A stretch of DNA of 64,000 bases from Donghicola mangrovi. Lineage in GTDB: Bacteria; Pseudomonadota; Alphaproteobacteria; Rhodobacterales; Rhodobacteraceae. The translations under genes and the position numbers were made by a program. The DNA is taken from NCBI RefSeq assembly GCF_013377535.1, contig NZ_JABCJE010000009.1:62001-126000 (forward strand). The letters are read 5' to 3'. The notes below the pieces were generated by a model. It saw nothing but the letters and a program-made list of their open reading frames with translations, was not told the DNA's origin and did not search any database. Each line of letters opens with the position of its first letter. Position 1 is the stretch's first letter. Below, in pieces: positions 1-64,000 of the stretch.

Positions 1-157
1 CGGTCGCCATGTAGTGGCGATGGCCCCAGCGCGAGTGATCGGAATGGCCGTGGGTTATCAGCGCCCGATTAACGGGTCGCCAAGGGTCGATGTAGAAATC
101 GCCAGCGGGGCAGTAAATGCCGCGATCGGTAAAGGTCAGGACGGGATCAACGCTCAT
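1..157 (-). CDS. Ligase-associated DNA exonuclease, N-terminal fragment
   Basis: The first 52 codons of a minus-strand gene are present; the rest lies beyond the left edge. The start is the ATG at 155-157. Residues 36-41 read HGHSDH, the H-x-H-x-D-H metal-binding motif of metallo-beta-lactamase-fold nucleases, preceded by a region typical of that fold (FYIDPWRPVNRALITHG). In bacteria this short-leader MBL family usually sits next to an ATP-dependent DNA ligase and is annotated as a ligase-associated exonuclease; the ligase would be expected off the left edge. The family call rests on the motif and leader only. Confidence 0.72.
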   Translation of the reverse strand, partial: MSVDPVLTFTDRGIYCPAGDFYIDPWRPVNRALITHGHSDHSRWGHRHYMAT

Positions 158-202
158 GGGGCAGAGGTAGTCCGTCCGCGCGCCCCTGCCAGAGGGGCGG
201 CC

Positions 203-1162
203 TTAGACCGGTTCGGAAACGCGGGTGCGGGCGACGAATGCGCCGATTTCCGCCATGACCATGCGGCGTATTTCTGGTGTCTCCATCAGAACTTCGTGCT
301 GGCCGTTCTGGACGTCGATCAAAGTGCCGTTCTTCCACGTGCTCATGCGGCGGCGGATTTCATGGGGCTCGACGATGCTCTCCAGCGACCCAAGGAAACA
401 GAGCGCCGGAACGTCAGGGCAGGGGATCGAGGCCAGCGCCAGCGTTTCCCGCAGCGCCTGGTTCAGCCAGTTCAGGCTGGGTCCGCCAAGGCCCAGATCG
501 GGATGCGCCTCGGTCTGAGCGCGCATATAGGCGTACATGTCGGAGTCGGTGGTCAGCGCGTTGCCCAAGAACGGCGAGTTTTCGGTGTAGGGGCGACGGG
601 TGGTGCTGGGAACCAAGAGGTGCCCCAAGGCGACCTTGTCCGCAGCCCAAGACACCGACCAAGCCACCGGACGCAGCAGGCTGGACATCTGGATGCCCCA
701 CATCGGCGCGGTAAAGATTACGCCAGCCACGGGCGCCTGATTGATCACCGACCGCAGAGCAATGCAGCCCCCCATCGAGTGGCCAAGGATGTACCACGGC
801 TTGGGCAGGTTCATCGCGGCGGCATAGTCAAAGAACGCCTGCGCATCGTGCTGATAGTCCGCGAACTGGCCGACATGGCCGATCAACCGGTCGGGCAGGG
901 CGCGATCGGACAGCCCTTGGCCGCGCCAGTCCATGGTCGCGGTCGCCAGCCCCAGTTGGGCCAGCTCGGTCGCGGTTAACCCATATTTCTCGATGTATTC
1001 GGTTCTGCCAGTGAACAGCAGAACCGTACCTTTGGCCCCCTCGAGGGGCCAGTGGCCTGCACGCAGGCGCACACCGTCTTTCGCCACAATCCAGTGAGTC
1101 ATTCCCCCGGCGGGGCCGCGGGCCAAGTCTTCGAAAAAAGGTGCTGTCTGCATTAGTCCCAA
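203..1162 (-). CDS. Alpha/beta hydrolase (lysophospholipase-like)
   Basis: A 319-residue serine hydrolase. The nucleophile elbow GHSMGG lies at residues 127-132 (Ser129), after an oxyanion-side strand (TVLLFTGRTEYIEKYG) and a DWRGQGLSDR segment typical of monoglyceride-lipase/lysophospholipase L2-like proteins. A late His in a GQHEVLMET context is the likely catalytic base. No signal peptide is seen, so it is probably cytoplasmic. The start may be the internal Met four codons in. Substrate is unknown. It lies 8 bases downstream of the SCP2-like gene on the same strand, which suggests co-transcription and perhaps a shared lipid role (inference). Confidence 0.8.
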   Translation of the reverse strand: MGLMQTAPFFEDLARGPAGGMTHWIVAKDGVRLRAGHWPLEGAKGTVLLFTGRTEYIEKYGLTATELAQLGLATATMDWRGQGLSDRALPDRLIGHVGQFADYQHDAQAFFDYAAAMNLPKPWYILGHSMGGCIALRSVINQAPVAGVIFTAPMWGIQMSSLLRPVAWSVSWAADKVALGHLLVPSTTRRPYTENSPFLGNALTTDSDMYAYMRAQTEAHPDLGLGGPSLNWLNQALRETLALASIPCPDVPALCFLGSLESIVEPHEIRRRMSTWKNGTLIDVQNGQHEVLMETPEIRRMVMAEIGAFVARTRVSEPV

Positions 1163-1170
1163 ATATTTCC

Positions 1171-1461
1171 TCAGGACAGGACGGTGCCTAATTGCATCGC
1201 CAAGCCCATATCCCCATCCACGCTCAGGCGGCCGGTCATGAATGCAGCCGTCGCATCCAGATCGCCGTCCAGAATAGCCTTGAAGGTTTCCGCATCCGCG
1301 CTCAGCGTCACTTGGGCCTCATCGTCGCTTGCGCGCGCCCCGTTGCCGTCGATCACGATGCTGCCTTCGTCCTCGATCACGAATTTCGCGATACCGTCGA
1401 ACCCTTCGCCGCCCATTTTTGCGTTCAGTTCCGCAACAGCGGTCTCGATCACAGCGCTCAT
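1171..1461 (-). CDS. SCP2 sterol-binding-like protein
   Basis: A 96-residue protein consisting of one SCP2-type lipid-carrier domain. The segment GDLDATAAFMTGRLSVDGDMGLAMQL near the C-terminus is the characteristic SCP2 block, and the length matches single-domain bacterial members, which are thought to bind hydrophobic ligands or act as accessory proteins. It has no signal peptide or membrane segment. It starts at 1461, about 66 bases from the divergent TPR gene, so the short region 1462-1527 probably holds promoters for both directions. Confidence 0.85.
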   Translation of the reverse strand: MSAVIETAVAELNAKMGGEGFDGIAKFVIEDEGSIVIDGNGARASDDEAQVTLSADAETFKAILDGDLDATAAFMTGRLSVDGDMGLAMQLGTVLS

Positions 1462-1527
1462 CAGAAGTCTCTCACTTTATCGTTGCGGCTCTCGCTTTTT
1501 GCCGCGGGTGAATTACACTGATGAACT

Positions 1528-2088
1528 ATGACCAGATTCCGCCAATCGCTCAAACATGTCGTCACGGCATGTTTTATGATAGTCACGATTTCCTCACCGG
1601 CCAAGGCAATCAGCCCGCAGGAAGAGGATTTGTTAGCCCGATTGCGGCGGGCTGACGCCGATGGTGCGCGAGTCATCGCCGAAGACCTACAGCTTTTGTG
1701 GTCGCGTTCGGGTTCTGCAATGGTGGATATGCTGATGCGCCGCGCCGAAGGGGCCTTGGTCGAGGGCGACCTTGACACGGCACTGGGCCATCTGACCGCC
1801 ATCACCGACCATGCTCCCGATTTCGCCGAGGGGCATATGCTGCGGGCGACGGTCCTTTATCAGATGGATCTCTATGGCCCCGCGATGGAGGAGCTGGAGC
1901 AGACTATCGCCCTGAACCCCAACCATTTTGGCGCCATGTTCGGCGCGGGGATCATCGCCTATGAAACCGGCCAGACCGAAATGGCGATGAAGCTTTTCGA
2001 TGCGGTCGAGGCTATACATCCCAACTTCGACGAATTATCTCGGCTTCAACAGGAACTGGACAAAGAGGCGGGTGCGCTCGACCTCTGA
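1528..2088 (+). CDS. Exported TPR protein
   Basis: A 186-residue protein with a probable signal peptide over residues 1-25 (basic start, hydrophobic core, AKA-like cleavage site). The rest is helical with about three tetratricopeptide units: DLDTALGHLTAITDHAPDF, LYGPAMEELEQTIALNPNH and TEMAMKLFDAVEAIHPNF. Such proteins act as periplasmic protein-binding scaffolds; no partner can be named. It ends 12 bases before the RNA helicase gene and may be transcribed with it. Confidence 0.78.
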   Translation: MTRFRQSLKHVVTACFMIVTISSPAKAISPQEEDLLARLRRADADGARVIAEDLQLLWSRSGSAMVDMLMRRAEGALVEGDLDTALGHLTAITDHAPDFAEGHMLRATVLYQMDLYGPAMEELEQTIALNPNHFGAMFGAGIIAYETGQTEMAMKLFDAVEAIHPNFDELSRLQQELDKEAGALDL

Positions 2089-2100
2089 GACGAGGAAGTC

Positions 2101-5025
2101 ATGGCCAACAGGGGCCGGATCGCGGCCATCCTTGGCCCGACCAACACGGGCAAAACCCACTATGCGATCGAGCGGATGCTGGGGCACCGGACAGGTGTCA
2201 TCGGGCTTCCTCTGCGGCTACTTGCACGTGAGGTTTACGATAAGGTCGTGGCCATCCGCGGCCCCTCGGTGGTGGCACTTGTAACCGGCGAAGAGCGGAT
2301 CGTTCCCCCTCGGACCCAGTATTGGGTTTGCACCGTCGAGGCGATGCCCGAGGGAATTGGCGCCGATTTCGTGGCGGTGGACGAGATCCAGCTATGCGCC
2401 GATCCCGAGCGCGGCCACGTTTTCACCGACCGATTGTTGCGCATGCGTGGCACAAACGAGACCCTGTTTATGGGCTCTGACACCATGCGCGGGCCGATCG
2501 CTGCTTTGGTTCCGGGCTGCGAGTTTGTGCGCCGCGAACGCATGAGCCAGCTGATCTACTCGGGCCAAAAGAAAATCAGCCGGATGCAGTCGCGCAGTGC
2601 CATCGTCGGGTTCTCGGTGGATAGCGTCTATGCCATCGCCGAACTGCTGCGCCGGCAAAAGGGTGGGGCGGCCGTGGTCATGGGGGCGCTCAGCCCTCGG
2701 ACGCGGAACGCTCAGGTTGCGCTCTATCAGAACGGCGATGTGGATTATCTGGTGGCCACCGATGCGATCGGGATGGGCCTGAACCTTGATATCAACCACG
2801 TCGCATTCTCGAGCACGATCAAGTTCGACGGCCGCCGGATGCGCGAACTGCACCCCAACGAACTGGCCCAGATCGCGGGTCGTGCGGGGCGCGGGATGTC
2901 GGACGGCACCTTTGGCACCACGGGCGAAGCGCCGCCGCTGGACGACGAGGTCGCCGAAGCGATCATGGAGCACCGCTTTACCCCGCTGCAAAAGCTGCAA
3001 TGGCGGAACCACGACCTGCGCTTTGGCTCAATCGAGACGCTGATCGACTCGCTCGAGCAGGCCCCCAAGGATGACCGTTTGCTGCGTGCCCGCGAAGCGG
3101 ACGACCTGCGCGCCCTGAAGATTTTGTCGCAGATCGATGAAATGCGGGCCCGTGCGCACAACGTCCAATTCGTGAAGCTGCTCTGGGATGTCTGCCGGAT
3201 TCCCGATTTCCGCGGCATCAGTAGTGGTGAACACGCCACACTTCTGGAGCAAATCTACCGCTTTTTGCATCAGGATGGGCGTGTTCCTGACGATTGGCTC
3301 GCCAGACAGATCAAACGCATTGACCGGACGCAGGGGGACATAGATACCCTTTCCAAGAGGCTCGCGTTCATTCGGACTTGGACTTATGTGGCGCAGCGTT
3401 CTGGTTGGGTCGGTGACGAAAGTCATTGGCGTGGCGAAACAAGGGCGGTAGAAGACCGCCTGTCAGATGCGCTGCACGAGCGCTTGACGCAAAGATTTGT
3501 GGACCGGCGCACATCCGTGCTTTTGCGCCGGCTCAAGCAGAAGGAGGCCCTTTTGGCCGAAGTAAACGACAAGGGTGAAGTGACCATCGAAGGTGAATTC
3601 GTTGGTCGTCTCGAAGGTTTCCGTTTCCGTCAGGACAAGGGCAGCAGCCCCGACGAGACGAAGACGGTAGCCAAGGCAAGCTTGCAGGCGCTGGCGCCGC
3701 ATTTCCATCTGCGCGCGGACAAGTTCTATAACGCGCCCGATACCGAAATCGACTTCACCGAACAGGGTGGTCTGATGTGGGGTACGGATGCAGTTGGCAA
3801 ACTGGTCGCCGGATCGGAACCGCTGAAGCCGCAGGTTGTGGCCTTTGTCGATGAAGAGGCTGGTGCAGACGTCGCCCAAAAGGTGCAGCGCCGCCTTCAG
3901 CATTTCATTGATCGCAAGATCGCGACCCTGTTCGAACCCCTGCTGAACCTTGGCAAGGACGAGGCCCTGACCGGTCTGGCCCGTGGCTTTGCGTTCCGTA
4001 TGCTCGAAGGTCTGGGTATTCTGGAACGCGCGCCGATCGCAGACGAGGTGAAGTCGCTGGATCAGGAAGCCCGTGGCGCCCTGCGCAAGCACGGCATCCG
4101 TTTCGGCCAGTTCACCATCTTTATGCCTCTGCTTCTGAAGCCCGCGCCGACCCGTCTGCGTCTGGTTCTGTGGTCGCTGGCAAACGGTCTGGACGTATTC
4201 CCCGAGGCACCGCCTCCGGGTCTGGTTACTGTGCCTTCGCAGGCAGATGCTGCGCCGGGTTACTTTACCATGGCTGGCTACCGCGAAGCAGGCGAGCGCG
4301 CGATCCGTATCGACATGCTCGAGCGTCTGGCAGACATGCTGCGCTCCGAAGACAGCCGTGGCGGTTTCGAAGCGAAGCCCGACATGCTGTCGATCACCGG
4401 CATGACCCTCGAGCAGTTCGCTGCTCTGATGGAAGGCCTCGGCTACCGTGCCGAAAAGGGTGAGCGCACCAAAGTCAAAGCTGTGGATGCCGTCATGGCC
4501 GAGCCCGCGGTGGCTGCTGGCGAAGAAGCCCAAGCTGCCGACGTTGCCCCCGAGGTTGCTGCAATCGCCGACGAGGGCATCGCCCCCATCGCCGAAGAGG
4601 CTGTCGAAGGTGGCGAAGTCGAGCCCGCAATCGCAGAAACCCCCGCCGAAGAAGTGGCGCTGGGTGAGGCTGCGGACGCAGGTGCGGCCGGTGCCGAGAT
4701 GGAAGTGTTCTACACCTTCACCTGGGGTCGTCAGCGCAATGCGAACCGCGGTGGCGGCGAGCGTCGTGGCGGTGGCAACCGTCCGAACAACAACCGCGGC
4801 GAACGCACCGAGCGTGGCGACCGTCCCGAAGGCGGTAAGCGCGCCGAGGGCGGCGATCGTCCCCGTGGCGGCAAGGGTGGCAAGCCCAAGGGCAAAGGCG
4901 GCCCCAAGGGCGGCAAGCCCCAGGGTCCCCGCGTGCACACCGCACGTCCCCCCAAGGCCGACAAGCCGATCGATCCGGATAATCCCTTTGCAGCGGCTCT
5001 GATGGGCCTGCGTGACAAGTCCTAA
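2101..5025 (+). CDS. SUV3-like DExH RNA helicase with a basic Gly/Arg/Lys-rich tail
   Basis: A 974-residue superfamily-2 helicase of the SUV3 family. Walker A GPTNTGKT is at residues 12-19, the DEIQ motif II at 94-97, a GSDTMR motif III near 125-130 and motif VI IAGRAGR at 258-264. A C-terminal helical region of SUV3 type follows. After about residue 780 the protein becomes Ala/Glu-rich, and roughly residues 870-960 are a repetitive Gly/Arg/Lys/Asn tail, probably a disordered RNA-binding region. Alphaproteobacteria commonly carry this mitochondrial-degradosome-type helicase. It probably unwinds RNA in turnover or processing; the exact role is not established by sequence. It is followed 8 bases later by the S4 protein gene. 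Confidence 0.88.
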   Translation: MANRGRIAAILGPTNTGKTHYAIERMLGHRTGVIGLPLRLLAREVYDKVVAIRGPSVVALVTGEERIVPPRTQYWVCTVEAMPEGIGADFVAVDEIQLCADPERGHVFTDRLLRMRGTNETLFMGSDTMRGPIAALVPGCEFVRRERMSQLIYSGQKKISRMQSRSAIVGFSVDSVYAIAELLRRQKGGAAVVMGALSPRTRNAQVALYQNGDVDYLVATDAIGMGLNLDINHVAFSSTIKFDGRRMRELHPNELAQIAGRAGRGMSDGTFGTTGEAPPLDDEVAEAIMEHRFTPLQKLQWRNHDLRFGSIETLIDSLEQAPKDDRLLRAREADDLRALKILSQIDEMRARAHNVQFVKLLWDVCRIPDFRGISSGEHATLLEQIYRFLHQDGRVPDDWLARQIKRIDRTQGDIDTLSKRLAFIRTWTYVAQRSGWVGDESHWRGETRAVEDRLSDALHERLTQRFVDRRTSVLLRRLKQKEALLAEVNDKGEVTIEGEFVGRLEGFRFRQDKGSSPDETKTVAKASLQALAPHFHLRADKFYNAPDTEIDFTEQGGLMWGTDAVGKLVAGSEPLKPQVVAFVDEEAGADVAQKVQRRLQHFIDRKIATLFEPLLNLGKDEALTGLARGFAFRMLEGLGILERAPIADEVKSLDQEARGALRKHGIRFGQFTIFMPLLLKPAPTRLRLVLWSLANGLDVFPEAPPPGLVTVPSQADAAPGYFTMAGYREAGERAIRIDMLERLADMLRSEDSRGGFEAKPDMLSITGMTLEQFAALMEGLGYRAEKGERTKVKAVDAVMAEPAVAAGEEAQAADVAPEVAAIADEGIAPIAEEAVEGGEVEPAIAETPAEEVALGEAADAGAAGAEMEVFYTFTWGRQRNANRGGGERRGGGNRPNNNRGERTERGDRPEGGKRAEGGDRPRGGKGGKPKGKGGPKGGKPQGPRVHTARPPKADKPIDPDNPFAAALMGLRDKS

Positions 5026-5033
5026 GGGGCCCC

Positions 5034-5411
5034 TTGTCGGACGCTGAAAAAACGAAGCTGCGCGTGGACAAATGGTTGTGGCACGCGCGGTTCTTCAAAA
5101 GCAGGTCTCTGGCCGCCCAAGTCGTGACGGCCGGACACCTGAGAATCAACAGCACCCACGCGGCCAAGCCCTCTAGCGGCGTTGGCGCGGGTGATGTCCT
5201 AACCTTTCCTCAGGCAAATTCTGTACGTGTTGTTCGCGTTCTGGCGCTGGGTGTCCGCCGTGGCCCCGCAACAGAAGCCCAAACATTGTACGAAGATTTG
5301 AGCAAACCCGAGGACAAAGGTCCTGAAAATCCGGCATTCGAGGGAAGCGGTAGGCCGACGAAGAAAGATCGTCGCAATCTCGATCTTCTCCGCCGACAGA
5401 GCCTTGAATGA
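5034..5411 (+). CDS. S4-domain RNA-binding protein, Hsp15-like
   Basis: A 125-residue protein beginning with an S4 domain at about residues 8-65 (LRVDKWLWHARFFKSRSLAAQVV, then GHLRINSTHA and the AGDVLTF turn). This arrangement is that of Hsp15/HslR, which binds stalled 50S subunits, though short S4 proteins vary in role. The start appears to be TTG at 5034: it gives the full S4 N-terminus and no in-frame ATG is nearby. The gene follows the RNA helicase closely, so the two may form an RNA-metabolism operon. The tail is Lys/Arg-rich. Confidence 0.85.
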   Translation: MSDAEKTKLRVDKWLWHARFFKSRSLAAQVVTAGHLRINSTHAAKPSSGVGAGDVLTFPQANSVRVVRVLALGVRRGPATEAQTLYEDLSKPEDKGPENPAFEGSGRPTKKDRRNLDLLRRQSLE

Positions 5412-5460
5412 TTTGTCGGTCTGGCCTAGCTAACGCCGACAGCCAAAGAGCGAGATCCCC

Positions 5461-5799
5461 ATGACCTATGTCGTTACTGATAACTGTATTGCCTGCAAAT
5501 ATACCGACTGTGTCGAGGTCTGCCCCGTAGATTGCTTCTACGAAGGCGAGAACATGCTGGTGATCCACCCTGACGAGTGCATCGACTGTGGTGTATGCGA
5601 GCCCGAGTGCCCCGCCGACGCGATCCGTCCGGACACCGAGCCGGATATGGAAAAGTGGGTTGAATTCAACCGCAAGTATTCGGAAATGTGGCCCGTGATC
5701 GTCGAGCGCAAAGACGCGCTGCCCGAGGCAACCGAGCGCGACGGCGAGCCCGACAAGCTGAACAAGTACTTCTCCGAAGCGGCTGGCGAAGGGAACTGA
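5461..5799 (+). CDS. fdxA: 7Fe ferredoxin FdxA
   Basis: A 112-residue ferredoxin. Cysteines at 9, 12, 17, 21, 25, 40, 43, 46 and 50 match the Azotobacter-type 7Fe ferredoxin layout: Cys9, Cys17 and Cys50 for the [3Fe-4S] cluster and Cys21, Cys40, Cys43 and Cys46 for the [4Fe-4S] cluster. The C-terminal extension (about residues 58-112) is also typical of this family. It is a soluble low-potential electron carrier. A FdxA-CarD neighbourhood is, as I recall, common in alphaproteobacteria. Confidence 0.95.
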
Positions 5800-5881
5800 T
5801 TCCCTGCCGATTCGGCACTGATTCAGGGCAATCTGGTGCATCCCCTTGATTCTCAGGGGATTCACACTCTTGTGTGGCCCT

Positions 5882-5911
5882 TTGAATGATACGCAAAATC
5901 TGCTATATAAC
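5882..5911 (+). promoter_or_regulatory. Sigma-70-type promoter candidate for carD
   Basis: TTGAAT at 5882-5887 is followed after 17-18 bases by ATATAA/TATAAC at 5905-5911. It would give a leader of roughly 140 bases before the CarD start. A second weaker TATAGA lies a few bases downstream. Inferred from box match only. Confidence 0.45.
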
Positions 5912-5988
5912 AGTGCTATAGAACGGAACCGATTTATCCCCGCGGTCCCAGACGGGGGTAATCATCTGGCAGCATTGGCTTACCCGAG

Positions 5989-6021
5989 CGCAATCTTAGG
6001 GGATTGCGGCGCGGTTTTTTT
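5989..6021 (+). terminator. Hairpin plus T-run ahead of carD (terminator or attenuator)
   Basis: CGCAATC (5989-5995) pairs with GATTGCG (6002-6008), and seven T residues lie at 6015-6021. It stands between the candidate promoter at 5882 and the CarD start at 6055. It could therefore end the fdxA transcript or attenuate carD. The stem is short and the T-run is offset by six bases, so strength is uncertain. Confidence 0.4.
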
Positions 6022-6054
6022 GTCCTTTGTCTGCCGCGTGCGAGGAAGGATTGC

Positions 6055-6564
6055 ATGAGCAAATCTAAAGCCCCCGAATTTCGTCCCAACGATTATGTTG
6101 TCTACCCGGCCCACGGCGTCGGTCAGATCATGTCCATCGAGGAACAGGAAATTGCCGGCCTGAAGCTGGAACTGTTCGTGATCTCGTTCGAGAAGGACAA
6201 GATGACCCTGCGCGTGCCGACCAACAAAGCGACCGAAGCCGGTCTTCGTTCGCTGTCGACCCCGGACGTCATTTCGCAGGCGATGGCCACCCTCAAGGGT
6301 AAGGCCAAGGTAAAGCGCGCCATGTGGTCGCGCCGCGCTCAGGAATACGAACAGAAGATCAACTCGGGCGATCTGATTGCGATTGCCGAAGTTGTACGTG
6401 ACCTGCACCGTGCTGACGACCAGCGCGAGCAGAGCTATTCCGAGCGTCAGCTGTACGAAGCCGCGCTGGAGCGTCTGACCCGCGAAGTGGCCGCCGTGAC
6501 CGGTGGTGACGAAGTGGCTGCCGCCAAGAAAGTCGACGACGTTCTGATGTCGCGCGCTGCCTGA
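6055..6564 (+). CDS. carD: CarD family transcriptional regulator
   Basis: A 169-residue CarD/CdnL-type protein. The N-terminal RNA-polymerase-interacting domain is recognisable (DYVVYPAHGVGQIMSIEEQEIAG, then LELFVISFEKDKMTLRVPT) and a helical C-terminal DNA-binding half follows (WSRRAQEYEQKINSGDLIAIAEVVRDL). The family stabilises open promoter complexes, often at rRNA promoters. The ATG at 6055 is preferred because it begins the conserved domain; an upstream in-frame start would add residues with no family match. It ends just before a strong terminator and is probably a single-gene unit. Confidence 0.93.
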   Translation: MSKSKAPEFRPNDYVVYPAHGVGQIMSIEEQEIAGLKLELFVISFEKDKMTLRVPTNKATEAGLRSLSTPDVISQAMATLKGKAKVKRAMWSRRAQEYEQKINSGDLIAIAEVVRDLHRADDQREQSYSERQLYEAALERLTREVAAVTGGDEVAAAKKVDDVLMSRAA

Positions 6565-6592
6565 TCCGAGGATCCGGTTGTAGAACTAAAAG

Positions 6593-6620
6593 AGCCGCCC
6601 TTGGTTGGGGCGGCTTTTTT
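6593..6620 (+). terminator. Rho-independent terminator after carD
   Basis: AGCCGCCC (6593-6600) pairs with GGGCGGCT (6608-6615) around a 7-base loop and is followed by a run of T. It lies 28 bases after the carD stop and between convergent genes carD and cobS. Confidence 0.85.
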
Positions 6621-6665
6621 CTTTGGGCTTGGGGCATGTGTCTGGCGCGGTGCCGGTGAGTATTT

Positions 6666-7433
6666 TTACAAAGAAGAAGGCAGAAGCGCCGCCAGAGCGA
6701 TGAGCGCCGCGATTTCGGTCAGCTGTTGCGATGCGCCGAGGATGTCGCCGGTTTGCCCGCCGATTTTGCGCAGGGCGATTGTGGCCCATAGGGCGGCGAT
6801 CGCAGCGGCGGCGAGGCAGGGGATGGGGCCTAGAAGGGGCAGGGCGATTGCCAGCCCCGTTGCGGCCGAGGTGAGGGCGGTGGGCTTGGTCGGGGAGCCG
6901 ACAGAGCTGGAGAGGCCGTTCTTGCGCGCTTGGGGCAGGAAGGCCATCAGCGGGGACATGGCGCTGCGACTCAGGGCGCCGAGGCCGGCCAGAACGACAA
7001 CGGGGTGGGCCGATTCCAGGACCAGCGACAGCAGCGTGACCCGCCAGAGCAGCGAGAGCGCGATGGCGATGACCCCGTAGGCCCCTGTGCGGCTGTCCTT
7101 CATGATCTCGAGGCGGCGTTCCGGTGTCCAACCACCCCAAAGGCCGTCGGCACTGTCGGCGAGGCCATCCTCGTGCATGGCGCCGGTCAGGATGACCGAG
7201 GTGGTCAGGGCGGCAATGGCCTGAACCAGTGGCGGCAGGCCAATCGCGCTGATCCCGAGGGCCACAACCCCCGCGAGCGCGCCGATCAGGGCTCCGGCAA
7301 CCGGATAGGCCCAAGTGGCGCGAGCAGAGCGCAGAGCGGCGTGTTCGGGATCGACCCGGACTGGAATACGCGACATAAGGCCCATTGCGGCCGGTAGGTC
7401 TTGCCAGTGGAAGAAGGGCTGTGTCATGGGCAC
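6666..7433 (-). CDS. cobS: Adenosylcobinamide-GDP ribazoletransferase CobS
   Basis: A 255-residue integral membrane protein with about five to six hydrophobic segments. It carries the CobS signature [16 protein letters not shown] (acidic metal-binding residues) and [15 protein letters not shown], and a typical N-terminus with PVRV and [12 protein letters not shown]. It joins adenosylcobinamide-GDP to alpha-ribazole in late cobalamin assembly. It is divergent from cobT with about 66 bases between the starts, so both late-lower-ligand genes probably share a control region. No cobalamin riboswitch fits in that gap. Confidence 0.95.
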
Positions 7434-7499
7434 TTCGCTGGTTGGGGCGGGTTGCCGTTACATATCGGCTTTGACGAACGAATCAACAGGGGGCACACA

Positions 7500-8507
7500 A
7501 TGCAGAACGATAGCTTTGCCGCACAGATGCAGGCGCACTTGCAGGCAGCCAAGGGACCGAGCGCAGCCGCTCAGGCAGAGGCTTCGGCCCGTAACGATGT
7601 TCTGACCAAGCCGCCGGGGGCCTTGGGCCGCCTTGAGGATCTGGCGATCTGGTACGCCAGTTGGCGCGGTGATGCGCGTCCCCAGATCACTGCGCCTCAG
7701 GTCATCGTGTTCGCGGGCAACCATGGTGTTGTCGCGCAGGGCATTTCGGCATTCCCCGCCGAGGTGACCGTCCAGATGGTGGCGAACTTTGAACGGGGCG
7801 GGGCGGCGATCAACCAGCTGGCCAACCTGCACGGTGCCAAAATGGAAGTCGTGGCGCTGGAACTGGATCGCCCGACCTTTGACTTTACCCAGCGCGCGGC
7901 GATGGATGCGGCGCATCTGGATGCGGCCCTGAAGGCGGGGTGGGATGCGGTTGATCCCGCATCGGACCTGCTGGTCGTGGGCGAGATGGGTATCGGCAAC
8001 ACCACCGCAGCGGCGGCTATTTCCCTGGCGCTGTTTGGCGGTGAGGCGGCAGATTGGGTCGGTCGCGGCACCGGTCTGGACGATGCTGGCGTGGCCCGCA
8101 AGGCCGAGGTGATCGCCAGGGCGCTGGAAGTGAACGCCCCCGAGGGCCCGCTGGAAGTGCTGCGCTGCGTTGGCGGCCGTGAGGTCGCGGCGATGGCCGG
8201 TGCGATTGCCCGCGCGCGGGTCGAGAATATCCCCGTGATTCTGGACGGCTTCATCTGCTGCTCGGCGGCGGCTGTTCTGGAAAAGCTGGTCGAAGGGGCC
8301 TTGGACCACTGCGTGGCGGGTCACCGCAGCGCAGAGGCCGCCCATGGGCGCGTGCTGGAGGCATTGGGCAAAGAACCCCTGCTGACCCTTGGTCTGCGTC
8401 TGGGTGAGGGCTCTGGTGCGGCGCTGGCGATTGGCATTCTGAAGGGCGCGATTGCCTGCCATTCGGGCATGGCATCCTTTGCCGAAGCGGGCGTCAGCGA
8501 CGGCTGA
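7500..8507 (+). CDS. cobT: Nicotinate-nucleotide--dimethylbenzimidazole phosphoribosyltransferase CobT
   Basis: A 335-residue enzyme that makes alpha-ribazole 5'-phosphate, the lower-ligand precursor of cobalamin. Landmarks are [57 protein letters not shown] and the C-terminal [13 protein letters not shown] with its catalytic Glu. The ATG at 7500 starts at the usual family N-terminus; an upstream in-frame extension to 7401 overlaps the divergent cobS and is unlikely. Length fits the family. Confidence 0.96.
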
Positions 8508-8533
8508 TCAGCCCACAATCGCGAAACGAAGAA

Positions 8534-8557
8534 AGGCGTCCCTCAGGACGCCTTTTT
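8534..8557. terminator. Terminator between convergent cobT and antiporter genes
   Basis: GGCGTCC (8535-8541) pairs with GGACGCC (8546-8552) around a 4-base loop, followed by five T residues. The A-run on the left side could let it act on the minus strand too, where it overlaps the end of the antiporter gene (stop at 8543). Confidence 0.8.
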
Positions 8558-10423
8558 GTTTGCCTCACTGCTGGTTTCGAGTTGGGCCAGCAGGGTGGTC
8601 TCCAGCTCTTTCTCCAGCTCTTTGGCGCGAGCGATGTAGGGCTCGTTTTCGGCGGCGGGCACGTCGGGCTTCCACAGCTTTGCCAGTTCGCTGACCGTGT
8701 GGCGGTCGTGGTGATAGAAGACTCGCTGCGCCTCGGCGGCCTCGAACTCCGTCATGCCAAGGTTTTCCAGCACATAGCGACCAGCACGAAGCGAACTGTC
8801 GAACAGCTCTCGAACAATGTCATCGGCACCAGCGGCATAGAGCGAATACACGTGGTTCCGGTCGTGGGCGCGGGCGATGATGTGCAGCTTGGGGTGGCTC
8901 TTGCGGGCGAACTGCACAAGGCGCGTGGCCTTCTCGGGATCATCAAGGGCGACGACCAGAATGCGCGCCTCGCTCAGGCCAGCCGCACGCAGCAGGTCGG
9001 GGCGGGTTGGGTCGCCGAAGAAGCCTTTGAACCCGAATTTGCGCATCAGTTGGATGGTCTTGATGTCGTGATCGATCACCACGGTTTTATAGCCGCAGGA
9101 CTGCACCAGACGGTTCACGATCTGACCAAAGCGCCCGATGCCCGCGATGATCACGGGGCCTTTGTCGTCGATCACGTCCTCGACGATGGGGGCGTCAGCG
9201 GCGGCAGCGCGGGCTTTGCGTTCGAACAGGATGAACAGCAGCGGGGTGATCAGCATGGTGATCGCGATGGCCAGCAGAATGACCTGCCCCTGAGGGGCGC
9301 TCAGCACGTTGGTCTGGGTCGAGAACGACACCAGCACAAAGCCGAACTCGCCCGCTTGGGCCAGCCCCAGCGTGAACAGCCAGCGCCCGCGGGGACGCAG
9401 CCGGAACAGGCGAGCAATGATATAGAGCACCGAGCCCTTGATCAGGATGATTGCCGCCGCAATGCCGAGGATGGTCAGCGGTTTGGCGAACAGCAATCCA
9501 AAGTCGATGCCCGCGCCCACGGTGATAAAGAACAGCCCCAGAAGCAGGCCCTTGAACGGCTCAAGGTCGCTTTCCAGCTCGTGGCGGAATTCGGTGTTGG
9601 CCAGAACCACACCGGCCAGAAACGTCCCCAGCGCGGGCGACAGGCCCACCATCGTCATCAACAGGCCTATGCCTACCACGATCATCAAGGCCAGCGCGGT
9701 GTACATCTCGCGCAGTTTGGCGGCGTGGATGTAGCGAAAGACGGGGCGGGTCAGGTAGATGCCGGTCAGAATGATGGCCACCACAGCCCCCAGCGTGATC
9801 AGGGTCACGCCCCACGCAGGCAGGCCGTCCACCAGACTGATGGCGCTGTGCTCGGCATCCTCGACTGGTCCGACGCGGATCGAGCCATCGGGGGCAAAGC
9901 CCGGTCCGGCCGCCAATCCCAGCAGCGGCAGGATCGCCAGCATCGGGATCACCGCCATATCCTGCGTCAGCAGCACCGAGAATGTCGCGCGCCCGCCATT
10001 GGTCTGGACCAGACCCTTTTCGGTCAGGGTTTGCAGCACGATCGCGGTCGAGGACAGGGACAGGATCATCCCCACCGCCAGCGACGTCTGCCAATCATAG
10101 TTGTACCACATCCCCAGCGCGGTCATTGCGCCCGTGGTCAGGGTAATCTGCAGGCCCCCCATGCCGATCAGCTTGTGCCGCATGTCCCACAGGGTGCGGG
10201 GCTCCAGTTCCAGACCGATCAGGAACAGCATCACCACCACGCCATATTCGGCAAAGTGCTGCAGGTCCTTGGTCTCGGACCCGACAAGACCCAGAACGGG
10301 GCCAATCACGATACCGGCGGCGATATATCCCAGAACGGACCCAAGACCGAGACGGGCTGCAATCGGAACCGCAATCACTGCGGCCACAAGGTAAATCAAA
10401 GTGTCTAAAAGAATGACGTCCAT
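8543..10423 (-). CDS. CPA2-family cation:proton antiporter with TrkA-N domain (Kef/YbaL type)
   Basis: A 626-residue membrane transporter. Roughly residues 1-390 contain about 12 hydrophobic segments of the Na+/H+ exchanger fold. A Rossmann-type TrkA-N domain follows (VIIAGIGRFGQIVNRLVQSCGY, then VVIDHD), and a charged C-terminal tail of about 80 residues. Family members carry out K+ or Na+ efflux in exchange for protons, gated by nucleotide or thiol ligands. No separate KefF/KefG-like ancillary gene is adjacent, so which Kef subtype it is remains open. It probably forms its own transcript. Confidence 0.9.
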   Translation of the reverse strand: MDVILLDTLIYLVAAVIAVPIAARLGLGSVLGYIAAGIVIGPVLGLVGSETKDLQHFAEYGVVVMLFLIGLELEPRTLWDMRHKLIGMGGLQITLTTGAMTALGMWYNYDWQTSLAVGMILSLSSTAIVLQTLTEKGLVQTNGGRATFSVLLTQDMAVIPMLAILPLLGLAAGPGFAPDGSIRVGPVEDAEHSAISLVDGLPAWGVTLITLGAVVAIILTGIYLTRPVFRYIHAAKLREMYTALALMIVVGIGLLMTMVGLSPALGTFLAGVVLANTEFRHELESDLEPFKGLLLGLFFITVGAGIDFGLLFAKPLTILGIAAAIILIKGSVLYIIARLFRLRPRGRWLFTLGLAQAGEFGFVLVSFSTQTNVLSAPQGQVILLAIAITMLITPLLFILFERKARAAAADAPIVEDVIDDKGPVIIAGIGRFGQIVNRLVQSCGYKTVVIDHDIKTIQLMRKFGFKGFFGDPTRPDLLRAAGLSEARILVVALDDPEKATRLVQFARKSHPKLHIIARAHDRNHVYSLYAAGADDIVRELFDSSLRAGRYVLENLGMTEFEAAEAQRVFYHHDRHTVSELAKLWKPDVPAAENEPYIARAKELEKELETTLLAQLETSSEANKKAS

Positions 10424-10552
10424 CTAGGGGCTTATTTCCATAATCTGCTCGGCCCTAGTTTAAGGCGTATTACCGCCAAGGCCAGTGCTGCACTGCAATG
10501 CAGCAATGAACGCACGGGAAAGTGTGTCCCTGAAAGATAGGAATTCCGGCCC

Positions 10553-12787
10553 TTAGCCCTTGGGCATGGACAGCACGACGTTGCGGCTGCCTTTGACCAG
10601 ACGGATGGCATCCGCACTGATAGCGGTAACCTTGCTGCCTTCGATCTTGTCGCCGACCTGAACCTTTTTGTAGCGGCCGTTGGGCAGGCGGATCAGGGCG
10701 CGGCGGTTCGAATCCGATCCATAGACCCCGATCAGGTTCATTTCCTTGAGGGATATTACATTATCCTCGGTCGCGGCCTTGGTCACCGAAGCCTTGGAAG
10801 GCAGGGAGGGCGCGGCAGATTTCTTGGTCGCCGCCGAAGCAACCTGCACAGGCGCGGCCTTGGACGGGGCGGGGGCCAGATCCTTGGGGCGGGCCTTGGG
10901 CATGAGCGAGGAGTTGGCGACCAGATCCTCTTGCTCTTCTTCGCTGATGCCAGCGGTGCTGCCACCCGACGCCTCGCGCAGGGCGTCCATGACGGCGGCG
11001 GCGGTTTCGGGGCTGGCGGCGGGGGCCTCGGCCACTGCGGGCGGGGCGGGCACCAGATCATCCGGACGGGCCTTGGGGCGGCGCGAAGCCATCTCGGCCA
11101 AGGTCAGACCACCAAGGCGGCTGCGCTCCAGCTTCTCTGCCAGATCGTCAGGGCGGGCCTGCGGGCGGATCTTATAGGCGGGGGCCTCGGGTTCAGCCTC
11201 GGCGACTTCGGTCTCGGCGGGGGCTGTTTCGGGGCGGGTCGGGGGCACCACAGGCGGGTTGCCAAGGAACACGCGATAGCCACCGGGGGCCAAGGTGCCC
11301 TCGGGCGTCGGTCGCACCAGACCGTTTTCATCCAGCGCGAACTTGTGCTCGGCCGCGGTAGGCAGGCCTTGGCGCGGGGGCAGTTCGTCCAGCGCCAGTT
11401 CGTTCGTCTCGGGCAGGGACACGGCGTCCAGCGACGGCACTGCACGGTCCTTGGAGGGGACGTAGACATCCGCGTCAGAGGGCACATCGGGCAGGGTCGG
11501 CGCCACAGGGGCCATCGCGTAGATGCCCGTCCGCGCATAGAGGTCCTGTAGCTGCTCGGGGGTCATGGCGACCTGTTCCGGAGCGGCCTCGGGCGCGGGG
11601 TCTGTGGGCTGGACCGGCAGCAGATCGACCGCATCCCCGTGCATCGCCAGCGCTTCGTCCGTTTCTTCGGAACTGGGGGCAGGGGTGGTCAGATCGGTGT
11701 CGGTGTCCGGCTCGCTTTCCAGTTCGGCGGTGTCCAGTTCCTCGGCGGGAACGGTGGTCACGGGGATCGCAACGGGTTCGGACTGGGCCGTGATCTCGGC
11801 GGGTGTGTCGCCGGTGAAGAGGGTCGCAGTGGCCCCGACAACACCCATGAACAGGATAACCGCGGCGGTCGCCATTAGGCCCAGTTTCGCGTGATCCTGC
11901 CCCTTGGGCAGCGGCAGCTTGGTAGAGGCCAGCATCCCGCCAATCACCGTAAACATCCCTGCGGCGACCGAGGTCCGCTCGGCCTTCAGCGGGGTTTTGC
12001 GGGCAGTAGCGGGCGCCTTGGGGGCGGTGCGATGGGCGGTCAGCGTAGCCGCACTCAGGTCGGGCGTTGGCTCTGGGTCCTCATCGGGGGTGGAAACCTC
12101 GATGAAGGGGGCCTCAACCTCGGCCTCGCGCTCTTTGGTGGCGGCGTGCAGCGCACTGAGCGAACTGTTCTCGACCGCGCCCCCGAAATCGGGCAGGGGG
12201 ATTTTGTCATCGCCGCCAAGGTCACCCGCGTTGATCTGGGCCTCGCCGGTAATGCGGATCAGCTCGAAATCCCGTTGGACTTCTTCGCCCTTGGGCATGA
12301 CTTCGCGCGCATGAAGCGAGGTGCCTAAGTAGGGCTCGGCGGGATAGTTTGCGGACGCTTCGGGGATCGCGCCAAAGGAATAGGGGTTGAACCCGTGCTC
12401 CAGCGCAAAGGCCTCGGCCTCGTCGAGCGTTTCGTGAGCTACGGCGGCCACAGACACGTTGCCATCGGTCAGGCGTACGCAGTCGAAATTCAGTTGCTCG
12501 ACCCGATAGGGGGTCGCTCCTTCGAGCGCGATGCGGGCGGCGGAACGTTCCTGTCCGGGGGCAACGCCGCTCATGGTCAGGTAGCGGATTTGTTCGTCGG
12601 GGATCACGATCTTGCAGCGCAGGCCATCGGGCGACAGCGCCAGGGCACGGTCGCGCAGCTTGGCCAGCGCCGCGGGTAGGTCCGCAGCATCCAAAGCCAC
12701 GTCACCGACCAGCAGCCAGCCATCTTCGCCCCGTTGCAGCAGGCGAATTCCATTAAAGGTCAGCGAAAGCGCGAAATTCGTAATCAT
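10553..12787 (-). CDS. Large Ala/Pro-rich single-pass membrane protein with GspC/PilP-like C-terminal domain
   Basis: A 744-residue protein. The N-terminal ~200 residues form a possible PilM/GspL-like region (LTFNGIRLLQRGEDGWLLVGDVALDA, many short strands). A single membrane segment follows near residue 305-325 (LGLMATAAVILFMGVVGATA), then about 330 residues of low-complexity Pro/Glu/Ala with repeated K-A-R-P-D-D-L motifs. The last ~65 residues (LIGVYGSDSNRRALIRLPNGRYKKVQVGDKIEGSKVTAIS) resemble the small beta domain of GspC/PilP. This suggests an envelope scaffold spanning the periplasm. No secretion or pilus genes are adjacent, so the role is unknown. Confidence 0.65.
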   Translation of the reverse strand: MITNFALSLTFNGIRLLQRGEDGWLLVGDVALDAADLPAALAKLRDRALALSPDGLRCKIVIPDEQIRYLTMSGVAPGQERSAARIALEGATPYRVEQLNFDCVRLTDGNVSVAAVAHETLDEAEAFALEHGFNPYSFGAIPEASANYPAEPYLGTSLHAREVMPKGEEVQRDFELIRITGEAQINAGDLGGDDKIPLPDFGGAVENSSLSALHAATKEREAEVEAPFIEVSTPDEDPEPTPDLSAATLTAHRTAPKAPATARKTPLKAERTSVAAGMFTVIGGMLASTKLPLPKGQDHAKLGLMATAAVILFMGVVGATATLFTGDTPAEITAQSEPVAIPVTTVPAEELDTAELESEPDTDTDLTTPAPSSEETDEALAMHGDAVDLLPVQPTDPAPEAAPEQVAMTPEQLQDLYARTGIYAMAPVAPTLPDVPSDADVYVPSKDRAVPSLDAVSLPETNELALDELPPRQGLPTAAEHKFALDENGLVRPTPEGTLAPGGYRVFLGNPPVVPPTRPETAPAETEVAEAEPEAPAYKIRPQARPDDLAEKLERSRLGGLTLAEMASRRPKARPDDLVPAPPAVAEAPAASPETAAAVMDALREASGGSTAGISEEEQEDLVANSSLMPKARPKDLAPAPSKAAPVQVASAATKKSAAPSLPSKASVTKAATEDNVISLKEMNLIGVYGSDSNRRALIRLPNGRYKKVQVGDKIEGSKVTAISADAIRLVKGSRNVVLSMPKG

Positions 12788-12953
12788 CGGTCTTTAGATA
12801 CCACCCCGCCCCATCCCGGGGTAGCTTCGTCCAAGCTTGTGCCTCAGATTACAGCAGGAAACCGCCTAGAGAAAGACAATATGCCTAAAGGGTGTTTTGC
12901 ATTTCAGGATGCCTTGGGAAACCATTGCCTCAGGGAAACAGAGGAGAAATCCC

Positions 12954-13667
12954 ATGAAATTTCTAGGACTGGTCGCAGGTGTCGTGATGATGGCGGCGGT
13001 TCCGGTATATGCGCAGACCGCAACTATTCAGGTGGTCGGAACGGGCACAGTCGTGGCCGAGCCGGATATGGCGGTGATCACATTGGGCGTGTCCGAAGAG
13101 GCCCGCGATGCAGCGGCGGCAATGGAAACGGTGTCTTCCAAAGTGGCGGCCATTCTGGATGCCCTGGCCCAAGCCGGAATCGCCGAGCGCGACGTGCAGA
13201 CCCAGAACGTTTCGGTCTCGCCGGTGTGGAACAACACCTCGACCGGAAATAACCCGCGTATCACGGGGTTTGAGGCGACCAACACCGTCGCCGTCCGTGT
13301 GCGGGTTCTGGACAGTCTGGGCTTTGTGATTGATCGCGTTCTGGATTCGGGCGCGAACCAGATGAACGGGCTGACCTTCCAGATCACCGACGATTCTGCG
13401 CTGCTGGAACAGGCGCGCCGTGCCGCCGTGCAGGACGCCATGGCAAAGGCGCAGCTTTATGCGGATGCGGCGGGTGTCACGCTGGGGTCCGTGCTGACCC
13501 TGCAAGAGACCGGCAACATGCAAGAGACCGCGCGCATGGATATGGCAATGATGGCTGCCCCCAAAGGCGCCCCCATTGCCAAGGGCGAGCTGTCCCAGAC
13601 TGCGACGGTTTCGATGACCTTTGCGATCCAGCAGGCGGGGCAGGACACAGGCTCCACACCCGAATAA
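12954..13667 (+). CDS. SIMPL-domain (DUF541) exported protein
   Basis: A 237-residue protein with a signal peptide (KFLGLVAGVVMMAAVPVYAQ) and one SIMPL/DUF541 domain: IQVVGTGTVVAEPDMAVITLGV, then FEATNTVAVRVRVLDSLG and VQDAMAKAQLYADAAGV. Members are periplasmic or outer-membrane proteins linked to stress resistance, with no defined enzymatic role. The ATG at 12954 is chosen because GAGGAG lies a few bases upstream and the signal peptide begins there; an earlier in-frame Met would spoil the signal. Confidence 0.88.
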   Translation: MKFLGLVAGVVMMAAVPVYAQTATIQVVGTGTVVAEPDMAVITLGVSEEARDAAAAMETVSSKVAAILDALAQAGIAERDVQTQNVSVSPVWNNTSTGNNPRITGFEATNTVAVRVRVLDSLGFVIDRVLDSGANQMNGLTFQITDDSALLEQARRAAVQDAMAKAQLYADAAGVTLGSVLTLQETGNMQETARMDMAMMAAPKGAPIAKGELSQTATVSMTFAIQQAGQDTGSTPE

Positions 13668-13809
13668 CCGTCACCTAATCCGTAGGTTTGCAGCGGGGCC
13701 CACCATGACAGGCCACCTGCAAACTGCACTAACCCGATCGCAAAAGGGGGACGCGGCCAATGCTGCGTCCCCCTGAATTTTTCCCGAATCGGCTGGACCC
13801 GTGCGCAAG

Positions 13810-14793
13810 TCAGCGCATCCAGAAGCCCTCTTTCTTGATCCGGTTGCGAATGCCCTGTTCCTTGCGCGGCAGATCATTCTGGTCGAACAGGGCGCGCACT
13901 TTCTTGCCGCGGCCTTGATAGACCATGCGTTTGATCGGGTCGTAGTTTTTGAGGATCTTCTTGATCTTGTTCGGGGCGGTGACCTCTTCGATCACGCTGA
14001 TCACAGCCTCGCTCTCACGCGCATAGAGCAGGGGTAGTACGCGGTAGTGGCACGTGGTGCGTCCGTCCAACCAGCCGTCCTCTAGCGCGCCGAATCCGCC
14101 GCCAAAGCTGTGCAGGACCAAGGGCAGGGCGATCTGGTCCAGCCATGGCCAGATTTCCTGACAGACCAGCTCTGCGGGGCGGGTGTCGCGAATCCCCAGA
14201 GCGATCTCCAGATACCGCGCCCCAAAGGCCGCCGCGTCACGGTGATAGAAGAAGCCCGCGTTGAAATAGGGGTAGCGGCGCCAGAATTCCTCGGGCCAGC
14301 TTTTGTCCAGCGCGCTGTCCATTTCCAGCCCGAACTGGCGGTAGAGCGACTCCCACGTGGCGTGATAGCCGGGGCCATACAGTTCGATCTGCGGCCAAGT
14401 GGATTCGCGCCGCATCGAGGCCGCAGGGCGGTCAAAGTCGAATGGCACTTTGCGGATGTCGTCCAGCACCAGCGTGTCGGTGTCGAAAAACACGAACGGG
14501 CGGTCGGTGGGGACGACCTTCAGGCACTCGATCTTGTTCCCGTTAGGGTAGTCCTGACCAAAGTGCTCGTTGGCAAAGGGCAGGATCTCGGCGCCCATGG
14601 ATTCGAGCGCCTCGCGCACCTCGGAACCCATCCGCGGATCGCTGTTCCACTTGGGGCCGGGCTGCGGTTCGCAGACCAGAAGGCGGCCTTTGAACTTGGG
14701 GCTCTTGGCGCGCAGGGATGCGGCGAAAACCAGTGCCTCGTATTCCAGACGACCCGCTTGGGCGACGATGACTATGTTGAAAACTTCGCTCAT
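13810..14793 (-). CDS. Putative glycosyltransferase
   Basis: A soluble protein of about 327 residues starting MSEVFN at 14793 (an in-frame Met six codons upstream is possible). It begins with a Rossmann-like strand (NIVIVAQAGRLEYEALVFAASLR) and carries FVFFDTDTLVLDD, a D-x-D metal/nucleotide-sugar site as in GT-A glycosyltransferases, then PYFNAGFFYHRDAAAFG, as in GT8-like enzymes. Sugar donor and acceptor cannot be read. It stands alone between the SIMPL gene and tRNA-Tyr. Confidence 0.62.
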   Translation of the reverse strand: MSEVFNIVIVAQAGRLEYEALVFAASLRAKSPKFKGRLLVCEPQPGPKWNSDPRMGSEVREALESMGAEILPFANEHFGQDYPNGNKIECLKVVPTDRPFVFFDTDTLVLDDIRKVPFDFDRPAASMRRESTWPQIELYGPGYHATWESLYRQFGLEMDSALDKSWPEEFWRRYPYFNAGFFYHRDAAAFGARYLEIALGIRDTRPAELVCQEIWPWLDQIALPLVLHSFGGGFGALEDGWLDGRTTCHYRVLPLLYARESEAVISVIEEVTAPNKIKKILKNYDPIKRMVYQGRGKKVRALFDQNDLPRKEQGIRNRIKKEGFWMR

Positions 14794-14905
14794 GGACCCT
14801 CGGAAAAACATAACCCAGCCTGACTATAGGCAGGTAAAACCCATTGAAAAAGAGGCGTTTTTATTTTCGTGAGGCTTAGTCCCATCCATTCTCTCAGAAG
14901 GAGAA

Positions 14906-14989
14906 TGGTGGGCGACCCTGGAATCGAACCAGGCATGGGTCTCCCCGGCGGAGTTACAGTCCGCTGCCGCACCTTGCAGCTCGTCGCCC
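14906..14989 (-). tRNA. tRNA-Tyr (GTA)
   Basis: The minus strand folds into a class II tRNA. The acceptor stem GGGCGAC (14983-14989) pairs with GTCGCCC (14910-14916), followed by the discriminator A and encoded CCA (14906-14908). The anticodon GTA is at 14955-14957 inside a GCGGA/TCCGC stem. A long variable arm and a GTTCGATTC T-loop are present. Confidence 0.96.
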
Positions 14990-15103
14990 TGACGTGGGGC
15001 GCTGTCTAACCCTGACCCGTGGGGGCGTCAACAGGAAAATCTCTTGTACTTCAAAGAATGTGCAGGCACTGAGGCGCACGTCAGTAAACAAAGGGCCGAA
15101 GCC

Positions 15104-15883
15104 ATGAAAAAACCGAAGTGGGTCGTGGAAAAAGAGCAATCCAAGCGCGCTGCCTCGAAAGAAACGGTGTGGTTGTTTGGTCTTCATGCCGTTCGTGACG
15201 CGCTGGAAAACCCCGCCCGAGTCAAATTGCGACTCGTGGTGACGCAGAATGCGCAGGCAAAACTGCAGGACGCGATCGACAAAGCCGGAATCACCCCCGA
15301 GTTGTCGGACCCCCGCAAGTTCGCCGCCCCTCTGGACCCTCAATCCGTGCACCAGGGCGCCGCGCTTGAGGTGAAGGCGCTGGACTGGGGCAAGCTCGAG
15401 GATATCTGCATCGGCCACCCCGACCGCGCGCCCCGTGTGGTTCTGCTGGACCGCGTCTCTGATCCCCATAACGTGGGCGCGATTCTGCGTAGTGCCGAGG
15501 TGTTCGGTGCCTGTGCCGTGATCGCCCCCGCGCGCCATTCCGCCCCCGAGACCGGCGCTCTGGCCAAGACTGCCAGCGGCGCGTTGGAACGCCAGCCCTA
15601 TCTGCGTGTGGGCAACCTGTCCCAAGCGATGGAGCGTCTGCGCGACATGGGCTACCTGCTGCTGGGTCTGGATGGTCTGGCCGAGCAAACCATCGAGCAG
15701 GCTCTGGTGGGGCAATACGACCGCCCTGTGGCGCTGGTTCTGGGCTCCGAAGGGCCGGGCCTGCGCGAAAAAACCCGCGAAACCTGCGATTCGCTGGTCA
15801 AGATCGAGTACGCCGGTGCCTTTGGGTCGCTGAACGTGTCGAACGCAGCTGCGGTGGCGCTCTACGCCTCGTTGGGCAAGTGA
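15104..15883 (+). CDS. rlmB: SpoU-family 23S rRNA 2'-O-methyltransferase (RlmB-like)
   Basis: A 259-residue RNA ribose methyltransferase. The N-terminal substrate-binding domain (WLFGLHAVRDALENPARVKLRLVV) is followed by the SPOUT catalytic domain. Motif 1 is NVGAILRSAEVFGA, motif 2 LVLGSEGPGLREKT and motif 3 SLNVSNAAAVALYA, which form the knotted SAM site. RlmB methylates G2251 of 23S rRNA; the target is inferred from family. The ATG at 15104 is preferred to an upstream start that adds residues without family resemblance. Confidence 0.9.
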   Translation: MKKPKWVVEKEQSKRAASKETVWLFGLHAVRDALENPARVKLRLVVTQNAQAKLQDAIDKAGITPELSDPRKFAAPLDPQSVHQGAALEVKALDWGKLEDICIGHPDRAPRVVLLDRVSDPHNVGAILRSAEVFGACAVIAPARHSAPETGALAKTASGALERQPYLRVGNLSQAMERLRDMGYLLLGLDGLAEQTIEQALVGQYDRPVALVLGSEGPGLREKTRETCDSLVKIEYAGAFGSLNVSNAAAVALYASLGK

Positions 15884-16164
15884 ATCGGTTCGGGCTGCCT
15901 GCCTGACGGGCGGGCAGCCTGACCTCACGTTTAGTTGACCGGCAGCCTGAGTCGCTGCGCAACGGCGGTTTTACGGATCGGTCGGGGTCTGCGGGTCATC
16001 CATCGCTGCGGTGCAGCGAATTTTACGAATCGCCTAGTAAAATATGGGTGAATTTCCTGCGGCACCCTCTCGTTCTGGCTGAGCGGGGCAAAAATCGACA
16101 GGTTTTTCCCGCGGCGCCCCAAGGGTTTAGAGCTGTTCACAGCTTTATTACATGCCCTTTAAGT

Positions 16165-16275
16165 TCCGAAATGGTCTCCTAGGTTCATAGGTGTCGCGGG
16201 GCCGGAACCCTCGCGGTTACTTCACTGTCCCTCGTTCCGTACCTTTGCCCGGGCCCCCAGAGCCCGGGCTTTTTT
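16165..16275 (+). ncRNA. Candidate small RNA or structured leader
   Basis: A hairpin (CGCGGGG near 16196 with CCCTCGCG near 16208, one bulge) is followed by an unstructured C/T-rich linker and a textbook terminator at 16247-16275. As the terminator stands before the next gene's start, it either closes an independent RNA of about 100 bases or attenuates that gene. The 5' end is a guess. Confidence 0.35.
16247..16275 (+). terminator. Strong Rho-independent terminator in a leader position
   Basis: GCCCGGGC (16247-16254) pairs with GCCCGGGC (16262-16269) with a 7-base spacer and is followed by six T residues. It ends 26 bases before the ATG at 16302. Confidence 0.85.
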
Positions 16276-16301
16276 CTGCCAACTGTCTGACAGGATTGCG
16301 A

Positions 16302-16721
16302 ATGACCCAGACCGACGCCCAACTCCGCGACATTCTGACCAATGCCAAAACCATTGCCTTGGTGGGTGCGTCCTCGAACCCGGCGCGGCCCAGTTTTCAG
16401 GTCGGGAACTTTCTGGCGGGGCAGGGGTATCGGGTGATCGGGGTGAACCCCGGTCTGGCAGGCCAGCAGCTGTACGGAGAGACCGTTGTAGGCGCGCTGG
16501 GGGACATCACCGACCTCGTGGACATCGTGGACATCTTTCGCGCCGGAGAGGCCGTTCCAGCCATCGTAGAAGAGGCCCTGAGCCTGTCTGGTCCGCGGAC
16601 CATCTGGCTGCAGCTGGGTGTGGACAGCGCCGAAGGTGTGGCGCTGGCCCAAGAGAACGGCCTGAAGGTCGTTGAGAACCGCTGCCCGAAGATCGAGATG
16701 CCTCGCCTCGGGATGGTTTGA
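16302..16721 (+). CDS. CoA-binding protein (YccU type)
   Basis: A 139-residue Rossmann-fold protein of the CoA_binding family. The N-terminal strand and glycine turn read TIALVGASSNPARPSFQVGNFL, followed by YRVIGVNPG and the later VDIVDIFRAGEAVPAIVEEA, as in YccU-like proteins and the first domain of succinyl-CoA-synthetase alpha-like enzymes. It probably binds a CoA or nucleotide; the biological role of the family is unknown. The ATG at 16302 is chosen over an upstream start that would read through the terminator. It ends directly against convergent hisE. Confidence 0.85.
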   Translation: MTQTDAQLRDILTNAKTIALVGASSNPARPSFQVGNFLAGQGYRVIGVNPGLAGQQLYGETVVGALGDITDLVDIVDIFRAGEAVPAIVEEALSLSGPRTIWLQLGVDSAEGVALAQENGLKVVENRCPKIEMPRLGMV

Positions 16722-17033
16722 TTATTTGCGGGCTGCCTTTTCGGCGATGCCAGAGGTGCCTTCGCGGCGCTCTAGCTCGGCTTCGACATCGGACAGGTCC
16801 ACGTCGCGGGCGCGCAGCATGACCAGCAGGTGATAGAGCACGTCCGCCGCTTCGCCGATCAGCTTCTCGCGGTCGTTTTTCACGGCCTCGATGATGGCTT
16901 CGATCGATTCCTCACCAAATTTCTCGGCGCATTTCTCGGGGCCCTTGGACAGCAGCTTGGCGGTCCAGCTGGTGTCGGGGCTGTCCCCGACGCGGGCGGC
17001 GATGGTGTCGTTCAGGCGGTGCAGGGCGCTCAT
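16722..17033 (-). CDS. hisE: Phosphoribosyl-ATP diphosphatase
   Basis: A 103-residue MazG-fold pyrophosphohydrolase catalysing step 2 of histidine biosynthesis (PR-ATP to PR-AMP). Signature residues are [18 protein letters not shown] and [28 protein letters not shown], with acidic Mg-binding residues. It is a stand-alone HisE, not fused to HisI, and no hisI is in the window. It overlaps the end of hisF by four bases (ATGA), indicating coupled translation. Confidence 0.95.
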
Positions 17034-17791
17034 GTCAGCCTCATGGGGATGCCGGCGGCGGCCATGTGGGCCTTGGCCTCGTGGATGGTGTGCACGCCAA
17101 AGTGGAAGATCGACGCGGCCAGAACGGCGCTGGCGTGGCCTTCGGTGACGCCCTCGACCAAGTGATCCAGATTGCCGACGCCGCCCGAAGCGATCACGGG
17201 GATGTCCACCGCGTCCGCGATGGCGCTGGTTAGCGGCAGGTTAAAGCCTGCGCGGGTGCCGTCACGGTCCATGCTGGTCAGAAGGATTTCCCCTGCGCCC
17301 TTTTCCGCGACGAGACGCGCGAATTCCACAGCGTCGATGCCGGTCGATTTGCGGCCCCCGTGGGTAAAGATTTCCCAGCGGCCCGGTTCCACAGTTTTCG
17401 CGTCAATCGCACAGATGATGCACTGGCTGCCGAACTGGTCCGCCGCGCGGGCGATCACATCGGGGTCCGCCACAGCGGCCGAGTTAAAGCTGACCTTGTC
17501 AGCGCCCGCCAGCAGCAGAGCCCGCACATCCGCATTGGTCCGCACGCCGCCACCGACGGTCAGGGGCACAAAGCACTGCTCGGCCGTGCGGGTCACCAGA
17601 TCGTACATGGTGCCGCGGTTTTCGTGGGTCGCGTGAATGTCGAGGAAACATATCTCGTCCGCACCGGCGGCGTCATAGGCGCGCGCGGCCTCGACGGGAT
17701 CGCCCGCGTCAATCAGATCGACAAAGTTCACGCCTTTGACCACTCGGCCATCGGCAACGTCCAAACAGGGGATGATACGTGTCTTGAGCAT
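17030..17791 (-). CDS. hisF: Imidazole glycerol phosphate synthase cyclase subunit
   Basis: A 253-residue (beta/alpha)8 barrel. It takes ammonia from HisH and converts PRFAR into imidazole glycerol phosphate and AICAR. The N-terminal [18 protein letters not shown] contains the catalytic Asp11, and CAIDAKTV carries the second catalytic Asp. The phosphate loops [12 protein letters not shown] and FNSAAVADP are clear. The start at 17791 gives the canonical N-terminus; an in-frame upstream start adds 17 non-family residues. Lies downstream of hisA. Confidence 0.97.
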
Positions 17792-17871
17792 GGCTCTTCT
17801 CTTAGGCGGTGGCGCGGGATGCGTCCAGCGGGGCCAAAGCAAAAGGGCCGCGCGGTGGCGGCCCGATCCGG

Positions 17872-18588
17872 TTATTTCAGCGCGGCGATGGCTTCTTCGA
17901 GGTTGATTGCGCCGTCGTAGAGTGCGCGGCCCGAGATCGCGCCGGAAATGACGCCGGTGTCGCGCAGGGCGATCAGGTCGGTCAGGCTGCTGACGCCGCC
18001 CGAAGCGATAACGGGGATTTGCACGGCGCGGGCCAATGCTTCGGTCGCCTCGATGTTCGGGCCTTGCATTGCGCCGTCGCGGTTGATGTCGGTGTAGATG
18101 ATCGCCGCAACGCCAGCGTCTTCGAAGGATTTCGCCAGATCGGTGACCATGACGTCGGTTTCCTCGGCCCAGCCTTTGGTGGCGACTTTGCCGTTGCGGG
18201 CGTCGATGCCTACAGCGACCTTGCCGGTGAATTCACGGGCCGCTTCGCGCACCAGATCGGGATTTTCCACGGCGACTGTGCCAAGGATGACACGGGCCAG
18301 ACCCTTTTCTATCCAAGTGGCGATGGTCTGCATGTCACGGATGCCGCCGCCAAGCTGCGCGGGGACGTTGGTGGCCGCAAGGATCGCCTCGACCGCGGCG
18401 CCATTCACAGGCTCGCCCGCGAAGGCGCCGTTCAGGTCCACCAGATGCAGCCATTCGCAGCCCGCATCCTGAAATGCCAGCGCCTGTGTGGCCGGGCTGT
18501 CCGAGAACACGGTCGCCTTGTCCATGTCACCGCGTAGAAGGCGCACGGCCTGTCCGTCTTTGAGGTCGATGGCGGGGTAAAGGATCAT
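17872..18588 (-). CDS. hisA: Phosphoribosyl-ProFAR isomerase
   Basis: A 238-residue (beta/alpha)8 barrel that isomerises ProFAR to PRFAR. It begins [16 protein letters not shown] with the catalytic Asp8, and later shows [14 protein letters not shown] with the second catalytic Asp and [13 protein letters not shown] for phosphate binding. The start at 18588 is set by the family N-terminus. It is upstream of hisF on the same strand (80 bases apart) and divergent from the DUF2147 gene. Confidence 0.97.
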
Positions 18589-18729
18589 GGCAGAACGCTC
18601 CGGCGAATGGGAATTTCGGTTGGGTGGCAAATTGCATGGACGGGGGCGAAATGCAACGGACCTGACGTTAGGCTTGATTCGTAAGGCAGGCTCGCTCAGT
18701 CTGCGCTCACTCATTAGGAGGAGATGGGT

Positions 18730-19107
18730 ATGAAGAAAATTCTGGCAGCCGCGCTGGTGCTGATCGCAGGCGCTGCGCAGGCGGGCGATGTCTACGGGGT
18801 GTGGCAGACCGAAACCAGCGAGAAGGGGTCATTCCTGCATGTGCGTGTCGGCCCTTGTGGTGACAAGGTGTGCGGCGTGATCGACAAGGTGCTGGGTGGG
18901 GGTGACGAATCCATCACCGGCAAGACGATCATCTGGGATATGGCGGATCAAGGCTCTGGCGCGTTCGGGGGCGGTAAAATCTGGGCTCCGGATACGGACA
19001 AGACCTATAAGAGCAAGATGGCGCTGAACGGTGACACGCTGCAGGTGTCGGGCTGTATTCTGGGTGGGGCGATTTGCCGGTCGCAGAACTGGAGCCGTGT
19101 GAACTGA
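18730..19107 (+). CDS. DUF2147-type exported protein
   Basis: A protein of about 125 residues with a signal peptide ([18 protein letters not shown]) and one DUF2147 domain: [29 protein letters not shown], then [41 protein letters not shown]. It is probably periplasmic; function unknown. AGGAGG at 18716-18721 sits about 8 bases from the ATG at 18730, favouring this start over the Met two codons earlier. It splits the his genes and reads against them. Confidence 0.85.
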
Positions 19108-19130
19108 TTTTGCTTCTTCGGATGTAAGAA

Positions 19131-19165
19131 ACCCCGCCGTGGTGTTGGCCGCGGCGGGGTTTTTA
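19131..19165. terminator. Terminator between DUF2147 gene and hisH
   Basis: ACCCCGCCG (19131-19139) pairs with CGGCGGGGT (19152-19160), then a T-run. It serves the plus-strand DUF2147 gene and lies between convergent genes. Confidence 0.85.
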
Positions 19166-19202
19166 TTCGAGTATTTTCAGCAAAAAGAAGCCGGATCGCG
19201 TG

Positions 19203-19841
19203 TCAGGGTTTCCAGTTGAGGAAGTTGGCGATCAGTTGAAGGCCGATTTGCTGGCTCTTTTCCGGGTGGAACTGGAAGCCGAGCAGGTTGTCGCGGCCAA
19301 CGATGGCGGTGACTTCGGTGCCGTAATCCACATGGGCGAGGCGCTCGGCGGCGGTGTCCACGGTGAAGTGGTAGGAGTGCACGAAATACGTGTGATCGCC
19401 CGTTTTCACGCCGTCAAAGACGGGGTGGGGGGTGTCGATCACCAGGTCGTTCCAGCCCATGTGCGGCACTTTGAGTGTGCTGTCGGTGGGGCGGATTTTG
19501 TCGACGGTGCCTGCGATCCAGTCAAAGCCCTTGGTCTCGGTGTATTCGAGCCCGCGGGTGGCAAGCATTTGCATACCGATGCAGATCCCGAGGAAAGGTT
19601 TGCCCTGTTTGATGGCGACTTCCTCAATGGCCTCGAAGAGGCCCGAGTGGTTGAAGAGCGCCTGTTGGCAGGCGGGGAAAGCCCCGTCGCCGGGCAGGAC
19701 GACGCGGTCGGCTTTGCGCACGACCTCGGGGTCGGCAGTGACGATGACAGGGCCGTGGCCCTGTTCTTGGGCCATCCGTTGGAACGCCTTTTCCGCTGAG
19801 TGCAGATTGCCGCTTTCGTAGTCGACGATCACCGTGGTCAT
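19203..19841 (-). CDS. hisH: Imidazole glycerol phosphate synthase glutaminase subunit
   Basis: A 212-residue class I glutamine amidotransferase that supplies ammonia to HisF. The nucleophile motif is PFLGICIGMQML and the His/Glu pair appears in LLGFQFHPEKSQQIG. The N-terminal VIVDYESGNLHSAEKAF is typical. It overlaps the hisB stop by one base (TGATG arrangement), so translation is probably coupled. Confidence 0.97.
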   Translation of the reverse strand: MTTVIVDYESGNLHSAEKAFQRMAQEQGHGPVIVTADPEVVRKADRVVLPGDGAFPACQQALFNHSGLFEAIEEVAIKQGKPFLGICIGMQMLATRGLEYTETKGFDWIAGTVDKIRPTDSTLKVPHMGWNDLVIDTPHPVFDGVKTGDHTYFVHSYHFTVDTAAERLAHVDYGTEVTAIVGRDNLLGFQFHPEKSQQIGLQLIANFLNWKP

Positions 19842-20428
19842 CAGAGCGCGCCCTTGGTCGAGGGCAGGGCACCTGCGGCGCGGGGATCGGGTTCGACCGC
19901 TTGGCGCAGCGAACGGGCCACGGCCTTGAATGCGGCTTCGGCGATGTGGTGGCTGTTGAACCCGTTCAGGCAGGCGATGTTCAGGGTGATGCCGCCGTGG
20001 GTGCTGAGTGCCTGAAAGAATTCGCGCACCAATTCGGTGTCGAAGGTGCCGATTTTCTGGCTCGGGAAGGTCATGTCAAAGTGCAGGAAGGGGCGGTTCG
20101 ACAGGTCGAGCGCCGCACGCACCAGCGTGTCGTCCATGGGCAAGAGGCAGCTGCCATAGCGGTTGATGCCCTTTTTGTCGCCAACGGCCTGCTTGATCGC
20201 CTGACCCAGCGCGATGCCGGTATCCTCGACCGTGTGGTGGTCGTCGATGTGCAGGTCGCCATTGGCACGTGCGGTGATGTCGATCATCGAGTGGCGGGCC
20301 AACTGCTCCATCATGTGGTCGAAAAAGCCCACGCCGGTCTTGATGTCATACTTGCCGGTGCCGTCCAGATCGACGGATACGCTGATCTGGGTTTCGGTGG
20401 TGTTACGGGTGATTTCGGCGCGTCGCAT
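19841..20428 (-). CDS. hisB: Imidazoleglycerol-phosphate dehydratase
   Basis: A 195-residue enzyme that dehydrates imidazole glycerol phosphate to imidazole acetol phosphate. Metal-binding signatures are [30 protein letters not shown] and [16 protein letters not shown]. It is the single-function form without the HisB phosphatase domain of enterics. The start at 20428 gives [10 protein letters not shown], the normal N-terminus; the longer frame runs towards the tRNA-Gly array and is not real. First gene of the hisB-hisH pair. Confidence 0.97.
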
Positions 20429-20524
20429 GGGCCCCTCCGTTAGAACTCGCGGCCTTGTAGCGCGATGCGGGGGCAAGGCCAAGCGGCCCGTTTCATGTTC
20501 TGTCGTCGGAAGTTTTGGTCTGTA

Positions 20525-20599
20525 TGGAGCGGGCGAGGCGATTCGAACGCCCGACCCTAACCTTGGCAAGGTTATGCTCTACCCCTGAGCTACGCCCGC
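20525..20599 (-). tRNA. tRNA-Gly (GCC), copy 3 of the array
   Basis: The acceptor stem GCGGGCG pairs with CGCCCGC, the anticodon GCC lies in an AACCT/AGGTT stem, the T-loop is GTTCGAATC, and CCA is encoded (20525-20527). Last copy on the minus strand and identical to the two upstream copies. Confidence 0.96.
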
Positions 20600-20623
20600 A
20601 CTCTCATACAGTCATCGGTTTTC

Positions 20624-20698
20624 TGGAGCGGGCGAGGCGATTCGAACGCCCGACCCTAACCTTGGCAAGGTTATGCTCTACCCCTGAGCTACGCCCGC
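20624..20698 (-). tRNA. tRNA-Gly (GCC), copy 2 of the array
   Basis: Identical body to its neighbours, with CCA encoded at 20624-20626. It is separated from copy 3 by 24 bases, too little for separate promoters, so one precursor is likely. Confidence 0.96.
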
Positions 20699-20733
20699 TT
20701 CCTTGGGAAAACCGATCCCTATCTACCTTCTTC

Positions 20734-20808
20734 TGGAGCGGGCGAGGCGATTCGAACGCCCGACCCTAACCTTGGCAAGGTTATGCTCTACCCCTGAGCT
20801 ACGCCCGC
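20734..20808 (-). tRNA. tRNA-Gly (GCC), copy 1 of the array
   Basis: First copy on the minus strand, identical body, CCA encoded at 20734-20736, and 35 bases from copy 2. Confidence 0.96.
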
Positions 20809-20954
20809 ACCGTTGAAGGTGAGGCGCTGTTTAATGCTGTCCCGCAGAGGCTGCAAGAGGAAAAAGCCACCTTTTTGCAGGAAATTTTCAAACGGCTCTT
20901 CGGAAGGGTAGGAAGCATGTGAAAATCCCCTGATTTCAAAGGGTTTCGGGGCCC

Positions 20955-20987
20955 AAAGAAAAAGGCGCGCCATCGTGGGCGCGCCTT
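20955..20987 (-). terminator. Terminator after pyc
   Basis: AAGGCGCGCC and GGGCGCGCCTT form a stem at 20962-20986; on the minus strand the stem is followed by TTTTTCTTT. It lies 23 bases past the pyc stop and ahead of the tRNA-Gly array. Confidence 0.85.
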
Positions 20988-21009
20988 TGGTGTTCGGTGT
21001 GGGGCCGGA

Positions 21010-24000
21010 TTACTCCAGCTCGACCAGCAGGTCCTTGGCGTCGATCTGGTCGCCCGGTTTGACGTGAACCGCTTTGACCACGCCCGCCTTTTCGGCGTGC
21101 AGACCGGTTTCCATCTTCATCGCTTCGATGGTCAGGATCAGATCGCCGGTGCTGACCTTCTGGCCTGGAGTGACGCTGAGCGAGGCCACAACACCCGGCA
21201 TCGGCGCACCGATGTGGCTGCTGTTGCCGGCTTCGGCCTTGGGGCGGACGGCGCTGGTGGCTTTGACCTTACGATCGGGTACGCGGATCACGCGGGGCTG
21301 ACCGTTCAGTTCAAAGAACACCTTCACTTCGCCCTTGTCGTCGGCTTCGCCAACGGCCTGCAGGCGGATTTCCAGCGTTTTGCCGGGATCGATCTCGACG
21401 CTGATCTCCTCGCCGGGTTCCATGCCGTAGAAGAAGGTCTTGGTCGGCAGGGTGCGGACGGGGCCATAGGTCTTGTGGCGCGACATGTAGTCGGTGAAGA
21501 CCTTGGGGTACATCAGGTAGCCGTTCAGATCCTCGTCATCAATCGGCTCTTCGAAGTCGAGCGATTTGGTGACCGACAGGCGGGTTTCCTCGATGTCGAT
21601 GGGGGCCGCGTGCAGACCGGGACGGTCGGTGTTGGGCTGATCACCCTTCAGGACCTTGGCGATGATGTTCGCGGGGAAGCCGCCCGGAGGCTGGCCCAGA
21701 TTGCCGCGCATCATGTCCACGACCGAGTCGGGGAACGCGATATCACGCTTTGGGTCTTCGACATCGGCGCGGGTCAGGCCTTGAGACACCATCATCAGCG
21801 CCATGTCACCGACCACCTTGGACGAAGGGGTCACTTTGACGATGTCGCCGAACATCTGGTTCACGTCCGCATAGGCATGCGCCACCTCGTGCCAACGCTC
21901 TTCCAGGCCCAGGCTGCGGGCCTGCGCCTTGAGGTTGGTGAACTGGCCACCGGGCATCTCGTGCAGGTAAACCTCGGACGAGGGCGACGCGAGGCCGCTT
22001 TCGAACGCGGCGTACTGGCCACGGACCTGTTCCCAGTAGTCGCTGATCTGGCGCACGGCCTCGACATCCAGTCCGGTGTCGCGGTCGGTGTGACGCAGAG
22101 CCTCGACGATCGAGCCCAGAGCCGCCTGAGAAGTACCACCCGAGAACGCATCCATCGCCGCGTCAACTGCATCCACGCCCGCGTCAGCGGCCGCCAGAAT
22201 GGTTGCGCCAGCAATGCCACTGGTGTCGTGGGTGTGGAAGTGGACGGGCAGGCCGACCTCTTCTTTCAGGGCTTTGACCAGAATGCGGGCTGCGCCGGGC
22301 TTCAACAGGCCCGCCATGTCCTTCAGACCCAGAACGTGGGCGCCAGCGGCCTTCAGCTCTTGGGCCATCGAGACATAGTACTTCAGGTCGTACTTCGCGC
22401 GGTCGGGGTTCAGGATGTCGCCGGTGTAGCAAACGGTGCCTTCCAGAATCTTGCCCGATTCCAGAACCGCATCCATCGCGACGCGCATGTTTTCCACCCA
22501 GTTGAGGCTGTCGAACACCCGGAACACGTCAACGCCGGTCTCTGCCGCCTGCTTGACAAAGAACTTCACCACGTTGTCGGGGTAGTTGGTATAGCCAACA
22601 CCGTTCGCACCACGCAGCAGCATCTGGGTCAGGACGTTCGGCATACGCTCGCGCAGGTCACGCAGACGCTGCCACGGGCATTCCTGAAGGAAGCGATAGG
22701 CCACGTCAAAGGTCGCGCCACCCCAGCATTCCACCGAGAACAGCTGCGGCAGGTTGTGCGCATAGGCGGGCGCCACGCGGATCATGTCGATCGAGCGCAT
22801 ACGGGTCGCCAGCAGCGACTGGTGGCCGTCGCGCATGGTGGTGTCGGTCAGCAGCAGTTGCTTTTGGGCAGCCATCCAGTCGGCCACGGCCTGCGGACCC
22901 TTTTCGTCCAGCAGGGTCTTGGTGCCGGGGGCAGGGGTGTCGGCCAAAAGCTTGGGCGCGCGGGGTTTGATGTCCGCGTGGGGTTTCACGCGGCCAGCGG
23001 TTTCGGGGTGACCGTTGACGCTGATATCCGCGATGTAGGTCAGCACCTTGGTGCCGCGGTCGCGGCGGGCGCTGAAGTCGAACAGCTCGGGCGTCGTGTC
23101 GATGAACTTGGTGGTATATTCGTTCGACAAGAAGGTCGGGTGCTTCAGCAGGTTTTCCACGAACGCGATGTTGGTGGACACGCCGCGGATACGGAATTCA
23201 CGCAGTGCGCGGTCCATGCGGGCGATCGCCATGCCGGGGGTCGGCGCCCACGCAGTCACCTTGGTCAGCAGCGAGTCGTAGTAGCGGGTGATGACCGCGC
23301 CGGAATACGCCGTGCCGCCGTCCAGACGGATGCCCATACCAGTCGCCGAGCGATAGGTGGTGATCCGGCCATAGTCGGGGATGAAGTTGTTCTGCGGGTC
23401 CTCGGTGGTCACGCGGCACTGAAGCGCGTGGCCGTTCAGGGTGATGTCCGCCTGCGAGGCTTTGCCAGTGGCTTCTTCCAGCGTCTTGCCTTCGGCGATC
23501 AGGATCTGAGCGCGAACGATGTCAATGCCTGTGACTTCTTCGGTGACGGTGTGTTCCACCTGAACGCGGGGGTTCACCTCGATGAAGTAGAAGTTGCCCG
23601 ACTCCATATCCATCAGGAATTCGACGGTGCCGGCGCATTCATAGTTCACATGGGCGCAAATCTTGCGGCCCAGTTCACAGATTTCATTGCGCTGCTCTTC
23701 GGACAGATAGGGGGCAGGGGCGCGTTCCACGACTTTCTGGTTGCGGCGCTGCACCGAGCAGTCCCGTTCCCACAGGTGATAGATGCCGCCGTGCTTGTCC
23801 CCAAGGATCTGAACCTCGACGTGGCGTGCGCGGATGATCATCTTTTCCAGATAACCCTCGCCGTTGCCAAAGGCGGCTTCGGCTTCGCGGCGGCCTTCGC
23901 TGACCTTGGTGGCCAGTTCCGACTCTTCCTGAATGGGGCGCATACCGCGGCCACCGCCACCCCACGATGCCTTCAGCATCAGGGGATAGCCGATCTCGGC

Positions 24001-24453
24001 GGCTTCTTTCTTGATGGCGTCCATGTCGTCACCCAGCACCTCGGTGGCGGGGATGACGGGAACACCGGCCTCGATCGCGACGCGGCGCGCGCTGGCTTTG
24101 TCGCCAAGGGCACGCATGGTCTGCGCTTTGGGGCCGATAAAGGTGATGCCGGCGTTTTCACAAGCCTCGACGAAGTCGGGGTTTTCCGACAGCAGGCCGT
24201 AACCGGGGTGGATGGCATCCGCGCCACATTCCTTGGCCACGCGGATGATTTCGGGGATCGACAGGTAAGCCGCGACGGGACCCATCCCTTCGCCGATGCG
24301 ATACGCTTCGTCCGCCTTGAAGCGGTGAAGGCTCAGCTTGTCTTCTTCGGCATAGACGGCAACCGTCTTCTTGCCCATTTCGTTTGCGGCCCGCATGACG
24401 CGGATCGCGATTTCCCCCCGGTTCGCGATGAGGATCTTTTTAAATTCGGTCAT
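21010..24453 (-). CDS. pyc: Pyruvate carboxylase
   Basis: A full-length single-chain enzyme of 1147 residues that carboxylates pyruvate to oxaloacetate with ATP and bicarbonate (anaplerosis). The N-terminal biotin carboxylase has KKTVAVYAEEDKLSLH, GGGGRGMR and FIEVNPRVQVEHTVTEE. The central carboxyltransferase begins TDTTMRDGHQSLLATRMRS and includes HFHTHDTSGIAG. The C-terminal biotinyl domain carries EAMKME with biotinylated Lys1113. The gene stands alone: a 403-base upstream region with operator-like repeats separates it from the divergent helicase gene. Confidence 0.98.
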   Translation of the reverse strand: MTEFKKILIANRGEIAIRVMRAANEMGKKTVAVYAEEDKLSLHRFKADEAYRIGEGMGPVAAYLSIPEIIRVAKECGADAIHPGYGLLSENPDFVEACENAGITFIGPKAQTMRALGDKASARRVAIEAGVPVIPATEVLGDDMDAIKKEAAEIGYPLMLKASWGGGGRGMRPIQEESELATKVSEGRREAEAAFGNGEGYLEKMIIRARHVEVQILGDKHGGIYHLWERDCSVQRRNQKVVERAPAPYLSEEQRNEICELGRKICAHVNYECAGTVEFLMDMESGNFYFIEVNPRVQVEHTVTEEVTGIDIVRAQILIAEGKTLEEATGKASQADITLNGHALQCRVTTEDPQNNFIPDYGRITTYRSATGMGIRLDGGTAYSGAVITRYYDSLLTKVTAWAPTPGMAIARMDRALREFRIRGVSTNIAFVENLLKHPTFLSNEYTTKFIDTTPELFDFSARRDRGTKVLTYIADISVNGHPETAGRVKPHADIKPRAPKLLADTPAPGTKTLLDEKGPQAVADWMAAQKQLLLTDTTMRDGHQSLLATRMRSIDMIRVAPAYAHNLPQLFSVECWGGATFDVAYRFLQECPWQRLRDLRERMPNVLTQMLLRGANGVGYTNYPDNVVKFFVKQAAETGVDVFRVFDSLNWVENMRVAMDAVLESGKILEGTVCYTGDILNPDRAKYDLKYYVSMAQELKAAGAHVLGLKDMAGLLKPGAARILVKALKEEVGLPVHFHTHDTSGIAGATILAAADAGVDAVDAAMDAFSGGTSQAALGSIVEALRHTDRDTGLDVEAVRQISDYWEQVRGQYAAFESGLASPSSEVYLHEMPGGQFTNLKAQARSLGLEERWHEVAHAYADVNQMFGDIVKVTPSSKVVGDMALMMVSQGLTRADVEDPKRDIAFPDSVVDMMRGNLGQPPGGFPANIIAKVLKGDQPNTDRPGLHAAPIDIEETRLSVTKSLDFEEPIDDEDLNGYLMYPKVFTDYMSRHKTYGPVRTLPTKTFFYGMEPGEEISVEIDPGKTLEIRLQAVGEADDKGEVKVFFELNGQPRVIRVPDRKVKATSAVRPKAEAGNSSHIGAPMPGVVASLSVTPGQKVSTGDLILTIEAMKMETGLHAEKAGVVKAVHVKPGDQIDAKDLLVELE

Positions 24454-24856
24454 AGTAAGAGTCCCGACAGTCTCACAGGTTGTGCCACTCGCACGGCGTT
24501 GAAAGGTGCTACCGCTAACTCCCCTGATAGCGATAACACCCCTTTAAAATCAGTCAGCAAGCAGATCCTTGCTGCGTGTGCAGCCTGATTATAATTCGCC
24601 GCCGTGCAAGTGCGAAATTTCACACACTTCCGGGTTTGCAGTGTGGTGGCGATAACATCCCGGTTATAATGGTTGCGCTAAAAGTTATGTTTATCAGACT
24701 GTTACAAAGCAAAACTTTGCAACTTTGCTGACGTGAAAATAATTCAGGAATTTGCAAGTATAATTGCAAATGCGCCCGGTTCTGCCGAGGGAAAATTTGT
24801 GAACATTCTGGGAACACCTCTTCCCCTTGGGCGGGGGGCAGGCTATTTTCCCCGCC
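24454..24856. promoter_or_regulatory. AT-rich divergent control region between pyc and the helicase gene
   Basis: This 403-base gap is lower in GC than its neighbours. It holds two TATAAT boxes (about 24590 and 24665-24670), an inverted repeat GCAAA-AC-TTTGC at 24709-24720 and a perfect longer repeat at 24750-24771. It probably contains both promoters; I could not pair the TATAAT boxes with good -35 boxes. Confidence 0.6.
24750..24771. promoter_or_regulatory. Perfect operator candidate, RamB/ScfR/PccR-like
   Basis: ATTTGCAA (24750-24757) and TTGCAAAT (24764-24771) are perfect inverted arms around GTATAA. Read as two 8-mers, TTTGCAAG-TATA-ATTGCAAA is one mismatch per half from TTTGCAAA-N4-TTTGCAAA, which I recall as the site of the propionyl-CoA regulator PccR of Rhodobacter. 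The divergent gene is pyruvate carboxylase, which fits carbon-metabolism control (inference). Confidence 0.55.
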
Positions 24857-27262
24857 ATGAGCAGCTTTGATGAATTCGATGCCTTCGAAGGCGCCTCCTT
24901 GTCCGCCCGTGCCATGGCCGCGCGGCCCACGCCCTATCTGGACGATCTGAACCCCGCGCAGCGCGAGGCGGTCGAGGCGTTGGATGGCCCCGTTCTGATG
25001 CTGGCGGGCGCTGGCACCGGCAAGACCAAGGCCCTGACCTGCCGCATCGCCCATCTGCTGAACACGGGCCGCGCCCGCCCGAACGAGATTCTGTCGGTGA
25101 CCTTTACCAACAAGGCCGCCCGCGAAATGAAAGAGCGTGTGGGCCGCCTGATGGGCCAAACGGTCGAGGGGATGCCTTGGCTTGGCACCTTCCACTCGAT
25201 CTGCGTCAAGCTCTTGCGCCGTCATGCGGAACTGGTGGGGCTGAAAACCAACTTCACCATTCTGGACACGGACGACCAGATTCGCCTGCTGAAACAGTTG
25301 CTGCAGGCCTACCATATAGATGACAAGCGTTGGCCCGCGCGCCAGCTGTCGGGAATCATCAGCCATTGGAAGAACCGTTGCTGGTTGCCCGATGCCGTTC
25401 CGGGGGGCGAGGCTGGGGCGTTCAACAACCGCGGGGTCGAGCTGTACAAAGCGTACCAGACCCGTCTGCGCGAACTGAACGCGGTGGATTTCGATGACCT
25501 GCTTCTGCACATGGTCACGATCTTCCAGCACCACAACGACATCCTGTCCCAGTACCAGCGCTGGTTCAAATATATCCTCGTGGACGAGTATCAGGACACC
25601 AACGTGGCCCAATATCTGTGGCTGCGGCTCTTGGCGCAGGGGCACCGGAACATCTGCTGCGTGGGCGATGACGACCAGTCGATCTACGGCTGGCGCGGGG
25701 CCGAGGTGGGTAACATCCTGCGCTTCGAAAAGGATTTCGAGGGCGCCCACGTGGTACGCCTTGAACAGAACTACCGCTCGACCCCCCATATTCTGGCAGC
25801 TGCATCGAACGTGATCCGTGGCAACGAATCCCGCTTGGGCAAAGAACTGTGGACCGACAAGGACGAGGGCGAGAAGGTGCGCCTGATCGGCCATTGGGAC
25901 GGCGACGAAGAGGCCCGCTGGATTGGTGAGGAAATCGAATCCCTCCAGCGTGGCACCCGAGGGTTACGACCCTATTCGCTGGATGACATGGCGATTCTGG
26001 TCCGTGCCTCGCACCAGATGCGCGGGTTCGAGGACCGCTTCCTGACCATCGGCCTGCCGTATCGCGTCATCGGCGGCCCCCGTTTCTATGAGCGGCTCGA
26101 GATTCGGGATGCCATGGCCTATTTCCGCGTGGTTTGCTCGAATGATGACGATCTCGCCTTCGAGCGGATCGTGAATACGCCCAAACGCGGCCTTGGGGAT
26201 AAGGCGCAGCAAACGATCCAGCAGACAGCCCGTCAGCACGGGGTTTCTTTGGTCGAGGGGGCGCGCATCCTGCTGGACGAAAAGGGAATCGGCGGGAAAG
26301 GGGCCAAAGAGCTGCGGACCCTGATTGACGGCATGGACCGCTGGTCCGCCGTGGCGCGGACCCACACCAACCGCGTCGTTCTGGAAGACGACGACGCGGT
26401 GATCGACGATGGCGGCGCGCGTACTTCGATGTCCCATATCGAACTCGCGGAAACCATTCTGGACGAGTCGGGCTACACCACCATGTGGCAGAACGACAAA
26501 ACCCCCGAGGCCCCGGGCCGGTTGGAAAACCTCAAGGAATTGGTCAAAGCACTGGAAAGTTTCGAGAATCTGCAAGGGTTCCTCGAGCACGTCAGCTTGG
26601 TCATGGACAATGAGTCAGAGGTTGAGGGCGCCAAGGTCTCGATCATGACGCTGCACGCGGCCAAGGGCCTGGAGTTCCCCGTCGTCTTTCTGCCCGGGTG
26701 GGAGGATGGCTTGTTCCCCTCGCAGCGCGCGATGGATGAGACGGGCCTCAAGGGGCTCGAGGAAGAACGCCGCCTTGCTTATGTGGGGATCACCCGCGCC
26801 GAAGAATTGGCGACCATCAGCTTTGCAGGCAACCGCCGTGTTTATGGCCAGTGGCAAAGCCAGATGCCCTCGCGGTTTGTGGATGAGCTGCCCGAGGATC
26901 ACGTCGAGGTTCTGACCCCGCCCGGCCTGTATGGCGGCGGTTACGGGGCGGCCAGTCCCGTGTCATCCCGTTTGGACGAACGTGCGGCCAGCGCGAATGC
27001 CTATAACTCGCCGGGTTGGAAGCGCCTGCAAGACCGAAGCGGGACGCGCACCCTGAGCCAGCCCAAGGAATCCCGCGCTCCGGTCATCGACGCTCAGGCG
27101 ATCAGCAGCCACACGGTGGGCGACCGTGTGTTCCACCAGAAATTCGGATACGGCCACGTGATCGGGATCGAGGGCGACAAGCTCGAGATCGCGTTCGAGA
27201 AGGCTGGCGTGAAAAAGATCGTCGCGCGTTTCGTGACGGCTCCGAACGACATCCCGTTCTGA
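24857..27262 (+). CDS. UvrD/PcrA-type DNA helicase
   Basis: An 801-residue superfamily-1A helicase. Motif I is AGAGTGKTK, motif II VDEYQDTN, motif III GDDDQSIYGWRGAE, motif IV EQNYRS and motif V/VI TLHAAKGLEFPVVFLPG and YVGITRAEE. The C-terminus ends in a PcrA/UvrD-like tudor-fold region (VGDRVFHQKFGYGHVIGIEGDKLEIAFEKAGVKKIVARFV). It unwinds DNA 3'-5' in nucleotide-excision and mismatch repair and in replication-conflict resolution. The ATG at 24857 is chosen; earlier in-frame codons lie in the control region. Confidence 0.95.
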   Translation: MSSFDEFDAFEGASLSARAMAARPTPYLDDLNPAQREAVEALDGPVLMLAGAGTGKTKALTCRIAHLLNTGRARPNEILSVTFTNKAAREMKERVGRLMGQTVEGMPWLGTFHSICVKLLRRHAELVGLKTNFTILDTDDQIRLLKQLLQAYHIDDKRWPARQLSGIISHWKNRCWLPDAVPGGEAGAFNNRGVELYKAYQTRLRELNAVDFDDLLLHMVTIFQHHNDILSQYQRWFKYILVDEYQDTNVAQYLWLRLLAQGHRNICCVGDDDQSIYGWRGAEVGNILRFEKDFEGAHVVRLEQNYRSTPHILAAASNVIRGNESRLGKELWTDKDEGEKVRLIGHWDGDEEARWIGEEIESLQRGTRGLRPYSLDDMAILVRASHQMRGFEDRFLTIGLPYRVIGGPRFYERLEIRDAMAYFRVVCSNDDDLAFERIVNTPKRGLGDKAQQTIQQTARQHGVSLVEGARILLDEKGIGGKGAKELRTLIDGMDRWSAVARTHTNRVVLEDDDAVIDDGGARTSMSHIELAETILDESGYTTMWQNDKTPEAPGRLENLKELVKALESFENLQGFLEHVSLVMDNESEVEGAKVSIMTLHAAKGLEFPVVFLPGWEDGLFPSQRAMDETGLKGLEEERRLAYVGITRAEELATISFAGNRRVYGQWQSQMPSRFVDELPEDHVEVLTPPGLYGGGYGAASPVSSRLDERAASANAYNSPGWKRLQDRSGTRTLSQPKESRAPVIDAQAISSHTVGDRVFHQKFGYGHVIGIEGDKLEIAFEKAGVKKIVARFVTAPNDIPF

Positions 27263-27292
27263 CGCAACTCTTTCTTGGTGAAAATACCCAAC

Positions 27293-27317
27293 AAGGCCGC
27301 CTTCGGGCGGCCTTTTC
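27293..27317 (+). terminator. Terminator after the UvrD-type helicase gene
   Basis: AAGGCCGCC (27293-27301), loop TTCG, GGCGGCCTT (27306-27314), then T residues. It faces the terminator of the sRNA array on the other strand. Confidence 0.85.
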
Positions 27318-27340
27318 GCGTTCTGACATGGCGTGCGGAA

Positions 27341-27385
27341 AATAAAAAAGCGGTGGCGCCAGGGAGGAGGAGAGGCGCCACCGCT
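27341..27385 (-). terminator. Terminal hairpin of the sRNA array
   Basis: On the minus strand an 11-12 bp GC-rich stem (27349-27360 with 27374-27385) with a CCUCCUCCC loop is followed by TTTTTTATT. It is the only hairpin of the ten with a T-run, so the others are probably separated by processing rather than termination. Confidence 0.8.
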
Positions 27386-27424
27386 AAAATACAGATGCTG
27401 CAGGGAGGAGGAGGGCAGCGTCTG
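27349..27424 (-). ncRNA. CcsR-like sRNA unit 5 (last)
   Basis: The 5' hairpin is 27392-27424 (10 bp, one G-U pair) and the 3' hairpin 27349-27385 (12 bp). Both loops expose CCTCCTCCC. The 3' hairpin is also the operon terminator. Confidence 0.82.
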
Positions 27425-27441
27425 ATCCCGGTTATAGGGCA

Positions 27442-27516
27442 CGGCGATATCCAGGGAGGAGGAGAGGATATCGCCGCTGATAACAGATGCCGCAGGGAGG
27501 AGGAGAGCGGCCTCTG
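27442..27516 (-). ncRNA. CcsR-like sRNA unit 4
   Basis: The 5' hairpin is 27484-27516 (10 bp, one mismatch) and the 3' hairpin 27442-27476 (11 bp, perfect). Both loops are the 13-base CCTCCTCCC-containing type. Confidence 0.82.
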
Positions 27517-27530
27517 ATCTCGAATTAGGT

Positions 27531-27603
27531 GCGGCGACACAGGGAGGAGGAGAGTGTCGCCGCTAGATTACAGAATGCTCAGGGAGGAGGAGAGAGCATC
27601 CTG
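27531..27603 (-). ncRNA. CcsR-like sRNA unit 3
   Basis: The 5' hairpin is 27571-27603 (one mismatch) and the 3' hairpin 27531-27563 (10 bp, perfect). Both loops contain CCTCCTCCC. Confidence 0.82.
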
Positions 27604-27618
27604 ATCTCGAATTTGAGT

Positions 27619-27696
27619 GCGGCGATACCCGAGGGAGGAGGAGAGGGTATCGCCGCAGATTACAGACGCCGCAGGGAGGAGGAGAGCGGCTATCTG
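27619..27696 (-). ncRNA. CcsR-like sRNA unit 2
   Basis: The 5' hairpin is 27663-27696 (small bulge) and the 3' hairpin 27619-27656 (12 bp, perfect, loop one base longer). Both loops contain CCTCCTCCC. Confidence 0.82.
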
Positions 27697-27711
27697 AACC
27701 CGGTATAGGTT

Positions 27712-27780
27712 TGGCGGTGGACCAAAGGGAGGAGGAGAAGGTCACCGCCAGCTCACAGAAACGGGGGAGGACCGTTTCTG
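27712..27780 (-). ncRNA. CcsR-like sRNA unit 1 (first, divergent)
   Basis: The 5' hairpin 27756-27780 has a 9 bp perfect stem and only a 7-base loop, TCCTCCC. The 3' hairpin 27712-27750 has a bulged stem and a CCTCCTCCC loop. It starts 12 bases after the DUF1127 stop codon, so it must be cut from the same transcript or overlap its end. Confidence 0.78.
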
Positions 27781-27792
27781 AAATCGTTATTC

Positions 27793-28008
27793 TTAGAGAG
27801 CGCCGAAACGCTCGTTAGCAGCTGCGATCGCGATGCCGGTGATCTGCGAACGGTGCAGACCCAAGTCAGCCAGCTCACGCGAGGTCAGAGCGTTCAGCTC
27901 TTTGACGGTCTCGCGGATCAGCATCTGACGTGCAAAGCGAACTTTCAGCCCTTCGAAGAAACCAGCAAAGCCAGCCTTCTGTGCGCGGATCTCGGTTGCG
28001 TATGCCAT
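27793..28008 (-). CDS. DUF1127 small RNA-binding-type protein (CcaF1-like)
   Basis: A basic 71-residue protein. The C-terminal half (RQMLIRETVKELNALTSRELADLGLHRSQITGIA) is a DUF1127 domain with the E-L-N-x-L-T-x-R-E-L-x-D-L-G motif. The N-terminus (MAYATEIRAQKAGFAGF) is typical of Rhodobacterales members. The start at 28008 is preferred to an upstream Met five codons earlier. In Rhodobacter sphaeroides the equivalent gene, ccaF1, is co-transcribed with CcsR sRNAs and its product binds RNA and affects sRNA maturation. The same order here supports this identity. Confidence 0.88.
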   Translation of the reverse strand: MAYATEIRAQKAGFAGFFEGLKVRFARQMLIRETVKELNALTSRELADLGLHRSQITGIAIAAANERFGAL

Positions 28009-28105
28009 CGTTACAGCCTTCAAATCGTTAAGCGGTCAGCGTGTCGTTCGGGTGTGTCCATCGGACGTTGCTGTCCTGTTGAGATTGAATTTACTCCAAT
28101 GCTGC

Positions 28106-28132
28106 AGATGCACAATCCCACGAACGTTCAAG
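28106..28132 (-). promoter_or_regulatory. RpoH-like promoter candidate for the DUF1127-sRNA operon
   Basis: On the minus strand CTTGAAC (28126-28132) is followed by TGCATCT (28106-28112), resembling the heat-shock sigma pattern CTTGAA-N13/14-CATNT. It would give a leader of about 90 bases. RpoHI/RpoHII control is known for the R. sphaeroides locus; here it is inferred from the boxes. Confidence 0.45.
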
Positions 28133-28458
28133 GCCGGTATGCGTTCGATGCATGCCTGTTGCGCCTGTCATTTTGGCAAACGGGGGCTCTGGTGCGCTGT
28201 TTATTGGGCGAAGCGCGGTTGTTTTCGCTAACGGCGGGTTTGGATCGATATGCGCGGGCGGTATGGCGCGCGGGGCAAAACATGCGCCCATACCGCGCGA
28301 TTTTGCCTTTTTTCTCTGAGTTATAGCGCGTGGGTCGCGCAGGCCTGTGCGAAAGAATAGCCGGAGTCTACGGCCGAAGTCGGGCAGGGGAAGCCATCCA
28401 TTGGTCCTATCCCGTCTTTCTGGCCCACGTGGCGCCGGGTGGGGCGGGCTGATCCGGT

Positions 28459-28729
28459 TGGGATCGCAAGGGAAGGGCGACTCAGATTGGGATGGGATGG
28501 GATGGGCGCCCCGCATGGGACGGGGATGGGATGACATGGGAAAGGCGTCAGTCTCCCCGCCAAGTGCGCCCATGGCGTCCCAATCCAGCCCAAAACGAGG
28601 CTATCCAATCCCCATCTCCGCCGGATTTCGCGGGGCCCTCTATATATAGGGGGTCTAAACATGAGGCCGAATGGGACGCCATCCCACCGCCGCCCAAATC
28701 CACCGGCGATTCCATGGGATCGCATGGGA
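28459..28729. promoter_or_regulatory. Cluster of TGGGN repeats at 10-base pitch (MraZ-box-like)
   Basis: TGGGA/C pentamers occur in direct pairs spaced 10 bases start to start: 28488/28498, 28493/28503, 28527/28537 and 28715/28725, plus complement pairs 28578/28588 and 28682/28692; 28459/28469 has AGGGA as its second member. MraZ proteins bind TGGGN repeats with 5-base spacers upstream of their own gene. Here mraZ begins about 760 bases downstream, further than usual. Confidence 0.5.
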
Positions 28730-28826
28730 CAGGGCATCACAGCCTTCGAATCCTGTCACTGAATCACGCGTAATCGAGGGTTCGTGAACGAAATCGCCTT
28801 ATTTTTTAGCCCCTGCAGAAGGAAAC

Positions 28827-28835
28827 TTATCCACT
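28827..28835 (+). promoter_or_regulatory. DnaA-box-like site 1
   Basis: TTATCCACT, one mismatch from the TTATCCACA consensus. Confidence 0.45.
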
Positions 28836-28889
28836 GCCATCTGCGAAGAACGGCTCGCATCTATGGGAATCCACTGGTTAATCCGCTCT

Positions 28890-28898
28890 TGTGGGTAA
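28890..28898 (-). promoter_or_regulatory. DnaA-box-like site 2
   Basis: The minus strand reads TTACCCACA, one mismatch from consensus. Confidence 0.4.
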
Positions 28899-29051
28899 CT
28901 CGGCCGTGGGAAATTGCGGGAAATTAGGTCCGCTTACAGTTCACAGGAATCACTTTTTGGCGTGATTCCGTGAGTCTTGGGGGTTTACGACCGAATAGGG
29001 GCATAAACTTTCGACAGTTTTGAAAGTTTTTTATCGGTTTTAAGGGGGAAC

Positions 29052-29060
29052 TTATCCACA
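29052..29060 (+). promoter_or_regulatory. DnaA-box site 3, perfect
   Basis: TTATCCACA. It lies just after the A/T-rich block and just before a TATATT box at about 29071. Confidence 0.6.
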
Positions 29061-29159
29061 TCCCGGACCCCCTATATTGTGTGTGCGCCGGAAGGGGCTG
29101 CGCCTAGATATTCCTAAAATGAGAAAATGGGTCTCGCAAAATGAGAGGGTAGTTAACGG

Positions 29160-29168
29160 TTATCCACA
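29160..29168 (+). promoter_or_regulatory. DnaA-box site 4, perfect
   Basis: TTATCCACA, 108 bases after site 3 and 318 bases before the mraZ start. Confidence 0.6.
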
Positions 29169-29485
29169 AGGGTAGGTCCCCCAGTTCCCCAAAAAAACCG
29201 TTGATTACCATGAATTCCCATGGCATCCCTAACTCACAAGATGAGAACGGGCTAACAAAGGGACGACAAAAGATCCCGATATGGCTCAGGCAGTTTCATA
29301 CAGGCACCCCGCTTTCATCCAAATAGATCCGGCTTGTGGGCATTATACATCCCCCCAGGTGGCTTGCACAGCCGGACACCCAGTAATGGGACGAGGGGCG
29401 GCGGGTTGAGCAGTGGCAGACGCTCAACCCGCCGTTTTCGTTCCAGCATACCGGTTAACCCAATGACCTGGGGTCGGAGCGGGCA

Positions 29486-29992
29486 GTGAGCCAACAGTGG
29501 TTCATAGGTGAGAGCCACCATAAGGTGGATACGAAAGGCCGGGTCTCGATCCCCGCAGCCTTCCGTAAAGTTCTTGCCGCCGGCGATCCCGATTTTTCCG
29601 AAGGCGCAAATCCGCAGGTTGTCGTTGTCTATGGTGACGCGCGCCGCGATTATCTTGAGTGCATGACCATCAAGGCCATGAACAAGATCCAGCGCAAAAT
29701 CCTGAAAATGCCGCCCGCGAGCCCCCAGCGCCGCGCGCTGCAGAAAATGTACTCGACCCAGGCACTCGTTACGTCCGTTGACGAGACCGGACGTCTGGTA
29801 TTGCCCGCGAAACTGCGCAACAAGATCGGCATCGATAGTGAGGCCGTATTCGCAGGGACCGGCGAGAATTTCCAGATCTGGAGCACCGAGACCTACGAGC
29901 TTGAAAACGGGCTTGTGACCGGCGGTGACGACTTTGATCCGGACCTCGATCCTTCGCACTACCTGTTCGGCGACGACGAAGACGAGGATTAA
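29486..29992 (+). CDS. mraZ: Transcriptional regulator MraZ
   Basis: A 168-residue protein with two SpoVT/AbrB-type half-domains: [25 protein letters not shown] and [26 protein letters not shown] 25-residue acidic tail ([21 protein letters not shown]) is added. MraZ is the first gene of the dcw cluster and represses or tunes its own operon. The start is GTG at 29486, supported by GGAGCGGG upstream and the family N-terminus. It lies 4 bases before rsmH. Confidence 0.95.
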
Positions 29993-29996
29993 TAAC

Positions 29997-30983
29997 ATGT
30001 CGCAGGACCCCCAGACAGGCGCCCCGCATATTCCGGTACTGATCCGGCCCTTGATCGCGGCAGTTGCGCCCGTCAGTGGCACGTGGCTGGACGGAACCTT
30101 TGGGGCAGGGGGCTATACCCGCGAATTGCTGGCGGCTGGCGCGGACAAGGTGATCGGCGTGGACCGCGACCCCTTGGCCCATGAAATGGCCCAGAAGTGG
30201 ATCGGCGAGTATAACGGCCGGATCGAACTGGTCCGTGGTACTTTTTCCCGCCTTGATGAATATGCGCAGGATTTGGACGGCGTTGTGCTGGACCTCGGGG
30301 TTAGCTCGATGCAGCTGGATCTGGCGGAGCGCGGCTTCAGCTTCATGCGCGAGGGGCCGCTGGACATGCGTATGTCTCAGGACGGTCCCAGCGCCGCCGA
30401 TCTGGTGAACGAAGCGACCGAAGCCCAACTGGCCGACATTATATATCTGTTCGGAGAAGAGCGCGCCTCGCGCCGGATCGCCAAGTCCATCGTCAAGGCC
30501 CGCACTCTGGCGCCGATCACCACGACCCTGCGTCTGGCCGAGATCGTCGAAGGCTGCCTGCCGCGCGCCAAACCCGGTCAGGCCCATCCCGCCACGCGGA
30601 CCTTCCAAGGGCTGCGGATCGCGGTGAATGACGAATACGAAGAATTACTGGGTGGCCTGATCGCCGCCGAAAAGGCTCTGAAACCCGGTGGCAAACTGGC
30701 TGTCGTGACCTTCCACTCGATCGAGGACCGGATCGTCAAACGCTTCCTGACGCTGGCCTCGGGTGGGGGTGGCCGCGCCAACCGCTATGCCCCCGAGACA
30801 GAACAGCCAAAAGAACGTTTCAAATTGACGCCTCGCAAGGCGATCGCGCCCGATTCAGAAGAGTTGGCAATCAACCCGCGTTCGCGTTCGGCCAAGTTGC
30901 GCGTCGCGGTACGTACCGAAGTCCCCTCCGGAGATGTGGATGCAGAGGCCCTTGGCCTGCCGCGTTTGAAAAGGAACGGATAG
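29997..30983 (+). CDS. rsmH: 16S rRNA m4C1402 methyltransferase RsmH
   Basis: A 328-residue SAM-dependent enzyme (formerly MraW) that methylates N4 of C1402 in 16S rRNA. The start [11 protein letters not shown] is canonical; the SAM site is [33 protein letters not shown] and [14 protein letters not shown] are diagnostic. The ATG at 29997 overlaps nothing and follows the mraZ stop by 4 bases; the longer frame runs inside mraZ. Confidence 0.97.
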
Positions 30984-30984
30984 A

Positions 30985-31329
30985 ATGCGCACCCTTTTCG
31001 GGATCATCACTGCTGTTGTCGTGATCGCCTTGGCCTATTGGGCCTACGGCGAGAACTACCGCACGCAGGATGCGCTGTCCGAATCCCGCCATGTCAGCAA
31101 CCAAATCGAGGCCGCGCGGTCCCGTCTGGCGGTGCTGCGTGCGGAATGGGCCTATCTGAACCGTCCCGACCGTCTGCGCGATCTGGCCGAGCTAAACTTT
31201 ACCAGCCTTGGTCTGCTCAACATGACGTCCGACAGTTTTGGCGAGATTTCGGACATCGCCATGCCCGTGCCGGTTAACCCGCTGTTTGCGAACGAACCCT
31301 ATGAACCGCCTATGTTAGGGGGGAACTAG
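30985..31329 (+). CDS. ftsL: Cell division protein FtsL
   Basis: A 114-residue bitopic protein. It has an N-terminal membrane segment at about residues 2-20 (TLFGIITAVVVIALAYWAY), then a periplasmic helix likely to form the FtsL-FtsB coiled coil (SRHVSNQIEAARSRLAVLRAEWAYLNRPDRL). The RPDRLRDLAELNF motif is typical of alphaproteobacterial FtsL. Identity is confirmed by its place between rsmH and ftsI. Confidence 0.9.
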   Translation: MRTLFGIITAVVVIALAYWAYGENYRTQDALSESRHVSNQIEAARSRLAVLRAEWAYLNRPDRLRDLAELNFTSLGLLNMTSDSFGEISDIAMPVPVNPLFANEPYEPPMLGGN

Positions 31330-31331
31330 TC

Positions 31332-33113
31332 ATGATCCGTACTCCGCTGCGCCCGCTGGCCCGTATCCTCGAGGCCCGTTCCAAAGGGGAAAACCCCGAC
31401 TCGATCGAACGCGAGAACCTGCGCCTGCGTCACGAACAGATGCGCGACAAGGCCCGTGTGCGCGCCGAAGGGCGCCTGCTGGTCATGGGGGTCATGTTCT
31501 TTTGCGGGTTCATGATGGTGGGCACGCGGATGGCGCTTTTGGCCTCGACCGAGCCAGAGGAGCCTCAGGCAACCGTTCGTGCGGCCCAGATCATTTCCCA
31601 GCGCGCAGATATCGTGGACCGCAAGGGCCGTATTCTGGCGACCAACATGGAGACCAACCACCTCTATGCGCACCCGCACGAGATGGTCGATCCCGTGCAA
31701 GCCGCCAAGGAACTGGTCAAGATTTTCCCCGACCTCAAGGAAGAGCGCCTGCTCAAGGACTTTACCAGCAAGCGCAAGTTCCTGTGGATACGCAAACAGC
31801 TGTCCCCCGAGCAGGTGCAGGCCGTTCATGACATCGGTGAACCCGGTCTGAACTTTGGCCCGCGCGAGACCCGCATTTACCCCAACGGCCACATCGCGAG
31901 CCACATTCTGGGTGGCGCATCCTTCGGTCGCGAGGGCGTGGCCTCGGCCGAGGTTGTGGGCGTTGCGGGCGTCGAGAAGGTGTTCGACGAATTCCTGCGG
32001 GATCCCGCGAATGGCAGCCAGCCCTTGCAACTGTCGCTGGACCTGACCGTTCAGGCCGCGACCGAGCAGGTTCTGGCGGGCGGTATGATGCTGATGAACG
32101 CCAAGGGCGCAGCTGGTGTGGTCATGGACATCAAGACTGGCGAGCTGATCAGCCTTGTATCCTTGCCCGATTTCGATCCGAACAACCGTCCTGTGCCGCT
32201 GACCAAGGGTTCGGCCAGTGACAGCCCGCTGTTCAACCGTTCGGTTCAGGGCCTTTATGAATTGGGGTCGACCTTCAAACTCTTTGCGGCCTCGCAGGCG
32301 CTGGAGTTGGGTCTGGTGACCCCCGATACCATGTTGGATACCCGCGGGCCGCTGCATTGGGGCCGTTTCCGTATCCGCGACTTCCATAACTATGGCGCGC
32401 AGCTCAGCGTGACCCAGACGATCGTGAAATCCTCGAACATCGGGACCGCCCGTCTGGCGATCCTGATCGGGCCCGAGCGTCAGCAGGAATACCTGCGCTC
32501 GCTGGGTCTGCTGGATGTGCCGCCCGTCGAAATTCTGGAAAGCTCGGGCGCCAAGCCTCTGGTCCCCAAGAAATGGTCTGAACTGTCGTCGCTGACCATC
32601 AGCTACGGTCACGGCCTGTCGGTTTCGCCGGTCCATCTGGCCGGTGCCTATGCTAGCGTGCTGAACGGGGGCACTCGCGTGCGTCCGACCTTGCTCAAGC
32701 AATCGGGCCCCCAGCACGGTGAACGCATAGTGTCCGAGCGTACCTCGGCGCAAGTCCGCTCAATGCTGCGCAAGGTGGTGACGGATGGTACTGCCAGCTT
32801 TGGCGACGTGCCCGGTTATCAGGTGGCGGGTAAAACCGGCACTGCGGACAAGCCCAAACCTACCGGCGGCTATTATAAAGACAAGGTGATCACCACCTTT
32901 GCCAGCGTCTTTCCGGCCAGCGACCCCAAGTATGTGGTCATCGTGACCCTTGATGAACCCGAGGATCGCATGGGCCCCGAACCGCGCCGCACGGCCGGTT
33001 GGACCGCCGTTCCCGTCGCCGCCGAACTGATCGGCCGCATTGCGCCGCTGCTTGGCATGCGTCCCGAAGTTGAACCTGCTGCCTTAGGTGAGGTAACACT
33101 CGCCGCACATTGA
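31332..33113 (+). CDS. ftsI: Septal peptidoglycan transpeptidase FtsI (PBP3)
   Basis: A 593-residue class B penicillin-binding protein. A short cytoplasmic N-terminus and one membrane anchor near residues 52-72 (LLVMGVMFFCGFMMVGTRMAL) precede a pedestal domain (RADIVDRKGRILATN). The transpeptidase domain has the active-site Ser in YELGSTFKLF (S-x-x-K), KSSNIG (S-x-N) and GKTGTAD (K-T-G). It crosslinks septal peptidoglycan with FtsW. FtsW is not adjacent in this window. Confidence 0.97.
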   Translation: MIRTPLRPLARILEARSKGENPDSIERENLRLRHEQMRDKARVRAEGRLLVMGVMFFCGFMMVGTRMALLASTEPEEPQATVRAAQIISQRADIVDRKGRILATNMETNHLYAHPHEMVDPVQAAKELVKIFPDLKEERLLKDFTSKRKFLWIRKQLSPEQVQAVHDIGEPGLNFGPRETRIYPNGHIASHILGGASFGREGVASAEVVGVAGVEKVFDEFLRDPANGSQPLQLSLDLTVQAATEQVLAGGMMLMNAKGAAGVVMDIKTGELISLVSLPDFDPNNRPVPLTKGSASDSPLFNRSVQGLYELGSTFKLFAASQALELGLVTPDTMLDTRGPLHWGRFRIRDFHNYGAQLSVTQTIVKSSNIGTARLAILIGPERQQEYLRSLGLLDVPPVEILESSGAKPLVPKKWSELSSLTISYGHGLSVSPVHLAGAYASVLNGGTRVRPTLLKQSGPQHGERIVSERTSAQVRSMLRKVVTDGTASFGDVPGYQVAGKTGTADKPKPTGGYYKDKVITTFASVFPASDPKYVVIVTLDEPEDRMGPEPRRTAGWTAVPVAAELIGRIAPLLGMRPEVEPAALGEVTLAAH

Positions 33114-33137
33114 TCGCTCGAAAGGCATTTCAGGGTT

Positions 33138-34619
33138 ATGGACGTTACCAAGACATTGGCACAGTTGGGACTTACCGCCCGCGGTGGACAAGAGGCGCGA
33201 GTCACCGGATTGTCGGTGGACAGCCGTGCCGTCGCGGCGGGCAATCTGTTCGCCGCTCTTCCGGGTGTCAAAGTGCATGGCGCACAGTTCGTAAAGGCCG
33301 CGTTGCAGGCGGGTGCAGGGGCGATCCTGACCGATGCCGCTGGCGCCGAGATTTGCGAGGCTGACGTGCGCGATGCCGGTGCTGCCCTGATTGTCACCGC
33401 CGAGCCTCGCGATGCGTTGGCCTATGCCGCCGCCCTGTGGTTCGCCAGACAGCCCGAGACGATCGTGGCTGTGACAGGGACCAACGGGAAAACCTCGGTC
33501 TCGTCCTTTACCCGCCAGATCTGGCAGGCGCTGGGATTGCCGGCAGTGAACCTTGGGACCACGGGGGTCGAGGGGGACTGGGAATATCCCCTGAACCACA
33601 CCACGCCCGAGCCCATCACCCTGCACCGTGCCTTGGCCGCTGTGGCCAATGAGGGCATCACCCACGCCGCGATGGAGGCCAGCAGCCACGGTCTGGACCA
33701 GCACCGCCTGGACGCCGTGCGGATCAAGGCGGCGGGTTTCACGAACTTTACCCAGGACCATCTGGATTATCACCACACCTTCGCCGAATACTTTGCCGCC
33801 AAAGAGGGTCTGTTCGACCGCGTCCTGCCCGACGAAGGCACCGCCGTTCTGAACATCGACGACCCCAAGGTGGCCGAACTGGCCGAGCGGATGCTGGACG
33901 AGGGCCGCTGTGTGATCACCGTGGGCCGCCACGAGGATGCCGACCTGCGCCTGACCGCCCAACGCTTTGACGCGACGGGGCAGGAGATGCGTCTGACCTA
34001 TGACCATCAGGTGGCCTTGGTACGCCTGAACCTGATCGGGGGCTTTCAGGCCGAAAATGTGCTGATCGCGGCGGGTCTGGTCATGGCGACCGGTGTGGGC
34101 TTTCAGGATGTGACCAACGCTCTGGGCCGGTTGCAGACCGTGCGCGGGCGGATGCAGCTGGCGGCCACGCGGGACAACGCGGCGGCGGTGTTCGTGGATT
34201 ACGCGCATACGCCCGATGCGGTGGCCAAGGCCTTGGCCGCGATGCGCCCCCATGTGATGGGCCGCGTTGTGGCGATCATTGGTGCGGGCGGTGACCGTGA
34301 CAAAACCAAGCGCCCTTTGATGGGCAAGGCAGCGGCCGAGAATGCCGATCTGGTCTTTGTGACCGATGACAACCCCCGCAGCGAAGACCCCGCCACCATC
34401 CGCGCCGAAGTGATGGGCGGTTGCCCCAACGCGATCGAGGTCGGCGACCGTGCCGAGGCGATCCTGCGCGCCGTCGACATGCTGGAGCCCGGTGATGCCC
34501 TCTTGATCGCGGGCAAGGGGCACGAACGGGGGCAGATCGTGGGCGATGTGACCTATCCCTTTGATGATGTTGAACAAGCCAGCCTCGCGGTCGCGGTTCT
34601 GGACGGGAAGATGGTATGA
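33138..34619 (+). CDS. murE: UDP-MurNAc-tripeptide synthetase MurE
   Basis: A 493-residue Mur ligase that adds meso-diaminopimelate to UDP-MurNAc-L-Ala-D-Glu. The ATP loop is TGTNGKTS at residues 113-120. The DNPRSEDP motif near the C-terminus is the diaminopimelate-specificity signature, so the cell wall is of the DAP type. It overlaps murF by four bases (ATGA). Confidence 0.97.
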   Translation: MDVTKTLAQLGLTARGGQEARVTGLSVDSRAVAAGNLFAALPGVKVHGAQFVKAALQAGAGAILTDAAGAEICEADVRDAGAALIVTAEPRDALAYAAALWFARQPETIVAVTGTNGKTSVSSFTRQIWQALGLPAVNLGTTGVEGDWEYPLNHTTPEPITLHRALAAVANEGITHAAMEASSHGLDQHRLDAVRIKAAGFTNFTQDHLDYHHTFAEYFAAKEGLFDRVLPDEGTAVLNIDDPKVAELAERMLDEGRCVITVGRHEDADLRLTAQRFDATGQEMRLTYDHQVALVRLNLIGGFQAENVLIAAGLVMATGVGFQDVTNALGRLQTVRGRMQLAATRDNAAAVFVDYAHTPDAVAKALAAMRPHVMGRVVAIIGAGGDRDKTKRPLMGKAAAENADLVFVTDDNPRSEDPATIRAEVMGGCPNAIEVGDRAEAILRAVDMLEPGDALLIAGKGHERGQIVGDVTYPFDDVEQASLAVAVLDGKMV

Positions 34620-36073
34620 GTATGACGACCCCTCTGTGGACCTCTGACGCGGCGGTTGCGGCCACCGGTGGCCGCGCCACGGTGCCCTTCGCCGTGAATG
34701 GCGTGTCGATCGACACCCGCACGATTGCCAAGGGCGATCTGTTCGTGGCGCTGAAGGCCGCGCGGGATGGCCATGATTTCGTCGCCCAAGCACTGGAGGC
34801 CGGCGCAGGCGCTGCCTTGGTCAGCCGTATTCCCGAGGGGCTGCCCGCCGATGCGCCGCTCCTGCTGGTGGATGACGTGCTCAAGGGCCTCGAGGACTTG
34901 GGCCGTGCCGCCCGTGCCCGCACCAAGGCGCGGGTTGTGGGGGTGACCGGATCGGTCGGCAAAACCTCGACCAAGGAAATGCTGCGGACGGTTCTGTCGG
35001 GGCAGGGCAAGGTCCACGCCGCCGAGGCCAGCTATAACAACCACTGGGGCGTGCCGCTGACGCTGGCGCGGATGCCTGCGGACACCGACTTTGCGGTGAT
35101 CGAGATCGGCATGAACCACCCCGGAGAGATTGCGCCCCTGTCGAAAATGGCGCGTCCCCATGCGGTGATCGTGACCATCGTTGCGCCTGCGCACCTCGAG
35201 GCGTTCGAGAGCATCGAAGGCATCGCCCGCGAGAAGGCCTCGATCACCGAGGGGCTGGAGCCCAAGGGTGTGGCGATCCTGAACGGCGATCTGTCCACCA
35301 CCTCTATTCTGGTCGACGCGGCCAAGGGTGTGGGCGCACGGGTGAAAACCTTTGGCGAGCGTGTAGGCTGCCATCACCGCCTGCTGAACCTGAGCATTCA
35401 GGACGACATCACCGTGGCCGAGGCCCGCGCTTGGCGGACCAAGGTGCTGTTCAAGGTCCACGCGGCCGGTCGGCACTTTGCCGTGAACGCGCTGTCGGTG
35501 ATTGCCCTGTGCGGCGAGTGGAAACTGGACCGCGCGGTGGCGCTGGGGGATCTGGCGCAGTGGACGCCCGTTAAGGGGCGCGGCGCCCGTCAGCCCATCC
35601 TGATGGACCCCACCGACAGCCGCATTGCCTTTGAACTGATCGACGAGAGCTATAACGCGAATCCGGCGTCCTTGGGCGCTGCGCTAGAGGTTCTGTCCGG
35701 TGCCCATCCCAAGAACGGCATGGGTCGTTTCAACCGCGGGCGGAAAATCGCCGTCGTCGGGGACATGCGCGAACTTGGCCGTACCGAGGCCGAACTGCAC
35801 GCCGGGATCGCCGAACTGCCCTGCGTCGCGCAGATCGATAAAATCCACTGCGTAGGCCCACTTATGCGGAACCTTTGGCAGGCGCTGCCCGAAGGCAAGC
35901 GTGGCTTTCACGCCGACACCAGCACCGAGATGGCGACCCGTATGCGCGGCGCGATCGATGCGGGGGACGTGGTGATGGTCAAGGGCTCGCTCAGCATGGG
36001 TTTGCGCCATGTGGTTGACGCGCTGAAAAAACTCGGCCATCCCGCCGCCCAACCGGATCAAGAGGATTCCTGA
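34616..36073 (+). CDS. murF: UDP-MurNAc-pentapeptide synthetase MurF
   Basis: A 485-residue Mur ligase that adds D-Ala-D-Ala to the UDP-MurNAc-tripeptide. The N-terminal [20 protein letters not shown] is typical, the ATP loop is [15 protein letters not shown], and the central [14 protein letters not shown] and [12 protein letters not shown] motifs are MurF-specific. Translation is probably coupled to murE by the ATGA overlap and to mraY by a one-base overlap at 36073. Confidence 0.97.
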
Positions 36074-37155
36074 TGCTGTATTGGCTAACCCTGCTGTCGG
36101 ATGGCGGCGATTTCTTTAACCTCTTCCGCTACATCACGTTCCGCGCGGGCATGGCCTTTGCGACGGCTCTGATTTTCGGATTTGTGTTCGGCCAACCGCT
36201 GATCAACGTCCTGCGCCGCAAGCAGGGCAAGGGCCAGCCGATCCGTGATGACGGTCCTGCGGGCCATTTTTCCAAGGCCGGAACCCCCACCATGGGCGGT
36301 CTGTTGATCGTGGGGGCGCTGCTGACGTCGACCCTGCTGTGGGCCCGTCTGGATAACGCTTTCATCTGGATTGTGTTGTTTGTCACTGTGGGCTTCGGTC
36401 TGATCGGTTTTGCCGATGACTACGCCAAGGTCAGTAAACAAAACACCAAAGGGGTGCCCGGTAAGGTGCGTCTGGGCCTGGGGTTCCTGATTTCGATGAT
36501 CGCGGCGATGTGGGCCAGCCACTATCACCCCGCCGAGCTGACCAACCAGCTGGCGCTGCCGGTGTTCAAGGATACCCTGATAAACTTGGGTTATTTCTTT
36601 GTCCCGTTCGCGATGATCGTGATCGTCGGGGCCGCCAATGCGGTGAACCTGACGGACGGTCTGGACGGTCTGGCGATCATGCCGGTGATGATTGCGGCGG
36701 CGACCTTGGGCGTGATTGCCTATGCGGTGGGCCGCGTCGACTTTACCGATTACCTCGAGGTGCACTATGTGCCCGGCACCGGTGAAATCCTCATATTTGT
36801 CATGGGGTTGATCGGGGGCGGTCTGGGCTTCTTGTGGTATAACGCGCCGCCTGCGGCTGTGTTTATGGGCGACACAGGTTCGCTGGCTTTGGGCGGGGCA
36901 TTGGGCGCGATTGCCGTGTCCACCAAGCACGAGATCGTTCTGGCGATCGTGGGTGGCCTCTTTGTGGTCGAGGCGCTGTCGGTGATCATTCAGGTCTTTT
37001 ACTTCAAGCGGACGGGCAAGCGGGTGTTCCTGATGGCCCCCATCCACCACCACTACGAGAAGAAGGGTTGGGCCGAGCCGCAGATCGTGATCCGGTTCTG
37101 GATCATCTCTCTCATCCTCGCCATGATCGGTCTGGCGACCCTGAAAATCCGCTAA
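36073..37155 (+). CDS. mraY: Phospho-MurNAc-pentapeptide transferase MraY
   Basis: A 360-residue polytopic enzyme with about ten hydrophobic segments that makes lipid I. Catalytic and signature motifs are GFADDYAK (the Asp pair), [25 protein letters not shown] and [12 protein letters not shown]. The N-terminal [10 protein letters not shown] motif is intact. It is the last gene before a terminator-like hairpin, after which murD has its own leader. Confidence 0.97.
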
Positions 37156-37207
37156 AAATACCGGCTGGCAAGCGTATGGCTTGCGTATGGCCCCCGTACT
37201 GACATCG

Positions 37208-37236
37208 CGCCCCCTCTGGACCGGAGGGGGCGTTTT
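37208..37236 (+). terminator. Terminator-like hairpin between mraY and murD
   Basis: CGCCCCCTC (37208-37216) pairs with GAGGGGGCG (37224-37232), followed by four T residues. It splits the dcw cluster and suggests reduced read-through or a separate murD promoter between 37237 and 37260. Confidence 0.65.
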
Positions 37237-37275
37237 CGTTAGCGGTGGAGCGAACGGATTAAAGAGGTGTTCATC

Positions 37276-38679
37276 ATGATCCCTGTGCGTGGTGTAGAAG
37301 GTCAGACAATCGCGGTTCTGGGCTTGGGTCGGTCGGGGATGACCGCCGCCAAGGCCCTGCGAGAGGGCGGCGCGACCGTGCTGGTCTGGGACGACAACGA
37401 CACCGCCCGCCTGACCGCCGAAGAGAGCGGGTTCGAGGCGCGGGACTTTACCCGCCACGGGGGCTTTGACGGGGTGGACCTGCTGGTCGTCAGCCCGGGC
37501 ATTCCGCACCTGTACCCGACCCCGAACAAGGTGATCGCCGCGGCGATGGCGGCGATGGTGCCGGTGGACAATGACATCGGGCTGTTCTTCCGGTCGCTTG
37601 CGCTGGACGGGTGGGAGGAATTGGACACGCCGCCCCGCGTGGTGGCGGTGACGGGCTCGAACGGGAAATCGACCACCAGTGCGCTGATCCATCACATTCT
37701 GACCAATGCGGGCAAACCGGCGCAGCTGGCGGGCAACATCGGGCGCGGGGTTCTGGACATTGATCCCCCCGAGGATGGCGAGGTCATCGTGCTGGAGCTG
37801 TCCAGTTATCAGACCGATCTGGCGCGGGCGCTGACGCCCGATATCGCGGTCTTCACCAACCTGTCGCCCGACCATCTGGACCGCCACGGTGGGCTGGGGG
37901 GCTATTTCGCGGCCAAGCGCCGGCTGTTCGCCGAGGGTGGGCCGGACCGCGCGGTCGTGGGCGTGGACGAGGCCGAGGGGCTGTATCTGGCGAACCAGCT
38001 GTCCGCGGGGCCGACCGATGATCGGGTGATCCGCATTTCATCTGGCCAGAAGCTGTCGGGGCCGGGTTGGTTCGTGTTCGCCCGCAAGGGGTTCCTGACC
38101 GAATGGCGCAAGGGCCGTCAGATCGCCAGCATTGACCTGCGCGAGGTTCATGGCCTGCCGGGGGCGCACAACCACCAGAACGCCTGCGCGGCCTATGCGG
38201 TGTGCCGGTCGCTGGGGCTGGCCCCCAAGGTGATCGAGGACGGGTTCCACAGCTATGGCGGGCTGCCGCACCGCTCGCAACTGCTGGGGGAAAAGGACGG
38301 CGTGAAGTTCATCAACGACTCCAAGGCGACCAACGTGGATGCGGCGGCCAAGGCTTTGGGCGCGTTCCCCAAGATCCGCTGGATCTGCGGGGGCCTCGAG
38401 AAAGAGGGCGGGATTGATGGGCTGAAGAGCCAGCTTGGCAACGTGGTAAAGGCCTATGTCATCGGGCGGGAGGCTGCGGAATTTGCCCTGAAGCTGGACG
38501 GTGTGGACAAGGACATCTGCACCACGATGGAGGCTGCCGTGGCCAAAGCGGCCGCCGAGGCCGAGGCGGGCGAAGTGGTGCTGCTGGCGCCTGCCTGCGC
38601 CAGCTTTGACCAGTACAACAGCTTTGAAAAACGCGGCGAGGATTTCGCCGCGCAGGTTGCCAAGGTGCTTCAGGCCTGA
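37276..38679 (+). CDS. murD: UDP-MurNAc-L-alanine:D-glutamate ligase MurD
   Basis: A 467-residue Mur ligase that adds D-Glu to UDP-MurNAc-L-Ala. The N-terminal Rossmann-like domain starts [18 protein letters not shown], the ATP loop is [11 protein letters not shown], and [12 protein letters not shown] and [19 protein letters not shown] are MurD-specific. The ATG at 37276 has AAGAGGTG seven bases upstream. Its 3' end overlaps the convergent ParB-like gene by 10 bases. The usual ftsW-murG-murC genes do not follow. Confidence 0.97.
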
Positions 38680-39356
38680 CGGCGATAGGCCGTCAGCAGC
38701 CCGTTCCGGACGGCGTCGAAATGCACGACGCCGATCTGGGCGGGCACCTCGGTCAGACCCAAGAGGCGCGCGATGGCAAAGCGGTGCATCCCGCCGCCTG
38801 AGCGGATCGCGCGGCCATCGCGGTCGATATGCACGAAAATACCCCCATGTTCGCGGCGAAAGTAATCGGGCAGCGCGTTGCGCGGGCGCAGGGATCGTGT
38901 GCGGGCGGCCTCTTCAAACAAGCGGTCCATGCGTTCGTAGCGGGCGCGCAGGTCATCCACGGAATGGCAATCGTCGGCGATGCCCTTTTCGGCGATGTCT
39001 CGGGACAGCTTGGCGAACAGGGCGGTTTGCTCCCACGGGACGCCCATCAGGAAGTGCTGGCGGATGGCCTCGTCCTTGATGTTCAGGGTCAGGGGGGCGG
39101 TGCTGCGATCCCAGTCGCCGGTCATGATGCGGCCCGAATCCGTGCGGCGGAAGTTCGGAGCGCCCTTGCGCGGGTGCGCCACGTAGCGATGGGTGATCGC
39201 GCGCGGGTCGATATAGATACATTCGTCACTGAGCGGGGCAGCTTCACCAAAATGGGTACGGTTCTTCAGGTCTCGGAGCGCCTTGCGGGGCACCTGCGCC
39301 CTGATCGACCGCACGATATTCTGCGGGAGGAGGGGAGGGTGTATGACGTGGGGCAT
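38670..39356 (-). CDS. Uncharacterised protein with ParB-like domain
   Basis: A 228-residue soluble protein. Two blocks resemble a family of ParB-nuclease-fold proteins of unknown role: the middle [13 protein letters not shown]...[14 protein letters not shown] and the C-terminal [40 protein letters not shown], where the G-x-H-R turn is typical. It starts right next to a perfect 13-bp inverted repeat (39357-39387), which could be its operator or a 5' hairpin. Function unknown. Confidence 0.6.
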
Positions 39357-39387
39357 GTTACTAAACTGAACTGATCAGTTTAGTAAC
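39357..39387. promoter_or_regulatory. Perfect 13-bp inverted repeat abutting a start codon
   Basis: GTTACTAAACTGA (39357-39369) and TCAGTTTAGTAAC (39375-39387) flank a 5-base centre. The left arm touches the minus-strand start codon at 39354-39356, so the repeat lies in the 5' leader or acts as an operator; no Shine-Dalgarno is free outside it. Confidence 0.6.
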
Positions 39388-39491
39388 TTAAGATATTTCG
39401 CAAATGCAGAAAAGTGCAGGGGCGCACAGATGTAACAGCAGCATGACACAGCGGTTTCAAGGACTTGTGATGTGCGGAAAGGGGTGGGCGT

Positions 39492-39914
39492 TCAGGTGCG
39501 GGTGAACCGCAGGATGCCTGCAAGGCGAGAACCGGTCTTGCGATCCGAGGGGTGGTTCTGGCCGTCCGAGACAGGCACCTCGGGGAAGTCAAAGGGGCTG
39601 AGGCCCTCGATGCAGGCGGCGTTCACGCCGTATTGGGTCGGGTCAGAGCGGCGCTGGTGATGGGTGTAGATCCCGCAATGCTTGCAGAAATAGTGTTGCG
39701 CCGTGCCGGTGTTGAAGGTGTAGAGGGTCAGCGCCTCGGCCCCTTGGGTGATGGTGATCCCAGAGAGGGGGGCTGACAGGGCGACCGCGCCGCGCATGGC
39801 GCAGAACGAGCAGTCGCAGCGGCGGGCAGTGTTCAGGCCGTCGGAGAGTTGGACGGTGAACCGGACCGCGCCGCAATGGCAGCGGGCGCGGAGCGGTTCG
39901 GTCCAGTCAGCCAC
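39492..39914 (-). CDS. GFA/CENP-V family zinc protein
   Basis: A 140-residue protein of the glutathione-dependent formaldehyde-activating (GFA) fold. The zinc ligands are in [19 protein letters not shown] and [11 protein letters not shown]. Most family members have no proven formaldehyde activity. The start is GTG at 39914, which overlaps the end of moaA by 8 bases, so the two are likely co-expressed. Confidence 0.85.
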
Positions 39915-40911
39915 CGGTGTGGCTCATGTGGCGGGTCATCTGGCCGGCCACGGTCTGACGGGAATAGTCGAAGTCGTGGCCCTTGGGTTTGAGCGTGATG
40001 GCGTCGCGGATGGCCTGTTCGAGCAGGGCGTCATCTTCGGACGCACGCAGGGGCGCGCGCAGGTCGGCGCGGTCCTCTTGGCCGAGGCACATGAACAGCT
40101 CGCCGGTGCAAGTCAGGCGCACGCGGTTGCAGCTTTCGCAGAAGTTATGGGTGAGGGGGGTGATGAAGCCGATTTTCTGGCCGGTTTCCTCGATCCTCAC
40201 ATAGCGGGCGGGGCCGCCGGTGCGTTCGGTCAGGTCGGTCAGGGTGTAGCGTTCGGCCAGTTGGCGGCGCAGATCCTTCAAAGACCAGTATTGGTCGAGG
40301 CGGTCCTCGTTCCCCAGATCGCCCATGGGCATGACCTCGATCCAGGTCAGGTCCATGTCGCGGCTGGCGCACCATTCGGTCATCTGGAACAGTTCGGGTT
40401 CGTTAAACCCCTTGAGCGCCACGGCATTCAGTTTCACGCGGAGACCGGCGGCCTGCGCAGCATCAATGCCGCGCAGCACTTGGGTCAGGCGGCCCCAGCG
40501 GGTGACATCCGCGAATTTCTGGTCATCCAGCGTATCAAGCGAGACGTTCACGCGGCGCACGCCCGCGGCGTAAAGGTCACCTGCAAAGCGTTCCAGCTGT
40601 GATCCGTTGGTGGTGAGGGTCAGTTCCTTCAGCGCGCCTGAGTCGAGGTGGCGCGACATTTTCTGGAAGAACTTCATGATGTCGCGGCGGACCAGCGGTT
40701 CTCCGCCGGTGATGCGCAGCTTTTCGACGCCCAACCTGATGAATGTGGAACACAGTCGATCCAGCTCCTCGAGCGTGAGAAGTTCTTTCTTGGGCAGAAA
40801 GGTCATATTCTCGGCCATACAGTACACGCAGCGGAAATCGCACCGGTCAGTGACGGATACTCGCAGGTAAGAGATGGCGCGCTGGAATGGGTCTATCAGA
40901 GGTGCTGTCAT
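39907..40911 (-). CDS. moaA: GTP 3',8-cyclase MoaA
   Basis: A 334-residue radical-SAM enzyme for the first step of molybdenum cofactor synthesis. The SAM cluster ligands are Cys24, Cys28 and Cys31 in [14 protein letters not shown]. The C-terminal cluster is in [22 protein letters not shown], and the chain ends in Gly-Gly, as required in active MoaA. No other moa genes are in the window. Confidence 0.97.
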
Positions 40912-41000
40912 AGGCGTAGAACGTAGGCGCGGGCCCGAGGTTCGGCAAGACGATTAGTTAAGGCCATAACAGAATATACATTCGAGAGGTGGAGAGCGGA

Positions 41001-41555
41001 ATGAACAAGGTAATGATGGGGGCGCTGGCGCTGGGCCTGCTGGCGGGATGTTCATCAGAGCAGATGGCAGGCATGAAAGAGCGCGTGGGCCAGTTCAACC
41101 CGATGCGCCGTCAGGCCGAGCTGGACGCGCAGGTGCAATCGACCCAACCGATGCAGACCGTGGCCACGGGTGTGATCCAGAACGCCCCGAGCGTGACCAC
41201 GAGCGTGATCTCTCCGCCTGCGGGAACGGCGCGCACGGCGGCGCAGTACGACACCGCGACCCCCGCGCAGAAGGCGGCGGCCTTGGGTGGTGCGGGCCAG
41301 ACCGCCAGCAAGGGCGCGTATCTGGGGACGCAGACGGTGTCCTTGGGCGATCCCAAGGAAGAGGGCATCTGGGTCAAGACCAGCCTTGTGAATTCGAACC
41401 GCCCCGGCACCATCAAGCTGAAGGACGGGGCCAATGTGCTGGTGGATCTGAAGCCGCTGGACGGTCAGGGGACGGCGCAGATTTCGCTGTCGGCGCTGCG
41501 TCTGCTTGGCCTTGGGATCACCTCGTTGCCGGTGGTAGAGATCTACACCCGCTGA
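41001..41555 (+). CDS. Putative lipoprotein
   Basis: A 184-residue protein with a lipoprotein signal (MGALALGLLAGCSSEQ; lipobox L-L-A-G-C). The mature part has an Ala/Gln/Thr-rich linker and a C-terminal block (GIWVKTSLVNSNRPGTIKLKDGANVLVDLKPLDGQGTAQISLSALRLLGL) that looks like a small beta domain, perhaps a D-galactarate-dehydratase-type or SPOR-adjacent envelope domain. I do not recognise a named function. AGGTGGAG lies upstream of the ATG at 41001. Confidence 0.7.
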   Translation: MNKVMMGALALGLLAGCSSEQMAGMKERVGQFNPMRRQAELDAQVQSTQPMQTVATGVIQNAPSVTTSVISPPAGTARTAAQYDTATPAQKAAALGGAGQTASKGAYLGTQTVSLGDPKEEGIWVKTSLVNSNRPGTIKLKDGANVLVDLKPLDGQGTAQISLSALRLLGLGITSLPVVEIYTR

Positions 41556-41584
41556 CGGTGACGATTTGAGTATTTTCGGCAAAA

Positions 41585-41622
41585 AGAAGGCCCCGGCGCG
41601 TTGGTTCGCCGGGGCCTTCTTC
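41585..41622 (+). terminator. Terminator after the lipoprotein gene
   Basis: AGAAGGCCCCGGCG (41585-41598) pairs perfectly with CGCCGGGGCCTTCT (41607-41620), loop 8 bases, followed by TCTTT. Confidence 0.85.
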
Positions 41623-41708
41623 TTTGGGATGGGGCCGAATGCGCATTTGGGAAAGGGTGCGGCGGGGCTTAGGATTTCTGGACCAGTAAAGCGCGAAGGA
41701 CGTCTGAC

Positions 41709-42122
41709 ATGCCGAAATTCAAGTTACTGCCGATGCTGATTGCTGCTGCGTTGTCTTGTGCGGGGACGGCTTCGTTTGCGGGCGGGTTTTCATTCTCGTT
41801 CGAATGGGGCGGCATTCCGAGCTGCACAACGGGGCGGCCGAAGACGGTTCCGAACCCTGTGTTTGCGTTGAAGGATGTGCCTGCGGGGACGACTTGGATT
41901 TACTTCAAGTTGGTCGACAAGAACGTGCCCGGGTATGATCACGGCGGCGGCTGGGTGGCCTATAACGGGCAGGCGCGGATCGAGCCCGGGGCCTTCAAGT
42001 ACAAGTCGCCGTGCCCTCCGGGGGGCAAGCACACCTATGAATGGACCGCCACAGCCAAGAGCAAGAAGAGCGCGATGGGCAAGGCGATCGGGTCGGCCAA
42101 GGCAGCCAAAGAGTATCCATGA
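41709..42122 (+). CDS. Exported PEBP-like protein
   Basis: A 137-residue protein with a signal peptide (LPMLIAAALSCAGTASFAGG). The mature part resembles phosphatidylethanolamine-binding/YbhB proteins: NPVFALKDVPAGTTWIYFKLVDKNVPGYDHGGGWV, then SPCPPGGKHTYEWTATA, matching the P-x-H-x-Y-x-F segment only loosely. The fold call is therefore moderate. Two Cys residues could form a disulfide in the periplasm. Confidence 0.65.
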   Translation: MPKFKLLPMLIAAALSCAGTASFAGGFSFSFEWGGIPSCTTGRPKTVPNPVFALKDVPAGTTWIYFKLVDKNVPGYDHGGGWVAYNGQARIEPGAFKYKSPCPPGGKHTYEWTATAKSKKSAMGKAIGSAKAAKEYP

Positions 42123-42176
42123 GTTTTGGAGGTGTGTCGGGGAGCATCGCTGCACCCCGAGACGGTTCGAGGCCGC

Positions 42177-43994
42177 TTATTCGACGGTGACCGACTTCGC
42201 GAGGTTGCGGGGTTGGTCGACGTCGGTGCCTTTGGCGATGGCCGTGTGGTAGGCCAAGAGCTGCGCGGGCAGGGCGTAGAGGATCGGCGTCAGCACGGGG
42301 GCCACGTCGGGCATGGTCAGGGTGCGCCAGGTGCCGTCCTTGGCCTCGTGGATGCCCTTTTTGTCCGAGATCAGCAGAACGCGGCCGTTGCGGGCCATGA
42401 CTTCTTGCATGTTCGAGACGGTTTTGTCGAAAAGGCTGTCGCGGGGGGCGAGGACGACCACGGGCACCGTCTGGTCGATCAGCGCGATGGGGCCGTGTTT
42501 GAGTTCGCCCGAGGCATAGGCTTCGGCGTGGATGTAGCTGATTTCTTTCAGCTTCAGGGCGCCTTCGAGGGCCAGCGGGTACATCAGGCCACGCCCCAAG
42601 AAGAGGATGTCCTTGGCTTCGGCCAGTTCGGCGCAGACCTCTTCGAAGCCGTTGGTTTGGCTCAGGGCGTGGTTCAGGACGCCGGGCAGGCCGCGCAGGT
42701 CGGCCAAGTGGGTCGCCAGATCCGCGTCGCTGATGTGGCCGCGCTGGTGGCCGGCGCGCAGGGCGAGCAGCAAGAGGACGGTCAGCTGGCAGGTGAACGC
42801 CTTGGTCGAGGCGACGCCGATTTCGGTGCCTGCAAGGATGGGCAGGGCCACATCGGATTCCCGCGCGATCGAGCTTTCGGGGACGTTGACGACCGACAGG
42901 ATGGTGTCCGCCTTGCCCTTGCAATAGCGCAGGGCAGCGAGGGTGTCGGCGGTTTCGCCCGACTGGCTGACAAACAGGGCCGCGCTGCCTGCGGGCATCG
43001 GGGGTTCGCGGTAGCGGAACTCGGACGCGATGTCGATTTCGCAGGGCAGTTTGGCCAGCTGTTCGAACCAGTATTTGGCCGTGACGCAGGCGTAATAGGC
43101 CGTGCCGCAGGCGACCATGGTCATGCGGCTCATGTTTGCGAAGTCGATCTCGGGCAGGACGATATCGGTGGCGTCGGGGGTCAGGTAGTGGGTCAGGGCG
43201 TCGCCGATGACGATGGGCTGTTCGGCGATTTCCTTGGCCATGAAGTGACGGTGGCCGCCCTTGTCCACGCGGGCGCTGTCCATGGAGATGGTGCGCATTT
43301 CGCGGTGGACCTGCTGGCCGCTGGCATCGCGGATTTCCGCGCCAGAGCGGGTGACGACGGCCCAGTCGCCCTCTTCGAGATAGGTGATGCGGTTGGTCAT
43401 CGGCCCGAGGGCGATGGCGTCCGAGCCCACGAACATCTCGCCGTCGCCGTGACCGATGGCCAAGGGCGAGCCGAGGCGGGCGCAGATCAGGAGGTCATCC
43501 TCGCCCTCGAACAAGAGGCACAGGGCGAACGCGCCTTCAAGGCGGGCAATGGTGCTGGCCGCCGCTTCGCGCGGGGACTGGCCCTGATCCATGTACATAC
43601 GGACGAGGTGGGCGATGGTTTCGGTATCCGTCTCGGTCTCGCAGACGATGCCGTGATCGGCCAGTTCGATGCGCAGCTCGCGGAAATTCTCGATGATGCC
43701 GTTGTGGACCACGGCCACGCGGCCCGAGCGGTGGGGGTGGGCGTTCACCACAGTGGGTGAGCCGTGGGTGGCCCAACGGGTGTGGCCGATGCCAGCCTTG
43801 CCGGTCAGGGGCTCGTGGACCAACAGATCCGACAGGTTGACCAGCTTGCCAACCGCGCGGCGGCGGCGCAGCTCGCCATTGTTGACGGTTGCGATGCCCG
43901 CGCTGTCATAGCCGCGATATTCGAGACGGCGCAGCGCCTCGACCAGAATGGGGGCGACCTCGTGATTGCCCAATACGCCGACGATTCCGCACAT
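42177..43994 (-). CDS. glmS: Glutamine--fructose-6-phosphate aminotransferase
   Basis: A 605-residue enzyme that makes glucosamine-6-phosphate, the entry to UDP-GlcNAc. The N-terminal glutaminase nucleophile is Cys2 (MCGIVGVLG), with HTRWATHG following. Two SIS domains include VACGTAYYACVTAKYW, VSQSGETADT and AYASGELKHGPIALID, and the chain ends LAKSVTVE as usual. It overlaps glmU by one base, so the two form an operon; no glmS ribozyme is expected or seen. Confidence 0.98.
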   Translation of the reverse strand: MCGIVGVLGNHEVAPILVEALRRLEYRGYDSAGIATVNNGELRRRRAVGKLVNLSDLLVHEPLTGKAGIGHTRWATHGSPTVVNAHPHRSGRVAVVHNGIIENFRELRIELADHGIVCETETDTETIAHLVRMYMDQGQSPREAAASTIARLEGAFALCLLFEGEDDLLICARLGSPLAIGHGDGEMFVGSDAIALGPMTNRITYLEEGDWAVVTRSGAEIRDASGQQVHREMRTISMDSARVDKGGHRHFMAKEIAEQPIVIGDALTHYLTPDATDIVLPEIDFANMSRMTMVACGTAYYACVTAKYWFEQLAKLPCEIDIASEFRYREPPMPAGSAALFVSQSGETADTLAALRYCKGKADTILSVVNVPESSIARESDVALPILAGTEIGVASTKAFTCQLTVLLLLALRAGHQRGHISDADLATHLADLRGLPGVLNHALSQTNGFEEVCAELAEAKDILFLGRGLMYPLALEGALKLKEISYIHAEAYASGELKHGPIALIDQTVPVVVLAPRDSLFDKTVSNMQEVMARNGRVLLISDKKGIHEAKDGTWRTLTMPDVAPVLTPILYALPAQLLAYHTAIAKGTDVDQPRNLAKSVTVE

Positions 43995-45349
43995 CAGTTG
44001 GTCTCCTTCTTGGCTGCTGCCTTTTTGGCGCGGAGCATGTCCATGAGCTTGAACGCCATTTTGGGTTTGTTCACCTGTTTGGCGCGGCCAAGGGCCAGTG
44101 CGCCGTCCTCCACGTCCGTGGTGATGACAGAGCCGGAGCCGGTCATCGCGCCGTGGCCCACGCGGACGGGGGCCACCAGCATGGTGCTGGACCCGATAAA
44201 GGCGTTTTCGCCGATCTCGGTGTGGTGCTTGAAGAAGCCGTCATAGTTGCAGGTGATGGTGCCTGCGCCGATGTTGGTGCCTTTGCCGATGGTGGCGTCG
44301 CCGATATAGGTCAGGTGGTTGGCCTTGGCGCCCTCGCCAATCAGGGCGTTTTTAACCTCGACGAAGTTGCCGATATGGGCGTGTTCGCTGATCTCTGCGC
44401 CGGGGCGGAGGCGGGCGTAGGGGCCGATGATCGCGCCGCGGCTGACGTGGCATCCCTCAAGGTGGCTGAACGCGCGGATGGTTGCGCCGGATTCCACGGT
44501 GACCTCGGGGCCGAAGACGACGTTCGGCTCGATGATGGTGTCGCGGCCGATGATGGTGTCATGGGCAAAGAACACGGTTTCTGGGGCGGTCATGGTGATG
44601 CCATTGTCCAGCATTTCCGCGCGCATTTTCGACTGGAACTCGGCTTCGGCTTCGGCCAGTTGGGCGCGGGTGTTCACGCCCATGGTCTCGGATTCCGCGC
44701 AAGTCACGGCGGTCGCGCTGCGGCCCGTGTCCCACGCCAGACCGACGATGTCGGTCAGGTAGTATTCGCCCGAGGCGTTGTCGTTGCCGACGCGGTCGAT
44801 CAGGTCGAACAGTACCTCGGCCTTGGCGCAGACCACACCGCTGTTGCACAGGGTGATGGCGCGCTCGGCCTCGGTTGCGTCCTTGAATTCGACGATGCGC
44901 TCCAGCTTGTCGCCGGACATGACCAGACGGCCATAGCGGCCGGGGTCAGCCGCCTCGAACCCCAGGATCACCACGTCGTGGGTGGCGCGGGCCTGCACCA
45001 TCTGTTCGATGGTTTCGGGGCTGATAAAGGGGGTGTCTCCGTACAGGACGATCGCGTCACCGGTGAACCCATCGAGCGCGGGGCGGGCTTGGGCGACCGC
45101 GTGGGCGGTGCCGAGCTGCTCGGTCTGCTCGGCAATCGCGATGTCTTCGTCCCAGAGGCGGGCGGCGTCTGCCACCTGTTCGCCGCCGTGACCGACAACA
45201 ACAACCTGACGTTCGGGCGCAAGCGCTGCGCCGGACTTCAATGCATGGACTAATAATGGAGCACCCGCGATCTGATGAAGGACTTTCGGAAGGTCGGAGT
45301 TCATGCGGGTGCCTTGGCCGGCAGCCAGAACAATCAGTGCGGTGGACAT
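43994..45349 (-). CDS. glmU: Bifunctional UDP-GlcNAc pyrophosphorylase / GlcN-1-P acetyltransferase
   Basis: A 451-residue enzyme. The N-terminal uridyltransferase starts ALIVLAAGQGTRMNSDLPKVLH and includes LYGDTPFI. The C-terminal left-handed beta-helix with hexapeptide repeats (ANHLTYIGDATIGKGTNIGAGTITCNYDG) is the acetyltransferase. The start at 45349 gives the canonical N-terminus; the frame extends further upstream without family match. First gene of glmU-glmS. Confidence 0.97.
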   Translation of the reverse strand: MSTALIVLAAGQGTRMNSDLPKVLHQIAGAPLLVHALKSGAALAPERQVVVVGHGGEQVADAARLWDEDIAIAEQTEQLGTAHAVAQARPALDGFTGDAIVLYGDTPFISPETIEQMVQARATHDVVILGFEAADPGRYGRLVMSGDKLERIVEFKDATEAERAITLCNSGVVCAKAEVLFDLIDRVGNDNASGEYYLTDIVGLAWDTGRSATAVTCAESETMGVNTRAQLAEAEAEFQSKMRAEMLDNGITMTAPETVFFAHDTIIGRDTIIEPNVVFGPEVTVESGATIRAFSHLEGCHVSRGAIIGPYARLRPGAEISEHAHIGNFVEVKNALIGEGAKANHLTYIGDATIGKGTNIGAGTITCNYDGFFKHHTEIGENAFIGSSTMLVAPVRVGHGAMTGSGSVITTDVEDGALALGRAKQVNKPKMAFKLMDMLRAKKAAAKKETN

Positions 45350-45483
45350 GCAGGGTTCCCCAATACTTAAATTCAACTGCGTTCTACCCCCGTGGTGGAT
45401 AGTCGCAAGGGGGAGGGGCATCAAAGTTCATTGCGAAGCATGTCAAAGGGCGGCAAGGTGCCGCCGACAGGAGACTTTGCCCC

Positions 45484-46158
45484 ATGCGCACCATTGTATT
45501 TGATCTGGACGGCACCTTGGCCGACACGAGCGGAGATTTGATTGCCGCTGCGAATTTTAGCTTTGAACACATGGGGGTAGGGGCCCTGCTGGACCCAGAG
45601 GCCGATCAGTTGACCGCATTCCACGGGGGCCGCGCCATGCTGCGGCTGGGGCTGGAGCGCCTGGGCCGTGCCGGAGATGAAGCCGAGGTCGATCGACTGT
45701 TCCCGCATTTTTTGCAGGCATATGGGGACCGGATCGACGTGTTCACCACGCTCTATGATGGCGCGATGGAGGCTGTGGCGCGGTTCCGTGCCGCCGGTGA
45801 CCGCGTGACGATCTGCACGAACAAGCCCGAAGGGTTGGCGGAAACCCTGCTGCAGCGGCTGGGCATTCGGGGGGAATTCGACCACCTGATCGGGGCCGAC
45901 ACCCTGCCGGTGCGCAAGCCCGATCCCGCGCCCCTGCGCGCGGCAATCGAGAACGTGGGCGGCTCGGTAGAGCGCGCGGTGCTGATCGGGGACACCAATA
46001 CCGACCGTGAGTGCGCGGCCAATCTAGGAATTCCGGTCGTGCTGGTCACCTTTGGACCCAGCGGAGACGCGGTGTCGGCGCTGAATCCCGACGCCTTGAT
46101 CGGGCATTATTCCGAGCTGGACGCGGTGGTGGACCGTCTGATCCCGAGGGCCCGGTGA
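45484..46158 (+). CDS. HAD phosphatase, phosphoglycolate-phosphatase-like
   Basis: A 224-residue haloacid-dehalogenase hydrolase. Motif I is VFDLDGTLADTSGDL with the nucleophile Asp, motif II ICTNKPEG, motif III near VRKPDPAPL (Lys), and motif IV LIGDTNTDRECA. The small helical cap is of Gph/PGPase type. The likely substrate is 2-phosphoglycolate, but other sugar phosphates are possible. Its stop codon overlaps the next start (TGATG), coupling it to the aminotransferase-like gene. Confidence 0.88.
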   Translation: MRTIVFDLDGTLADTSGDLIAAANFSFEHMGVGALLDPEADQLTAFHGGRAMLRLGLERLGRAGDEAEVDRLFPHFLQAYGDRIDVFTTLYDGAMEAVARFRAAGDRVTICTNKPEGLAETLLQRLGIRGEFDHLIGADTLPVRKPDPAPLRAAIENVGGSVERAVLIGDTNTDRECAANLGIPVVLVTFGPSGDAVSALNPDALIGHYSELDAVVDRLIPRAR

Positions 46159-47354
46159 TGGAGGTCTTCACCGGCTCCTTCACCCAGCAAGAACCCATCT
46201 GTGAAGAGGGCATCGCGGCGGCAGTCGAGGTGATGCGCCATGGCCGTCTGCACCGGTATAATACGGCGGCGGGAGAGATTTCCCACAGCGCCCTGCTCGA
46301 AGAAGAATTCGCCGCCCTGACGGGGGCGAAATACGCTCTGGCCGTGGCCTCGGGCGGCTATGCCATCGGCGCGGCACTGCGTGCGGCGGGTGTCCAACAT
46401 GGCGACCGCGTGCTGACCAACGCGTTTACCTTGGCGCCGGTGCCGGGGGCGATTGCCTCGGTCGGGGGCATCCCCGATCTGGTCGAAGTAACCGAGGATC
46501 TGGTGATCGACCTCGACCATCTGGAGGCCAAGGCCGCGTCCGGCCAATCGAAATACCTGCTCCTCAGCCACATGCGCGGGCACATCTGCGACATGGACCG
46601 CCTGATGGCGATCTGCACCGCCCACGGCATCACGGTGATCGAGGATTGCGCCCATACCATGGGCGCCACGTTCAAAGGCATCCAGAGCGGTCGCCACGGC
46701 TTGATCGGCTGCTATTCCACGCAGACCTACAAACACATGAACTCCGGCGAAGGCGGCTTTCTGGTCACCGATGACGCCGAAACCATGGCCCGCGCAATCA
46801 TCCTGTCGGGCTCCTACATGCTCTACGAACGCCACCGCGCCGCGCCGCCGCTCGAAGTGTTCGAAAGGGTCAAATACATCACCCCCAATATCTCGGGCCG
46901 GATGGACAACCTGCGCGCCGCGATCCTGCGCCCGCAGATCGCGACCCTGCAAGAGCGGATCGACGGCTGGAACGCCCGCTACGCCCGCGTCAAAGAAGGC
47001 CTGTCGAACTGCCCTGGATTGCGCACGATCCAGCATCACGACGATGCGGTTCAGGTCGGCTCCTCGATCCAGTTCCTGCTGCCGGATTGGCCTGCAGAAA
47101 AGGTCACCGACCTTCTGACACGCTGCGCCAAACGGGGCGTGGAACTCAAATGGTTCGGCAAAGCAGAGCCCGTCGCCTTCACCAGCCGCTACGACAGCTG
47201 GCAGTATTTCGCCTCGGAACAACTACCCAACACCGACCGCATCCTCGCGGGCCTGATCGACATGCGCTTGCCGCTGACCTTCAGCCTGAGCGATTGCGAC
47301 TTGATCGCCCGCATCATCCGCGAAGAGGTCTCGGTGCTCCATCAAGCAGCGTAA
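46158..47354 (+). CDS. DegT/DnrJ/EryC1-family PLP aminotransferase
   Basis: A 398-residue fold-type I PLP enzyme. The Schiff-base Lys lies in CYSTQTYKHMNSGEGGFLVTDD, PLP-phosphate contacts in ALAVASGGYAIGAALRAAGV, and the Asp stacking site in VIEDCAHTMGATFKG. The family makes amino sugars, but no sugar-nucleotide genes are adjacent, and the pairing with a HAD phosphatase is unusual, so the substrate is open. The ATG at 46158 overlaps the previous stop. Confidence 0.88.
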   Translation: MEVFTGSFTQQEPICEEGIAAAVEVMRHGRLHRYNTAAGEISHSALLEEEFAALTGAKYALAVASGGYAIGAALRAAGVQHGDRVLTNAFTLAPVPGAIASVGGIPDLVEVTEDLVIDLDHLEAKAASGQSKYLLLSHMRGHICDMDRLMAICTAHGITVIEDCAHTMGATFKGIQSGRHGLIGCYSTQTYKHMNSGEGGFLVTDDAETMARAIILSGSYMLYERHRAAPPLEVFERVKYITPNISGRMDNLRAAILRPQIATLQERIDGWNARYARVKEGLSNCPGLRTIQHHDDAVQVGSSIQFLLPDWPAEKVTDLLTRCAKRGVELKWFGKAEPVAFTSRYDSWQYFASEQLPNTDRILAGLIDMRLPLTFSLSDCDLIARIIREEVSVLHQAA

Positions 47355-47530
47355 GCCTTGTGTTTCTCCTTGCCGGAAATACTCCGGGGGTGAATTGGCC
47401 ATAGGCCAAGAGGGGGCAGCGCCCCCTTTTTTTCATTTCTGGTGGCGCGCTACGCGCGGATGGGGGCGCTGCCCCCACGGCCCTTTGGGCCTTCCCCCGG
47501 GGTATTTGCACCAAGATGAAATCAGGGGTG

Positions 47531-47562
47531 TTGACATGAATTTATTTATGAACAAGTGTTCA
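47531..47562 (+). promoter_or_regulatory. Promoter with TetR-type palindrome ahead of ivd
   Basis: TTGACA at 47531-47536 is a perfect -35 box. The perfect palindrome TGAACA-AG-TGTTCA (47549-47562) lies where a -10 and start point would be, so a repressor bound there would block transcription. The ivd start is 36 bases further. Confidence 0.55.
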
Positions 47563-47597
47563 ATAAAGGGATTTGGTTGATCTGGGAGGAATCGCCA

Positions 47598-48761
47598 ATG
47601 TTCATGTCTTCGATGACGTTCGACTTGGGGGAAGAGGTCAACGCGCTGCGCGATATGGTGCATCGCTGGGCGCAAGAGCGGGTGAAACCTATCGCGGCGG
47701 AAGTGGATCAGGGGAATGCGTTTCCCAATGAGCTTTGGCGCGAGATGGGGGAATTGGGCCTGCTGGGCGTGACTGTGGCCGAGGAGTATGGCGGGGCGGG
47801 GATGTCCTATTTGGCCCATACGATCGCGGTTGAGGAGATTGCTCGGGCAAGTGCGTCTGTCTCGCTCAGTTACGGGGCCCATTCAAACCTCTGCGTGAAC
47901 CAGATCAAGCTGAACGGGACCGAGGAGCAGAAGCAGAAGTACCTGCCGCGGCTCATCAGTGGCGAGCATGTGGGCGCTTTGGCGATGTCCGAGGCAGGGG
48001 CGGGGTCCGATGTGGTCTCTATGACTCTGCGGGCCGAGAAGCAGAACGGGTATTACCTTCTGAACGGCAACAAGTACTGGATCACCAACGGGCCGGATGC
48101 GGATACCTTGGTGGTGTATGCCAAGACCGATCCCGAGGCGGGGTCCAAGGGGATCACCGCCTTTATCGTCGAGAAAGAGTTCAAGGGCTTCTCGACCTCC
48201 AAGCATTTCGACAAGCTCGGGATGCGCGGGTCCAACACCGCTGAGCTGATTTTCGAGGATGTGGAAGTGCCCTTTGAAAATGTCCTTGGCGAAGAGGGCA
48301 AGGGAGTGCGGGTGCTGATGTCCGGTCTGGACTACGAGCGTGTGGTTCTGGCGGGGATCGGGACGGGGATCATGGCGGCTTGCCTCGATGAGATCATGCC
48401 CTATCTGGCCGAGCGCACCCAGTTCGGGCAGCCCATCGGGAATTTCCAACTGATGCAGGCCAAGATCGCCGACATGTACACCGCGATGAACTCTGCCCGC
48501 GCCTATGTCTATGAGGTCGCTAAGGCGTGTGATCGCGGGCAGGTGACGCGGCAGGATGCGGCGGCGTGCGTGCTCTATGCCAGCGAAGAGGCCATGAAGC
48601 AGGCCCATCAGGCCGTGCAGGCCATGGGCGGGGCGGGGTTCCTGAATGACAGCGTGGTCAGCCGCCTGTTCCGAGACGCCAAGCTGATGGAGATCGGCGC
48701 GGGCACCAGCGAAATCCGCCGGATGCTGATCGGGCGCGAGCTGATGGGAACGATGAAGTGA
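47598..48761 (+). CDS. ivd: Isovaleryl-CoA dehydrogenase
   Basis: A 387-residue FAD enzyme that oxidises isovaleryl-CoA to 3-methylcrotonyl-CoA in leucine breakdown. The [19 protein letters not shown] segment closely resembles isovaleryl-CoA dehydrogenases and holds the catalytic Glu, unlike other acyl-CoA dehydrogenases. FAD/CoA motifs include [25 protein letters not shown] and [15 protein letters not shown]. The ATG at 47598 has GGGAGGA upstream. Electrons would go to electron-transfer flavoprotein. Confidence 0.95.
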
Positions 48762-49081
48762 GCCTGACGCAGGTCGCTTTCACGGTGCTCGGGGCCTTTC
48801 TGGCTTTGGTCGCGGTGATCGGCCTGCGGCTGGGCTGGACGGCCGCCACGATCACCGAAACCGAGGTGATCGAGCGCTATGCCAGCGCCTATGTCGCCGA
48901 GGCGGGCGGGGGCGCGGAACTGACCGACTGTCATGCCGAGGCGGGCCAGACGTGGTGGATCAAGCTGCGGGTGGTCTGTGCGGCGGCCGACGGGCGGGAA
49001 TGGCGCTTCGGCGCGGGCCTGTGGGGGCAGTTGATGTATGTTGAACGCATCACCCCTCATCACAAGGAGATACGGATATGA
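48758..49081 (+). CDS. Small membrane-anchored protein, unknown
   Basis: A 107-residue protein starting with GTG at 48758 that overlaps the ivd stop. It has one membrane segment at about residues 5-27 ([23 protein letters not shown]) and a soluble tail with two Cys residues ([18 protein letters not shown]). It overlaps the next start by four bases. Reading in the same tight string as ivd suggests a common transcript; function unknown. Confidence 0.6.
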
Positions 49082-49575
49082 AACGGATGATCCTGATGGC
49101 TGCGCTGGTTGCGGGGCCTGCCTTGGCCCAAGACGACATGGTGTTTGATGACAGCATCGTGGGGCAGTGCGTTCAGGCGGCTGCGGACGCGGGTGCGGCC
49201 GAGGCCTGTATCGGCAAGGCGGCGGACGATTGCATGACCCGCAATCCGGGCGGCGAGAGCACCTATGGCATGAACTTCTGCATCGGGCAGGAGGCGGCGG
49301 TCTGGGACGGTCTGCTGAACGCCGAGTATCAGCGGGTGATGGCCTCGGACAAGGAGATCGACGCGCAGACCAAGGCCGACGGCTATGGCGCGCCGGAACT
49401 GGCCCCTGCGCTGAAGGCGATGCAGCGGGCTTGGATCGCCTATCGCGACACGACCTGCACCTACGAGGCCAGCCAGTGGGGTGGCGGCACGGGGGCAGGG
49501 CCAGCCTATGCGGGCTGCATGATGCGGCTGACGGCGATGCAGACGCTGTACCTGCGCGATACGGGGCCTTTTTGA
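49078..49575 (+). CDS. LprI/DUF1311-type exported protein 1
   Basis: A 165-residue protein with a signal peptide (MILMAALVAGPALAQ). The mature part has the DUF1311 pattern of lysozyme-inhibitor LprI-like proteins: spaced Cys (QCVQAAADAGAAEACIGKAADDC), then FCIGQEAAVWDGLLNAEYQRVMA and LKAMQRAWIAYRDTTCTYEAS. Probably periplasmic. Six or more Cys suggest disulfides. The next gene is a paralogue. Confidence 0.8.
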   Translation: MKRMILMAALVAGPALAQDDMVFDDSIVGQCVQAAADAGAAEACIGKAADDCMTRNPGGESTYGMNFCIGQEAAVWDGLLNAEYQRVMASDKEIDAQTKADGYGAPELAPALKAMQRAWIAYRDTTCTYEASQWGGGTGAGPAYAGCMMRLTAMQTLYLRDTGPF

Positions 49576-49643
49576 GGTCGGTTTTGTGATTGGGCAAACT
49601 GCGGTATGGGGGACCCGTTACTTTGCCTAAAGGAGATTTTGCC

Positions 49644-50120
49644 ATGAACATTCGTCTTTTCATTGCGCTGGGGTTGATAGCGGGGCCGGTTTGGGCTGCT
49701 GAGGATACGCCCGAGGAGTTGCGTGCCGCTTGCTTTGAGATGTCTGCGATGATGGGCCAGTTGGCTCCTTGTGCGGGCGAGGCCGCGCAGGTCTGTCTGG
49801 AAGCCAAGACGGGATCTGCAAACAAGGGTGCATCGGCTGCTGTGATGGCCGAATGCTTCGCGCCCGAGGCGGAGTGGTGGGATCAGAAGGCGACAGCGGA
49901 ATACGAGCGCGTTCTGGCGGACTTTCAGAAGATGAACGCCGCCGATCAGTCGGAGGCCGTAAAGGCCTTTCATGCCGCGTGGCTGACGTATCGCGATGCC
50001 AAATGTGATGTCGCCATTGCGGGGTTCGGCCTTGGGGCAGGGTCGAACCTGCCAGTGATCATTTGCCGGATGAACGAGAGTGCGGAGCACGCGGTGTATC
50101 TGTCAGTCAGGGGAAAATAG
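49644..50120 (+). CDS. LprI/DUF1311-type exported protein 2
   Basis: A 158-residue paralogue of the preceding protein with a signal peptide (NIRLFIALGLIAGPVWA). The DUF1311 pattern is kept: CFEMSAMMGQLAPCAGEAAQVCLE, AECFAPEAEWWDQKATAEYERVLADF and AFHAAWLTYRDAKCDVA. The ATG at 49644 follows AAAGGAG by 7 bases; the upstream in-frame codons lack a signal. Tandem duplication is likely. Confidence 0.8.
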   Translation: MNIRLFIALGLIAGPVWAAEDTPEELRAACFEMSAMMGQLAPCAGEAAQVCLEAKTGSANKGASAAVMAECFAPEAEWWDQKATAEYERVLADFQKMNAADQSEAVKAFHAAWLTYRDAKCDVAIAGFGLGAGSNLPVIICRMNESAEHAVYLSVRGK

Positions 50121-50184
50121 CGCCCCTTCTGACGTGGAATGACACCCTGCGGGGAGGCAGGGTTAACTTGAGGGAGGAGCGCCG

Positions 50185-51792
50185 ATGGCGCGGCTAAAGA
50201 GCCAGATCCAGACCGGATCGGAAACCTATCGGGCCAATCTGGCCGCGCATGAGGCGATGTTGGCCGAGGTGCGTGCCGCCGCCGATTGGGCGGCTGCGGG
50301 CGGCGGTGACAAGGCCCGTGAAAGGCACCTGAGCCGCGGCAAGATGCTGCCGCGGGATCGGGTGGGGGCGCTGCTCGATGCCGGGTCTCCTTTCCTCGAG
50401 ATTGGCGCCATGGCGGCGCACGGGTTGTACGAGGGAGCCGCTCCTTGTGCGGGCGTCGTTGCAGGGATCGGGCGCGTGCACGGGCGCGATGTCATGGTTG
50501 TCTGCAACGACGCCACCGTAAAGGGCGGCACCTATTACCCGATGACGGTCAAAAAGCACCTGCGGGCCCAAGAGATCGCCGAGGAATGCCGTTTGCCTTG
50601 TGTCTACCTGGTGGATAGCGGGGGGGCGAACCTGCCCAATCAGGACGAGGTTTTCCCTGACCGCGATCATTTTGGGCGGATTTTCTATAATCAGGCGCGG
50701 ATGAGCGCGAAGGGAATCCCTCAGATCGCGGTGGTGATGGGGTCGTGTACGGCGGGCGGGGCCTATGTGCCTGCGATGTCGGATGTGTCGATCATCGTCA
50801 AAGAGCAGGGAACGATTTTCTTGGCGGGGCCGCCGTTGGTGAAGGCCGCGACGGGCGAAGTGGTGACCGCCGAGGATTTGGGCGGCGGCGATGTGCATAC
50901 GCGCCTGTCCGGTGTGGCGGACTATCTGGCCGAGGATGATGCGCACGCTCTGGCTTTGGCGCGGGAAGCCGTGCGGCATCTGAACTGCCCTCCTGCGGGG
51001 GCAGTAGATTGGGCCGCGCCCGAGGAGCCCGCCTATGATCCGGACGAAATTCTGGGCGTGGTGCCCGGTGATCTGCGCACCCCCTATGACATTCGCGAGG
51101 TGATCGCGCGGGTGGTGGACGGCAGCCGCTTTGACGAGTTCAAGGCGCGGTTCGGGGAGACTTTGGTCACCGGTTTTGCCCATGTGGAAGGGTGCCCTGT
51201 GGGGATCGTGGCCAACAATGGGGTGCTGTTTTCCGAAGCCGCTGTGAAGGGCGCTCATTTCATCGAGCTGTGTTCGCAGCGGAAGATCCCCTTGGTGTTC
51301 TTGCAGAACATCACTGGGTTCATGGTCGGGCGGAAGTACGAGAACGAAGGGATCGCGCGGCACGGGGCCAAGATGGTGACGGCTGTGGCCAGTACCTCGG
51401 TGCCCAAGATCACCATGCTGGTGGGCGGGTCCTTTGGTGCGGGGAACTATGGGATGGCCGGTCGGGCCTATCAGCCGCGGTTCCTGTGGACTTGGCCGAA
51501 TAGCCGGATTTCGGTGATGGGTGGCCCGCAGGCGGCGGGCGTGTTGGCGACGGTGAAACGGGATGCCATCGAGCGCGCTGGCGGCGAGTGGAGCGCCGAG
51601 GAGGAAGCGGCGTTCAAGCAGCCCACGCTGGAGATGTTCGAGCGGCAGAGCCATCCTTTGTACGCGACGGCGCGGCTGTGGGACGACGGGATCATTGATC
51701 CGCGCAAGACGCGGGCGGTGCTGTCGCTGAGCCTGAGGGCGGCGCTGAACGCGCCTATTGAAGAGACCAAATTCGGCGTGTTCCGCATGTGA
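50185..51792 (+). CDS. mccB: Methylcrotonyl-CoA carboxylase carboxyltransferase (beta) subunit
   Basis: A 535-residue crotonase-fold carboxyltransferase. It carries [60 protein letters not shown] and [23 protein letters not shown], which are closer to methylcrotonyl- than propionyl-CoA carboxylase beta chains. With MccA it carboxylates 3-methylcrotonyl-CoA to 3-methylglutaconyl-CoA. The context with ivd confirms the leucine pathway. Confidence 0.95.
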
Positions 51793-51886
51793 TTGCGGGC
51801 GGGGGATGGGGGGCGCTGCCCCCGCGCCTGAGGCGCTCCCCCGGGGTATTTTCGCCAAGATGAAACAGCGGCCGGGGGAGAGGGTC

Positions 51887-53839
51887 ATGTTTGACAGCGT
51901 GTTGATTGCGAACCGTGGAGAGATTGCCTGCCGTGTGGCGCGGACGGCGCGGGCGATGGGCTTGCGCGTGGTGGCGGTTTTTTCCGATGCGGATCGGGAT
52001 GCGGCCCATGTGGCGATGGCGGATCAGGCCGTGTGGATCGGGGGGAATGCGCCCGCCGACAGCTATTTGCGCGGGGACCGGATCATTGCGGCAGCCTTGG
52101 AGGCCGGGGCGGGGGCGATCCATCCGGGCTATGGGTTTTTGTCCGAGAATGCGGCGTTTGTGGAGGCAGTCGAGGCGGCGGGTTTGGTTTTTGTCGGGCC
52201 GACCGCCGGGGCCATTCGGGCGATGGGACTAAAGGATGCGGCCAAGGCGCTGATGGCTGAAGCGGGGGTGCCTGTGGTGCCCGGTTATCATGGGGCGGAT
52301 CAGTCGGACGGGCTGCTGGCCGAGGAGGCGGGGCGGATCGGCTATCCGGTCTTGATCAAGGCTGTGGCCGGGGGCGGCGGCAAGGGGATGCGTTTGGTCG
52401 AGAGCGCGGACGGGTTTGCCGAGGCGCTGGCGAGTGCGCGGGCCGAGGCGCGGACGGCCTTTGGCAACGATGCCGTGCTGATCGAGAAGTATGTGAGCAG
52501 CCCGCGCCATATCGAGGTGCAGGTGTTCGGGGATGGTGAGCGGTTCGTGCACCTGTTCGAGCGGGATTGTTCTTTGCAGCGGCGGCACCAGAAGGTGATC
52601 GAGGAGGCCCCTGCGCCCGGTATGACCGAGGAGATGCGGAGCGCCATGGGGGCGGCGGCGGTGCGGGCGGCCGAGGCGATCGGCTATCGCGGGGCTGGGA
52701 CGGTGGAGTTCATCGTGGATGGCTCTGACGGGCTGCGGCCTGACCGGTTCTGGTTCATGGAGATGAACACCCGTTTGCAGGTCGAGCATCCCGTGACCGA
52801 GGCCATCACCGGCGTCGATCTGGTGGAGTGGCAGCTGCGTGTGGCGATGGGCGAACCCTTGCCCGCGCGACAGGAGGATCTGTCGATCAACGGCCATGCC
52901 TTCGAGGCGCGGCTCTATGCCGAGGACGTGCCGGCGGGGTTCCTGCCTGCCACTGGACGCATCGGACATTTGCGTTTTGCAAAGTGTGTGCGCGCCGATA
53001 GCGGGGTGCGGGCGGGCGATGTGATCAGCCCGTTTTACGATCCCATGATTGCGAAACTGATCGTCCACGGGCCAAATCGACGAATCGCTTTGGCGCGGCT
53101 TCGGGCGGGTCTGACACAAACGCAGGTTGCGGGGACGGTTACGAATCTGTCTTTTCTTAAAGCGTTGTCAGAACATGACAAATTTGCAAATGAAGAGGTC
53201 GATACGGGCCTGATCGCAAGAAATATTGATACCCTGACCTATGCACCCGCAGCATCGGTGGAAGTGGTTGCATTGGCTACAGTTTCCGCTCTGGGACTGG
53301 AAAATGCTGCAGGTGCACATCAGGGCTTTGCCCTTTGGGCCGCGCCGCGCCGGAATGTATTGTTGACACAAGGGGATAAAGTGTGGAGCGTATCGGTAGA
53401 ATTTAATGGCCCTCGCGCGATGACGGTTGATCTGGGGGAGGAGCAGGTCACGCTGATGCGCGACAGCGAGGGGCATTGGCGGGCAGGAGGGGCCCGCATT
53501 GGCGAGGCGGTGACGCTGGGGGAGAGTGTCACCGTCTTCGCATCTCAGACACACAATTTTGCAATCATTGATCCGCTGGATCGCGCAATGGATGGGGCTG
53601 GTGACACTAGCCTTGTGGTTGCGCCGATGCCGGGCGTCGTGTCGGCGGTCTTCGTCAAGTCAGGAGAATCGGTGCAGGCCGGCGACAGATTGGCGCTGCT
53701 GGAGGCCATGAAAATGGAGCACGCCATGCTGGCCCCGCGCGACGGGGTGATCGCCGAGGTTCTGGTTGCCACTGGTGACCAGATCGAGGCGGGCGCTGGC
53801 ATGATCCGGCTGGAGCAGGCAGAGGAGGCCGCCGCATGA
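51887..53839 (+). CDS. mccA: Methylcrotonyl-CoA carboxylase biotin-containing (alpha) subunit
   Basis: A 650-residue protein: biotin carboxylase (DSVLIANRGEIACRVARTARAMGL, KAVAGGGGKGMRLVES, FMEMNTRLQVEHPVTEAITG), a linker domain, and a biotinyl domain with EAMKMEHAM (Lys609). The ATG at 51887 is preceded by GGGGGAGAGG; the longer frame continues upstream through a repeated intergenic motif and is not used. It overlaps the GST gene by four bases. Codon use between 53100 and 53420 is noticeably more AT-rich than the flanks. Confidence 0.95.
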   Translation: MFDSVLIANRGEIACRVARTARAMGLRVVAVFSDADRDAAHVAMADQAVWIGGNAPADSYLRGDRIIAAALEAGAGAIHPGYGFLSENAAFVEAVEAAGLVFVGPTAGAIRAMGLKDAAKALMAEAGVPVVPGYHGADQSDGLLAEEAGRIGYPVLIKAVAGGGGKGMRLVESADGFAEALASARAEARTAFGNDAVLIEKYVSSPRHIEVQVFGDGERFVHLFERDCSLQRRHQKVIEEAPAPGMTEEMRSAMGAAAVRAAEAIGYRGAGTVEFIVDGSDGLRPDRFWFMEMNTRLQVEHPVTEAITGVDLVEWQLRVAMGEPLPARQEDLSINGHAFEARLYAEDVPAGFLPATGRIGHLRFAKCVRADSGVRAGDVISPFYDPMIAKLIVHGPNRRIALARLRAGLTQTQVAGTVTNLSFLKALSEHDKFANEEVDTGLIARNIDTLTYAPAASVEVVALATVSALGLENAAGAHQGFALWAAPRRNVLLTQGDKVWSVSVEFNGPRAMTVDLGEEQVTLMRDSEGHWRAGGARIGEAVTLGESVTVFASQTHNFAIIDPLDRAMDGAGDTSLVVAPMPGVVSAVFVKSGESVQAGDRLALLEAMKMEHAMLAPRDGVIAEVLVATGDQIEAGAGMIRLEQAEEAAA

Positions 53840-54489
53840 TCCGTTTGCACCACTGTCCCCAGACCCGGTCCATGCGCAGCCTGTGGCTGCTGCACGAGCT
53901 GGGGGTGGACTTCGAGGTCGTGACCCACGGGTTCGATAAGAGCCTGCGGTCTGACAGCTTTCTGGAGATGTCGCCAGCGGGCCGCGTGCCTGCGCTGGAG
54001 ATTGACGGCGCGACCATGTTCGAGACCGGCGCGATCACCGAATATCTGTGCGATGTCTACGCGGACAGCCCCATGGGGCGGCCTGCGGGGCACCCCGAGC
54101 GGCGGGACTGGCTGATGTGGCTGCACTTTGCCGAGACCCTGAGCCAGCATTCGGCGGCGCTGACCCAGCAGCACATCATGCTGTACGAGGACTCCATGCG
54201 TTCGCCCATCATCATGAAGCTGGAAGCGGCCCGTTTGAAGAAATGCTATGGCGGGATCGAGGCCCGTTTGGCGGGGCGCGATCACCTGCTGGACGGTGGC
54301 TTTTCGGCGGCGGATATCAGCGTGGGACAGGCGGTGTACATGTCCCGCCATTTCGCGCGGCTGACAGGCTTTCCGGCGCTGGAGGCGTGGTACGGGCGGA
54401 TCTCGGCGCGGCCTGCGTTTCAGGCGTCCCTGCCGCGCGAGGGCGAGCGTCTGCTGTACAATGAGCCGTTCTATCCCGCGTGGGAGTGA
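53836..54489 (+). CDS. Glutathione S-transferase family protein
   Basis: A 217-residue thioredoxin-fold plus all-alpha GST. The N-terminal domain reads IRLHHCPQTRSMRSLWLLHELGVDFEVV, with the Ser/Cys-type active-site region and P-A-L/E-T-G elements (GRVPALEIDGATMFETGAITEYLC). The C-terminal helical domain follows (FSAADISVGQAVYMSR). The ATGA overlap with mccA suggests translational coupling. Substrate is unknown; it is the last gene before the accessory region. Confidence 0.88.
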   Translation: MIRLHHCPQTRSMRSLWLLHELGVDFEVVTHGFDKSLRSDSFLEMSPAGRVPALEIDGATMFETGAITEYLCDVYADSPMGRPAGHPERRDWLMWLHFAETLSQHSAALTQQHIMLYEDSMRSPIIMKLEAARLKKCYGGIEARLAGRDHLLDGGFSAADISVGQAVYMSRHFARLTGFPALEAWYGRISARPAFQASLPREGERLLYNEPFYPAWE

Positions 54490-54768
54490 GCGGTCCGGAG
54501 GCGGGGCCTCCGGAGGCCTCCGGCGGGGGTATGTCAAGCGATCAAAAGTCATGGAATATTGGTTGTCGGAGAATAAGCACCTCTGATTGCCTACATTCGT
54601 GCCTACTCTCTAAATTTCACTCCTACATGCAGGACTTGATCGAGTGGGCTTTCCCAGCCCATCGTCGACTTATCGGCATTTTTGCATGTAAGTTTTTTAA
54701 GTATGCATGCGCAGCAATTCGAGCGAAAATTCCTATCATTCTTAGGTTGAATGATTTTGGATTCTATC
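54490..54768. other. Junction between core and accessory DNA
   Basis: A GC-rich hairpin follows the GST stop (TCCGGAGG 54494-54501 with CCTCCGGA 54507-54514, no T-run). From about 54540 the sequence becomes clearly more AT-rich, marking the probable left edge of an island. No direct repeat, tRNA or integrase is visible. Confidence 0.5.
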
Positions 54769-55185
54769 ATGGAAAATTGGGCTGAGTTTTTTACTGATCC
54801 TGAAACACAGAAAGCAATTTCTTGGCTTGGAGGAGGACTAGCGGCTATCGGCGCAGCAGCTTGGACGGTCATTAAATATTTCTACCCCAAGGAAGAGAGC
54901 AAGCCGCCAGCAGCGGTTCCCCAGAACAGTGTCTCTTCTTCTAAAGTGACCGCTGACGGGGGCGGCACCGCAGTAGGCGGGAACGTCTCAATAAGTGGAC
55001 CAACTATCAATCAAGGGCCGAACCGTTTCAGCATAATCGCGCTTGCCTTGGCAGTGGTCGGCGTCATTGTTTTATCTTTGGCCTTCGCGGGCAACAACGT
55101 TACGGCGATAAACGGTGGTGTCGCTATTGGGGGGGACGCTTCCGAGAGTCAGGTTCAAACCGACAACCAGAGTATTGAGAAATGA
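54769..55185 (+). CDS. Two-pass membrane protein with A-V-GG motifs
   Basis: A protein of about 138 residues (ATG at 54769; an upstream in-frame start at 54751 adds six residues). A short soluble start (MENWAEFFTDPETQKA) is followed by a membrane segment ISWLGGGLAAIGAAAWTVIKYF and a Pro-rich loop. Then come GGGTAVGGNVSISGPTI, a second membrane segment FSIIALALAVVGVIVLSLAFA, and a second motif NGGVAIGGDASESQVQ. I know such A-V/I-GG segments as linkers next to TPR, NACHT or caspase-like proteins in bacteria. It overlaps the TPR gene by four bases (ATGA). Function unknown. Confidence 0.7.
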   Translation: MENWAEFFTDPETQKAISWLGGGLAAIGAAAWTVIKYFYPKEESKPPAAVPQNSVSSSKVTADGGGTAVGGNVSISGPTINQGPNRFSIIALALAVVGVIVLSLAFAGNNVTAINGGVAIGGDASESQVQTDNQSIEK

Positions 55186-57626
55186 GCCGGGGCGGTTTCG
55201 GGCTGTGGGCGATCTCGCTCATCGCTCTTGTAACTATCGGAAACATGCGTTTGTTGGCCCTAGGCAATGACATCAGCGCGAGCGGCTGCTCCGTGGCCGT
55301 GGGCGGTGATCTAAGCCAGAGTAATGTTGATATTATCTGCGGGATGTCACCCGAAACGTATCAGGAATTAATTGCGCTTTTTGAGAATGATGTTCAGGAT
55401 CGTATCGGTGACAAAGAAAAAATCATCGGCAGGCAAGATGAACTTTTAGTTTGGAAAGAAACAGAAATTCACAAGCTGAAAAGCGCTTTAGATCTGAACC
55501 AGCGCCAAGTCGAGGCTGCCCTTGAAGCTGCCGGAAAGCAGGGAGTGCCGCCAGAGCATGTAGGTCAAACACTGCTTGAAATTGCTCAGCGTTATGCAGT
55601 CTTGCTCGCGGATTTAGAGGGCAACCCTGACGACAGCAATGAGATCAGACAGAAGAAAGCTGAAGCTTCGAAAGCGCTTGAAAATGGTGAACTTGACCGT
55701 GCCGATAAAATTCTCGATGAAATCATCGCACTTGAAGATGCAGCGCTTGACCAACGTGCATTAGAAGCTGCCAAAACACGCGCCCAAAAGGCACAGGTTG
55801 CGTTGTTGCAGTTGCACTACGGGGATGCGGCAGATGCCTATGCTGCGGCGGCTAAACGCGTTCCCGAAATATTCTCTAAAGAGAAGAATGAATACATCAG
55901 GCTTCAGGCTGATGCCCTGTACAACGAAGGTTATGTCTTTGGACGCAGAGAAAGCATACTGCGAGCGATAGATGTCTACCAAGAATTGATTTCGCAGATT
56001 GATCGAAAAGAAGACCCAAATGCTTGGGCCGCGAGGCAGTTCGACCTTGGTCTTGCACTGCATTTGGCTGAAGATTCTGAACCTGGCACCGCGCGACTGG
56101 AACAGGCAATCACCGCCTTTCGGCTGGCGCAAGAGGTTTGGACCAGAGACAGCGCTTTGATCGGCTGGGCAAATGTGCAGATCAGTATTGGTAGTGTGCT
56201 GCGAGACATTGCGGACTACGATTGGGGCAATGAACGACTGGAAGAGGCTGTGACTACTTACCGCGCCGTCCTAGAAGAAATTCCCAAGGATTTTGCTCCG
56301 CTCATTTGGGGGGAAGCACAGATCGGCCTTGGGCGTGCGCTGAAAGATATTGGACAACGGGAACGAGATTCGGAGCGATCGGAAGAAGCTGTGGCCGCCA
56401 TCCGCGCCGGCCTAGAAGTGCTTACACGCGACCTTTACCCAGGCATTTGGGCGTCGACGCAGAACGCATTAGGAGGTGCTCTAGCTCAGCTTGGATTCAT
56501 GGAAAAGGGTACAGCGCGATTGGAAGAGGCTGTTGCAGTCTACCGCACTTATCTGGAGGCTACGTCTCGGGAGCGTGCACCGCTCGACTGGGCTGCTGGG
56601 CAGGTGAACCTAGGCAATGCACTTCAATTACTCGGCGCTAGGGAAAATAGCACAGTTCATCTGGAAGAAGCTGTGATTGTATACCGCGCTGCGCTGGAAG
56701 AGCAGACCCGGGAAATTAATCCAAACGCTTGGGCCAATTTGCAGAACAGCCTTGGTCACGCATTAAAGGCGCTTGGAGATCGCGAACGAGACCCTGAGCG
56801 ATTGGAAGAAGCCTTGACAGCCTACTTGGCTGCTCTGGAGGAATGGACGCAGGTACTTGTACCGAACTATTGGGTAAGATTGCAGTACAACCTTGGATGC
56901 GCGCTGCAAGCGCTTGGCGAGCTGGAGAGAAACCCTGAGCGATTGAAAGAGGCCATGGCAGCCTATCGCGCGGCGTTGCAGGTGTGGACCCGTGACCGCA
57001 TGCAGTTTTACTGGGCCATGACGCAGGACTCGCTGGGCGACGCATTGACAGCGCTTGGCGATCTGGAGTCTGGCACGGAGCGAATGGAAGAAGCCGTGGC
57101 AGCTTACCATGAAGCGCTTGAAGGGTGGTCCTCGGAGCGAGCGCTTTCATATTGGGCGCAAACACAGATCAGTCTTGGCGTCACGTTATGGAGGCTTGGG
57201 CTGCGGGAGTCTGGAACGGCGCGGCTGGAGGAGGCTGTCGCTGCCTTTCGTGCCGCGCTAGAAGAGACGCCTCGGGATCTTGACCCGCTAGGCTGGGCGC
57301 TCACGCAGTCCAATCTCGGCGGTGTGTTGGCAGCGATTGGCGAACGAGAGCCAAGCACAGCGCGACTGGAAGAGGCTGTGGTGGTCTTCCGCGCAGCGCT
57401 AGAAGAACGCACTCAGGACCGTGTCCCGCTCGACTGGGCGCGGACGCAGTCTCAGCTCGGCGAAGCACTGATAGCACTCGGTGATCAAACGCAAAATATT
57501 GAACTGCTCAGGGAAGCAAAGCTGGCTTTTGAGCAGTCGTACGAAGGCTACGAAAATAAAAAACAAGACTATTTTGAAGAGCGCTTTGCAGAGATCGATA
57601 GGTTGATCGAAGGTATTTCCGAGTGA
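55182..57626 (+). CDS. Membrane-anchored TPR-repeat protein with A-V-GG motif
   Basis: An 814-residue protein. It has an N-terminal membrane segment at about residues 6-27, a third copy of the motif (GCSVAVGGDLSQSNVDIICG, ~35-54) and MSPETYQELIALFEND. A charged helical region lies at ~60-190. From about residue 195 to 790 there are many repeats; most of the later ones (~300-780) have a period near 50 residues with the pattern T-x-x-L-E-E-A-V-x-x-Y-R-A-A-L-E-E...W-A-x-x-Q-x-x-L-G-x-A-L-x-x-L-G. These are long-form TPRs of the kind found with signalling or conflict-type NTPases. Translation is coupled to the upstream gene. No catalytic domain is seen, so the pair may be a scaffold or sensor module. 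Confidence 0.8.
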   Translation: MSRGGFGLWAISLIALVTIGNMRLLALGNDISASGCSVAVGGDLSQSNVDIICGMSPETYQELIALFENDVQDRIGDKEKIIGRQDELLVWKETEIHKLKSALDLNQRQVEAALEAAGKQGVPPEHVGQTLLEIAQRYAVLLADLEGNPDDSNEIRQKKAEASKALENGELDRADKILDEIIALEDAALDQRALEAAKTRAQKAQVALLQLHYGDAADAYAAAAKRVPEIFSKEKNEYIRLQADALYNEGYVFGRRESILRAIDVYQELISQIDRKEDPNAWAARQFDLGLALHLAEDSEPGTARLEQAITAFRLAQEVWTRDSALIGWANVQISIGSVLRDIADYDWGNERLEEAVTTYRAVLEEIPKDFAPLIWGEAQIGLGRALKDIGQRERDSERSEEAVAAIRAGLEVLTRDLYPGIWASTQNALGGALAQLGFMEKGTARLEEAVAVYRTYLEATSRERAPLDWAAGQVNLGNALQLLGARENSTVHLEEAVIVYRAALEEQTREINPNAWANLQNSLGHALKALGDRERDPERLEEALTAYLAALEEWTQVLVPNYWVRLQYNLGCALQALGELERNPERLKEAMAAYRAALQVWTRDRMQFYWAMTQDSLGDALTALGDLESGTERMEEAVAAYHEALEGWSSERALSYWAQTQISLGVTLWRLGLRESGTARLEEAVAAFRAALEETPRDLDPLGWALTQSNLGGVLAAIGEREPSTARLEEAVVVFRAALEERTQDRVPLDWARTQSQLGEALIALGDQTQNIELLREAKLAFEQSYEGYENKKQDYFEERFAEIDRLIEGISE

Positions 57627-57968
57627 GGATTCTGGGTGTGGCCAAACACTATAGAAAGATGCGCCTGAGTGTGGAGCCTCGGCTTGGTTCAGATTCTTCT
57701 TAGCGAGCCATGTTTTTGTTACACAAAAACGCTCGCCGACGTTCGCTTCGCTTACGCCGGGACGGGAGTGCGCGCTTCGCTTGCACTCCCTCCTGTTCGG
57801 TTGCATTTGGGCAATGAAACCGCCATCTGATCTTGGCACTGCCTTGAAGCTGCACCGCACACTCAAAGTGTAAACGTTCCCTTAATACTCGAAACCTACC
57901 TGCCTATTGCGGACGTCGTGTGGTGCCTTTTGGGGACCGCTTGCGTCCTGCACGACAGCGAGGCAATT
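57627..57968. other. Non-coding region with oriT-like hairpins ahead of mobC
   Basis: Two inverted repeats stand out. The first is GCGAG...GTTTTTGT (57703-57719) with ACAAAAAC..CTCGC (57723-57736). The second is GGGAGTGC (57764-57771) with GCACTCCC (57783-57790) around CGCTTCGC. Their place just upstream of mobC and the relaxase gene fits an origin of transfer; no nic consensus was recognised. Confidence 0.5.
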
Positions 57969-58331
57969 ATGAAACGAGGGAACACGGGCGGCAGACCCAA
58001 GGTTGCGGCGCGACGCTGCAGGCATCTGAACATTCGGCTCACAGAGGCCGAGTATGACAGACTACGCGGGAAAGCAGGCAACTTGAAGCTTTCAGACTAT
58101 GCGCGCCGTCGCCTGCTAGGCCAAAGCGTCCCAAGGCCGATACCAGAGATAAATCAGGTGACGTGGGCAGAACTGGCGCGGACGGCTGCCAACCTCAATC
58201 AGCTCACACTCCATGCGAACCAAGGTCACTTCGACCATTCCGAAAAGTTTGCTCTCGCACTCGTCAACGTCTCGCGCACCCTCAAGGCAGTCAGGGAAGG
58301 GCTGATCGGAGGTGACCATGGCAATCGGTAA
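57969..58331 (+). CDS. mobC: MobC-like mobilisation accessory protein
   Basis: A 120-residue basic protein. The start GGRPKVAARRCRHLNIRLTEAEYDRLRGKAGNLKLSDYARRRLLG is a ribbon-helix-helix-like DNA-binding region. It is followed by WAELARTAANLNQLTLHANQG and ALALVNVSRTLKAVREGLIG, the MobC block. MobC opens or binds oriT to aid the relaxase. It overlaps the relaxase start by about 14 bases, which is usual in mobilisation operons. Confidence 0.85.
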   Translation: MKRGNTGGRPKVAARRCRHLNIRLTEAEYDRLRGKAGNLKLSDYARRRLLGQSVPRPIPEINQVTWAELARTAANLNQLTLHANQGHFDHSEKFALALVNVSRTLKAVREGLIGGDHGNR

Positions 58332-59712
58332 GCTCATCAAGGGATCCAACGCCAGTGGGCTTATCGATTACCTTTTGGGCGGGACGGACAACCAAGGGCG
58401 GCTTCGGCCAAAGGTTGCGATTGTTGGCGGGACGCTCGGGTTTGATCGGCGTTCGGCAAAGAGACAATTTGCGTCCCTAAAGAAGCTGCGCCCCTCCCTT
58501 TCAAAAAACACAGCGCACATGTCCATTTCCTTGCCTGTAGAAGACCGCGACCTGACCGATCAGGAGTGGGCAGCCATCGGCGACCACTGGGCTAAGGGGA
58601 TGGGCTTTCGGGCCTACGTGACCGTCTGCCATGGCGACCACATTCATATCGCGGCCAGCCGGATCACGCTGGATGGCACAGTCGTCTCTGACAGCCACGA
58701 CTATCGCCGCAGTGAAGCGCTGATCCGAGAGATTGAAACGACCTTCAAGCTGATCCCAGTCGCGCCATCCCACTTGCTCAAACCAGATCGCAAAGCCGAT
58801 CACGTCGCCGCTCCGAAATCCGGTGAATTGATGTTGGCTGAAAAGGGCGAAATCTCATCGAAAGCGCAACTGCAGCAGTTGCTGACAGACCTGACCGCGA
58901 CACCCATCACAGCATCCGATTTCGTCGATGCGTTGGAAGGCTGCGGCGTCGATGTGCGCCCGAATATATCCGCGACAACTGGCAGGCTGTCTGGCTTTGC
59001 CTTTGGCCTAAACGGGCATGTTTTATCCGCGTCCGCCCTTGGACGGGGCTTTTCATTGAAGAATTTAGAGAAGAGAGGATTTTCCTATGTCAGAGACCGA
59101 GACTTTCAGAAACTCAGCGAAGCAAAAGAGCGCAGCCTTGAACGCGCCATTGGCCCTACACTTGGTGACGAACACGGCGGCGCAACAAGAGGTGCTTCAG
59201 GCGATACTCGCGCTGCCCTTCCAGATCAGCCAAGCGTTGGACCCGCTGCTGCACCAGTTAAAGGAGCAACAGGCACAGAATGCCCAGCTGTTGGAGCGCA
59301 TGGAGGAGCAGGACCAACTTATGCGGGCTTTGGGGAAATCGCTACAAAAATTGAAAGCGCGCCCATAACCCTACCGTTACCACATCAAAGCCAAGCCCAT
59401 TCAGCTAAAGGCACTGCACGTCCTGACCAGCCAAGGCTCTATGGATTGCAAGACTTCCTTGTGCAATTTGAGGCGCGCATTCGGCGTGCAGTGCGACCAC
59501 TTTCAGTGCTTCAGAAAGTACTCTTAGGTCTAGATAGCGTTCGCCAAAAGCTCCGCGCTGGACCTGCACCGATTAGAAACCCCCTGAAATCTGGACCTAC
59601 CGTGAACGCGACGCTTCCAGAAAATTCTGACCTCTGCGAAAGCCAAGAAGATAAGCCTATAAGTAACTGCGACGGCCCCACATCGGCGCAACAGTCTGTT
59701 GCGCCGCGATGA
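58318..59712 (+). CDS. Relaxase (MobA/VirD2 type)
   Basis: A 464-residue mobilisation nuclease of the Relaxase/Mob_N family. The N-terminal MAIGKLIKGSNASGLIDYLLGG, SISLP and HGDHIHIAASRI (the His-rich metal motif, about residue 105-116) form the catalytic domain over about residues 1-165. A variable middle and a Pro/Ala-rich linker (~290-340) follow, and the tail is basic. It nicks oriT and pilots the strand. The ATG at 58318 is used (GGAGG upstream). A second gene is nested in another frame at 59087-59368. No type IV secretion or coupling genes are seen, so this element is mobilisable rather than self-transferring. Confidence 0.87.
   Translation: MAIGKLIKGSNASGLIDYLLGGTDNQGRLRPKVAIVGGTLGFDRRSAKRQFASLKKLRPSLSKNTAHMSISLPVEDRDLTDQEWAAIGDHWAKGMGFRAYVTVCHGDHIHIAASRITLDGTVVSDSHDYRRSEALIREIETTFKLIPVAPSHLLKPDRKADHVAAPKSGELMLAEKGEISSKAQLQQLLTDLTATPITASDFVDALEGCGVDVRPNISATTGRLSGFAFGLNGHVLSASALGRGFSLKNLEKRGFSYVRDRDFQKLSEAKERSLERAIGPTLGDEHGGATRGASGDTRAALPDQPSVGPAAAPVKGATGTECPAVGAHGGAGPTYAGFGEIATKIESAPITLPLPHQSQAHSAKGTARPDQPRLYGLQDFLVQFEARIRRAVRPLSVLQKVLLGLDSVRQKLRAGPAPIRNPLKSGPTVNATLPENSDLCESQEDKPISNCDGPTSAQQSVAPR
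59087..59368 (+). CDS. Nested small Gln-rich helical protein (MobB/MbeB-like position)
   Basis: A 93-residue ORF in the +2 frame inside the relaxase gene, with GAGAGGA 5-10 bases before its ATG. Its protein has a clean helical, coiled-coil-like stretch (LPFQISQALDPLLHQLKEQQAQNAQLLERMEEQDQLMRALGKSLQKL). The relaxase frame here is low-complexity linker. RSF1010 and ColE1-type mobilisation genes hold small accessory genes nested in their relaxase genes, so this is probably real though unproven. Confidence 0.6.
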   Translation: MSETETFRNSAKQKSAALNAPLALHLVTNTAAQQEVLQAILALPFQISQALDPLLHQLKEQQAQNAQLLERMEEQDQLMRALGKSLQKLKARP

Positions 59713-59743
59713 TCGCTCCGAACTTTGCCGGGGCTTAAGGCAC

Positions 59744-60169
59744 CTACTCTGATTTGAACGCCGAAGGGCCATCGCTCTTGTAGCGAGTCAGGCCATGCTG
59801 CGCCAATTCTGCGAGCCGACTTTGGAACTTGCAGATGTAGGGGTCTGGTAGAAAGCTGTCGGGCGTGATTACGCTTTCAGCGCGCTTTCGCATAACTTCC
59901 AGAGGGCCAATGCCCTGCATGTGGAGAATGCACGACATGGATAGAAGACTGCCTTCGTTCAGGCCCATGGGATGAGGATCGGTAAGATCCCGTCCTTTCT
60001 GCGTGATTTGGAAAGGTCCAACGGGTGTCTGAGCAATGAGGCCAAGGGACAGCAGCATTTCAATGTCTTCGGGCGGGGCGCTTCCACGGCAGCGAAGCAT
60101 GAAAAGGGCAAAGCCGCCGGGCATGCAAATGCGGGTATCTGCGATGAAGGCCGAGTCAGGATCAGGCAT
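59744..60169 (-). CDS. Uncharacterised protein divergent from XRE regulator
   Basis: A 141-residue protein (ATG at 60169; the longer frame overlaps the divergent regulator). FALFMLRCRGSAPPEDIEMLLSLGLIAQTPVGPFQITQKGRDL looks like a winged-helix-like small domain, and the C-terminal half is helical. I do not recognise a family. It may form a regulatory or toxin-antidote-like pair with the divergent XRE protein (inference from arrangement only). Confidence 0.55.
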   Translation of the reverse strand: MPDPDSAFIADTRICMPGGFALFMLRCRGSAPPEDIEMLLSLGLIAQTPVGPFQITQKGRDLTDPHPMGLNEGSLLSMSCILHMQGIGPLEVMRKRAESVITPDSFLPDPYICKFQSRLAELAQHGLTRYKSDGPSAFKSE

Positions 60170-60241
60170 CGAATCGCTCCTATTTTGGGAGTAATGATTA
60201 TCGAGCGTAGGAGGGTGTGTCGATACCTTACGGACCCCACT

Positions 60242-60475
60242 ATGGCTGGCACCCTTCACACACAGGCGCACCGTGACCTGATCAAATCTCTGGTCGCAGT
60301 ACGCAAAGCCAAAGGCCTGTCTCAGGCTCAACTAGCCGCGATACTGGGGAAGCCGCCATCATACGTGGCGAAGGTTGAACTCTGCGAACGGCGTCTGGAT
60401 GTGCTGGAGTTTTGCGCTTGGGCGAGGGAGCTTTGCGACGAGCCTTTTGGCTTGTTGCAACCATATTTGGACTGA
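60242..60475 (+). CDS. XRE-family HTH regulator
   Basis: A 77-residue single-domain Cro/CI-type protein. The helix-turn-helix is RKAKGLSQAQLAAILGKPPSYVAKVELCERRLDVLEF at about residues 22-58. The ATG at 60242 leaves 72 bases to the divergent gene, where its operator probably lies. A longer in-frame start would run into the other gene. Probably a local regulator of the island. Confidence 0.8.
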   Translation: MAGTLHTQAHRDLIKSLVAVRKAKGLSQAQLAAILGKPPSYVAKVELCERRLDVLEFCAWARELCDEPFGLLQPYLD

Positions 60476-60732
60476 GAAACGGATTCGGTCCGAGATGGCG
60501 ACCATCTCCAACTAGGCAAGCGGGCGTTTCCTACACAAAAAATTCTTTGTGTAGGAAATTTGGTTCAGTTGTCATTCGCACAATATTCACGTATCGCTAG
60601 CCCCGCTCTCGTGGTTTCGCACAGATCACCGACAACAGCGCCTAAATATACTTTATCTCCAATCCCTCTGCGAAAAGTCGGCATGATTACTTCGGCTCCA
60701 ACGCTCCGGGACCGATCAATGTTGAACTAACG
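60476..60732. other. Gap with a perfect 13-bp inverted repeat
   Basis: TTTCCTACACAAA (60527-60539) and TTTGTGTAGGAAA (60546-60558) flank a 6-base loop. It stands between the XRE gene and the 3' end of the pentapeptide protein, so it may be a bidirectional terminator or a recombination/operator site; T-runs are weak. Nothing else was recognised. Confidence 0.5.
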
Positions 60733-62931
60733 CTATTCGTGCCAGCTACACCCCGTTGGAGGGGGCGCTGCTACTACCTCTTTCCACTCATCGGGCGCAA
60801 TGATATCCCATTTTTCGTTGCCTTCTTCCGTTACCGGTCGCGAAGGTGCGGCCTCCAGCCAGCCCTTCCAGCGGGCATAAAATTCAGCGTGCGAGAGGCG
60901 TTCGGATGCCCATTGGCAAGGACGTTCGACATTGTCAGGAAGTGTGGCGGTGGCGTCTCCGAAAGAGTTTCGAAAGTCAGTATCTGCATCAAAGATTGCA
61001 GGGCGGAGATCCACGAATCTCAGTGCGCCGCCAGTGTTAATTACCGCACGCAAATCTGTGTATTCTAAAATCAGTGGCTCGTCTTCAGTTCCTATCAAAG
61101 CTGACAAGTTGAGGACTGCCCCTTCCATCTTTGCATGATCGAGAGTTGCCCTTTCCAGATCAGCCCCGCTGAAATTTGCCATTTCCATATGCGCCCAATC
61201 CAAGTAGGCTCCTTTCATTTTCGCTCCGCTGAAGTTTGCTCCTTCCATGTGCGAAAAGCCGAGGTCTGCCCCTTCCAGATACGCCCCTCTGAAGCTAGCC
61301 CTCTCCATTCTGGCTCCCTCGAAGCTTGCCTCCGCCAGATACGCCGGTTCAAATTTCGCTTCCTCCAAATTTGCCTCACTGAAATTTACCTTTTCTAGAT
61401 AAGCCCAACTGAGGTCTGCCCCCTCCAAGTTTGCCAAGGTAATGACTGCCTTTTCCATATCCGCTCCGCTGAAATTTGCTCCTTCCATACTCGCATGGGA
61501 TAGGTTTGCTTCTTTCATCTTCGCTTTGCCAAGGTTTGCTCCTGTTAGCTTTGCAAAGTCCAATTCTGCTCCATCCATATTCGCCTCACTGAGGTTTGCT
61601 CTCTCCAGATTGCCTCCTTTGAGGTCCGCCAATTTCAAATTGGCACCGCCAAAATCGACACCTGAAAGATCGGCGTTGTTTAGGATCGCAGCGCGCAAAT
61701 CCTTCCCAGAGAGATTGGGTTTGCCGATGTAGGCGACTACGCTGCTACGGTACGCCGGCCATTCACGTTTGGTGAAATCATCTTCGAGCGCGGCGAAGTA
61801 GGTACCACAGTCGGTTAATCCAGTCTCGGCGCACCAAGTCTGGCGTGCCTGCCATAGGGCATTTGTTGTATCATCGCTGTTGACTGGATTGCCGCCGCAA
61901 ACTTCAGGAGTTAGCCCGTATCTCTGGCACCATTGGACGCGGTACCGATGGCGGGCCGTATTAAGGTCAGCGTGCTCTGGTGGCAGCACAGACAGCGGAG
62001 CTTCGCTGAGGTCGGGCGAGTCTAGCTGCAACAGTTCGGTGCCATTGTCCCAAGACCAGATCCTAATTTTGTCGTAGATGGTGCGCTCAGGATCGTCGGA
62101 CTTGTTTCTCACCCAAGCCTCTTGCCGTTCCGCCCAAGTGCGCGTGCTTCCGTCGGCAGATTTATCATAGGCAATGACCCATTCGGCGATGCCTTTACTG
62201 TTGGCAGCTGTCAGCCAAGCGACTGGTAGGCAAAGCAGTCCGCACACCGCAGAGGTAAAGATCACGCCAGGGGTCATGCGACGGCCTGCATCGCTGCGCA
62301 TTTTCGTCCAAGACAGTGCACTAGCGTAGATCGCAACCATTAGGCACAGCGCGTTGATCGCCGACATCAAGAGATTATGCGCGGGCCAGCCACGCCACCA
62401 CATCAGCCCGAGAACAAAAGGGCCAGCGAACCAGACCAGTGCCCAAGTGGTCAGCCATGACAGAGTGTCAAGCGGACGAGCGGAGACGGCTCCATCCCGA
62501 CGCTGGCGCAGCACAAAGTCGTTGAGGAGCCAAGGTTTGATGTGGGTCTCGATGGGCGTTCCATCGAGTAGTGGTGGCGGGCCAAGCGGTGGCTTGCCTA
62601 GGGCCTCTGTCACTTTGCGGATGTGGAGGTGGAGATAGACGTAAAGGGCAGCGCCAAGCACCGGAGCGAAAATGAAGAACGAGAACGTGGGGATCGAGAC
62701 CCCAACGATTGGAAGTTGGGTCTGACGGCTATCGACGAAGAAATCTACGTCCTCCACCCCGAGCGTGGTCACGATGACGAAAGCAAGGTAGGCCAGCAGC
62801 GCAAACCAGTTCGTTCGGCCAGTGGCGGTCAGTGCATCGATGCGGGCGATCTGCGCATCCGTGGCCTCCGGCTGCGAGGAGCGTGCTTGGCGGTTCCGAA
62901 TGCGTCGAAGGCTCAATCTGCTAGGGGGCAT
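60733..62931 (-). CDS. Membrane-anchored pentapeptide-repeat protein
   Basis: A 732-residue protein. The N-terminal half has about five membrane segments (near residues 42-58, 80-102, 158-178, 187-208 and 220-242) and a soluble region rich in charged residues. Roughly residues 415-640 are more than 35 pentapeptide repeats of the A-(N/D)-L-x-x type, which form a right-handed quadrilateral beta helix, followed by an irregular C-terminus. Such chimeras are known in bacteria, but their role is not; a DNA-mimic function, as in MfpA/Qnr, would need cytosolic repeats. Probably a single-gene unit. Confidence 0.82.
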   Translation of the reverse strand: MPPSRLSLRRIRNRQARSSQPEATDAQIARIDALTATGRTNWFALLAYLAFVIVTTLGVEDVDFFVDSRQTQLPIVGVSIPTFSFFIFAPVLGAALYVYLHLHIRKVTEALGKPPLGPPPLLDGTPIETHIKPWLLNDFVLRQRRDGAVSARPLDTLSWLTTWALVWFAGPFVLGLMWWRGWPAHNLLMSAINALCLMVAIYASALSWTKMRSDAGRRMTPGVIFTSAVCGLLCLPVAWLTAANSKGIAEWVIAYDKSADGSTRTWAERQEAWVRNKSDDPERTIYDKIRIWSWDNGTELLQLDSPDLSEAPLSVLPPEHADLNTARHRYRVQWCQRYGLTPEVCGGNPVNSDDTTNALWQARQTWCAETGLTDCGTYFAALEDDFTKREWPAYRSSVVAYIGKPNLSGKDLRAAILNNADLSGVDFGGANLKLADLKGGNLERANLSEANMDGAELDFAKLTGANLGKAKMKEANLSHASMEGANFSGADMEKAVITLANLEGADLSWAYLEKVNFSEANLEEAKFEPAYLAEASFEGARMERASFRGAYLEGADLGFSHMEGANFSGAKMKGAYLDWAHMEMANFSGADLERATLDHAKMEGAVLNLSALIGTEDEPLILEYTDLRAVINTGGALRFVDLRPAIFDADTDFRNSFGDATATLPDNVERPCQWASERLSHAEFYARWKGWLEAAPSRPVTEEGNEKWDIIAPDEWKEVVAAPPPTGCSWHE

Positions 62932-63486
62932 AAGAAATCTCGTTTTGAGTGATACTCGATGTGAATATCACAATCTATGCGGTATCTGTGTCTATAATAA
63001 TGTCACCCGGACACTAGTGACTGCGAATTAAAACAAAGGCCAATTTCTTGCTGATGGAGATCAGTTCTATTTCCCGAACGCATTGTTGGGCGGTGAGCCG
63101 GCTTTGGCTTCCCATTGGAAGATTGACGGCGACGCGCGCGGAGCAGGCTTTGCAATATCGCAGCGGTAACGTCAAATTCTCGTTATAAACGGTCCTCAGT
63201 CGACCTCAAATCTCTGCTTCAAGAGCCTGGTCATGCGTGAGCAGATAGTTGATATACGCCATCTATGGGTAATCCAGCATATCAACGGTGACCTTCAGCC
63301 AGCTTTTTTGTTGTCGGACAGCTTCCAATGAGATTGGTAGAATTGTTGCTTGGAAATTAGCGCAACTTTCAGGTAAGTGCATGTCGAATTGGTATTTTAT
63401 CTTGCTGTGCACGATGGCCAAGTCAACTCACTGGCGCAAAAAACGCGTCAAACTGAGGCTTTAAATTGATACAAAGGAATTAAAAT
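62932..63486. other. 555-base AT-rich gap
   Basis: No gene with protein features. A TATAAT at 62993-62998 and scattered A/T runs are present but no matching -35 box was found. The region precedes the helicase-like gene and probably carries its promoter. Confidence 0.5.
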
Positions 63487-64000
63487 ATGCAGGTACTCCG
63501 TCAGGTTAGGCCGACTCCCGAACAAATTGGCATCATTCGCCGAATCCAGAGTGGAGTATCGTTGATCAAAGGGGCTGCTGGAAGTGGTAAAACCACAACT
63601 GCCCTTCTAGCTTTAAGGGCAGCGACTGGCTCCGCAGTTAACCAGTTGAGGAATGAAGGCAAACTTCCAGCAAGAGTTCTTGTTCTCACCTACTACAACT
63701 CGCTACGCAGTTACATTACCGCGGTAGTTGAAGAAGAGATGGCCGATTACGTCAATGACGCTCAGTTGTTCGTTTCTACGTTTGATCGGTGGGCTTTAGA
63801 CACTCTTTCAGAAAAAATGTGCAACAAGGAAGCGGCACAGATACATTTGAGGAAATTGGCGCGTGGCTTTCCCCGTGACCAAGCATTTGTCATAGATGAA
63901 GTTGAATACCTCTTAGGTAGACTTCATCCGGATCGACTCAATGATTACCTTACGATGAGAAGGACCGGTCGAGGAAACTCGCCCGCAATGCCTCAAGAAC
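63487..64000 (+). CDS. Superfamily-1 helicase/NTPase, N-terminal fragment
   Basis: 171 codons are present and the gene runs off the right edge. The start ATG has AAGGAA 8-13 bases upstream. The Walker A loop is KGAAGSGKTTTALLAL, preceded by the Q-motif-like PTPEQIGIIRRIQ. ARVLVLTYYNSLRSYI is a motif Ia-like strand and VIDEVEYL looks like motif II. This is the start of a UvrD/Rep-like or DNA-helicase-like NTPase. In accessory DNA such proteins often belong to defence systems (for example GajB-like), but partners are outside the window. Confidence 0.75.
   Translation, partial: MQVLRQVRPTPEQIGIIRRIQSGVSLIKGAAGSGKTTTALLALRAATGSAVNQLRNEGKLPARVLVLTYYNSLRSYITAVVEEEMADYVNDAQLFVSTFDRWALDTLSEKMCNKEAAQIHLRKLARGFPRDQAFVIDEVEYLLGRLHPDRLNDYLTMRRTGRGNSPAMPQE

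Follow-up and report, generated by a model that had tools for sequence, protein, structure and literature searches.

The window analysed here is a 64-kb stretch of the Donghicola mangrovi genome, in which ten hairpins were observed on the minus strand between positions 27780 and 27349, directly downstream of a short DUF1127 gene on the same strand, whose end lies 12 nt from hairpin 1 (Table 1). Each hairpin is predicted to fold alone, with energies ranging from -10.4 to -26.1 kcal/mol. The loop sequence CTCCTCCTCCC is exposed by nine of the ten hairpins and CUCCUCCUCCC is likewise present in nine array loops; hairpin 1 is the exception to the former, displaying TCCTCCC alone in a 7-nt loop on a 9-bp stem. 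Throughout the 64 kb, CCTCCTCCC is confined to the minus strand, with nine copies in array loops and one further copy at 39325. The hairpins are grouped as five A+B pairs, with linkers of 4–7 nt within pairs and 14–16 nt between pairs, and a T-run follows hairpin 10 only, which is the terminator by sequence, the other nine being without one. These observations agree with the preliminary description, which had claimed ten minus-strand hairpins with loops complementary to Shine-Dalgarno (SD) sequences, their arrangement in five pairs after a DUF1127 gene in the CcaF1-CcsR order, a contracted loop in the first unit and a T-run after the last hairpin only; a small correction concerns the stems, as hairpins 2, 3, 7 and 9 contain an internal mismatch or bulge. 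Elsewhere in the window, three tRNA genes with identical Rfam scores (65.4 bits each) were observed on the minus strand at 20528-20808.

Table 1. Positions in the window of the hairpin array, the DUF1127 gene and the elements upstream of it.
Feature	Position	Strand	Evidence or remark
Upstream LsrB/VtlR-type box TGCATCGAACGCAT (TGCA-N6-GCAT, also T-N11-A)	28139..28152	-	Site definition PMC10746234
Putative -35 TTG	28113..28115	-	RpoHI/HII consensus, PMC10673084; ATTGTGCA in 73/81 upstream regions
Downstream LsrB/VtlR-type box TGCATCTGCAGCAT, directly after TTG of putative -35	28099..28112	-	Sequence
Putative -10 region TAAATT	28088..28093	-	Position inferred from spacing
DUF1127 gene, 71 aa, CcaF1-type position	27793..28008 (incl. 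stop)	-	Pfam PF06568, E 1e-10; ORF; one of four genomic DUF1127 matches
Hairpin 1 (unit 1A), contracted 7-nt loop TCCTCCC, 9-bp stem	27756..27780	-	L023 and L144 share the loop on other stems
Hairpin 2 (unit 1B), wide loop with CTCCTCCTCCC	27711..27751	-	Motif match and folding
Hairpin 3 (unit 2A)	27662..27696	-	Folding
Hairpin 4 (unit 2B), 13-bp stem	27618..27657	-	Folding
Hairpin 5 (unit 3A)	27571..27603	-	Folding
Hairpin 6 (unit 3B)	27531..27563	-	Folding
Hairpin 7 (unit 4A)	27484..27516	-	Folding
Hairpin 8 (unit 4B)	27441..27477	-	Folding
Hairpin 9 (unit 5A)	27392..27424	-	Folding
Hairpin 10 (unit 5B, 27349-27385) and T-rich tail: terminator and last anti-SD loop	27338..27385	-	-26.1 kcal/mol
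Inter-unit linkers, presumed cleavage regions (14-16 nt)	27697..27710 (1/2), 27604-27617, 27517-27530, 27425-27440	-	Cleavage by analogy with PMC10253847
Rfam ar14 (RF02344) match	27478..27609	-	62.7 bits, threshold 58.8, E 5.7e-9

The covariation of stems between copies, also claimed earlier, was upheld by pairing beyond chance in the window and across 76 loci. In the window the 13-nt loop motif has nine copies, whose flanks form 72 pairs against a mean of 48.1 with permuted partners, and the observed pairing was reached by 79 of 362,880 permutations. Among 411 motif copies from 76 loci, of which the window is one, pairing extends to 7.17 of 10 flank positions, compared with 4.81 after shuffling and a shuffled maximum of 5.14 in 1000 shuffles. 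All 10 pairs vary on both sides in 26 hairpins from related loci (covariation 1.245 versus 0.225 shuffled), these being 26 of 30 hairpins chosen by script for at least 9 of 10 pairs; because of this preselection for pairing, the flank-permutation and shuffle test is the unbiased one.

By its sequence features the array is a cuckoo/CcsR-type anti-SD sRNA cluster, i.e. a CIN1 locus, exhibiting CCUCCUCCC in nine of ten loops (just CCUCCC in hairpin 1), variable yet paired stems and several genomic copies, and the published CIN1 pattern fits in the sequence features tested, except for a clear RpoH -12 element. DUF1127 genes with CcsR-like sRNAs are described as often present in alphaproteobacteria, and the same architecture, with a precursor cut by RNase E, is reported from Rhodobacter sphaeroides (PMC10253847). 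Compared by description, the R. sphaeroides CcaF1-CcsR1-4 operon (RSP_6037; CIN1) shares with the window a 71-aa DUF1127 protein, two-hairpin units with anti-SD loops in the 3' UTR and a terminator at the 3' end (PMC10253847, PMC8625941, PMC3927594), whereas the window has five units where R. sphaeroides has four, and a contracted first loop. The function of CcsR1-4 and CcaF1 has been published for these relatives (PMC10253847, PMC8625941, PMC8307010). The cuckoo RNA family (Reinkensmeier and Giegerich 2015, as presented in citing papers) likewise has CCUCCUCCC loops, divergent stems, multiple genomic copies and a DUF1127 link, and nothing found in those accounts excludes membership of the window array. 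Repeated CCUCCUCCC hairpins and the promoter site TGCA-N6-GCAT, to which LsrB binds in NfeR1, are shared with ar14/NfeR1 of Sinorhizobium meliloti, which in contrast has three hairpins, its own promoter and, in the available passages, no mention of a DUF1127 neighbour. One family with a varying number of modules has already been proposed to include the two-hairpin RNA known from R. sphaeroides as well as the RNAs with three and four hairpins from Rhizobiales (PMC3927594). A covariance-model search with Rfam ar14 supported family membership in part, since the stretch 27478-27609 scored above threshold and no other stretch of the array passed; among 11 further sequences, two of eight arrays and none of three solitary copies passed the gathering threshold. 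The published ar14 model thus fits poorly, few arrays and no solitary copy being recognised. In the ncbifam profile search no family was above cut-off for the DUF1127 protein.

A search with the DUF1127 protein among contigs from one genome per species retained 80 loci among at least 115 relatives; all of them except L097 (79 of 80) have anti-SD hairpins after the gene. The hairpin numbers, counted in the 80 loci and the window, range from 2 to 12 among array-bearing loci and are lower bounds, because the detector misses hairpin 2 of the window; exactly six were detected in 40 of the 81 loci, which are not independent, many belonging to Ruegeria. Arrays of 10–12 hairpins were observed in seven of the 80 loci (L023, L039, L061, L065, L079, L086 and L089). 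With strict filters, the R1 hairpin model matched in 95 of 149 family genomes, with 14 matches in D. mangrovi and 18 in genome G093, whose array alone holds 14 motif copies. The copy-number expansion, considered new in the preliminary description, therefore does not stand as such: five units is a high number but has precedents in the seven loci with 10–12 hairpins and the 14-copy G093 array. The divergent first unit has precedents as well, TCCTCCC loops on different, fully paired stems being found in L023, a metagenome-assembled genome whose DUF1127 protein is 77% identical to that of the window, and in G044 of the same genus. In the window and the 79 array-bearing loci, two or fewer TCC repeats occur in 21 of 80 first detected hairpins versus 62 of 451 later ones (p = 0.007). 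Decay was considered as the origin of the contracted first loop and rejected; as three different fully paired stems carry TCCTCCC (window, L023 and G044), the loop is kept and not decaying. The observation of the array and its family assignment are thus right, and the two novelties of copy number and first loop are wrong. Locus L097 (Rubellimicrobium roseum) has a DUF1127 gene and the upstream ATTGTGCA/GCAGCAT element with no anti-SD hairpins detected downstream, a possible array loss.

Further copies were detected outside the window. Three solitary two-hairpin units with T-rich ends lie in the D. mangrovi genome on contigs C16, C17 and C62, and the genome-wide DUF1127 search, which gave four matches, gave none on these three contigs. 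A degenerate hairpin pair was seen by eye after another DUF1127 gene on contig C1, and separate two-hairpin units are also present in G044 and G093. The plasmid search yielded only short array-like pieces, on three plasmids of Salipiger sp. CCB-MM3 (NZ_CP014597.1, NZ_CP014598.1 and NZ_CP014600.1); units may therefore travel on plasmids.

Predicted pairing, computed for free strands with loop strain ignored, amounts to -18.2 kcal/mol between the loop and GGGAGGAG and -8.4 kcal/mol between the loop and AAAGGAGA, while the loop of hairpin 1 reaches -13.2 kcal/mol with GGGAGGAG, also as free strands. The pattern GGGAGGAG-N3-11-ATG has 42 matches in the genome, including two double counts and three antisense to solitary copies, versus 3 for the reversed control; a control SD pattern gave 19 matches against 4 for its own reversed form. 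Twelve of the 42 matches were without a locus, and from the remaining 30 loci four were dropped (a duplicate, a 15-codon frame and two antisense strands of solitary copies), leaving 26 genes; the control set of 19 loci lost one 33-aa frame, leaving 18 genes. Transport components, assigned from Pfam names by our own reading in these small sets, make up 12 of the 26 genes with GGGAGGAG leaders and 3 of the 18 control genes, whose SD pairs weakly with the loop (p = 0.057), and solute-binding or TRAP proteins make up 10 of 26 versus 0 of 18 (p = 0.003), a category chosen after viewing the list. The enrichment could result from a general association of transport genes with SD type. The candidates resemble the transporter targets of NfeR1 and AbcR1/2 (PMC10746234, PMC8844928): the three anti-SD loops of NfeR1 are reported to act redundantly on transporter messages, with ntrBC silenced as well (PMC10746234), and the target sets of AbcR1/2 are large, at 6% of genes (PMC8844928). 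Within the window, GGGAGGAG at 50172-50187 lies ahead of an ORF that by eye is acyl-CoA carboxylase-like, a possible sRNA target.

The array very probably works as a cuckoo/CcsR-type anti-SD sRNA cluster in the 3' UTR of a CcaF1-type DUF1127 gene, giving a precursor, two-hairpin sRNAs and blocked SD sequences. A single precursor would start near 28088-28115 and would be cut in the inter-unit linkers into two-hairpin sRNAs, by analogy with R. sphaeroides, where RNase E with CcaF1 is described in this role (PMC10253847). Each loop could then pair with an extended purine-rich SD, for example on messages for solute-binding proteins, and thereby block ribosome entry. As the loop hardly changes whereas the stems drift, several near-equivalent units would raise the sRNA dose instead of diversifying targets. 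The 7-nt loop of hairpin 1 has six anti-SD bases; this hairpin should silence more weakly, and its main role may be to cap the DUF1127 message at its 3' end. It is improbable that the array is mainly a processing or stability device, in which the 3' hairpins protect the DUF1127 mRNA and the loops bind the DUF1127 protein or Hfq; the position of the hairpins behind the gene in 79 of 80 loci speaks for it, as do the reported RNA binding of CcaF1 and its involvement in the maturation of CcsR (PMC10253847, PMC12501420), whereas the loop stays near CTCCTCCTCCC while stems vary, and such loops silence NfeR1 targets (PMC10746234). Protection of that message is also at odds with the solitary units on three contigs without a DUF1127 match and perhaps with the separate two-hairpin copies of G044 and G093.

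The 16S tail has a CCUCC core. The loops, which contain this core, might mimic the anti-SD tail and damp SD-led translation globally under stress, and a high dose could be reached with as many as ten copies on one precursor; this is very improbable, given that predicted pairing favours GGGAGGAG over AAAGGAGA leaders and that the studied relatives act on sets of messages and not on all (PMC10746234, PMC8844928). A further alternative concerns copy number only and is compatible with the sRNA-cluster explanation: the number of units might be neutral, with recombination expanding and contracting the repeats, as the counts of 2–12 and the near-identical repeats of the Roseivivax arrays L061 and L086 would suggest. 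We consider it unlikely, since in the window the units have different stems that nonetheless pair, which indicates that these units are not recent copies and have been kept, and since the count of exactly six recurs in 40 of 81 loci, with the dependence among loci and the lower-bound counts noted above.

Conserved sequence also extends upstream of the DUF1127 gene. The motif TGCA-N6-GCAT, which is the LsrB site of the NfeR1 promoter (PMC10746234), occurs in at least one copy in 80 of 81 upstream regions of 300 nt (mean 1.86 and maximum 4 in 50 shuffles), L089 being the sole region without it; the regions are not independent, many being from Ruegeria. The exact tandem box pair is found in 52 of the 81 regions, and 71 have a TTG ahead of the downstream box. 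With regard to the RpoHI/HII consensus, -35 TTG and -12 TAT (PMC10673084), TTG-N19-TAT occurs in 64 of the 81 regions, and the window has a TTG that fits the -35 and a -12 that reads TAA. A search of 149 family genomes with the tandem pattern listed 68 matches, spread over 62 genomes, with the reversed control giving none; the sole match of the pattern in D. mangrovi is the window promoter. A TTGTGCA core is contained in 46 of the 68 listed matches, one per genome, and 30 matches were examined as loci: all 19 with the core precede a DUF1127-like gene and anti-SD motifs, while of the 11 without it a single one is followed by a DUF1127-like gene, and anti-SD motifs follow none. For this reason the exact tandem form with the core is specific; it is not universal, being present in 46 of the 149 genomes. 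R1 matches were found in 37 of the 46 genomes with the core tandem form versus 58 of the 103 without it (p = 0.005), the other nine genomes having the core tandem form without an R1 match. At L222 (G126), a DUF1127-like gene follows tandem TGCA-N6-GCAT boxes with no anti-SD motifs within 1.5 kb, and in the window a tract that by eye is rich in CCCAT/TGGGA repeats lies upstream of the promoter at 28321-28760, outside the conserved part.

The single 15-mer box TGCATRGCRGCATTG gave 8 matches in five genomes, 4 at CIN1 promoters and 4 at other places where inspection by eye showed no DUF1127-like ORF close by; an exact copy is lacking at the CIN1 promoter of Shimia (L079), and the box was replaced in searches by the tandem pattern. 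The box match at C45:78157 was dropped as a promoter site, lying by eye inside an hsp20-like ORF. The Brucella VtlR motif quoted in PMC12595884 reads TGCATGGCTGCATTG when reversed, and the common Rhodobacteraceae element TGCATAGCAGCATTG differs from it by eye at two places. The AbcR1-type box GCAT-N3-TG-N3-T is absent from the window and occurs in 10 of the 81 regions (shuffle mean 2.6, maximum 10). Upstream of the solitary copies the exact TGCA-N6-GCAT was found in 0 of 7, with related TGCA...GCAGCATT strings visible in several.

A candidate regulator is encoded in the same genome. The LysR protein at C23:341133-342035 has as its best PDB match 9HH1 (E 1.1e-71), the LsrB structure of PMC11975290, with 49 of the first 65 aligned residues identical. 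One such protein (E at or below 1e-60) was detected in 58 of 61 family genomes, D. mangrovi included, and in all 56 genomes with completeness of 90% or more and contamination of 5% or less; the ncbifam search with it gave no family over cut-off among the matches listed. A LysR gene divergent to another DUF1127 gene of the same genome (L113:661-1789, G000 C23) is distinct from the LsrB-like one. In Rhizobiales, a single LysR regulator, VtlR/LsrB, is reported to activate anti-SD sRNAs together with genes for DUF1127 or related small proteins (PMC12595884, PMC7486931, PMC8844928), and D. mangrovi shares with this regulon a LysR homologue and matching boxes; the sRNA and DUF1127 genes of the Rhizobiales regulon are separate loci, whereas in the window they share one presumed transcript, and the AbcR1-type box of that regulon has no match there.

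We give an even chance to the proposal that, in Rhodobacteraceae, a LysR regulator of the LsrB/VtlR type acts directly on the CIN1 locus by way of a tandem operator formed by the upstream box and the -35 box, LsrB/VtlR, anti-SD sRNAs and DUF1127 then being one module that would predate the split of Rhizobiales and Rhodobacterales and would here be fused in one transcript. This proposal contradicts PMC11975290, in which LsrB is said, on the basis of a tree of representative species, to be confined to Rhizobiales. Against it stand also the missing AbcR1-type box in the window, the absence of the exact tandem pair from 29 of the 81 regions and of the exact site from the solitary copies, and the control of the R. 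sphaeroides promoter, which is reported as RpoHI/RpoHII and is known here by description only, where the window has TTG-N19-TAA and tandem LsrB-type boxes; other LysR proteins could moreover use a T-N11-A site. A neighbourhood of trxB, lsrB and sRNA as in Rhizobiales was sought and not found, the neighbours of trxB on C45 being by eye an Lrp-like gene and an isochorismatase-like ORF. By term counts in the open-access papers searched, none joins LsrB/VtlR with CcaF1/CcsR, save PMC12501420 with one mention of LsrB in its reference list; the conserved promoter element may already be described in the cuckoo 2015, CcsR 2015 and CcaF1 2021 papers, which lie outside this search.

The array is thus a five-unit example of a known family, within which the number of units, the solitary copies and the first loop vary, and the conserved LsrB-type operator matters more than the array itself. 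If the LsrB-like protein drives CIN1 loci, the results obtained in plant symbionts and pathogens on LsrB/VtlR, AbcR/NfeR1 and DUF1127 would become applicable to photosynthetic and marine bacteria, and alternative sigma factors would no longer be the only control of the CcsR RNAs.
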